The notes beneath the pieces were generated by a model. It had not been told where the DNA came from and searched no databases. It saw only the letters and a program-made list of their open reading frames with translations. This document shows positions 1 to 34,433 of a DNA stretch of 34,433 nucleotides, piece by piece. Source of the stretch: Candidatus Zhuqueibacterota bacterium (GTDB taxonomy: Bacteria > Zhuqueibacterota > Zhuqueibacteria > Residuimicrobiales > Krinioviventaceae); assembly GCA_016934825.1 (NCBI GenBank), contig JAFGSB010000061.1, forward strand, positions 1 through 34,433, read 5' to 3'. How positions within the stretch are numbered: the first letter of the stretch is position 1; every line of letters starts with the position of its first letter. The position numbers were made by a program, and so were the translations under genes.

Positions 1-286
1 ACCCGATAAAATTGAATTATTGCAGAATTATCCCAATCCATTCAACTCGAATACCAAAATTCGATACAAGTTAACCGGCAAGGGTCATGTAAAAATACAA
101 ATATTCAATATATATGGTCAACATGTAAAAACCCTATATGACAAAAAACAAAATCCGGGGATGTATTCAACCAATTGGAACGGCAAAAATGATTTCGGGG
201 AAACAGTATCTTCGGGGGTGTATTTCTGCAGGCTGGCGCTTGACGAACAGATTGTGGAAACAATCCGGCTGGTGTTTTTGAAATAA
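1..286 (+). CDS. C-terminal end of a T9SS-type secreted protein (partial)
   Basis: Only the last ~94 codons are present. The frame is open from base 2 to the TAA at 284-286, so the start lies left of the window. The visible part begins PDKIELLQNYPNPFN and continues through IRYKL, VKIQIFNIYGQHVKTL and SSGVYFCRL. This is the canonical FlgD-like Ig fold that ends many T9SS cargo proteins: the NYPNPFN opening, a G.. or N..G turn near NWNGKND, and a final YFCRL..D strand. Such domains direct outer-membrane translocation and are often cleaved. The catalytic or binding part of the protein is outside the window, so its function is unknown. An in-frame TTG at 20 could be mistaken for a start, but the NYPNPFN motif directly after it shows it is internal. 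Confidence 0.9.
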   Translation, partial: PDKIELLQNYPNPFNSNTKIRYKLTGKGHVKIQIFNIYGQHVKTLYDKKQNPGMYSTNWNGKNDFGETVSSGVYFCRLALDEQIVETIRLVFLK

Positions 287-354
287 GATGTTTAATAATC
301 ATATAACCACATGGAGGTCAATATTAATTTTATTTGCTATATTCGAAAATTTTC

Positions 355-383
355 TTGATTTTTTAAATAATACGGATTATTAT
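355..383 (+). promoter_or_regulatory. Candidate sigma-70-type promoter
   Basis: TTGATT (355-360) and TATTAT (378-383) are separated by 17 bases in the gap between the first partial gene and the secreted protein starting at 493. No hairpin terminator is obvious after the first gene, so read-through is also possible. The region is very AT-rich, which makes chance matches likely. Confidence 0.35.
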
Positions 384-492
384 TCATTTAGGGAACGCTT
401 ATTCCTTTTCTCACCAGAACGCTATGGATACACTGACAAGGGGCAGCACAGGGCGGAAAAAACAAATATTAATATTTAAAAAAAGGAATGCT

Positions 493-2169
493 ATGCAGCG
501 TGTAATAAAGTTATGTGTTATTTCGTTAATGATCTTTTTTTGTAACGCGCTTCACCCGCAGGTCTGTGCATTGCAAAATGGTATGTATCCGAACGCGGTA
601 ATGAATAAATCAGGTGAAATTATCTGCTCAGCAATTCACTGGAACGTGCCCTTTTTGCCGGTTGCGCAAAAAATAGGCTGTGACGGGAAAAGAATGTGGA
701 CGGATGACCCGAGTGGGATTTTTCTGGCGCCAAGTCATGGAGTGAATCCATATGGCTTGCATGAATACCGCCCACCGAAAATTTTACCCGCGGAAGACGG
801 GGGCGCCTATTTTGTTTTTGATTACAACTGGCTGTTAGATATTATTGGGGGTATTGAATACTTTAAAGAAAAAACATATATTCAACGGGTTTCACCGGAG
901 GGGAATTTAATGTGGGGAAATATTGGAAAACAAATTGTGAATGAAGAAATTACAAATGGTATTGGTTCATTTACTCATTTTGTTGAATACGCAAGTGACG
1001 GAAATATTTTGGTATATTATAGGTGGTATCATCATAGTAATGAGAGTGAGTTGGGGGAATCTGAAATTTACATCCAAAAAATTAATAAAGATACCGGTGA
1101 TCGTATGTGGGGTGATCATGGGAATTTTGTTAATCCTAAAATGACAAATATCATTTTAGGATCAACAGAACAGACCTATTTATTATATAACGATTATGTG
1201 CTCTGCCTGAACAAAAACGGCGAGGAATTGTGGTATAAAAAAATATTAGAAGGATTTGATTTAAATTTATATCAAAGATATGCGACAAATGATTATGGTG
1301 ATGTGATAATTTTATACCGAGAAAATGAACAGATAAGGGGTATGATGTTTAATAATAATGGAGAGTTCCTTTGGAAGAATAAAGTTATTGTGGAAAATGG
1401 GTATAAAATATTTCATAATTCTGAAATAAAAAATTGGAATAATAAAGGTTGGTTGTTTGCTACTTCTGATGTTGGAATAAATTTTGTAGATATTGCCGGG
1501 GAAAATATTAATATTAAACAATTATTATTACCGGAATCAAACGATAGACATCAAAAAATGAATATTTTTGATAATAATACATTTTATACAATGGTGACGT
1601 TGGGGCCCTTTGAACCGGATGGAGTCAATGAATTAAAAATTTATCGGGTTAACCAATACGGAGAACTGTTATGGGAGCCTGTGTCCCGTTTTATTGCCCG
1701 GGGAGTAGATTCTCAAAACAGTTTTTTACTGGGATATGATAATAATGCTTATGCAGTTTATGAAGCCACAGGCTTGTTTGATCCTCTTTGGCGACCCCGC
1801 GGCACTTTTGTGCAAAAAGTCGATATAGACGGTCAGACTGGTTATACAACATCAATAAAATCAAATACACACGTAAAAAATCAACAAATATATACTTTTA
1901 ACACACCTAATCCTTTTACCCAAAATACTATTTTCCATATAAATGGAATGAATCCGGCAAAGCCGCATTTTTTGCGGCTTAAAATTTATAACATTCTCGG
2001 AGAGGAGGTGAAAAATTATAAAGTAAATACCAGCAGTCAACATAATATTTCTGTTCAATGGAACGGTACGGACAACATGGGCCGGTCAGTATGTCCGGGC
2101 ATCTATCTTTATCAAATAATTATGGAAGGTAAAATTGCAGCGAAGGGTAAATTATTAAAGGGGAAATAA
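493..2169 (+). CDS. Secreted beta-propeller-like protein with T9SS sorting domain
   Basis: The protein has 558 residues. The ATG at 493 is chosen because AAGG lies seven bases upstream and a signal peptide follows at once (MQRVIKLCVISLMIFFCNAL). An upstream in-frame start at 424 would bury that signal. The middle contains recurring segments of the kind 'Q+V+ +G+ +W', for example YIQRVSPEGNLMW, YIQKINKDTGDRMWG and LCLNKNGEELWY. These resemble blades of secreted WD/PQQ-like beta-propellers common in FCB bacteria. The C-terminus, from about TPNPFTQNT through LKIYNILGEEV to PGIYLYQI, is a FlgD-like T9SS type A sorting domain. No catalytic residues are recognisable, so it is probably a surface or extracellular protein of unknown role. 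Its base composition is AT-rich like its left neighbour, and its stop is 2 bp from the start of the next (broken) gene, suggesting co-transcription. Confidence 0.8.
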   Translation: MQRVIKLCVISLMIFFCNALHPQVCALQNGMYPNAVMNKSGEIICSAIHWNVPFLPVAQKIGCDGKRMWTDDPSGIFLAPSHGVNPYGLHEYRPPKILPAEDGGAYFVFDYNWLLDIIGGIEYFKEKTYIQRVSPEGNLMWGNIGKQIVNEEITNGIGSFTHFVEYASDGNILVYYRWYHHSNESELGESEIYIQKINKDTGDRMWGDHGNFVNPKMTNIILGSTEQTYLLYNDYVLCLNKNGEELWYKKILEGFDLNLYQRYATNDYGDVIILYRENEQIRGMMFNNNGEFLWKNKVIVENGYKIFHNSEIKNWNNKGWLFATSDVGINFVDIAGENINIKQLLLPESNDRHQKMNIFDNNTFYTMVTLGPFEPDGVNELKIYRVNQYGELLWEPVSRFIARGVDSQNSFLLGYDNNAYAVYEATGLFDPLWRPRGTFVQKVDIDGQTGYTTSIKSNTHVKNQQIYTFNTPNPFTQNTIFHINGMNPAKPHFLRLKIYNILGEEVKNYKVNTSSQHNISVQWNGTDNMGRSVCPGIYLYQIIMEGKIAAKGKLLKGK

Positions 2170-2171
2170 AA

Positions 2172-4459
2172 TGAAAAAAATATTGGGGCTAATGTTATTT
2201 TGCTTTATTTTTAACAGTTAAAATCTATACAGTACGCAATATGATACGGGATGGTTTGAATTAAAACAACCTGACGGAACAACATTTGTATGCCGTAAAG
2301 CAGGTGATGAGTATGAATATCAATATATCACCTATAACGGTTATGCATTTAATCTAAACTTGAAAGACGGTTATTATTATTACGCCAGAGATAGCCAGGA
2401 TAAAAAATATCATCTGTCAAAGTTCAAAGTTGGTATTGATCAACCGCTTGGTTTGCAAAAAAATCTAAAAGTAAAATTAAAAGAGAGAAATGATAGTAAC
2501 CACGGAAATAACATTAAAAATACATCTTTGAACGAAAAATTAAACAAAATTGCTTCTACAACCAATTATACATTAAAAGTAGTATTATGTCAATTTGACT
2601 CCTCAGTGTATGGTGATGCTGCATATACAGCGTCTGATTTTGAAAATATGCTTAGTGGATCAAACTATTTTGGAAATAATGGATCACCTAATGATGAAGA
2701 TATCTATGGCAGCATGGATTATTATTATAGCCGAATGTCAAATAATATGGTAAGAATAAACGCTGTAGTTATGAATGATACTGAAAACGACTTTCCGGTT
2801 TGGTTGACATTACCGCATTATAAACTGGAATATCAAAATGGAACATATGATTTTTATGCTGATGCCGTAGCAGTCGCAGCAGATTCAGGTATAGATATAT
2901 CAACAAATTCAACAACAAAGGTTGTTTTTATTTACGCGGGCAACCAATATACAGGCAGTTTAAATCCTCAAGCAGAATCTGTGAATAATTGGTATCGGAT
3001 GAGCGAAAAATATGCGGGAAAGGGAGAAAATAATTATGACACAGAAGATCCACCCTCCAATCTGACCTTCAGCCATATTGGAACTCATTGTCATGAATTT
3101 GGGCATTTGTTGGGATTTGAAGATGTTTACAAAAATCCATTTCATACTTATAATTGGTGTTTAATGGGAACAGGAAATAAAAATGACAAATGCGCCAGAC
3201 CCGCGCCAATTAATCCGTTTTTCCGGGCAAATGCTAATTGGTTTTTAACTAAATCAATACCTGTTCCCAATACGGGATTAACTTTAACCTATAGTGAAAC
3301 TAATCCAGATGTTTATAAAACAGACAGTAATTATTTTAATTTTTATATTGAATATCGTAGATATCTATCCTTTAGTGAAGGTTTGCCTGGAAAAGGAGAT
3401 GGCCCTGGGGGTTTGTTTATATGGAAAGTTAAAAAAGATAATTTTAGGCAAATTGATTTTATTGAAGCTGATGGGGATACACATTATACTGCACAGGGTT
3501 ATAATAGTATATTCCCAGGTTCAGAGAATATTAGAAATGTTAATGATTTTACCACAAATTCAAATTTGAAGGATTTTATATACAAGTTTAGCGTTATTAG
3601 TGGGTGGTATGTTGATGCGATTTATAATTCAAAAGTATTTGTCCATAATATTGGCGATCCCGCTGACACTATAACAGCTATTATTGGGTGTGGAAATAAC
3701 TGGTTTGGTACTTTACCAAATGATATTACCTGGGCCGGTAATGATATTACTATTGCCGGCGATGTTACTGTGCCAGAAAACATCATACTCACAATTACTG
3801 ATAATGTGACTGTAAATTTTGAACCCGGTACGAATCTTATCATTAACGGCACATTAAACACCCAAAATGTAACATTTAGCGGAGCAGAAGGGGCAAACAT
3901 TATTTTTAATTCCAATGTTAATCTGGCAAATGGAACAAAGAATATTAGCAATGGCTCTACCATTATTTTTAATGATAATTGCACTATTGCATCTTCCGCT
4001 TCTTTAATTATTGACTCAAATTCTACCGTTGAATTTAATGCGACTACTAATGTAGTGGATGGAACATTTCAAGTTGGGGACTCTACTATTGTACAATTTG
4101 CCGACAATATTGGATTAAGTGTAAACGGTCAATTGTTAGCTAATAATTCAACTTTTACAGGTAATGACAATCCCTGGATTGTTTTTAATTCCTACTTTGA
4201 AGCAGGAGATGATTTCCATGCCAAATTTTCAAATGATTTAATTCTTATGTTTAATGATAGTACAACTTTATCAAATGGCGCTGAACTGGAATTTTTAGAT
4301 AATACAAGTCCTGGATTTTATGGTAAGACAAAATTTAAAAATGGAGCTACATGTAATTTTAGCACAAATTCAACCGTGGTTTTTTGGGATACTACAAAAT
4401 TTTTTGCTGAATCAGTAACAACATTTGGTTGCAGTTCCATAGTTGAGTTTAAAGAATAA
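2172..4459 (+). pseudogene. M6-family metalloprotease, 5' part of an interrupted gene
   Basis: The main open stretch codes an immune-inhibitor-A-type (M6) zinc protease. HEFGHLLGFEDVY (HExxHxxGxxD) is encoded near 3092-3130, followed by the downstream CLMGTG Met-turn-like segment. The preceding QPDGTTF..RKAGDEYEYQ and DGYYYYARD are the usual N-terminal M6 region. After the protease come repeated short strands (VNFEPGTNLIINGTL and similar) that look like a beta-helix. Coding similarity extends upstream to about 2222, where TAA (2219-2221) separates it from a signal peptide in the same frame (KKILGLMLFCFIFNS). The only ATG before that signal (2172) is out of frame because its A-run is one base short. 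A second TAA at 4457-4459 cuts the beta-helix, and the same frame continues to 6364. It is therefore probably a decayed gene, or carries assembly errors. If translated at all, the first usable start after the TAA is TTG 2360. Confidence 0.75.
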
Positions 4460-4465
4460 TTTAAA

Positions 4466-6364
4466 TTGTGGGGCAGTCTGGTATTTGGCGATTATTCTCA
4501 TATTACATTCTATAAAGAAGCAATTTTCGATTCTAACTCATATAAGGATTATGGCCACAATTCAACAGTAATTTATAAAGGTGTAACCGTTCATGGAGGA
4601 GACACTGATGTCCCCAGTAATTCCACAGTCTGTTATGAGGATTCCGTTATATTCATATCAGGCGCAAACTGCACCTTCCGCTCCGATGTAACGGTAACAT
4701 ATCACAAGCCCTGCGTGATCGACAGCGGCGCGGTTGTTAATTATACCCATGATGTGACCTCATTTCACAAAGGCGATTTTATTGTCCATGGCAAATTCTG
4801 GGCGGACAATTCCATCCTGGACTTTGGCGACGATTCTACCACCGCGCCCGGGGTCGTGTTTGAGGGGGAAGGCGCATCCCTGTCCCGCATAACCGACAGC
4901 ATGATTAAGGACGGCGTGGACGGCTTTACCATCACCAACGCCAGTCCCTTGATCAAAACCAGCGAGGTGTTAAACGTAACAAAACGGGGGTTCAACATTT
5001 CCGGCATCGATGCGGAGCCGGAGGTCCGGAAATGTTACGTGCATAACTGCGGCACGTATCCCGTGCAGGTGCTGTACGAGGCGGACCCCGTGGTTGTGGA
5101 CAGCCGGTTGTACGGCGGTTCGAAAACGGCGGCGCGCATCTGGGGCGCAGACGGCGAATACAGCCGCAACGAGTTCCGTTCCGAGCAGGGTTCGGGCGCA
5201 TTTCTATTTTCTTCGTCGGCCAATCCCAGGTTTTACAGTTTCGCGGATTCCGGCGGTAACGTGTTCGATATGGACAATATCGGCGCACACGGCGTATTCA
5301 TCGGCGGCGGGTTCCCGGAATTCGGGCACAATTCTTATTACAACGGCTACAACAGCTTTCAGAACAAGGGGGGAAAATATTATTTTTACAACGACACGCC
5401 CGGAACCATCCTCGCCGAGCTAAACTGGTGGCCGGACGGCACCTCGTTTTATAACGCCGACGGCGGCAGTATTGATTTCCAACCCCGGTTACTGGAAGAA
5501 CCGCCTTCCGGGCCGCTCGCGAAAACGGCGGTTTCTCCCTACTCGACCGGGTTTGAAAAGTTCAGGGAAAAAGATTATGAAAACGCCATGACAGAGTTGA
5601 AAGAGGCGATAAAACAGGACAAAAATTCATTAGGGGCCGACAAGGCGGTTTTTCAGCTTGCAAAGTCCGCGCGCAAGATCGGCAGACTTGCCGAACTGGA
5701 ACCGTTACTGGTGGAACTGCAAAAAGAAACCGATCCGCAGGTTCAGTACCACAGCCGGAACTGGTTATGCTATTTATACGCCAGTCAGAATAAAATGAAC
5801 AAGGCTGAAAAGCTGGCCTCCGAAGCTCCGGCCGGTTCATCGCTGGAACGCACCTTACTGTTGGATATATGCTCCTATTACGCCGCATGGAAAGACACGG
5901 ACAATGCCGTGCGTATCGCGGACATTCTGAAATCCCGGCACAGCGATGAAGCGCTGGAAATGGAACTGGAGGCGGCTTTGGAAGGATATGTGGATTTCCA
6001 GCAAGTCAGGGGACATACCAAAATAAAACGTCCCGTTATAGATCCGGCCCTGGAGCCGGAACCGGAAGTCGCAGTAGAAGCGGACACGGTGCAGTTCAAG
6101 ACCGGTATTTTCCCCAATCCGTTCAATGCGTCCACGACGGTTCATTTCAATCTAAAAGACGAGGGACATGTCAGTATTGTTGTCTATGACCTTTTGGGTC
6201 GCAAAGTGAAAACGCTGGTTGAAGAAAACCGGTCAACAGGGGCGCACCGGGTGATCTGGGACGGCCGGGACGAGTCGGGAATGACGGCCTCATCGGGAAT
6301 TTACTTTGTGAGAATACAAACAAGAGAGACCGCGCGGACGTTCAAGATATCATATTTGAAATAG
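4466..6364 (+). pseudogene. Beta-helix/TPR/T9SS-domain 3' part of the interrupted metalloprotease gene
   Basis: This stretch is in the same frame as the preceding protease part and is separated from it by a single TAA (4457-4459), so it reads as the continuation of one ~1,400-residue protein. In order it holds the rest of the strand repeats; a right-handed beta-helix-like region (VRKCYVHNCGTYPVQVL, VVDSRLYGG); an alpha-helical TPR-like region (FEKFREKDYENAMTELKEAI and following); and a FlgD-like T9SS domain (FPNPFNAS, VYDLLGRKVKTL, SSGIYFVRI). No ribosome-binding site precedes 4466 (TTG), which argues against independent translation. From about base 4660 the DNA becomes strikingly GC-rich: by hand count 63% in 5041-5100 against 38% in 4021-4080. 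This points to a mosaic gene. The downstream hairpin terminator fits the end of a + strand unit. Confidence 0.7.
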
Positions 6365-6420
6365 GGATTTCAATTTACCGGTTGTAAATTGTTTGATTTT
6401 AAAATTTAAGTAATTTGACC

Positions 6421-6458
6421 AAACCACGCAGGATTTCAAATCCTGCGTGGTTTTTTCC
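6421..6458 (+). terminator. Intrinsic terminator after the T9SS protein block
   Basis: CCACGCAGGAT (6424-6434) pairs perfectly with ATCCTGCGTGG (6440-6450), with further A/T pairs on both sides, and six T residues follow (6451-6456). It closes the + strand unit ending at 6364. The convergent minus-strand gene ends at 6492, so the hairpin may also serve that side, though the T-run there is only three to four bases. Confidence 0.85.
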
Positions 6459-6491
6459 TATAGAGGTTTTTTCAATTTTAAGGTTTGAATA

Positions 6492-7391
6492 TCAGCTTAA
6501 ATATTTGTTCATGTTATTGATCGCTTCGTCGATCTCTTGGGGGGATTTGAAGCCGATAATGACCGAGTCTACGCAATCCAGTCCCATGACAAATTTTATG
6601 GACTCTTCGCGCACCCTCGGATCGGTAAAATTACCCTCACCGATGAGTTTCATGCCGATGATTCCCTTGCCGGCGTCGTGCATCTTTTTAATATTGCCTA
6701 CCACTCCGTTGACGTCCACTTCCCGGCCGCGTATTCTGTCCATATTGCTGCCGTTATGATTGATGCGCACCAGCCGGACATCTCCCCAGTTCAACGTTGA
6801 CGTCGCGGCCAGCGGTTCGAGTCCGTGTATGGACACGCCGCGCGCTTTAATAATCTGCTTTTCTCTGGCTTCATCCAGCAGGTCCATCAGATACTTTTGC
6901 GTATCAACCCAGTCGGCGTTCATCACACAGTGGATGAGAAACGTGTCAAAATAATCGGTTCCTGCTTCCGTACGGAAACGGTCGATTTCTTTCATGGGAT
7001 CGTCATATTTGTTCCAAAAGATTTTACTCTGGAGCTGGAATTTCTCCCGGTCAACGCCTTTTAATGCGGTCCGCAGCATTTCGTGCATTTCGTTGTAACT
7101 GTCGGCCGTATCAAAAAATGTGACGCCGCGGTCTATGGCATAGCGGACAAGACTGGTAAATTTTTCCTGGCCCAGATCACGCTGGATTTTGCCGGAAATC
7201 GTTCCGGTACCCATTCCCAGACGGGACACCCGTATTCCGGATTGCCCCAAAACCACCTGATCAGAGGCACGGCGTCTGGGTTTGCCTGCCCCGGCGCTTA
7301 ATATCCCTGGTAAACCCGCAATTCCAGCGGCCGTACCGGCTGAAATTTTCAAAAAATCTCTTCTTGAAAGTTTATCGTTCGGCCTTGACAT
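6492..7391 (-). CDS. Tat-exported aldo/keto reductase
   Basis: The protein has 299 residues. A twin-arginine signal (SRRDFLK, R10-R11) and a hydrophobic stretch to about residue 33 predict export of a folded enzyme. An aldo/keto reductase TIM barrel follows. The AKR catalytic tetrad is visible as D94 and Y99 (FFDTADSY), K123 (QSK) and H154 (FLIH). This family reduces or oxidises carbonyl/alcohol groups with NADPH, and Tat export would load the cofactor in the cytoplasm. Substrate is unknown. GAGG sits about 8 bases before the ATG. It lies downstream of djlA on the same strand with a 138-base gap, so co-transcription is possible but not required. A second, clearly different Tat AKR occurs at 15201-16154. 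Confidence 0.9.
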   Translation of the reverse strand: MSRPNDKLSRRDFLKISAGTAAGIAGLPGILSAGAGKPRRRASDQVVLGQSGIRVSRLGMGTGTISGKIQRDLGQEKFTSLVRYAIDRGVTFFDTADSYNEMHEMLRTALKGVDREKFQLQSKIFWNKYDDPMKEIDRFRTEAGTDYFDTFLIHCVMNADWVDTQKYLMDLLDEAREKQIIKARGVSIHGLEPLAATSTLNWGDVRLVRINHNGSNMDRIRGREVDVNGVVGNIKKMHDAGKGIIGMKLIGEGNFTDPRVREESIKFVMGLDCVDSVIIGFKSPQEIDEAINNMNKYLS

Positions 7392-7529
7392 AATCTACCT
7401 CATTCATTTAATACTGAAATATTTGGTTACGATTTATCTCTGTAGAGCTGCCTGCTGTACCCGGTTTTGATGACCGGTCCGTTTAAATTATATTTAAAAG
7501 TTTTTGATTACCTGGGCAACAGACAACTT

Positions 7530-8282
7530 TTATGCAGCCTGTCTTTCTTTCATCACTTTTTCATACGCTTCGTGGATTTCCTGGAATTTTTTATTTGCGA
7601 ATTTGGTAAATTCTTCCGGCAGTCCTTTGGCGATCACCCTGTCCGGGTGATATTCCATAACCAGTTTCCGGTATTTCTTTTTTATTTCATCGTCGCTGTC
7701 GCTTTTATCGGCGCCGAGGACGGCATAATATTTATCGTTATTTTTAATGTAAACGGCTTTGAGGCGTTCATATTCATTTTGATCTATATAAAAAATAACG
7801 GCGGCGCGGCGGATCATTTTCTCTTCATTGGGATGAAAAGTACCGTCGGCTGTTGCGATTTTGATCAGTAATTCCAGCATAGAGATCAGCATTTGATGAT
7901 CCTGCCGGAACAGTTCATAAAACTGCTGTGCAAAAACATCAAATGGTTCTTTGGAATTACGCGCGACGTTGAATATTTTGATTGCCATATCGCGGGCGTC
8001 GTTATCCAGCCGTAATTGATTACGAATAAAGTTGTCGACCGTATCAATTTCTTCTTTCGTTACCCTGCCGTCGGCGCGGGCAAGTTTTGCTGCCATCGAA
8101 AAGGCGGAAACAAAAAATACCGCCTGGCTGCGTTCCTGCGGCGAAAAGACTTGTTTAAATCCCCCCGAAGATTGACCGTTCTTGTCAAACTGATGTCCGA
8201 TCACAGTACCGAATATCGCACCGATCGGCCCGCCGACGAAAAATCCGATTGAACCGCCGACCGCTTTCCCCAACCAACCCAT
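7530..8282 (-). CDS. djlA: DjlA-like membrane-anchored J-domain co-chaperone
   Basis: The protein has 250 residues. The ATG at 8282 is preferred over the longer frame because AGGAG precedes it by about seven bases and the resulting N-terminus ([10 protein letters not shown]) matches the DjlA plan. That plan is one glycine-rich membrane segment (residues ~3-30, ending IGHQFDK), a central TerB-like all-helical domain (~50-170, with [11 protein letters not shown] and [11 protein letters not shown]), and a C-terminal J-domain (~184-245) with the diagnostic HPD at 212-214. J-domains stimulate DnaK ATPase, and DjlA proteins present it on the cytoplasmic side of the inner membrane. Its leader contains one of three copies of a GTGTCCG inverted repeat. 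Confidence 0.88.
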
Positions 8283-8320
8283 TTTTTTCTCCTTTTGATA
8301 GAAACTATTATATTTAATTA

Positions 8321-8401
8321 CCGGTGTCCGGTATTCGGAAACCAACTGTAACGGCTTACATATCTATAATGTAAAGAGGACTCTCCGGATTTATCCGGAC
8401 A
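8321..8401. repeat. GTGTCCG inverted-repeat element, copy 1
   Basis: CCGGTGTCCGG (8321-8331) and CCGGACAC (8394-8401) form a widely spaced inverted repeat upstream of djlA. Inside it TCCGGATTTATCCGGA can also fold. The same half-sites recur at 9033-9057 and 16301-16339. Confidence 0.5.
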
Positions 8402-8462
8402 CGAGTGTTATCAAAATTAAAAAGAAATTATATGAAAACCGGGATTTATTCAAGTATTTTTT

Positions 8463-9002
8463 TTATTCCGGTTTAATAAAAGCGGCAAGTACTAAACCGC
8501 TGACAACATAAACAGTAAAGTCATATAAAAACTGGATGATGGTCCATGTAGCCGCATGATACCACCAAATAGCGCTGCTCATATGCGTATAAAACGCGGC
8601 CACAAAACCGATTAACGCGACAAATCCAATCCGCCTGTTATAACGATTCAGTTTATTTAACGCGATCTTTAATAATAATGCGATTATCAGGGCTGTAAAT
8701 ATATTCAAAAGTAAACCAAGCACAATGGAAGGGGCCATATTGTCCGACCTGCCCTCACGGATAAAATGGATAAGAGCGACAGGGCCCTGTTCCATTAATT
8801 TCATCGATTCCTCGTTGTTGCCGGTATTGGGCACATAATATGTCCCGGATTCCCGCATATTGTCCAGAAGCGCCTGCCTCAATGCGCTATCGTCCTCTTG
8901 TGTTTTAAAAGTGTTTGCCGTTATAGGACCCATCCAGTAAAATGCGCCCCAAAAAAATGAGGTCAGACCCGCCAGAATGACACCAAGTATAAATTTTTTC
9001 AT
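8463..9002 (-). CDS. Small membrane protein of unknown function
   Basis: The protein has 179 residues. The start at 9002 (MKKFILGVILAG) is chosen because AGGA lies about 8 bases upstream; an ATG four codons earlier (9014) overlaps that site. Four membrane segments are visible: ~5-25, ~95-115, ~125-145 and ~155-175. A periplasmic loop with polar stretches (DDSALRQALLDNM, GTYYVPN) separates the first from the rest. I know similar short proteins ('MKK..LG...FFWG...M...', followed by a loop containing GxYxxP) from many FCB and proteobacterial genomes, but no function is established that I can name. It lies upstream of djlA on the same strand, with repeat DNA between them. Confidence 0.7.
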   Translation of the reverse strand: MKKFILGVILAGLTSFFWGAFYWMGPITANTFKTQEDDSALRQALLDNMRESGTYYVPNTGNNEESMKLMEQGPVALIHFIREGRSDNMAPSIVLGLLLNIFTALIIALLLKIALNKLNRYNRRIGFVALIGFVAAFYTHMSSAIWWYHAATWTIIQFLYDFTVYVVSGLVLAAFIKPE

Positions 9003-9032
9003 GTTTTTCCTCATCAGGTATTATTTTTATTT

Positions 9033-9057
9033 CCGGTGTCCGGCTAAAATCGGACAC
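9033..9057. repeat. GTGTCCG inverted-repeat element, copy 2
   Basis: CCGGTGTCCG (9033-9042) and CGGACAC (9051-9057) are separated by eight bases. The element lies about 30 bases upstream of the ATG of the membrane protein at 8463-9002, so it would fall in its promoter or 5' leader. Confidence 0.55.
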
Positions 9058-9287
9058 GCTTTACTTGACTTTAAATTATCAAAGTTTTGAATCTTTACCA
9101 TTATAAAACTGATTATGTTATAAGCGCAGCCGCGTCGGGCAACGGTGTTTTTTTATTTGAAACAAGGGGTATTTCAAATATCAGTTATATACCTGGCTAA
9201 ACAATGAAAAAAAGTTAAAAAATCCCGGGATTATAAAATCTGTTTAAATAATTTATACTTGATTCATAGCTGTCCCTAAAGACAAGA

Positions 9288-9323
9288 AGGATGGACGAGG
9301 GTAAGGCGCCCATCCTCTTTTTT
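9288..9323 (+). terminator. Orphan terminator-like hairpin
   Basis: AGGATGG (9288-9294) pairs with CCATCCT (9310-9316), followed by C and a run of seven T. The shape is that of a + strand intrinsic terminator, although the nearest + strand gene to the left ends at 6364. Confidence 0.5.
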
Positions 9324-9436
9324 GTACATAAAGTAAAGGGTACAAAAACCTAAACGTATTATTGTTAAATTTGTTCCCGTTTCAGAGCAATATTTAATTG
9401 TTTTTTAATTATTTATTGTTCATATTTTTTTCAAAC

Positions 9437-9706
9437 TTAATCATCCGTTCCCTTAACCGCTGTAAAATAAATTTCATTACTGTTGAATGCGCTAAAAATT
9501 CCAAGCCCGTTAACAATATTTGTCAAGGGTTCATTCAAATCCCGCGAGTCTTGCTGACGTGTATCGTATAAATCGGCGTATTCTTGGTTTACACGATAGA
9601 CGCGAACACGGTGCAACCCGTAATGAGTTATACTCATGCGTTTATGGCGTTTTAAATTTGTATTATGTTCATGATTGTTTTCTTTGTTTAAAATCGAAAT
9701 TTTCAC
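9437..9706 (-). pseudogene. Probable C-terminal remnant of a DUF4249-like lipoprotein
   Basis: The 89-codon frame opens with GTG at 9706 and has no ribosome-binding site. Its second half, RVYRVNQEYADLYDTRQQ followed by LNEPLTNIVNGLGIFSAFNS, strongly recalls the C-terminus of DUF4249 proteins (a xYY motif, then EP...I.NGLGIFxAy). DUF4249 lipoproteins normally have about 280-400 residues and accompany TonB-dependent receptors. The N-terminal signal and most of the domain are missing, and only 51 bases separate this frame from the next gene, so it is read as a relic. The first ~25 residues (Lys/Asn/His-rich) have no family resemblance. A full-length DUF4249 gene lies at 17686-18564. A genuine short protein cannot be excluded. 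Confidence 0.45.
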
Positions 9707-9757
9707 AGTTTAGAAATTCATCTGGGGGAAAAACAATCGATTGTAAATTTAATTTTC

Positions 9758-10594
9758 TTACCTGTTATCATTTAATTTTACGGATAACCATATTTCTTCG
9801 GATTCAAACATATCATTCATATTTGGCGGTCCCCCCATTCTGCCGCCGTTCGCTCCCATTCCACCTCCTCTGCCGCCGGGATGACCCATGCCTCCACCAG
9901 GCCCGCCCATACCGCCGCCACGACCGCCCATGTCAGAGGGACGATCACCCGATTCCATTTGTTTTTGCAGTTCTTTTTTATTTTCAAGGCCGCCCAGTTC
10001 AAGTCCCAGTCTGAATTTTTTACCGGGTTTGACATTCAGCGCGTAAGGATTTTTGTTGTTGAGAGGAATTCGAAATTCGTAACAAATAATTTTATTCGCC
10101 ATACTGGCGGAAGCTGCCATCCCATTAATTTCGCTCCATGAATATTTTTTGTCCGTTATTTTATCCCAAAAAACCGGGGAAATCAATTGCATGGGCTGGG
10201 ACGTCATTTCCATATTTTGTTCCATATTACCGCGCAGTTCGGCCATTTCACGAAACGAGCCCGGTGTAAATGTCGAAGGGAAGCGGACACCAAATTCCTT
10301 TTTCTTTTTTCCTTCCGCGTTCCACCATAATGTGGCCCCACCAAACATGATCTTTCTGTGTAATTCCGGATCACTAAAACGGAACATGATAGTAAGTGAC
10401 GAGTCATCGGTCACGATACCCGTGACGCCATCCAGGTCTTCAACATAGTAAATCAATGAATCGTCCCAGTCATTATCTTTGCCGTCAATTACTATTAATG
10501 AATCTGTAACGTGACTTGAAAATGTTTTAGCCGTACTTATGCTGAATGATAAAAGTAAAATAAGGAATACTCCCCTTGACGAATATTTTAGCAT
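9758..10594 (-). CDS. Exported CBM9-like domain protein with Gly/Met-rich tail
   Basis: The protein has 278 residues. A signal peptide (to about residue 22, ISTAKTF) is preceded by AGGAG about eight bases before the ATG. Residues ~30-215 resemble the CBM9-like/DOMON-type sandwich found in many FCB secreted proteins: SLIVIDGKDNDWDD at the start, FRFSDPELH, and a C-terminal YEFRIPL strand. Residues ~220-258 form a low-complexity Gly/Met stretch with His (GGMGGPGGGMGHPGG). Such Met/His-containing tails can bind soft metals, but that is inference here. The gene is the last intact one of the run ECF sigma, anti-sigma, CpxP-like sensor, LTxxQ-repeat protein, and is separated from the repeat gene by a hairpin terminator, so it may have its own promoter. 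Confidence 0.75.
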   Translation of the reverse strand: MLKYSSRGVFLILLLSFSISTAKTFSSHVTDSLIVIDGKDNDWDDSLIYYVEDLDGVTGIVTDDSSLTIMFRFSDPELHRKIMFGGATLWWNAEGKKKKEFGVRFPSTFTPGSFREMAELRGNMEQNMEMTSQPMQLISPVFWDKITDKKYSWSEINGMAASASMANKIICYEFRIPLNNKNPYALNVKPGKKFRLGLELGGLENKKELQKQMESGDRPSDMGGRGGGMGGPGGGMGHPGGRGGGMGANGGRMGGPPNMNDMFESEEIWLSVKLNDNR

Positions 10595-10615
10595 GTAAAT
10601 TTTCTCCTGTTAATT

Positions 10616-10650
10616 AAAAAGGGGATATCAAATTGATGATATCCCCTTTT
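10616..10650 (-). terminator. Terminator of the LTxxQ-repeat gene
   Basis: AAAAGGGGATATCA (10617-10630) and TGATATCCCCTTTT (10637-10650) form a perfect 14-base stem with a six-base loop. It is flanked by A and T runs, so it can act in either direction. It sits 16 bases after the minus-strand stop at 10666. Confidence 0.85.
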
Positions 10651-10665
10651 TTACTATTCCGGGAA

Positions 10666-12108
10666 TTACTTCATCAATGTCATTTTCTGTATGAGTGTTT
10701 CACCGCCGGCGTCGATCCGGTAAAAATACATTCCTGAGGATGCGGTTTCACCGTTATCCATAATACCGTTCCAGATATTGTAATATGTTCCCGGACTCTG
10801 AAATTCATTGATCAGGGTACGGATTAGTTGTCCATTTACATTATAAATCCGGATTCTCACCTGTTCCGGTTTATTTAATGTGTAGGAGATTCGGGTTTCG
10901 GGATTAAAAGGATTCGGGAAATTATTGTCCGTTAAAATTATTTTGTTTGTGTCCTTTTTCTCCACAGGTTCGTTTGTTTTATTATCGCTCCAGTCTTCCG
11001 GCAGATCAACACCAAACTCCAACAGCAGCGCCTTCACAGCTTGATGTATTTCTTCCCGGGATGCATCTTTGGCTTTCATATCCTTTATTTTGTTATGAAT
11101 TTGTTGACGTTGTTCCGGGGTTAACTGATCGGTGAACTCTCTCCACCCGCGATGACGTGGCGGGTGTTCCGGTTTTTCGACACCCCATTTTTCAAGCAGG
11201 GCGTCCACGGCGGTCCTGATCTCCTCGCGGGATTTGCCTTCTTCCCGGAGCTGTTTGACGGTATCGGTCAGTTCGTTTTGCTGTTCTTCGGTCAGTTGAT
11301 CCATAAACGGGGGATGTTCAAGCCGTCCGCCCATGTGTTCCGGTTTTTCGACACCCCATTTTTCAAGCAGTGCGTCCACGGCGGTTCTGATCTCCTCGCG
11401 GGATTTGCCTTCTTCCCGGAGCTGTTTGACGGTATCGGTCAGTTCGTTTCGCTGTTCTTCGGTCAATTGATCCATAAACAGGGGATGTTCAAGCCGTCCG
11501 CCCATGTGTTCTGGTTTTTCGACACCCCATTTTTCAAGCAGTGCATCCACGGCGGTTCTGATCTCCTCGTGGGTTTTGCCTTCATCCCGGAGCTGTTTGA
11601 CGGTCGCGGTGAGTTCGTTTCGCTGTTCTTCAGTCAGTTGATCCATAAACGGGGGATGTTCAAACCGTCCGCCCATGTGTTCCGGTTTTTCGACACCCCA
11701 TTTTTCAAGCAGGGCGTCCACGGCGGTTCTGATTTCCTCGTGGGTTTTGCCTTCATCCCGGAGCTGTTTGACGGTCGCGGTGAGTTCGGTTTGCTGTTTT
11801 TCGGTCAGTTGATCCATAAACGGCGGATGTTCAAACCGGCCGCCCATGTGTTCCGGTTTTTCCACACCCCATTTTTCAAGCAGTGCGTCCACGGCGGTTC
11901 TGATCTCCTCGCGGGTTTTGCCTTCTTCCCGGAGCTGTTTGACGGTATCGGTCAGTTCGTTTCGCTGTTCTTCGGTCAGTTGATCCATAAACGGATGGTG
12001 CAAGGGACCGAAATGCGGTTGGCTATATACAGCATTGTTGGATAATAAAAGGAAACCGCTAAGTAAAATAATTGCCAGAATTCCGGAATATTTTCGTTGT
12101 TTTTTCAT
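10666..12108 (-). CDS. Secreted tandem LTxxQ-repeat protein with T9SS sorting domain
   Basis: The protein has 480 residues. AGGAG precedes the ATG, and a signal peptide ends near residue 30 (NNAVYSQ). From residue 37 a 57-residue unit is repeated almost exactly five times. The core is FMDQLTEEQRNELTDTVKQL, then REEGKTREEIRTAVDALL, then EKWGVEKPEHMGG. A diverged sixth unit begins FTDQLTPEQRQQ. Each unit predicts a helical hairpin opening with LTxxQ, the hallmark of the CpxP/Spy periplasmic stress proteins. The linkers are His/Met-rich (PEHMGGRFEHPPFM). Residues ~392-480 are a FlgD-like T9SS domain (NNFPNPFNPETRISY, IYNVNGQLIRTL, SSGMYFYRI). It follows a CpxP/CnrX-like sensor and an ECF sigma pair. 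A plausible role is an extracellular chaperone-like or metal-sequestering effector; this is inference. Confidence 0.82.
   Translation of the reverse strand: MKKQRKYSGILAIILLSGFLLLSNNAVYSQPHFGPLHHPFMDQLTEEQRNELTDTVKQLREEGKTREEIRTAVDALLEKWGVEKPEHMGGRFEHPPFMDQLTEKQQTELTATVKQLRDEGKTHEEIRTAVDALLEKWGVEKPEHMGGRFEHPPFMDQLTEEQRNELTATVKQLRDEGKTHEEIRTAVDALLEKWGVEKPEHMGGRLEHPLFMDQLTEEQRNELTDTVKQLREEGKSREEIRTAVDALLEKWGVEKPEHMGGRLEHPPFMDQLTEEQQNELTDTVKQLREEGKSREEIRTAVDALLEKWGVEKPEHPPRHRGWREFTDQLTPEQRQQIHNKIKDMKAKDASREEIHQAVKALLLEFGVDLPEDWSDNKTNEPVEKKDTNKIILTDNNFPNPFNPETRISYTLNKPEQVRIRIYNVNGQLIRTLINEFQSPGTYYNIWNGIMDNGETASSGMYFYRIDAGGETLIQKMTLMK
11167..12000 (-). repeat. Five tandem ~171-bp coding repeats
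   Basis: Units on the minus strand run 11830-12000, 11659-11829, 11488-11658, 11317-11487 and 11167-11316 (the last cut after 150 bases). The DNA is nearly identical between units, for example GATGTTCAA followed by CCGCCCATGTGTT at each boundary. This implies recent duplication or ongoing homogenisation. Such an array can change copy number by slippage or recombination and can be collapsed by short-read assembly. Confidence 0.9.
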
Positions 12109-12183
12109 AATGTGCTCCTGTTTGATAAATCCGTTGATAAAATATTTCCTTTTTCTGGCTATTAGACAATCCCCCTGATTATA

Positions 12184-12651
12184 TCATTCCCGGATTTTAT
12201 TGTTTCTTTCCCACCGCGGTGGAATGCTGTCCGACGGAACTCCCCATGGAGGCCGCGGCCCCATGCCTTCCATTGGCGGTTCACCTCTTCTTGGGCGTTG
12301 TATGAAGCTTCTTCTATTATTTAAACGCTCTAATTGTTCCTTTGTTAATATGGGTGCGAGTTGTTTTTGCATGGAATCGATCAGCGCACTCATTTCCGCA
12401 CGATGCTTTAAACCTAACTCCCTGAATTTGGGCAAATTTTGTGTAAGAATTTTATGGATAGAATCCCGCTGGGCCTCACTGGTGGGCTGGAGTATGCCTT
12501 CATGTAAATGCATAAACGCCTTTTGTTCCCGGAAATTCTCAAAATTAACTTGTCTCTGGTTTCGAAACAAGTTCATTCCCAAAGCGCCGATAATAATACC
12601 GATTAATAATGTTGTTAACAGTATAAGCGCCGATTTTATATGGATGTTCAT
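12184..12651 (-). CDS. CpxP/CnrX-like membrane-anchored periplasmic sensor
   Basis: The protein has 155 residues. One N-terminal membrane anchor (~8-28, LILLTTLLIGIIIGALGM) is followed by a periplasmic helical domain. That domain has FMHLHEGILQPTSEAQ, a long helix around LKHRAEMSALIDSMQKQL, and APILTKEQLERL (an LTxxQ-type motif). This is the layout of the Spy/CpxP 'metal-resist' family, including CnrX, which senses metal or envelope stress and controls an ECF sigma factor through an anti-sigma protein. The tail is Pro/Arg-rich. The ATG overlaps the end of the upstream anti-sigma gene by four bases, with GGAGG inside that gene, so the two are translationally coupled. The His residues (M-H-L-H) could be ligands, but this is not established. 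Confidence 0.75.
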   Translation of the reverse strand: MNIHIKSALILLTTLLIGIIIGALGMNLFRNQRQVNFENFREQKAFMHLHEGILQPTSEAQRDSIHKILTQNLPKFRELGLKHRAEMSALIDSMQKQLAPILTKEQLERLNNRRSFIQRPRRGEPPMEGMGPRPPWGVPSDSIPPRWERNNKIRE

Positions 12652-13082
12652 AATATGTCCTCCAGGGAAGGTGAAAACGCGGAACTCAGCACATCGTCCA
12701 GCGTCATTTTTGAAATGGTTTCATTTATTTCACTGGTTTCATTATCTTTATAAAATAATTGCACGGAAAACAGGACAATAACTGCGATCACACCAACGAA
12801 TGCGACACGTCGGAACATATATACAAACGATTCAAAAAAAGTAAAAGCCGGATCCAGTTTTTTCTGTAAATCTTGTATCCGCCGCATCACGCGTTCAGTG
12901 AAAAATGGCTTGAAGGATACTCTGCTGTTTTCAGTTATAATCTGACGCGCGGCAGTTGTTCTTGCCTGCTCCTGTCTCAGCTCTTCAGATCGTTCAAGAG
13001 TAGAATCCAATAATTCTCTCTGTCGCGGAGTTAATGTATTTTCAAATGATCTGTATAATAAATCAAGTATTTTTTTATTCAT
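12648..13082 (-). CDS. Putative membrane anti-sigma factor
   Basis: The protein has 144 residues. The N-terminal ~90 residues are helical and cytoplasmic (LTPRQRELLDSTLERSEELR), a single membrane segment lies at ~93-110, and a short periplasmic tail follows. No zinc-binding HxxxCxxC motif is present, so it is not a classic ZAS protein. The assignment rests on layout and context: its start overlaps the end of the ECF sigma gene by eight bases, and its end overlaps the CpxP/CnrX-like sensor gene. This is the sigma, anti-sigma, sensor order expected of a CnrH/CnrY/CnrX-type module. It is expected to hold the sigma factor at the inner membrane until a periplasmic signal arrives. Confidence 0.75.
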   Translation of the reverse strand: MNKKILDLLYRSFENTLTPRQRELLDSTLERSEELRQEQARTTAARQIITENSRVSFKPFFTERVMRRIQDLQKKLDPAFTFFESFVYMFRRVAFVGVIAVIVLFSVQLFYKDNETSEINETISKMTLDDVLSSAFSPSLEDIL

Positions 13083-13668
13083 AGATTTTTTCTCCCATAA
13101 CGGGTGTCAGAATGTCTTTTATTTTTTTTTGTGCCCGCGCCAAACGGGACAACACCGTGCCTTCAGGTATTTTTAAAATATCCGCCGTCTCTTTCGTGGA
13201 ATAACCGTCTACAAGTCTTAACACCAGTACAGCGCGGAATGCCGGTTCCAACTGTTGAATCGCTATGTTTACGATTTTTTTTAAATCAACATCTTCAGGC
13301 TCTGTTTCATCAATGATGTTTTTAACAGAGTCGGTTGATTGAGGGAAAAATAACTTTCGCCGCCTGCGTCTTTTTATCTCATTAAGCGATAAATTGATGG
13401 CAATCCGTGTCAGATATGTTGCGATACTTGAATCACCGCGAAAGTCATGGAGCGCTTTGTAAAAACGTATAAATGTTTCCTGACCCACATCATCAGCCTC
13501 TGGACAATAACCCAGCATAGATATGACTGTCGCAGCAACTCGCTGTTCGTACCGTTTGACAATTTCCTTAAATGAATCCGTATTCCCTTGCCGAAACTGG
13601 TCTATTAATTGTTGATCTGTCTTTGTTATACGGTTTTTCCTTTTATATATTTGACAACATAAAACCAA
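13075..13668 (-). CDS. ECF-family RNA polymerase sigma factor
   Basis: The protein is 197 residues in the form given. Region 2 spans ~33-103 (FKEIVKRYEQRVAATV, then ADDVGQETFIRFYKAL and WxY-like TYLTRIAINLSLNE). Region 4 with its helix-turn-helix spans ~137-185 (LEPAFRAVLVLRLVDGYS, then TADILKIPEGTVLSRLARA). No region 1.1 or 3 is present, as expected for ECF sigmas. The ATG at 13668 lacks a clear ribosome-binding site. Inside the frame, AGGA lies eight bases before an ATA codon that would give the family-typical start ITKTDQQLIDQF, so initiation at a rare codon or an error there is possible. It heads the anti-sigma, sensor and LTxxQ-repeat genes and probably controls its own operon. Confidence 0.92.
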   Translation of the reverse strand: MVLCCQIYKRKNRITKTDQQLIDQFRQGNTDSFKEIVKRYEQRVAATVISMLGYCPEADDVGQETFIRFYKALHDFRGDSSIATYLTRIAINLSLNEIKRRRRRKLFFPQSTDSVKNIIDETEPEDVDLKKIVNIAIQQLEPAFRAVLVLRLVDGYSTKETADILKIPEGTVLSRLARAQKKIKDILTPVMGEKIYE

Positions 13669-13974
13669 ATATATTCCCGGATTTTATAAATATTTGTGAC
13701 AGTTGGTCCGTTAAAGCAAGATTTTTTATTGTTATGTTCAATAATTCAAAATGAACACAGACAATAGTATCATGTATTAAAAGTTACCGGGATTTTTAAA
13801 AACAATTTATACATTGAACTTGAATAGTCTGTATTTTGTTCGAAAAAAAATTTTATTGAAACAAAAAGTAATATTTATCCCCGGGAAACAATAGTTAATT
13901 AAATTTTATTTGCCGTTCTGAAAACCGGATGACAAAAAAATATCCGGTTTTCGGCCTCATTGTATCGATTTGAT
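13669..13974. other. Intergenic region upstream of the ECF operon
   Basis: This is 306 bases of AT-rich DNA with no gene. It must hold the promoter of the ECF sigma operon (minus strand), but no single promoter stands out. An inverted repeat near the right end is listed separately. Confidence 0.4.
13920..13952 (-). terminator. Hairpin after the acyltransferase-like gene
   Basis: GAAAACCGGAT (13920-13930) pairs perfectly with ATCCGGTTTTC (13942-13952), 23 bases past the stop at 13975. A T-run lies in the loop rather than after the stem, so terminator function is only likely. Confidence 0.5.
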
Positions 13975-14844
13975 TTATTGTTGTCCGGTTAACCTGTAAT
14001 ATTTATCCGGATATTTTAATTTTAAAATTGGTTTTATGGGGAAAATGATTTTATACCATGCGGGAATTGATTTAACTATTTGTCCCATGCTTTTTTTAAA
14101 CACATTCAAATTATCATCATCAGTCACAGGCTGCCCGATTGCCATTTCCGTTACAGATTCGGATTTTTGGCATATCATATAAATTGTATAAAACAAACCG
14201 GCGCTTATACAATATTTCATAGCATCCGTAGCCATAAACAGTGTTTGAACATAAACAATACCCTCTACCGAGCAAATTTCCAGATACCCGCCCAGTTTAC
14301 CGTTAACAAGTCCGGCTAATACCATTCGGCTGTTATCGCCGTTGTTAATGTATGCTGTACAGCCTTTTAAATACGCATCCCGTTGGGGTATTTTTCTGTG
14401 ACGTGTTCGGCTTAATGATGAATATACAACATCATAACCCTGATCCTTTAATAATTGGCCGTCACGAACTTCAATTATCTCGGCAGTGTTAAAACATTTT
14501 CTTATGTTTTTACGTCTGTTTTTTGAAAAGGAGTGGAACCCGAAAGTTTTAAAATCCGGAAAGGTATGATATAAAATTGAGCCATTGGCATCATTTTTTT
14601 CTTCTTCATTCAATCCGCTTCTTATGCCCCAGTATAGAGGGGCGGGGGTTTTGATTTGAGATTTATTTAACCGCATCAATAAATGAATGGGTTGAAAAAA
14701 CCCGGCTCTGAGTTCTTCCCAATAGATACCATTTTTATAAATAATTTTTTGGCCCAGTGATCTTTTCCACTCGGCGAACTCGTTAATGTTAGCCGGAACC
14801 AGTTTGCTTTCTTTTAAAATATTACCAATCTTTTCTTCTACCAC
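13975..14844 (-). CDS. FemAB/GNAT-like acyltransferase-type protein
   Basis: The protein has 289 residues, starting with GTG at 14844 and preceded by GGGAG about 11 bases upstream. It has no signal peptide or membrane segment. The segment SFSKNRRKNIRKCF followed by ITEV-like IIEVRDGQLL, the later MVLAGLVNGKLGGYLEI strand and a final LKLKYPDKYYRLTG recall FemAB-type or GNAT-fold proteins. Those transfer aminoacyl or acyl groups to cell-wall or lipid acceptors, and the basic 'KxRKxIRK' patch is typical of them. I cannot identify substrates or conserved catalytic residues. It stands alone between two intergenic stretches of more than 300 bases, so it is probably its own transcription unit. Confidence 0.55.
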   Translation of the reverse strand: MVEEKIGNILKESKLVPANINEFAEWKRSLGQKIIYKNGIYWEELRAGFFQPIHLLMRLNKSQIKTPAPLYWGIRSGLNEEEKNDANGSILYHTFPDFKTFGFHSFSKNRRKNIRKCFNTAEIIEVRDGQLLKDQGYDVVYSSLSRTRHRKIPQRDAYLKGCTAYINNGDNSRMVLAGLVNGKLGGYLEICSVEGIVYVQTLFMATDAMKYCISAGLFYTIYMICQKSESVTEMAIGQPVTDDDNLNVFKKSMGQIVKSIPAWYKIIFPIKPILKLKYPDKYYRLTGQQ

Positions 14845-15200
14845 GAATTACTTACTCCCGAGTTCATTTTTCAGGTTTAAACTGATATGATTAATGATTA
14901 TTTAATGGAATATACCGGATTCTTGATCTGAAATATTTTATATTCACGTGTCATTTCAATATGTATGCTTCTGGTTGTAACCTTGTTCATGATATTTATT
15001 ATCAGATCAATACGGAAAAATTCCGCCACTGCAGTTACAATGTAAGAATTTGTTACATAAAATCAAGTATTTAAAGGGGAGTTTTTTTTCTGTATTATAA
15101 AATTTTGCCGAATAACATTATTTATTGTCGGCTGGATTTGTATATAAAAGATCCCGGGGAGCAATCAGTCCCCCGGGATTTCAACCCATAAAATATTTTA
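14845..15200. other. Intergenic region, AT-rich
   Basis: This holds 356 bases between two minus-strand genes. Apart from the terminator at 15146-15179 and a short palindrome TTACAATGTAA (15035-15045), nothing is recognisable. The promoter of the acyltransferase-like gene should lie in its left half. Confidence 0.4.
15146..15179 (-). terminator. Intrinsic terminator of the second aldo/keto reductase
   Basis: ATCCCGGGG (15151-15159) and CCCCGGGAT (15171-15179) form a nine-base GC-rich stem. Read on the minus strand it is followed by CTTTTATATA. It lies about 20 bases past the stop at 15201. Confidence 0.8.
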
Positions 15201-16154
15201 TCACGCTGTTTTAAAGATCGGTTCAAGACCTTTTGATAATTCCAGCAGTTTTTCCTCTTCCTCCCGGGTAACGGGAGTGACATTGGCAGCGATTTCCAGG
15301 GCGCGCGGGAAGAACAACGGTTCGCCGGGTGGGATGGCCGCCGTGACGCCCTGTGCAAAGGTAAATCTGAGCGCCATGTCCGCCAATTCATCATCTTCCG
15401 GGGCAATCGGATTGTACCAGCATTTTTTGTATTTTCTTTCTTCACCCTCGGCTCTGCGGCTGTGGGCCAGACCCTTCAGCGCCAGGATACCCATATTTTT
15501 TTCTTTGGCTTTTTCAACAACGCGCGGGCCGAAATTACCCTGCAGCCAGGCAGCGAAATTAATGGGAAACAGGATTGTGTCGAAATCATATTTTTGCATG
15601 GCAAGCAGGGCGGCTTCCTCGGAATGTGCGGAAAACCCGAGATAACGGGTTTTACCTTCTTTTTTCGCCCTGACAAATGTTTCCATGGCGCCGTCCGGTC
15701 CAAAGGCGGTTTCCACGTCTTCAATTGTGGTAATGGCGTGCAACTGGTAGAGGTCAAAATGGTCGGTATTCAATTTTTTCAGGGACTCGTTCAATTCCTT
15801 TTCGGCCCCTTCTTTCGTCCGTTCTTCGGTTTTACATGCCAAAAATGATCTGTCCCGGTATGGCTTTAACGCGGGTCCCAGTTTATCTTCGGCATTTCCA
15901 TAAGTCGGGGCCACATCAAAATAATTGATACCCCGGTCAAATGCTTTGGCCACAGCATTATTGGCATTGGCCTGTTCCTCATCCGAAACAAGAATTCCTC
16001 CAAAACCGATCATGGAAAGCATTTCACCGGTTTTGCCCAGCTCCCTTTTCGGAAACGGGCTGTTTTTTTCAGATTGGCTGCAATTTAATAGAGTGGAAAG
16101 AGATATAACGGCGCCGCCGGTAAAGCTTGTTTTGATAAAGTCTCTTCGGTCCAT
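15201..16154 (-). CDS. Tat-exported lipoprotein aldo/keto reductase
   Basis: The protein has 317 residues. The ATG at 16154 is chosen because GGAGGA ends five bases before it; a second ATG at 16166 overlaps that site. The N-terminus MDRRDFIKTSF is a Tat signal, and LSTLLNC (C25) looks like a lipobox, suggesting a membrane-anchored periplasmic enzyme. The AKR tetrad is visible as D80 and Y85 (YFDVAPTY), K108 (ACKTE) and H139 (YQLH). The Cys/Trp-containing segment KKCWYNPIAPEDDELADMAL is typical of the FCB/planctomycete Tat AKR group. Substrate is unknown. It diverges from the RsbU-type phosphatase at 16429, and a perfect palindrome lies in the shared upstream region. Confidence 0.9.
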   Translation of the reverse strand: MDRRDFIKTSFTGGAVISLSTLLNCSQSEKNSPFPKRELGKTGEMLSMIGFGGILVSDEEQANANNAVAKAFDRGINYFDVAPTYGNAEDKLGPALKPYRDRSFLACKTEERTKEGAEKELNESLKKLNTDHFDLYQLHAITTIEDVETAFGPDGAMETFVRAKKEGKTRYLGFSAHSEEAALLAMQKYDFDTILFPINFAAWLQGNFGPRVVEKAKEKNMGILALKGLAHSRRAEGEERKYKKCWYNPIAPEDDELADMALRFTFAQGVTAAIPPGEPLFFPRALEIAANVTPVTREEEEKLLELSKGLEPIFKTA

Positions 16155-16300
16155 ATTGTCCTCCATTTAATTATGTGATTATAGAGAAAATAACGCCTGT
16201 TATCAAAATTATTTGCATATGCTTATTTCTCATTAAATAATTTTTAGGTTTATGGGGTCCTGTTTTTTTGCCGGATTAAAAGTTCAATAAATTAATATAG

Positions 16301-16339
16301 ATTATCACCGGTGTCCGTTAACCGGACACCGGTGATAAT
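16301..16339. repeat. GTGTCCG inverted-repeat element, copy 3 (perfect palindrome)
   Basis: ATTATCACCGGTGTCCG (16301-16317) and CGGACACCGGTGATAAT (16323-16339) are perfectly complementary over 17 bases around the loop TTAAC. It lies between divergent genes (16154 and 16429) with no T-run, so it reads better as an operator or a REP-like element than as a terminator. Confidence 0.75.
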
Positions 16340-16428
16340 TATAATTGATTTTAAAATTGTTCGGTTTTATATTAACAAAATATAGTTAAGAAATATTTTA
16401 AATTTCAATCAATTTATCATGAAATTAT

Positions 16429-17532
16429 ATGAAAACGCCGAAATTTGTTAAAAGATTAAAAAGGGCCTATGATTTATTAACAAGCGACCTTAATTTTACC
16501 GAAATCGAACACCTTTTCAAGAACGAAACCCCGGGAATTTTTGAGTTTTATACCCGTGAAAGTCAAAAATCTGGTAAAAAAAGAAAGGGTATTATACGTT
16601 TTTTCAGCCTTGTTAAAAATTTATTTGTCGCCTTTGTATTAAAGCTGACACCCGCACGCCGTATTATTTATATTATCGGCCTGTATTTTTTTGTTTCCGG
16701 ATTAATCTCGGCAAATACGCTGCACTGTATCCTTGGGTTTTTGGTTATCAATACCATACTGGCTTTTGAACTTGCCGATAAACTCGTCGCAAAGGATGAA
16801 CTGGAAGTCGCCCGTAATATCCAGACCAGTTTAATGCCGAAAAGTGCGCCGCGGCATTCCCTGTATGATATCGCTTTTTTCACACAAACCGCCCGTGAAG
16901 TCGGCGGTGATTTTTGTTATTTTATTTCGCACGGGCAGCCAGACGATCCTCTGGTTGTTATCATCGGCGATATTTCCGGTAAGGGAATGGGAGCGGCAAT
17001 TCATATGGTGCAGGTGCATACTATTCTGCAAACTCTGCAACATCAAGGCGATATAAAACAGTTGTTAATAGAATTAAATGAACGGCTGGTTATGATATTG
17101 CCCGCAAATGTTTTTTTTACTTCGAATTTTATTGAATTGGACCCAAATGGGTATATTAATATATGCAGGGCGGGGCATATGCCTGTTTTACATTATTCGG
17201 TAAAAACACAAAAATGTAAAAGATTGACGCCTGCGGGTATCGGTATCGGTTTGACCGACAATAATCAGTTTCATGAAACGCTGGAAAAAAAGAACATCAA
17301 ACCGGAAAAAGGGGATATTTTTATTTTGTATACCGATGGTCTGGTTGAAACGAGGAATAAAAACAATGTGGAATTCGGGGAAGATAGACTGGAAGAACTG
17401 TTTTGCCGTTATGCCGGGATATCTGCGAATGAAATCAAGGACGAGATTTTAAAAACCATTACCCGTTTTCGGGGCAGCGCCATTCCGCATGATGATTTGA
17501 CCCTGGTGGTGTTCAAATACATGGGACGGTAA
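16429..17532 (+). CDS. RsbU/SpoIIE-type PP2C serine phosphatase, membrane-bound
   Basis: The protein has 367 residues. A basic N-terminal region is followed by two membrane segments (~78-95 and ~97-114), then the linker LEVARNIQTSLMPK that typically opens RsbU-like phosphatase domains. Metal-binding motifs are EVGGDFCYF (D161), GDISGKGMGAA (D181), YTDGLVETRN (~300) and HDDLTLVVF (D355/D356). Such enzymes dephosphorylate anti-sigma-factor antagonists (STAS proteins) in partner-switching pathways. No sensor domain (GAF, PAS) is present, so input probably comes through the membrane part. No STAS or anti-sigma kinase gene lies nearby. The ATG lacks a strong ribosome-binding site but is the only sensible start. 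Confidence 0.9.
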   Translation: MKTPKFVKRLKRAYDLLTSDLNFTEIEHLFKNETPGIFEFYTRESQKSGKKRKGIIRFFSLVKNLFVAFVLKLTPARRIIYIIGLYFFVSGLISANTLHCILGFLVINTILAFELADKLVAKDELEVARNIQTSLMPKSAPRHSLYDIAFFTQTAREVGGDFCYFISHGQPDDPLVVIIGDISGKGMGAAIHMVQVHTILQTLQHQGDIKQLLIELNERLVMILPANVFFTSNFIELDPNGYINICRAGHMPVLHYSVKTQKCKRLTPAGIGIGLTDNNQFHETLEKKNIKPEKGDIFILYTDGLVETRNKNNVEFGEDRLEELFCRYAGISANEIKDEILKTITRFRGSAIPHDDLTLVVFKYMGR

Positions 17533-17533
17533 T

Positions 17534-17553
17534 AATCCCCGGGAGGATTTTTT
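17534..17553 (+). terminator. Short terminator-like hairpin
   Basis: AATCC (17534-17538) pairs with GGATT (17545-17549), and a T-run extends to 17553, directly after the phosphatase stop. The stem is short, so confidence is moderate. Confidence 0.45.
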
Positions 17554-17685
17554 CATTACAGGATCAGTTTTAAATTGATAATTAAACATATATTTTTAAT
17601 CGTCTGCGGTTATTCAAAATTAATTTATTTTGATTTTATCTGAATAATGTCCTGTTTAATAATCCCCCTTTTAATATTTTTTCCG

Positions 17686-18564
17686 TTATTTTTTGATATA
17701 TAATTGATATTGTATGCCGCATAACGATCCGAAAACCCCGATACCGCCGTTTACTCCTCCGGACAATTCCGGATTTTCCTTTGTTAAAAAATGATGCATG
17801 TTGTCATCGATTGCCATTATATGAAGTGTATTGGAACCGTAAAAAACGATCATTGACGAATACCAGTAAATGGTATTACGATTGTTATACAGGCCGGAAA
17901 CCAAATCTTTGAACGGGACCAAAGCATATATGCGGCGCGGCTCTCCGCTGCCGCTGCCTTCATATTCTTCTTCATCATCGGGATAGTTGTGGCCGTTAAA
18001 AGGATTAACGTATTCCGCGTTATTATAAGGTTCATTACAGTACATCTCAACCATAATGATCTGGTCTGCATTCTCATGCTCCAAAAACACCGGTTTTTCA
18101 TAACCCAGGTTTGTATTATATTCATAATTGATCGAATTTGTGCTTAATTGGCTTTCCGATTCAAGTTCGGCCGGAACGGTTGTACTGGCGGTAACGATCC
18201 TGTCGCCTGTTTTAACCGTTAATAAATATGTTTCTTTGGGTATAATATGTAATGAATCATTATAATAATACCCCGGTTTATTCGATACAGGGATTAATTT
18301 TGTAACTGATCCATCGGATTTTAGCGTTATGGTGACATCGGCGTCTTTAACGGCGGCCTCATAGGGATCATAATACGATGTGACAGGTCTTGTATTAAAA
18401 ATACTGATCGCCCGTTCCGGTCCCAGCGCTTCGTTACCGTACAGATAGCCGAAAACAGTGATCTCGTTTTGAAAATCCGGTTCCGAAGGATTGTTTTCGC
18501 AGCCGGTAATGATGAACAAGACAAAGAAAGAGAATAGTATAAATATTTTACTTTGAGAATTCAT
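17686..18564 (-). CDS. DUF4249-family outer-membrane lipoprotein
   Basis: The protein has 292 residues. The ATG at 18564 is chosen because AAGGAG lies eight bases upstream and a lipoprotein signal follows (KIFILFSFFVLFIITGC, lipobox cysteine about residue 20). The mature part has the DUF4249 pattern: an early ITVFGYLYGNEALGPERAIS strand, VKDADVTITLKSDG, the GYYYNDSLHIIPKETYLL segment, and TASTTVPA. The end contains NPELSGGVNGGIGVFGSLCG, matching the usual NG.GIFG close. The family is specific to FCB bacteria and is found next to TonB-dependent receptors, where it presumably acts as an accessory lipoprotein. Here the receptor gene ends 10 bases upstream, so they form one operon. The ligand is unknown. 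Confidence 0.85.
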   Translation of the reverse strand: MNSQSKIFILFSFFVLFIITGCENNPSEPDFQNEITVFGYLYGNEALGPERAISIFNTRPVTSYYDPYEAAVKDADVTITLKSDGSVTKLIPVSNKPGYYYNDSLHIIPKETYLLTVKTGDRIVTASTTVPAELESESQLSTNSINYEYNTNLGYEKPVFLEHENADQIIMVEMYCNEPYNNAEYVNPFNGHNYPDDEEEYEGSGSGEPRRIYALVPFKDLVSGLYNNRNTIYWYSSMIVFYGSNTLHIMAIDDNMHHFLTKENPELSGGVNGGIGVFGSLCGIQYQLYIKK

Positions 18565-18574
18565 GGTAAACTCC

Positions 18575-20794
18575 TTAAAAATTAACAGAGATCCCGGCTG
18601 TGGGAACAAAAGGGATCATCGTAATATCTTCAACGGTTGCGGGGTTTGTATCCAGATCATAATGTCTGAACCAGACATTTTTATGATTATAGACATTTAC
18701 CGCCTGAATATAGATCTCGGCAGGCAATTTAAAAATACGGGTGTTGTAAAACAGTCCGATATCGAGCCGGTGATAGGCGGGCAACCTGTAAAAATTCTTT
18801 TTACCGTCCAGTGTTTCATAATGAGTGCGCCCGGACTGGTCCATCTCGGTATAACGGGCGGTCGCTTCGGTGTACGGCTGTCCCGAACCGAATTTGAATG
18901 CCAGATTGATGCGCCATTTTCTGCTCAGACGGTAATCCTGAATGGCGGTAATGGTATGACGGCGATCAAATGTCGGATAATATTCAAGCCCAAAGTTATA
19001 TCCGTCCACCTGTTTTTTGGTCCACGCGAGAGAATAACCGAGCCATCCCTCGAAACCCCATATATTGTTACGCAGATAAACATCCATTCCGTATGCCTTG
19101 CCCCGTCCGCTGAGGAAATTCTGCACCGCTGTTTGATCTTCAATTGTTTCATCCGCGCCGCGATAGGTGCGGTATTCGGCCACATTGATATAATTTTTGT
19201 AATACCCTTCCACGTTGATTGAAAAGGTCGTTTTGTTATCATAAGTAAAACCCAGAATGTAATGGTCGGCGCTGCCGGGTTTGAATGTTTTGTCAACCGG
19301 GAACCACATATCGGCAAAGCTCATACCTCCCTGCTGCACGAGGTTCAGGAACTGGTGAAACCGTCCGACGCTTCCGGTGACGCTAATGTACTCTGTAAGA
19401 ATTTGTTTTAACGAGATACGAGGATCAAAACGGCTGTAATTGCCGTCGCTGTAATAATCCGTTCGTAATCCGGTTTGTAATATAGTTAGCGGCGTTAAAC
19501 GGTAGTTGTCCTGCAGAAAGATACTGCTGTAATTTCCGGCAAATGAATTTAAATAATCCGTATCGACCACCCTGTAATTTAAACCGAAATCAAGCCATTT
19601 GGTTTCAAATCCAAAGTCCATTGAATGATTGGTGGACGGTGTCCAGGTCAGCATACCTTTCAGGGCGATATCGGTCACATTATTGGAAATTCCGAATTCA
19701 ATGTCATCAAATTTAACCCTGGTGTCACTGTCGAAACTGCTTCCGGCAAAAGTGAAATGAGAAAAGAATTTACTGTTGAACAGGTGCGTCCATTGTGTTG
19801 AGAATGTTTTATTTCCCCAATCCAGTTTAATGGACATTCCCCCGGTTGACAGGTCCAGCACGTCATTGCCGGCATAAAAACTGATACTGGCCTGATTGTT
19901 TTTGTTGATGTCCCAGTTAAAATTGGCATGACCGTCATAAAAGTAATACGGCAAATTAAAATCCGCCATTTTTTCTGCCAGTTCCAAGTAGGTTCTCCGT
20001 CCGGAAACCATCCATGATCCGTGTTTCCACGGGCCCTCAAGCGTTGTGCTGAAACTTAACAGACTCAGGCGCGAAACGCCCTGAAATTCCTGCCGGTTTC
20101 CTTCTTTATTGACAACATTCAGAACCGAAGAAAGCCGGCCGCCATAAGAACTGGGGTAGCCGCCTTTTAACAGTTCCACCGATTTGATGGCATCCGTGTT
20201 AAAGGTGCTGAAAAATCCAAACATGTGGTTGGGATTGTAGACATCAATATGATCCAGTAATATCAGATTTTGATCCGGACTGCCGCCGCGAATATACAAA
20301 CCCGCTGAGAAATCGGATAACGTCGCAACGCCCGGAAGCATCTGCAGGGACCGAAACAAATCCGCCTCGGCAACGGACGGGATACTCCGAAGCTGGGGAA
20401 CCTGCATGGCGATCTGCCCCGGCTTGATATCAAGTTCTCTTTTATCTCGTTCCGCTTCGACAACAATATCCTGATACTGGATTGTTTCCGGTTCCAGATC
20501 AACATCAAATTTTATATCATCGTTTCGTGCTATTTCTTTTGTAAATATTTCAGTTTTAAATCCTATGTACCTGAAACATATATCATATTTCCCCGGAGGT
20601 AAAGAAGATAGTACATAGTAACCTTTCATATTTGTTGTTGTGCCGATATTTGTATCCTTAATCCACACATTTCCCATTATGATCGGTTCTTTACTATCTT
20701 TTTCCCGTAAAAATCCATGGATTGTTCCGGAGAGTAGACATTCCGTTTGTATTACGATCAGTATTATTGTAAAGAGTGTTTTTTTAAGAAACAT
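18575..20794 (-). CDS. TonB-dependent receptor with N-terminal carboxypeptidase-like domain
   Basis: The protein has 739 residues. The ATG at 20794 gives a signal peptide (FLKKTLFTIILIVIQ) and has AGGGA about six bases upstream; the upstream in-frame ATG at 20845 does not. Residues ~25-110 are a CarboxypepD_reg-like Ig fold (GTIHGFLREKDSKEPIIMGN, YVLSSLPPGKYDICFRYIGF). The plug follows (~150-260, with YIRGGSPDQNLILLDHIDVY and a SVELLKGGYPSSYGGRLSSV close). The rest is an outer-membrane barrel ending in a terminal aromatic (SVNF). It should import a bulky ligand energised by TonB/ExbBD, which are not in this window. The partner DUF4249 lipoprotein gene follows directly. Ligand specificity cannot be read from sequence. 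Confidence 0.93.
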   Translation of the reverse strand: MFLKKTLFTIILIVIQTECLLSGTIHGFLREKDSKEPIIMGNVWIKDTNIGTTTNMKGYYVLSSLPPGKYDICFRYIGFKTEIFTKEIARNDDIKFDVDLEPETIQYQDIVVEAERDKRELDIKPGQIAMQVPQLRSIPSVAEADLFRSLQMLPGVATLSDFSAGLYIRGGSPDQNLILLDHIDVYNPNHMFGFFSTFNTDAIKSVELLKGGYPSSYGGRLSSVLNVVNKEGNRQEFQGVSRLSLLSFSTTLEGPWKHGSWMVSGRRTYLELAEKMADFNLPYYFYDGHANFNWDINKNNQASISFYAGNDVLDLSTGGMSIKLDWGNKTFSTQWTHLFNSKFFSHFTFAGSSFDSDTRVKFDDIEFGISNNVTDIALKGMLTWTPSTNHSMDFGFETKWLDFGLNYRVVDTDYLNSFAGNYSSIFLQDNYRLTPLTILQTGLRTDYYSDGNYSRFDPRISLKQILTEYISVTGSVGRFHQFLNLVQQGGMSFADMWFPVDKTFKPGSADHYILGFTYDNKTTFSINVEGYYKNYINVAEYRTYRGADETIEDQTAVQNFLSGRGKAYGMDVYLRNNIWGFEGWLGYSLAWTKKQVDGYNFGLEYYPTFDRRHTITAIQDYRLSRKWRINLAFKFGSGQPYTEATARYTEMDQSGRTHYETLDGKKNFYRLPAYHRLDIGLFYNTRIFKLPAEIYIQAVNVYNHKNVWFRHYDLDTNPATVEDITMIPFVPTAGISVNF

Positions 20795-20848
20795 TAATTT
20801 CCCTTTCGACGGATTTTTAGAAAACGATTTTAATAAAGTACGCATTTT

Positions 20849-20876
20849 GTTATAAATAGTTTCTGTTCATAGTCAA
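20849..20876 (-). promoter_or_regulatory. Promoter of the TonB-receptor/DUF4249 operon
   Basis: On the minus strand, TTGACT (20871-20876) and TATAAC (20849-20854) are spaced by 16 bases. The predicted start falls about 45-50 bases before the ATG at 20794, inside the 12-base box ATAAAGTACGCA (20833-20844, + strand reading) that recurs upstream of the next gene. Confidence 0.55.
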
Positions 20877-20998
20877 TGAATGCGAAAATAATTGATTTCT
20901 GTCACAATATACTACAAACAAGATGCTTGTACATCTAATTCGGTAACTGCTGCGGCAGGAACTGTTTTTAACATTGTATTTTTTTATTTACCGCCTGA

Positions 20999-21454
20999 TT
21001 ACCGGTTTGTTCTTTTCAGGTCTAATTCGTATTTGAATCTTTCGTTATCGGAAGGACTGATATATATCTTCCCTTCATTTGTTTTCAAAATCAGGCCGTT
21101 TGTGAACCTGTTACAATAACCCTTTTCGCGGAATCCGCTTCCAAGTGTTTTGGTATTGAAACGCGAATTTTTGATGTCAATAATTTTGTCTGTTTCAATT
21201 TTCCCTTTCATGATAAAGCCGCATTTTATCTTAAGGATATTTTTGTTCAATACGTACGTTGTGTTATACGCGGCGTGAATCATGGCGATAAAAATGAGTA
21301 AGGGAACCAGAAAAGGAAGTAAAAATAATAATGTCAGGGTGATTGTTCCCTCGAATGTTACGGTTGCAAAAACCGGAAAAACAACCAAAAGTAAAATGAA
21401 AATAAGACAAAAAGATATATAAAATCCCGACGGTTCGGGTTTGTCCGTGTACAT
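20999..21454 (-). CDS. Membrane protein with bacterial PH domain
   Basis: The protein has 151 residues. The ATG at 21454 is chosen because GGGGA lies about seven bases upstream; the frame itself opens earlier. Two membrane segments lie at ~12-30 and ~38-58. A C-terminal domain of about 85 residues follows: YVLNKNILKIKCGFIMKGKI, then DKIIDIKNSRFNTKTLGSGF and GKIYISPSDNERFKYEL. That pattern of strands (I...IP or I.I..I..I..S, ending ISP.D...F...L) matches the bPH_6/SunI-like immunity-type PH domains. These domains are widespread and mostly uncharacterised. It precedes the TonB-receptor operon on the same strand but has its own upstream region. Confidence 0.7.
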   Translation of the reverse strand: MYTDKPEPSGFYISFCLIFILLLVVFPVFATVTFEGTITLTLLFLLPFLVPLLIFIAMIHAAYNTTYVLNKNILKIKCGFIMKGKIETDKIIDIKNSRFNTKTLGSGFREKGYCNRFTNGLILKTNEGKIYISPSDNERFKYELDLKRTNR

Positions 21455-21612
21455 GGTTTTTCCCCAATCGCTGATACCTATTTCTGAAAAAAAATATAAA
21501 GTACGCAATTTTTACCAGGGTTACAATATAATTAAGAATAATTTTTGATGAAAAAAATAAAAAAAATATTTATATTGGTGCTGTAAGATAAATGTGACGG
21601 AGTTTTCGGTTT

Positions 21613-22872
21613 TTGAACAGCCTGAAAGAAAAGACTTTATTGATGGGCCGGCAGGCTCAAAGCGCTGTCCGCGTTTTAGCGACGTTATCCGGTGAAATGC
21701 GGCAAAACGCAATCGCGGCAATGCCTGCAAAGCTTTTAGCAGTAAAGAATGAATTGAGCAAAGCCAATGCTGTGGATGTGGAAGAAGCCCGGACAAACGG
21801 ACTCGAAGGGCCGAAAATCAAGCGTTTGCAGATTACCGATAAAGTATTTGATTATATGCTTAACCGTCTTGAAGAGGTGGCGCAGCTGCCGGACCCGTTG
21901 AACAGGGTCCTGGAAGGACACACCCGCCCAAACGGTTTACGGGTGGAAAAGATCAGCGTGCCGCTTGGCGTAATCGGTATTATTTATGAATCCCGGCCCA
22001 ATGTCACACCAGATGCGGCGTCGGTATGCCTGAAAAGCGGAAATGCGGTCATTTTACGGGGCGGTTCGGAATCCCTGCGCACCAATGTCGTCCTGGCCGA
22101 TGCCATGATTTCGGCCCTGCAGGAAAACGGTGTGCCACAACACGCCGTGCAGATCATCCGTGTTCCCGGACACGAAGCGGTAGACGAACTGCTGAAACTG
22201 GATCAATATATTAATGTGCTTATTCCCCGGGGCGGCAAAGGTTTGATCAGGCGGATTGCCGAGGGAACGCGAATCCCGGTTATTAAACATTACGAGGGAA
22301 TCTGTCATTTGTACCTGGCGGAGGATGCCCCGGATGAAATGGCCGTCGCGTTGAGTGTGAATTCCAAATGTCAGCGGGTCGAGGTATGCAATGCCCTTGA
22401 AAACCTGTTAGTCGATTTAAAATCGGCCGAACGGCTGTTACCAAAACTGAAACAGGCGTTTGATAACAACGGTGTGGAACTCCGCGGCTGCGAAAGGACC
22501 CGTTTGTATTTACCAGGTATAGAACAGGCCGTGGAGGAAGACTGGAGCACCGAATACCTGGCGCCGATCCTGTCCGTTAAAATTGTTGACGGACTGAACG
22601 AGGCGGTTGATTTTATCAACACTTATGGTTCAGGTCACACGGATGGTATTGTGACACGTTCGCTAGAGCGCGCGAACCGATTTGTAAACGCCGTTGATTC
22701 CGCATCGGTATTGGTGAACGCTTCCACACGGTTATCGGGCGGCGGGGATTACGGCATGGGAGCGGTGGTCGGTATCAGTACCGATAAACTGCATGCTCGC
22801 GGACCTGTTGGTCCCAATGATTTGACCTCTTACAAATGGGTGGTTTACGGGGACGGGCATTTAAGGCAATAA
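21613..22872 (+). CDS. proA: Glutamate-5-semialdehyde dehydrogenase (gamma-glutamyl phosphate reductase)
   Basis: The protein has 419 residues, close to the ~417 of E. coli ProA. It catalyses the NADPH-dependent reduction of gamma-glutamyl phosphate to glutamate semialdehyde, the second step of proline synthesis. The ALDH-fold signatures are clear: PLGVIGIIYESRPNVTPDA, SGNAVILRGGSES, and the catalytic C259 in EVCNALENLLV. STRLSGGGDYGMGAVVGIST and HARGPVGPNDLTSYKW follow near the end. The start is TTG at 21613 with GGAG about 10 bases upstream; no ATG in frame lies nearby. The usual partner proB (glutamate 5-kinase) is not adjacent. A HAD phosphatase gene follows after 22 bases and is probably co-transcribed. 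Confidence 0.96.
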   Translation: MNSLKEKTLLMGRQAQSAVRVLATLSGEMRQNAIAAMPAKLLAVKNELSKANAVDVEEARTNGLEGPKIKRLQITDKVFDYMLNRLEEVAQLPDPLNRVLEGHTRPNGLRVEKISVPLGVIGIIYESRPNVTPDAASVCLKSGNAVILRGGSESLRTNVVLADAMISALQENGVPQHAVQIIRVPGHEAVDELLKLDQYINVLIPRGGKGLIRRIAEGTRIPVIKHYEGICHLYLAEDAPDEMAVALSVNSKCQRVEVCNALENLLVDLKSAERLLPKLKQAFDNNGVELRGCERTRLYLPGIEQAVEEDWSTEYLAPILSVKIVDGLNEAVDFINTYGSGHTDGIVTRSLERANRFVNAVDSASVLVNASTRLSGGGDYGMGAVVGISTDKLHARGPVGPNDLTSYKWVVYGDGHLRQ

Positions 22873-22894
22873 TTTTAAAGAGAAAAAGTAAAGA

Positions 22895-23560
22895 ATGAAA
22901 ATATATACGCATGTTTTATGGGACTGGAACGGCACTTTGATCGACGACATGTGGCTGTGCGTGGATGTCATTAATGAATTGTTACAAAAATATAACAAAC
23001 CTGTCTTGTCCCTTAGGGAGTATCAGAAACATTTTGATTTTCCGGTAAAGGATTATTATGAACGTATCGGTTTTGATTTTGAACAAACGCCGTTTGAAAT
23101 TGTCGGCACAGAATTCATAAACGGGTATTATAAAAGATGGCACGAATGTAAATTGCATAAAAACGTGAAAAAGGTACTGCAAACCATACGGGATGCCGGT
23201 TTGACACAATCTATTCTTTCCGCGGCGGATGTTAAAATGCTCAATGCCGGCGTTGACCTGTTTCATTTGCGGGAATATTTTGATGAATTGATCGGCCTCG
23301 ATCATCATTACGCGCATGGTAAAATCGATATTGCCCGCGGTTTTATAAAGCGGTCGGGTATCAATCCGGCTCAGGTATTATATATCGGCGATACCACGCA
23401 CGATTGTGATGTGGCGCGGGAAATAAATGTGGATGTTGTTTTGTTTACGAATGGACACCATACACAGGCCCGTTTGGAAAACTGCGGCGTACCGATGATC
23501 GATTCGTTAAAAAAGGTTTTGGATATTCCCGGTATTGCAGAAAGGATTTTATTACGATAG
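22895..23560 (+). CDS. HAD-superfamily phosphatase (Gph-like)
   Basis: The protein has 221 residues. Motif I is DWNGT (D10 nucleophile, with N12 replacing the usual second aspartate). A helical cap follows (~20-95), then motif II QSILSA, a lysine around HGKIDIARGF, and motif IV GDTTHDCDVA. The plan is that of phosphoglycolate-phosphatase-like HAD hydrolases, though the substrate cannot be told. The Asp-to-Asn change in motif I concerns the general acid/base. I recall the WDWNGTLxDD variant in other HAD hydrolases, so it may be a subfamily trait. The start ATG is 22 bases after proA. Confidence 0.85.
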   Translation: MKIYTHVLWDWNGTLIDDMWLCVDVINELLQKYNKPVLSLREYQKHFDFPVKDYYERIGFDFEQTPFEIVGTEFINGYYKRWHECKLHKNVKKVLQTIRDAGLTQSILSAADVKMLNAGVDLFHLREYFDELIGLDHHYAHGKIDIARGFIKRSGINPAQVLYIGDTTHDCDVAREINVDVVLFTNGHHTQARLENCGVPMIDSLKKVLDIPGIAERILLR

Positions 23561-23818
23561 AATTTTAATAATTATATTGTTATTGGTAATAATTATTTGT
23601 ATATTAATATATAATTCCGTACTCAATGTGTGTTAGGGTATCCCCGGTTTATTTCTTTCCTGACTCAACAAAATAAATCCGCCAAGAGAATTAACACAAA
23701 CGAGCACAATATCTTTAATTAACATTGAACTGTATTGTATTATTTACAGGTACAGATCAGAATATCCCCGATTGTCGGGGAACGTATTGAAATACGAAAA
23801 AACATTTAATATATAAAA
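23561..23818. promoter_or_regulatory. Hairpin-rich leader of the RNA helicase gene
   Basis: This is 258 bases of AT-rich DNA. Two hairpins stand next to each other just before the helicase gene: TCCCCGA/TCGGGGA (23765-23771 with 23775-23781, loop TTG) and CGTAT/ATACG (23783-23787 with 23792-23796). No T-run follows, so these look like 5'-UTR structure rather than terminators. Long structured leaders are known for cold-shock DEAD-box genes in other bacteria. Confidence 0.45.
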
Positions 23819-25438
23819 ATGAACGGTAAAAATTATATGGAAAAATTTGTACGTCTGGGATTATCGAACACGACAATTTCAGCGTTAAAGGAAAAGGGAT
23901 TCGAAGAACCCACACCGATTCAGGTTGCGACGATACCATTACTTTTACAGGGAGATCAGGATATTGTCGGTCAGGCGCAAACCGGTACAGGTAAAACAGC
24001 GGCCTTTGGGCTGCCGATAATCGAAAAGATCGGCAGCAATTCCGGCGCGGTTCAAACTCTAATTCTCGTTCCCACGAGGGAACTGGCCCTGCAGGTCTCG
24101 GAAGAGTTAAACTCATTAAAGGGCAAGAAAAAGCTGACCATTGTGCCGATATATGGCGGCCAGTCGATGGAACAGCAGATGGGTAAACTGAAAAAGGGGA
24201 TTGATATAGTTGTCGGTACCCCGGGCCGTGTTTTGGATTTTATCAAAAGAAAGAAATTGAAACTGCAGAATATTTCATACCTGGTCCTTGATGAGGCGGA
24301 TGAAATGCTGAATATGGGATTTATAGAGGATATTGAAAAAATTCTTGAAACGGCGAATCCCGATAGAAAGACATTATTATTTTCAGCAACAATGCCCAAA
24401 GAAATTATGGGCATAGCAAAAAAGTATATGCGCGAATACCAGGTTATTAAAGTGACCAAACAACAACTGACTGCGGATTTAACGGAGCAGATATATTTTC
24501 AGGTCAATGAAGCCGATAAATTCGAAGCGTTATGCCGGATCATCGATATCGAATCCGAATTTTACGGGCTTGTATTCTGCCGCACCAAAAATGATGTCGC
24601 CCGGATAGCCGGGCAGCTCATCGACCGGGGTTATGAGGCCGACGAACTGCATGGGGATATATCCCAGTATCAACGTGAAGAAGTATTGAAAAAATTCAGG
24701 AAAAAACGGATCAATATACTTGTTGCCACGGATGTGGCGGCGCGTGGTATGGATATTAAAGATCTGACCCATGTAATCAATTATGCGCTGCCGCAGGATT
24801 CAGATTCATATGTGCACCGGATCGGCCGGACCGGCCGCGCAGGAAAGGAAGGAACGGCCATTACTTTTGTTACTCCTTCTGAATTTAAAAAGATTACCCA
24901 TATTCAAAAAGCGGTCAAAACGGATATACGTCTGGAGAAAATACCGCGTGTCCGTGAAATTGTCCGGGCAAAAAGAGCGCAGATTAAAAGGGACCTCTTT
25001 AGACTTGTAAACGAAGAGATTGACGATTCCTATATAAAAATGGCCAATGATCTGTTGTCGGAAAATGATTCCGAACGGGTGTTGGCGGCGCTGTTAAAAT
25101 ACGCGTTTCATAAACAACTGGACACCAGCCATTATAATGAAATCGGACAGGCCAGGGTAAATAAGGTATCCATTGTCGATCAAAAAGGCAAAACCCGGTT
25201 ATTTATCGCGCTTGGGAAAGAAGACGGTATGAGCGAAAAAAAACTGGTTCAGTTTATAAAATCCGGATCGAAGATCAAACGGGACAGAATTAAAAATATT
25301 CGTCTGTTTGATGAATATTCCTTTGTGACCGTTCCTTTCAATGACGCGGAGCTCATATTGAAAATGTTCGGGGGTAAGAAGAAACCGGGCCAACGTCCGA
25401 TCATCGAAAAAGCAAAAATGCCGGCCAATGTCAGATAA
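23819..25438 (+). CDS. deaD: DEAD-box ATP-dependent RNA helicase (DeaD/DbpA-like)
   Basis: The protein has 539 residues. All helicase motifs are present: the Q motif (PTPIQ, Q35), AQTGTGKT (53-60), PTRELA, TPGR, DEAD (158-161), SAT, and VATDVAARGMDI. YVHRIGRTGRAG completes motif VI. After the RecA domains, a helical region (~380-440) leads to a C-terminal DbpA-type RNA-binding domain (~445-525, NKVSIVDQKGKTRLFIALGK through RLFDEYSFVTVPF) and a basic tail. Such enzymes remodel ribosomal and messenger RNA, especially in the cold. Neither ATG 23819 nor the in-frame ATG 23837 has a good ribosome-binding site, so the first is used. Structured leader and strong terminator suggest a single-gene unit. 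Confidence 0.95.
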   Translation: MNGKNYMEKFVRLGLSNTTISALKEKGFEEPTPIQVATIPLLLQGDQDIVGQAQTGTGKTAAFGLPIIEKIGSNSGAVQTLILVPTRELALQVSEELNSLKGKKKLTIVPIYGGQSMEQQMGKLKKGIDIVVGTPGRVLDFIKRKKLKLQNISYLVLDEADEMLNMGFIEDIEKILETANPDRKTLLFSATMPKEIMGIAKKYMREYQVIKVTKQQLTADLTEQIYFQVNEADKFEALCRIIDIESEFYGLVFCRTKNDVARIAGQLIDRGYEADELHGDISQYQREEVLKKFRKKRINILVATDVAARGMDIKDLTHVINYALPQDSDSYVHRIGRTGRAGKEGTAITFVTPSEFKKITHIQKAVKTDIRLEKIPRVREIVRAKRAQIKRDLFRLVNEEIDDSYIKMANDLLSENDSERVLAALLKYAFHKQLDTSHYNEIGQARVNKVSIVDQKGKTRLFIALGKEDGMSEKKLVQFIKSGSKIKRDRIKNIRLFDEYSFVTVPFNDAELILKMFGGKKKPGQRPIIEKAKMPANVR

Positions 25439-25471
25439 TTTTCAAATGGTAAAAATATTACTTTTTTGAGA

Positions 25472-25505
25472 CAACAAGGGGCTGCAGCCCCTTGTTGCAT
25501 TTTTT
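25472..25505 (+). terminator. Intrinsic terminator of the RNA helicase gene
   Basis: The 26-base stretch 25472-25497 is a perfect palindrome (arm CAACAAGGGGCTG), followed by CATTTTTT. A degenerate second copy follows at 25527-25558. Confidence 0.85.
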
Positions 25506-25526
25506 AAGAATTACGTTATGAATTTA

Positions 25527-25558
25527 TACAACAATCGGTAGAGCTGCCCCTTGTTGTA
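25527..25558. repeat. Second hairpin related to the preceding terminator
   Basis: TACAACAA (25527-25534) pairs with TTGTTGTA (25551-25558). The segment GCTGCCCCTTGTTGTA is a near copy of the right arm of the terminator at 25472-25497, suggesting duplication of the element with later divergence. It lies between convergent genes and may end the minus-strand gene finishing at 25609. Confidence 0.5.
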
Positions 25559-25608
25559 GTATCAGAAAAACTGATCGCAAGAGCAAAACACTGCACCGTG
25601 TAACAATC

Positions 25609-27150
25609 TCAAAAATCGATATAATCGGACGGGTCTTTGTGCTCATCCTGGTGGATCAGTTCAAAGTGAAGGTGCGGTCCCGTGCTCTGGCCGGTATTTC
25701 CAAGCTGGCCTATTATCTGTCCCGTTTTCACATTCTGACCTTCCTTTACATTTATATTATCGAGATGTGCATATAAGGTTTTGAAACCGTCCTGATGTTG
25801 CAGGATTATATATTTACCATAACCTTTATTTTTAGTAAAAGTTTCAACGGCTTTGAAAACCGTTCCGTCCGCAGATGTATAAACATCCGTTCCGCGTTCG
25901 GCTCTCAGGTCGATACCCTTGTGTTTGATAAAATTATTATAGAATCTGAATTCGGCTCCATATTGTGCGGTTATCACATAGTCTTTCAGGGGTTTTGTAA
26001 AGTGTATCTTTGTTGTCGAGTCCATTTCCTGTTTTATAATTTCTTCAAGTTGAGTAAAGTAACCCTGTTGTTGCCCGGACTTTGCAGGATTGTTCTTTTC
26101 GCTCTTCCCCGCCATAGGCAGCAGCAGTATCCCGGAAAGAAGGATAAAAATGAATGATGTAAAAATATGTGATTTATTCATGAGTTTTTCTCCTTTGATT
26201 TTTTCGATACGGTTTTTCATGGTTTGATGTGGACTTTTAAATCCCGGGATGAATGCCGGGCAGTCCATTCCCGGCAAATTTAATTTTAAAATATTTATCA
26301 ACCCATTGCCATATTCTTCCCTGGCAATGTTTTTTGTCATCAATACCCGGCCGTCGCAAAGAAACTCTCTCGCCCGGTTAATCCTTTTGTTCGCGATCCA
26401 TACCGCGGGGTGAAAAAAATAAATACATTGTAGAATATTCTGACATTTGATCCACAGGGTGTCGTATCTTTGTATATGCGCCATCTCATGAGCAATTACA
26501 GCCTCCAGATGTTCAAGCCGGACCGATTCGAGTAATATTCCGGGAATATATATTACCGGTTTGACGAGGCCGGTAGTAAACGGTGAAATATTACAATGCG
26601 AGGAAACCAGACTGACCGGTCTTTTCACTTTAAAGATTTTCTCCCATTTATACAAAAGAGCCAGGTATTGCGGGGAATGAATTTTTTCCGATTCTGAGAT
26701 TATTTTTTTGTATTTGTTGAACCTGGCGATAAAAAGGACAAAAAACATACACACACCGCAGACCCAGAAACAAAACAGGGCAAAAGCAATGACGGTCCTG
26801 CCTGCTGACGGATTTTCGGATGACCCTTTGGATGCGGTTTTGTATTTATTTTTTAGAATTGCCGACTTCCACGGTTCAAGAACATCCGGATGTTCGCCGG
26901 TTTGGTTGATCTCTGATATTGTATGGATAACCGTTCCCAGGCTGAAATCCGATGCCAGGTCAGGGGGCAGTACAAGCCGGATGAGTAATAGCGTCCACAG
27001 CCCTGTTTGAATATAAGGGGACTTTTTTCGTAACAAATACGATAACACAAAGACAAAAATGAACAGGACGGAGGAATACAAAACTTCTGTTCCCAAAAGA
27101 TGCAATATCGGCCCCGCCGTTTTGTTAGTAAAAAATAATATTACATCCAT
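25609..27150 (-). CDS. M56 (BlaR1-like) / M23 fusion metallopeptidase
   Basis: The protein has 513 residues. The N-terminal part is a BlaR1/MecR1-type M56 membrane protease: membrane segments at ~20-40, ~48-62 and ~120-142, then HEMAH (221-225) and REFLCD (261-266) supplying zinc ligands. A further membrane segment (~328-346) leads to an outside domain. This domain is not a penicillin-binding sensor but a LytM-type M23 endopeptidase: HKGIDL (H410, D414), YAHLD (H462) and GPHLHFEL (H493, H495). M23 enzymes cut peptidoglycan cross-bridges. The gene follows a BlaI-type repressor by 10 bases. By analogy, M56 would inactivate the repressor on an envelope signal, possibly one made or sensed by the M23 part. 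That link is inference. Confidence 0.92.
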   Translation of the reverse strand: MDVILFFTNKTAGPILHLLGTEVLYSSVLFIFVFVLSYLLRKKSPYIQTGLWTLLLIRLVLPPDLASDFSLGTVIHTISEINQTGEHPDVLEPWKSAILKNKYKTASKGSSENPSAGRTVIAFALFCFWVCGVCMFFVLFIARFNKYKKIISESEKIHSPQYLALLYKWEKIFKVKRPVSLVSSHCNISPFTTGLVKPVIYIPGILLESVRLEHLEAVIAHEMAHIQRYDTLWIKCQNILQCIYFFHPAVWIANKRINRAREFLCDGRVLMTKNIAREEYGNGLINILKLNLPGMDCPAFIPGFKSPHQTMKNRIEKIKGEKLMNKSHIFTSFIFILLSGILLLPMAGKSEKNNPAKSGQQQGYFTQLEEIIKQEMDSTTKIHFTKPLKDYVITAQYGAEFRFYNNFIKHKGIDLRAERGTDVYTSADGTVFKAVETFTKNKGYGKYIILQHQDGFKTLYAHLDNINVKEGQNVKTGQIIGQLGNTGQSTGPHLHFELIHQDEHKDPSDYIDF

Positions 27151-27160
27151 TTATTTTTCC

Positions 27161-27544
27161 TTATTTTTTATTATCTTCTTTCAGCAGGTCCTCCAGTTCT
27201 TTTATTTCATCCGGAGTGAGCGCTTGTGTATGAGCAAACATGGAAACGACCTGCGCAGCGTCTGTTTCCAGCACACGATCGGCAAAGAACTGTACCAGTC
27301 TGGCCAGGCCGGCCGGACGGGAAATGAGCGCCCGGTACAAAAAAATACCGTGAAACTCCTCCCGGTTCAACAGCCCCTTTTGCGTCATTCTGTCCATCAT
27401 GGTTTTGGTGGTTGTATAGGCCCAACCGTAAGTGTCCTGTAGCTGGTCATGCACCTCGCGGACGGTTTGTTTCCCGGATTTCCAGATGACCCGGAGAATG
27501 TCGTATTCGGCTTTGGATAATTCGGGTAAAGATTTATTATTCAT
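27161..27544 (-). CDS. BlaI/MecI/CopY-family transcriptional repressor
   Basis: The protein has 127 residues, the normal length for the family. The winged helix-turn-helix spans ~8-75: LSKAEYDILRVIWKSGKQTV, REVHDQL, then WAYTTTKTMMDRMTQKGLL, the recognition helix and wing typical of BlaI. The C-terminal helical part mediates dimerisation. AAAGGA lies about eight bases before the ATG. The downstream M56-M23 gene would encode its inactivating protease. A dyad TTACTA/TAGTAA overlaps the start of its own transcript, consistent with autorepression. Confidence 0.93.
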   Translation of the reverse strand: MNNKSLPELSKAEYDILRVIWKSGKQTVREVHDQLQDTYGWAYTTTKTMMDRMTQKGLLNREEFHGIFLYRALISRPAGLARLVQFFADRVLETDAAQVVSMFAHTQALTPDEIKELEDLLKEDNKK

Positions 27545-27573
27545 TTAGGATCCTTTTGTTTTATGACGTATAG

Positions 27574-27626
27574 TTACTAATTTGTAGTAAAAATATTAAA
27601 TATAAGCATTAAATCGAAAAAGTCAA
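27574..27626 (-). promoter_or_regulatory. Promoter and candidate BlaI-type operator
   Basis: On the minus strand, TTGACT (27621-27626) and TATATT (27599-27604) are spaced by 16 bases. Just downstream lies the dyad TTACTA (27574-27579) / TAGTAA (27585-27590), with TGTAGTAA as the better half. BlaI/CopY operators are built on TACA/TGTA dyads, so this position fits repression of the blaI-M56 operon. Confidence 0.6.
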
Positions 27627-27702
27627 GGAATTTTTAATGAATCATCAAATTATGTTTGCAGAATGTTTTAAACAGGCATTAACATTTGTTTTAAATAAAA
27701 TT

Positions 27703-27731
27703 TTGACAATATGTCCAATTTTTATTATCTT
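27703..27731 (+). promoter_or_regulatory. Promoter for the Nramp-family transporter
   Basis: TTGACA (27703-27708) is a perfect -35, with TATCTT (27726-27731) 17 bases on. It diverges from the blaI promoter, about 70 bases away, and leaves a leader of about 80 bases before the ATG at 27821. Confidence 0.6.
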
Positions 27732-27820
27732 GATTGCATATAAAGCAATTCTTATTTTCAATACATTGGCAACAAATCTCGGGTAATTATGATTATTTAT
27801 TAATAAAGGAGTTTGAAAAT

Positions 27821-29047
27821 ATGAAAATACGCAACCTTTTTAAAGTGATCGGGCCGGCATTTATTATGGCTTCCGTGGTGCTGGGACCAGGGAGTATTAC
27901 CACATCTACAAAGATCGGATTTGCATACGGTTATCAGCTCATGTGGATTATTGTACTGGCGGCCGTTGCCATGGGTATGTATGTTTTTATCGCCGCCCGG
28001 TTCGGTGTGTCGCATGAAAAAACGATACTGCAAGCCATTGCCGATGCTTACGGCCGCTGGTTCGCCGGGTTGATCGGCATCTCCTGTTTTTTGATGGCCT
28101 CCAGCTTTCAGTTCGGCAACAACCTTGGCGTCGCGACAGCCATGCAGACTTTGACCGGTATACCCGAACCGGTATGGCCGGTCGTATTTACATCGAGCGC
28201 TATTATCCTGGTATTCTTTGCCAGGAATTTATATAAAATTTTGGAAAAATTAATGATGGTCATGGTCATGACCATGATCGCCGCTTTTTTTATCAACCTG
28301 TTTTTTACCAAGCCCGATCTTGTCGAAACGGTTAAGGGCTTTGTGCCCGTTATCCCCAAAGGTTCATACAATGAAATGGCCGCCCTGGTGGCAACAACTT
28401 TTTGCCTGCATGTGGCGCTCTATCAATCGTACTTGGTGCGCGACAAGGGCTGGAAACTGGAAAACCTGAAGGGCAGTATCGGCGATACGATCGCGGGTAT
28501 CGTCATGCTTGGCGGGATCAGTATGCTGATCATCATGACCTCGGCATCCACGCAGGCAACAGCGTTAAGGCTGGACCCAACCAATATTTTAACGGTCAAT
28601 ACGGCCGGGGACATGGCGATCCAATTGCAAAAGCTGTTCGGACCTTTTGCCAAAACCATTTTTTGCATCGGTTTGTGGGCGGCGGCGTTTTCATCATTGA
28701 CCGTCAACGCCGTCATCGGCGGGGGTTTAATGGCGGACGGATTGGGCTTGGGCCGCAGCATGGACGATCGCTGGCCCAAGATTTTTTCTATTTTCGGCAT
28801 GCTGGTCGGTATGATCATTGCCGTTTTTTTCAAGGGAAATATTGTGCAGGCGCTGGTATTCGCGCAGGCGGCCTCGCTGTTTGCCGTTCCGGCGGTTGCC
28901 ATCGGTCTGTTCATGATAGCCAATAACCGCAAAGTCATGGGTGACCTGACCAATTCCTGGAAACAGAATATTATCGCCGTATTCGGCCTGTTGTTAATTC
29001 TGGCCATGGTCTGGCGGATGTATCATTATGTGATCAGTAATATTTGA
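27821..29047 (+). CDS. Nramp-family divalent metal transporter, divergent metal site
   Basis: The protein has 408 residues. The ATG at 27821 is preceded by AAAGGAG with good spacing; the frame opens further upstream but without a ribosome-binding site. About 11 membrane segments are visible, in the LeuT-like Nramp order. The canonical metal-binding DPGN of helix 1 is replaced by GPGS (22-25, within VVLGPGSITTSTK). The MPH motif of helix 6 reads CLH (195-197, in TTFCLHVALYQSYLV). These positions hold the Asp, Asn and Met ligands in characterised Nramps, so substrate or mechanism is probably different. Expression may be linked to the divergent BlaI-type operon through the shared intergenic region. 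Confidence 0.85.
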   Translation: MKIRNLFKVIGPAFIMASVVLGPGSITTSTKIGFAYGYQLMWIIVLAAVAMGMYVFIAARFGVSHEKTILQAIADAYGRWFAGLIGISCFLMASSFQFGNNLGVATAMQTLTGIPEPVWPVVFTSSAIILVFFARNLYKILEKLMMVMVMTMIAAFFINLFFTKPDLVETVKGFVPVIPKGSYNEMAALVATTFCLHVALYQSYLVRDKGWKLENLKGSIGDTIAGIVMLGGISMLIIMTSASTQATALRLDPTNILTVNTAGDMAIQLQKLFGPFAKTIFCIGLWAAAFSSLTVNAVIGGGLMADGLGLGRSMDDRWPKIFSIFGMLVGMIIAVFFKGNIVQALVFAQAASLFAVPAVAIGLFMIANNRKVMGDLTNSWKQNIIAVFGLLLILAMVWRMYHYVISNI

Positions 29048-29181
29048 TTGTGAAAACAATAACTACGGGGTGAAAATAAATGTGTCAATTATTGATTGGC
29101 ACCCCCGTTGCTGTACAGGAGATAAGAAACCGGTTGTGGGCTGTCAACCAATCAATCGGCCATATATTTGAAGGAATATTA

Positions 29182-29580
29182 ATGAGTCCTATACGTATGT
29201 CACGGCTGGAATCATCAACGCGCATCATCATAAAGTTCATTGAGGATTTTAACCGTCAAAATATTACTGGTATGATGCAGTTGATCGGTAACGAATGCGT
29301 ATTTGAAAACGCCGGTCCGGTCCCAGACGATGCTGTGTACTCCGGGAAGGAAACAATAACGGCGTTTTGGCAGGACTTTTTTTACGAGGCGCCTCAATCT
29401 CATATCGATATCGAGGAAATTTTCGGCATGGGTTTTCGGTGCGTCACGCGCTGGAAATATAACCGGGATAATCAAAAAGAAAAAAACAATTACATTCGGG
29501 GAGTTACCTTGTTCAAAGTGAAAAACGGCAGCATCACTGAAATACTGTCCTACGTCAAAGCACAGTGTGGAGACAAATAA
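29182..29580 (+). CDS. SnoaL/NTF2-like small protein
   Basis: The protein has 132 residues. The ATG at 29182 is chosen for AAGGAA six bases upstream; a longer frame from 29080 lacks such a site and carries an inverted repeat (ATTGATTGG 29091-29099 / CCAATCAAT 29148-29156). The sequence has the NTF2-like plan: an N-terminal helix (IIKFIEDFNRQNITGMMQLI), ECVFENAGP with YSGKETITAFWQDFF, and closing strands RCVTRWKYNRD and IRGVTLFKVKNGSITEI. Such cone-shaped folds act as small isomerases/hydrolases or as ligand-binding proteins. No function can be assigned. It follows the transporter on the same strand after 134 bases. Confidence 0.75.
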   Translation: MSPIRMSRLESSTRIIIKFIEDFNRQNITGMMQLIGNECVFENAGPVPDDAVYSGKETITAFWQDFFYEAPQSHIDIEEIFGMGFRCVTRWKYNRDNQKEKNNYIRGVTLFKVKNGSITEILSYVKAQCGDK

Positions 29581-29780
29581 AGGGAATAATTCTAAGATGG
29601 AATTTACTCAAGCTAACAAAATTGGCTTTTAGTTGAGTATAAGCTAAAGCCTTTGCGGCACATGCAGCCCACGCCCCGGGGCGGCGTTCCGGTAAGCCGT
29701 TTCTTTATGGACGGCTACAGGGGTACGCATCGCATAAAGGCGATGCACTCTATGGTATTGTACAGAGCGTCGCCTCCACT
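29581..29780. repeat. Structured intergenic repeats without a gene
   Basis: This region holds stacked inverted repeats: TACTCAA/TTGAGTA around 29606-29640; a GGCTTT/AAAGCC pair around 29624-29651; a GC-rich CGCCCCGGGGCG palindrome near 29674-29685; and GCATCGC/GCGATGC around 29727-29747. Short open frames here run through these repeats and are not credible genes. Confidence 0.45.
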
Positions 29781-29881
29781 CTGTCATTTCGAGGAGCGAA
29801 GCGACGAGAAATCTTGGATATTGCAAAGGCAATGGCGCACGTAAAACAAACCGGGATTTCTCCCTGCGGTCGAAATGACAG
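29781..29881. mobile_element. REP/MITE-like element with 12-bp terminal inverted repeats
   Basis: CTGTCATTTCGA (29781-29792) and TCGAAATGACAG (29870-29881) are perfect inverted ends of a 101-base element. Inner arms (GAGAAATCT and GGGATTTCTC) continue the pairing. I recognise TGTCATTTCGA...GAAATC-type sequences as dispersed palindromic repeats in many bacterial genomes. They are probably non-autonomous elements moved by REP-associated transposases. No transposase is nearby. Confidence 0.65.
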
Positions 29882-29941
29882 ACTTTGATTTGTCCGGTTA
29901 GTGCGCGAAGTGATGAGACAACCTGCTCTCAATAATCCTGT

Positions 29942-31531
29942 TTATAACCGGCCCAATACCTGCGCGCAAATGATAATACAAACCAGCGCGACGGGATAAA
30001 CTGTCGCGTAAGCCACCTGCGGCGCTTCGCAGTCGGTCATCGGGTCTACGGCGGCCAGGCCCGGAGTGCTGGTCATTCCGCCGGTCAAAGCGCCCAAAAG
30101 CGTTAATAAATTTATCCTGAATACTTTAGTGCCGATAACGGCGCCGGTAAAAAGCGGGACCAGCGTAATGACCGCGCCGAAAAGAAATAATTTAGGGCCG
30201 TATTTGATAAATGTTTCCGAAAAGTGCGATCCCGCGTCCGTGCCCACAGCCGCAAGGAAAAATAATAAACCCAAAGTACGTAACACCTGGTTCGCGGAAC
30301 CGGACATGGTCCAGACAACCGGTCCGGTCCGGCCGATCCGGCTTAATACCAGCGCTACGATCAACACGCCGCCGGTGAGTCCAAGGTGGAAACTGCCGCC
30401 GCCGGGAACGGGAATATTCAACCTGCCGAACAGTATACCCAGAACGATACCCAGCGCGATCGGCAAAAAATCGGTTTCGGATAATTTGCCGGCGTTGTTG
30501 CCCAGCAGTTTGGTTACGTTCGTCATGTTTTCTTTGTCGCAGGCGATCATTAATTTATCCCCAAACCGGATCTGGCTGTTGGCGTTCGGGGATATGTCGA
30601 TACCGCTTCGCCTGATACGGGTTACATTGGCGTTGTAATTCCTTTGTAAATTCAGTTCGCCGATGGTCTTGTTGACGACTTTTTTGTTGGTTACCAGTAT
30701 CCACTGGACGTCGTAACCCGTACTTAACGGGATATCGATATCGGTTTTGCCGCCGATGATGATCTTTACCCGGTCCAGCTCTTCCTCGCTGCCGACAGCC
30801 TTAATATAGTCGCCAAGCCGGACAATGGTACCGGGGGTCGGCGTAACAGCGGTGTTGTCATGCATTACCCTGGAAATGGTCGCCCCGGTCATGGTTTTGA
30901 TCTGCAATTCGGCTAAGGTCTTGTTATCCGCGTTGATGTTCTCGACTCTGAAATTGGCGTTAAATATTTTCGGATATTTGCCGAGAGTTTCGGCATTATA
31001 TTGTTGTTCCGATTTTTGAATATCCGTTTTCATGAACCTGGGCAGTAACCGCACAAAAAGGATGACACCCAGAACGCCAAAGGGATATGCGATTCCGTAA
31101 CCAATAGAGGCGATGGGCGAGTGACTGCTTTCGATGGCGGCCGCCAGTCCCGGTGTGCTGGTCAGCGCGCCGGCGAATAAACCGACGCCGATTTTGAAAT
31201 CGATTTTTAACAGGTATCCCAAAAGAACGGTTACCAGAACGGCGCTGATCATCATAACAATAATTGTGGCAATGATTTGCAGTCCCTTTTTACGAAAAGA
31301 ATCAAAAAATCCCGGTCCGGCCTGAATACCGATGGTGAAAATAAACAACAGTACACCCAGCTTGGAAAAAACATCCGGAACCATCATTCCCAGATGTCCA
31401 AGCACCAGGGCGACGAATATGACGGCGGACATATCCAGAGATATGCCCTTGATTTTAACATGCCCGATGATAATGCCAAGCGCGATGATCAAAAACAATG
31501 CGAAATAACTTTCTGTCAGCAGATTTTCCAT
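29942..31531 (-). CDS. AspT/YidE/YbjL-family putative transporter
   Basis: The protein has 529 residues. Two membrane halves each contain the duplicated signature GALTSTPGLAA (residues ~120-131) and GGMTSTPGLAA (~490-500), as in the AspT/YidE permease family. Between them lie two soluble TrkA_C-like domains (~200-270 and ~280-345, RLGDYIKAVGSEEELDRV and IRFGDKLMIACDKENM), which bind ligands in other transporters. AspT exchanges aspartate for alanine, but for YidE/YbjL-type members with TrkA_C the substrate is unknown. AGGA lies about 12 bases before the ATG. It is a single minus-strand gene between a repeat cluster and the rhodanese operon. Confidence 0.88.
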   Translation of the reverse strand: MENLLTESYFALFLIIALGIIIGHVKIKGISLDMSAVIFVALVLGHLGMMVPDVFSKLGVLLFIFTIGIQAGPGFFDSFRKKGLQIIATIIVMMISAVLVTVLLGYLLKIDFKIGVGLFAGALTSTPGLAAAIESSHSPIASIGYGIAYPFGVLGVILFVRLLPRFMKTDIQKSEQQYNAETLGKYPKIFNANFRVENINADNKTLAELQIKTMTGATISRVMHDNTAVTPTPGTIVRLGDYIKAVGSEEELDRVKIIIGGKTDIDIPLSTGYDVQWILVTNKKVVNKTIGELNLQRNYNANVTRIRRSGIDISPNANSQIRFGDKLMIACDKENMTNVTKLLGNNAGKLSETDFLPIALGIVLGILFGRLNIPVPGGGSFHLGLTGGVLIVALVLSRIGRTGPVVWTMSGSANQVLRTLGLLFFLAAVGTDAGSHFSETFIKYGPKLFLFGAVITLVPLFTGAVIGTKVFRINLLTLLGALTGGMTSTPGLAAVDPMTDCEAPQVAYATVYPVALVCIIICAQVLGRL

Positions 31532-31723
31532 AGTGAATCGTTTGTCCTGTTTTCCCGGATTTGATTTATAGTCTTATGATGATTATATTATACGTTCAAG
31601 TCTCAGCCATCCCGGCAAGAAATGGAAGAACAATAAATTAAAAAAAATTATATTTAAAAAAAACAAAATTAATTATTTTACATGCTTTCCGGTTCAGCCG
31701 GGCGGTGATATTTTTATTTTTAT

Positions 31724-31753
31724 TTGTCAGATATGTTTTTTATTTTATATAAT
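31724..31753 (+). promoter_or_regulatory. Promoter of the rhodanese-MauE operon
   Basis: TTGTCA (31724-31729) and a perfect TATAAT (31748-31753) are spaced by 18 bases, 33 bases before the ATG at 31787. The AAGGAAAA ribosome-binding site follows. Confidence 0.6.
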
Positions 31754-31786
31754 ACCGAGAAAATCTTTTGACCTGGAAAAGGAAAA

Positions 31787-32317
31787 ATGAAATACAACAT
31801 TCAATTTAAAAAAGCGGTTATCGAGGCTGTACTGATCGCGGTGTTAGCCTCACTGGTTGGTTTTTTTGTGAATTTTTTTCATCCGAAGGGGGCAGTGATC
31901 GCCTTCTCACGGCCCGATACGGCGTATGTGGCGGATGAATTATTGGACGGTCGGCAGGCAACTCAAACGGCCGAAATGACGGGACCCGCTGCAATCAACA
32001 GGATTCAGCTTAAAAAGCTTTTACTTGACAACCGGGCCGTACTGCTTGACGCCCGGTTGCCGGACGCCTGGGCCTCCGGCCACCTGCCAGGAGCAATCAA
32101 TACTCCGTTAGAAATGCTGGGCCGGTTTATGGATCAAATCGAAAATCTGCCCCGGGAGGACTGGATCGTCACATATTGCGACGGGCCGCCCTGCGAGCTT
32201 GGCGAACAACTGGCACGGGAACTGAAAAATATGGGATTTGCGCGGGTTGCCTTTTACCCGGAGGGTTTGAATGACTGGTTAAGGGCCGGCGAACCGATTA
32301 TCAAGGGGGGTAATTAA
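31787..32317 (+). CDS. Membrane-anchored rhodanese-like protein
   Basis: The protein has 176 residues. One N-terminal membrane segment (~11-30, VLIAVLASLVGFFVNFF) anchors a rhodanese domain. LLDARLPDAWASGHLPGAIN is the CH2A-type region, and VTYCDGPPCELGEQLARELK holds the active-site loop, with the first Cys (TYC) at the catalytic position and a second Cys four residues on. Rhodaneses move sulfane sulfur between thiols; here the domain would lie outside the inner membrane. AAGGAAAA precedes the ATG. The next gene, a MauE/DoxX-like redox membrane protein, starts one base after the stop, so the two are translationally coupled and probably work together. Confidence 0.88.
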   Translation: MKYNIQFKKAVIEAVLIAVLASLVGFFVNFFHPKGAVIAFSRPDTAYVADELLDGRQATQTAEMTGPAAINRIQLKKLLLDNRAVLLDARLPDAWASGHLPGAINTPLEMLGRFMDQIENLPREDWIVTYCDGPPCELGEQLARELKNMGFARVAFYPEGLNDWLRAGEPIIKGGN

Positions 32318-32318
32318 T

Positions 32319-32777
32319 ATGAAGATCCAAAAAAATGTTTTATTGGATTTTATAATCCGCTGGACGCTGGCGCTGGTATTTATTTATGCCGCCGCCGGCA
32401 AAATTTTAAAACCGGACGGATTTGTCCATGATATCGATAATTACCGCCTGCTGCCCTACCTGATCGTCTCGGTTATGGCGGTGAATTTACCCTGGATCGA
32501 ACTGTGTTGCGGCTTTTTGCTGATCTTTGGCAAATGGCTGCGCGGCGCGACCCTGATCCTGATCGTATTGAATATCGTTTTTATATTCGCCATTTCCTCG
32601 GCGCTTGTCCGCGGACTGGATATAAACTGCGGCTGTTTTTCGCTGCTGGAATCCGGCTCCCGTGTCGGACTTGTACGGATAGTTGAAGATATTGTCCTGC
32701 TGGGCATGTCTCTGTGGGTGTTTGTCCGCGCCGGGGTTCCGGAAGCAAAACTGTCATTGAATGCGGCAGGGAATTAA
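32319..32777 (+). CDS. MauE/DoxX-family redox-associated membrane protein
   Basis: The protein has 152 residues with four membrane segments (~8-25, ~45-70, ~75-93 and ~118-138). IRWTLALVFIYAAAGKILKP opens the protein in the way typical of DoxX/MauE proteins. INCGCFSLLE carries the Cys pair of the MauE branch, which is linked to disulfide chemistry or periplasmic electron transfer. It follows the rhodanese gene with a single base between stop and start. Together they suggest a small envelope system for handling sulfur or thiols. The precise reaction is unknown. Confidence 0.85.
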   Translation: MKIQKNVLLDFIIRWTLALVFIYAAAGKILKPDGFVHDIDNYRLLPYLIVSVMAVNLPWIELCCGFLLIFGKWLRGATLILIVLNIVFIFAISSALVRGLDINCGCFSLLESGSRVGLVRIVEDIVLLGMSLWVFVRAGVPEAKLSLNAAGN

Positions 32778-32848
32778 AAATAGTTTTGAAAAGTTACTAA
32801 AACTATAGATTATACTGAAACAGGGGAAAAATTATTGAGGAGGGAAAT

Positions 32849-33754
32849 ATGTTTAAAAAGGTATCAGATTTATCACGAAGGGAATTTTTAGTGAAATCCG
32901 CCGCCGGTATCGGAGCGGCAGGATTGGGCACGCTGGCCGGATGCGCCAAACAGGCCGCGGTCAAACCCGGAGCGGGTATGAAAATGGGACTGGTTACTTA
33001 CCTGTGGGGCAAAGACTGGGACCTGCCGACCGTGATCCAAAACTGCGAATTGTCCGGATTGCTCGGCGTGGAACTGCGGACACAGCACGCGCATGGCGTT
33101 GAACCCACTTTGAGTCCGACGGAGCGTGAGGAGGTGAAAAAAAGATTTGCCGACAGCCCCGTCGTCTGCGTGGGTTACGGATCGAACCAGGAATACCATT
33201 CGCCCGACCCGGACGAGTTGAAACGGAATATCGAGGGTACGTTCGAACTGATCAAATTATGTCACGATATCGGCGCGAGCGGCGTAAAAGTCAAACCCAA
33301 TGATTTGCCGGATGAGGTGCCGCCGGAAAAAACCATCGCCCAGATCGGCGACGCCCTCAACCAGGTCGGCAAATTCGCAGCCGATTACGGGCAAATCATC
33401 CGCGTCGAGGTACACGGACGCAAGACGTCGGAAATCCCCAATATGAAGGCGATTTTCGACCATGTGACCGAACCCAACGTGTTTATGTGCTGGAACTGCA
33501 ACGACCAGGACCTGCTGCCGCCGGGCCTAAAAGCCAATTTTAATTCCGTCAAGGACCGCTTCGGCGATACCGTCCATGTCCGCGAACTCAATATTGGCGA
33601 CTATCCCTACCAGGAGTTGTTCAACCTGTTCACGGCTATGGATTACAGCGGCTGGATACTGCTGGAGGCCCGCACTGAACCGGCCGACCCCGTCGCCGCC
33701 ATGAAGGAACAACTGGCTGTATTTAAAGATATGATCGCCAAAGCGCAGAGATGA
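32849..33754 (+). CDS. Tat-exported xylose-isomerase-like TIM-barrel protein
   Basis: The protein has 301 residues. GGAGGG precedes the ATG. The N-terminus DLSRREFLVKSAAG is a Tat signal (R10-R11), and GTLAGC (C32) a likely lipobox. The rest is an AP-endonuclease-2/xylose-isomerase-like barrel: MGLVTYLWGKDWDLPTVIQN, GLLGVELRTQHAHGVEP, DIGASGVKVKPND, IIRVEVHGRKTSEIP, FMCWNCNDQDLL, and GWILLEARTEP. Acidic and His residues in those strands (E in VEVHG, the final LLEAR) are where the family binds a divalent metal. Members isomerise or epimerise sugars, and exported forms are common in sugar-degrading FCB and planctomycete bacteria. A CRISPR array begins 63 bases downstream. Confidence 0.9.
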   Translation: MFKKVSDLSRREFLVKSAAGIGAAGLGTLAGCAKQAAVKPGAGMKMGLVTYLWGKDWDLPTVIQNCELSGLLGVELRTQHAHGVEPTLSPTEREEVKKRFADSPVVCVGYGSNQEYHSPDPDELKRNIEGTFELIKLCHDIGASGVKVKPNDLPDEVPPEKTIAQIGDALNQVGKFAADYGQIIRVEVHGRKTSEIPNMKAIFDHVTEPNVFMCWNCNDQDLLPPGLKANFNSVKDRFGDTVHVRELNIGDYPYQELFNLFTAMDYSGWILLEARTEPADPVAAMKEQLAVFKDMIAKAQR

Positions 33755-33817
33755 GGAATTTGGTTGTCAGTTATCAGCTTTAAACTGACAGCGAATGGCT
33801 GAGAGCTGAAAGCTAAA

Positions 33818-34433
33818 TATGTGGTTGGTTGGCAAGATCAGGTTTAAAGAATTTCAGTAACCGACCGATGCACCAAAGCGCACGTTGTGGTTGGTTGGCA
33901 AGATCAGGTTTAAAGAATTGATGAAAACAACAAACCCTTGGAGTTGCAAGTTGTGGTTGGTTGGCAAGATCAGGTTTAAAGAATTCTTCACCGCATTGGG
34001 GACATTCGAACACCTGTTGTGGTTGGTTGGCAAGATCAGGTTTAAAGAATTTATAACTGGGAATAGAACAGCCCAGTTTGCGTTGTGGTTGGTTGGCAAG
34101 ATCAGGTTTAAAGAATTGAAGAATGGTATCAATTGGAAGTTTTACCAGTTGTGGTTGGTTGGCAAGATCAGGTTTAAAGAATTCCAGACCACCATGAACT
34201 ACCATCTGATTCAGTTGTGGTTGGTTGGCAAGATCAGGTTTAAAGAATTCGGATTACAGTCGAATCGTTTGTATTGTTTGGTTGTGGTTGGTTGGCAAGA
34301 TCAGGTTTAAAGAATTTATGAAATACCATGTATTTGACCTTTGTTGGTTGTGGTTGGTTGGCAAGATCAGGTTTAAAGAATTCCAACTTTTCTATGCGAC
34401 ATTTTTACACTCGTTGTGGTTGGTTGGCAAGAT
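33818..34433. CRISPR. CRISPR array end, 36-bp repeats and 30-bp spacers, continuing past the window
   Basis: Ten repeats start at 33818, 33884, 33950, 34016, 34082, 34148, 34214, 34281, 34347 and 34413; the last is cut at 21 bases. The repeat starts GTTGTGGTTGGTTGGCAAG and ends ATCAGGTTTAAAGAATT on the + strand. Copies are identical except the first, whose first two bases differ (TAT for GTT). Nine spacers, all different, are 30 bases long, one being 31 (34250-34280). The degenerate outer repeat, and only 63 bases to the preceding gene, suggest this is the leader-distal end, with leader and cas genes to the right and transcription leftward. That is inference. The repeat has almost no internal hairpin. 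Repeat and spacer lengths fit type II or VI-B; the type cannot be decided without cas genes. Confidence 0.97.

Follow-up and report, generated by a model that had tools for sequence, protein, structure and literature searches.

The window, which is the whole stretch of 34,433 nucleotides analysed here (contig C108 of the source genome), ends in a CRISPR array. This array is almost certainly the cas2-distal part of a type II-C CRISPR-Cas9 array that the assembly split between C108 and a second contig, C84. The system is an ordinary type II-C CRISPR-Cas9 system. A preliminary description, made from the window alone, had placed the cas genes outside the window and had called the type undetermined. 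The former was correct, but the latter can now be replaced by type II-C, as cas9, cas1 and cas2 adjoin the opposite array end, which is on C84.

The array in the window consists of nine full 36-nt repeats and a tenth that the contig end truncates, separated by nine spacers, each different (Table 1). Eight of the full repeats are identical, which excludes a chance origin. The spacers are 30 nt long except W7 (34250-34280), which has 31 nt. The preliminary description had reported a CRISPR array with nine unique spacers of 30 bases (one of 31) and a degenerate outermost repeat, in agreement with the eight identical repeats, with W7 and with the two changed 5' bases at 33818. Its count of ten repeats stands, but only nine of them are full, the tenth comprising 21 nt. 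The repeat alone folds poorly, at -3.4 kcal/mol on the plus strand and 0 on the other, as had also been stated. Directly outside the array, at 33760-33815, the window carries short imperfect repeats (TCAGCTTT/AGCTGAAAGCT), and similar sequence follows the array in L024.

When the source genome (5.39 Mb, 179 contigs) was searched with the repeat, the exact 36-mer was found only on C108 and C84, whereas the reversed 36-mer matched nowhere. Both C108 and C84 (read as L020) end inside a repeat, in orientations compatible with one array. Read in the crRNA sense, C84 begins with TTTAAAGAATT and the window finishes with GGCAAGAT, so that with one repeat bridging the two contigs only four bases (CAGG) are absent. 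The two contigs together contain at least 16 spacers, and the gap in the shared repeat may conceal further spacer-repeat units. The array start on C84 is located 99 bp after the cas9-cas1-cas2 operon. The cas1 and cas2 genes and the large effector, which the preliminary description had proposed to look for past the contig end, were thus found through the identical repeat. Its statement that no cas gene is present within the 34 kb to the left of the array also held: the only Cas1 match in the source genome is on C84, and of eight window proteins compared with the defence library, seven had no match. The eighth resembles a general helicase. HNH_4 matches were obtained on C84 (strong) and on C132 (weak); the latter (G000:C132:7029-7127; 25.9 bits, in a 175-aa frame) was not accepted as Cas9. 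A match to a Cas3 helicase model in the source genome was uninformative, since the same model matched in 14 of 14 control genomes.

Table 1. Coordinates of the array and of the associated genes in the window (C108) and on C84 (positions of L020)
Feature	Contig	Position	Strand	Remarks
Starts of the nine full repeats	C108	33818, 33884, 33950, 34016, 34082, 34148, 34214, 34281, 34347		
Outermost repeat, cas2-distal	C108	33818..33853	+	TATG for GTTG, first two bases changed
Spacer W1	C108	33854..33883	+	Translation SVTDRCTKAH
Eight identical 36-nt repeats with spacers W2-W8 interleaved	C108	33884..34382	+	GTTGTGGTTGGTTGGCAAGATCAGGTTTAAAGAATT
Spacer W9, last in the window	C108	34383..34412	+	
Tenth repeat	C108	34413..34433	+	21 nt, truncated by contig end
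Array part on C84	C84	12769-12297	-	A further seven full repeats and seven spacers
cas9	C84	7961-10984		
cas1	C84	10977-11864		
cas2	C84	11868-12197		
tracrRNA-like element	C84	about 7895-7780	-	Anti-repeat and terminator

The Cas9 protein has 1007 aa and matches TIGR01865 with 719 bits (cut-off 100) as well as the RuvC_III, HNH_4 and Cas9_a domains. Residues D8, E476, H557, H695 and D698, which we take to be the catalytic ones, are invariant among the three relatives. Both halves of Cas1 match TIGR03639 (type II Cas1), and Cas2 matches type II Cas2 models. Only cas1 and cas2 lie between cas9 and the array, with no further gene, and neither csn2 (II-A) nor cas4 (II-B) was seen in the operon or in the neighbouring C84 ORFs, the neighbours being judged by translation. 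With cas9-cas1-cas2 and neither csn2 nor cas4, the gene set is that of type II-C, described as having an operon of three genes and an array transcribed in the opposite direction (PMC3936727). The assignment settles the type of the array and leaves the general picture of CRISPR systems unchanged. It adds a Cas9 of this compact size (1007 aa), with a predicted tracrRNA and a repeat, from an uncultured lineage, and these can be tested as an enzyme.

A single-sequence Cas9 scan of genome_contigs found no relatives, and a search of the same set with a three-sequence Cas9 alignment found 368. They occur in MAGs, Neomarinimicrobiota, Chlorobi, Planctomycetota, Bacteroidota and Proteobacteria. Many of them share the gene order of the source, and cas9-cas1-cas2-array recurs across many related named loci. 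The distribution within the source phylum is patchy: of 82 genomes searched, 3 carry a close Cas9, the source genome among them. The two close relatives, JAKQIY010000073.1 (G001/L028) and JAKQNP010000056.1 (G015/L027), are both MAGs. Their Cas9 proteins share 62-63% (G001) and 61% (G015) identity with that of the source. Like the source, both have cas9-cas1-cas2-array with an opposite-strand tracrRNA-like element upstream, a 36-nt repeat with a CCACAAC end on the cas strand and a similar leader, and in both (L024/L028 and L025/L027) the cas2-distal repeat is degenerate. In contrast, their repeats differ from the source repeat in the middle and at the 3' end, and the flanking genes of G001 differ from those on C84. 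The II-C systems of Neisseria meningitidis and Riemerella anatipestifer share the three-gene operon and the tracrRNA beside cas9, but the source Cas9 is distant from them; among solved structures, those closest to it in sequence are Cas9 chains, for example 9ar4_A (296 bits).

Directly upstream of cas9, on the opposite strand, AAACCTGATCTTGC...CCCACAAT is followed by a hairpin and a T-run (intrinsic terminator). The duplex between repeat and anti-repeat, which comprises a lower stem (GUUGUGG:CCACAAU), a bulge and a long upper stem (GCAAGAUCAGGUUUA), was calculated at -34.8 kcal/mol; shuffled repeats averaged -15.5 kcal/mol (sd 3.1). G001 and G015 keep duplexes of their own (-34.6 and -36.5 kcal/mol, respectively) despite their different repeats; in G001 the middle of the repeat is changed and the anti-repeat has changed along with it. 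Cross-pairing with G001 is clearly weaker (-22.6 to -27.5 kcal/mol), and that between the source (G000) and G015 is less weakened (-32.1 and -32.9 kcal/mol). The duplex and the co-variation of repeat and anti-repeat are strong evidence, at the level of sequence, for a dual-RNA design with a predicted tracrRNA. An Rfam search of C84 gave no match to a tracrRNA or CRISPR family, and the weak matches fell under their gathering scores. The preliminary description had favoured a tracrRNA-dependent effector and had advised a search for an anti-repeat. Cas9, the complementary element upstream of its gene and the terminator, all at the C84 array end, bear out that expectation.

Judging from the anti-repeat pairing, the crRNA strand would be the plus strand of the window, read towards cas2 and against the cas operon. 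Transcription of the array would then run counter to that of cas9, cas1 and cas2, a trait described for type II-C (PMC3936727). The preliminary description had taken the leftward CCACAAC end as a sign of type VI-B. This does not hold, since the leftward reading would be the non-crRNA strand and the predicted tracrRNA pairs with the rightward one. The 36-nt repeat, the 30-nt spacers and the CCACAAC ending of the opposite strand would suit Cas13b, and an unusual Cas9, a Cas13b or something else had been suggested, but the adjacent effector is a type II-C Cas9. The probability that the array serves a type VI-B (Cas13b) or other non-Cas9 effector is negligible. The same repeat is adjoined by cas9, type II cas1/cas2 and the complementary predicted tracrRNA, and a type VI effector would leave the anti-repeat unexplained; as the linked effector, Cas13b is excluded.

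It is also improbable that the genome has two distinct arrays that share the repeat, one by the C84 cas locus and the other an orphan in the window that depends in trans on the Cas9 and tracrRNA of that locus. C108 and C84 are not linked by any sequence, and R. anatipestifer has a second array (CRISPR2) distant from its cas genes (PMC5006608), both of which would fit two arrays. However, these are the only two array ends in the source genome, each stopping inside a repeat, and joining them puts the leader side at cas2 and a single degenerate repeat at the opposite extremity, which is also the arrangement in G001 and G015.

In the single split array, pre-crRNA would be transcribed from the plus strand of the window towards cas2, and the divergently transcribed tracrRNA would pair with every repeat. 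Cas9, by means of RuvC and HNH, would then cut DNA matching the spacers, and new spacers would be added on the cas2 side. In R. anatipestifer II-C the leader and acquisition are on the cas2 side (PMC5006608), like the leader side of the source, and the degenerate repeat is cas2-distal in all three genomes; by analogy, the window probably holds the old end of the array.

The spacer at this end, W1, matched viral contig L117, in a phage-type DNA methyltransferase gene, at 28 of 30 positions and three other viral contigs at 26 of 30, the 3' (seed) 20-mer being exact in these matches. Its translation, SVTDRCTKAH, is a stretch of N4/N6 DNA methyltransferases. The matched viral genes are homologues of the spacer source, not necessarily the source itself, and the flank GAGTACCT is for this reason unreliable as a PAM. 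Pairs of N4/N6 DNA methyltransferase genes are present on viral contigs (608-1606 and 1603-2559 on L117; 3031-3867 and 3744-4823 on L119), and W1 matches one gene. A comparison of the spacers with viruses had been recommended. In scans of the viral contigs with no more than 8 of the 16 spacers, as such or in degenerate form, W1 alone matched and the seven others had no match. Matches to phage records were at chance level for both halves of the array, and no spacer matched elsewhere in the source genome beyond chance.

The cas1 gene of the source is interrupted by an in-frame TGA at 11469-11471 of L020, whereas cas1 is intact in G001 and G015. The aligned relatives have mostly Arg or Lys at this site (Arg in G001, Lys in G015). 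A stop at the TGA position is absent from all of the 56 relatives with long matches to cas1, and two of them have a stop elsewhere in the match. TGA also terminates cas2 of the same operon, which makes recoding of the cas1 codon unlikely. The codon separates the conserved NQEAAAAK segment of Cas1 from the GIHH and DIMEP segments; these three presumably carry the metal-binding residues. Since Cas1 is needed for acquisition in R. anatipestifer II-C (PMC6008519), acquisition would probably be lost if the TGA is real. The TGA would then stop or strongly lower acquisition in this strain and leave interference intact, and the system may be competent for interference only. The codon is known from one MAG assembly and could stem from an error in that assembly or represent a minority allele (polymorphism).

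A type II-C system with interference kept, acquisition lost by the cas1 nonsense codon and a conserved GAAA-capped leader hairpin possibly acting on the pre-crRNA is a tentative reading of fairly low probability. Decay, in which cas1 is a pseudogene and the entire module is on its way to loss, is rather unlikely as well. It would agree with a TGA where aligned relatives mostly have Arg or Lys, in an operon whose cas2 uses TGA as its stop. Against decay, cas9, cas2 and the predicted tracrRNA are all intact, the eight window repeats and the seven C84 repeats are identical, and a lone stop seen in a MAG could reflect error or polymorphism.

Between cas2 and the array, at about 12232-12250 of L020, there is a GC-rich hairpin whose loop reads GAAA on the crRNA strand and which has no T-run after it. 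A GAAA-loop hairpin is located at the same place in L028 and L027 (three of three genomes), and the stem sequence differs from genome to genome. In some other lineages, this interval carries hairpins that resemble terminators.
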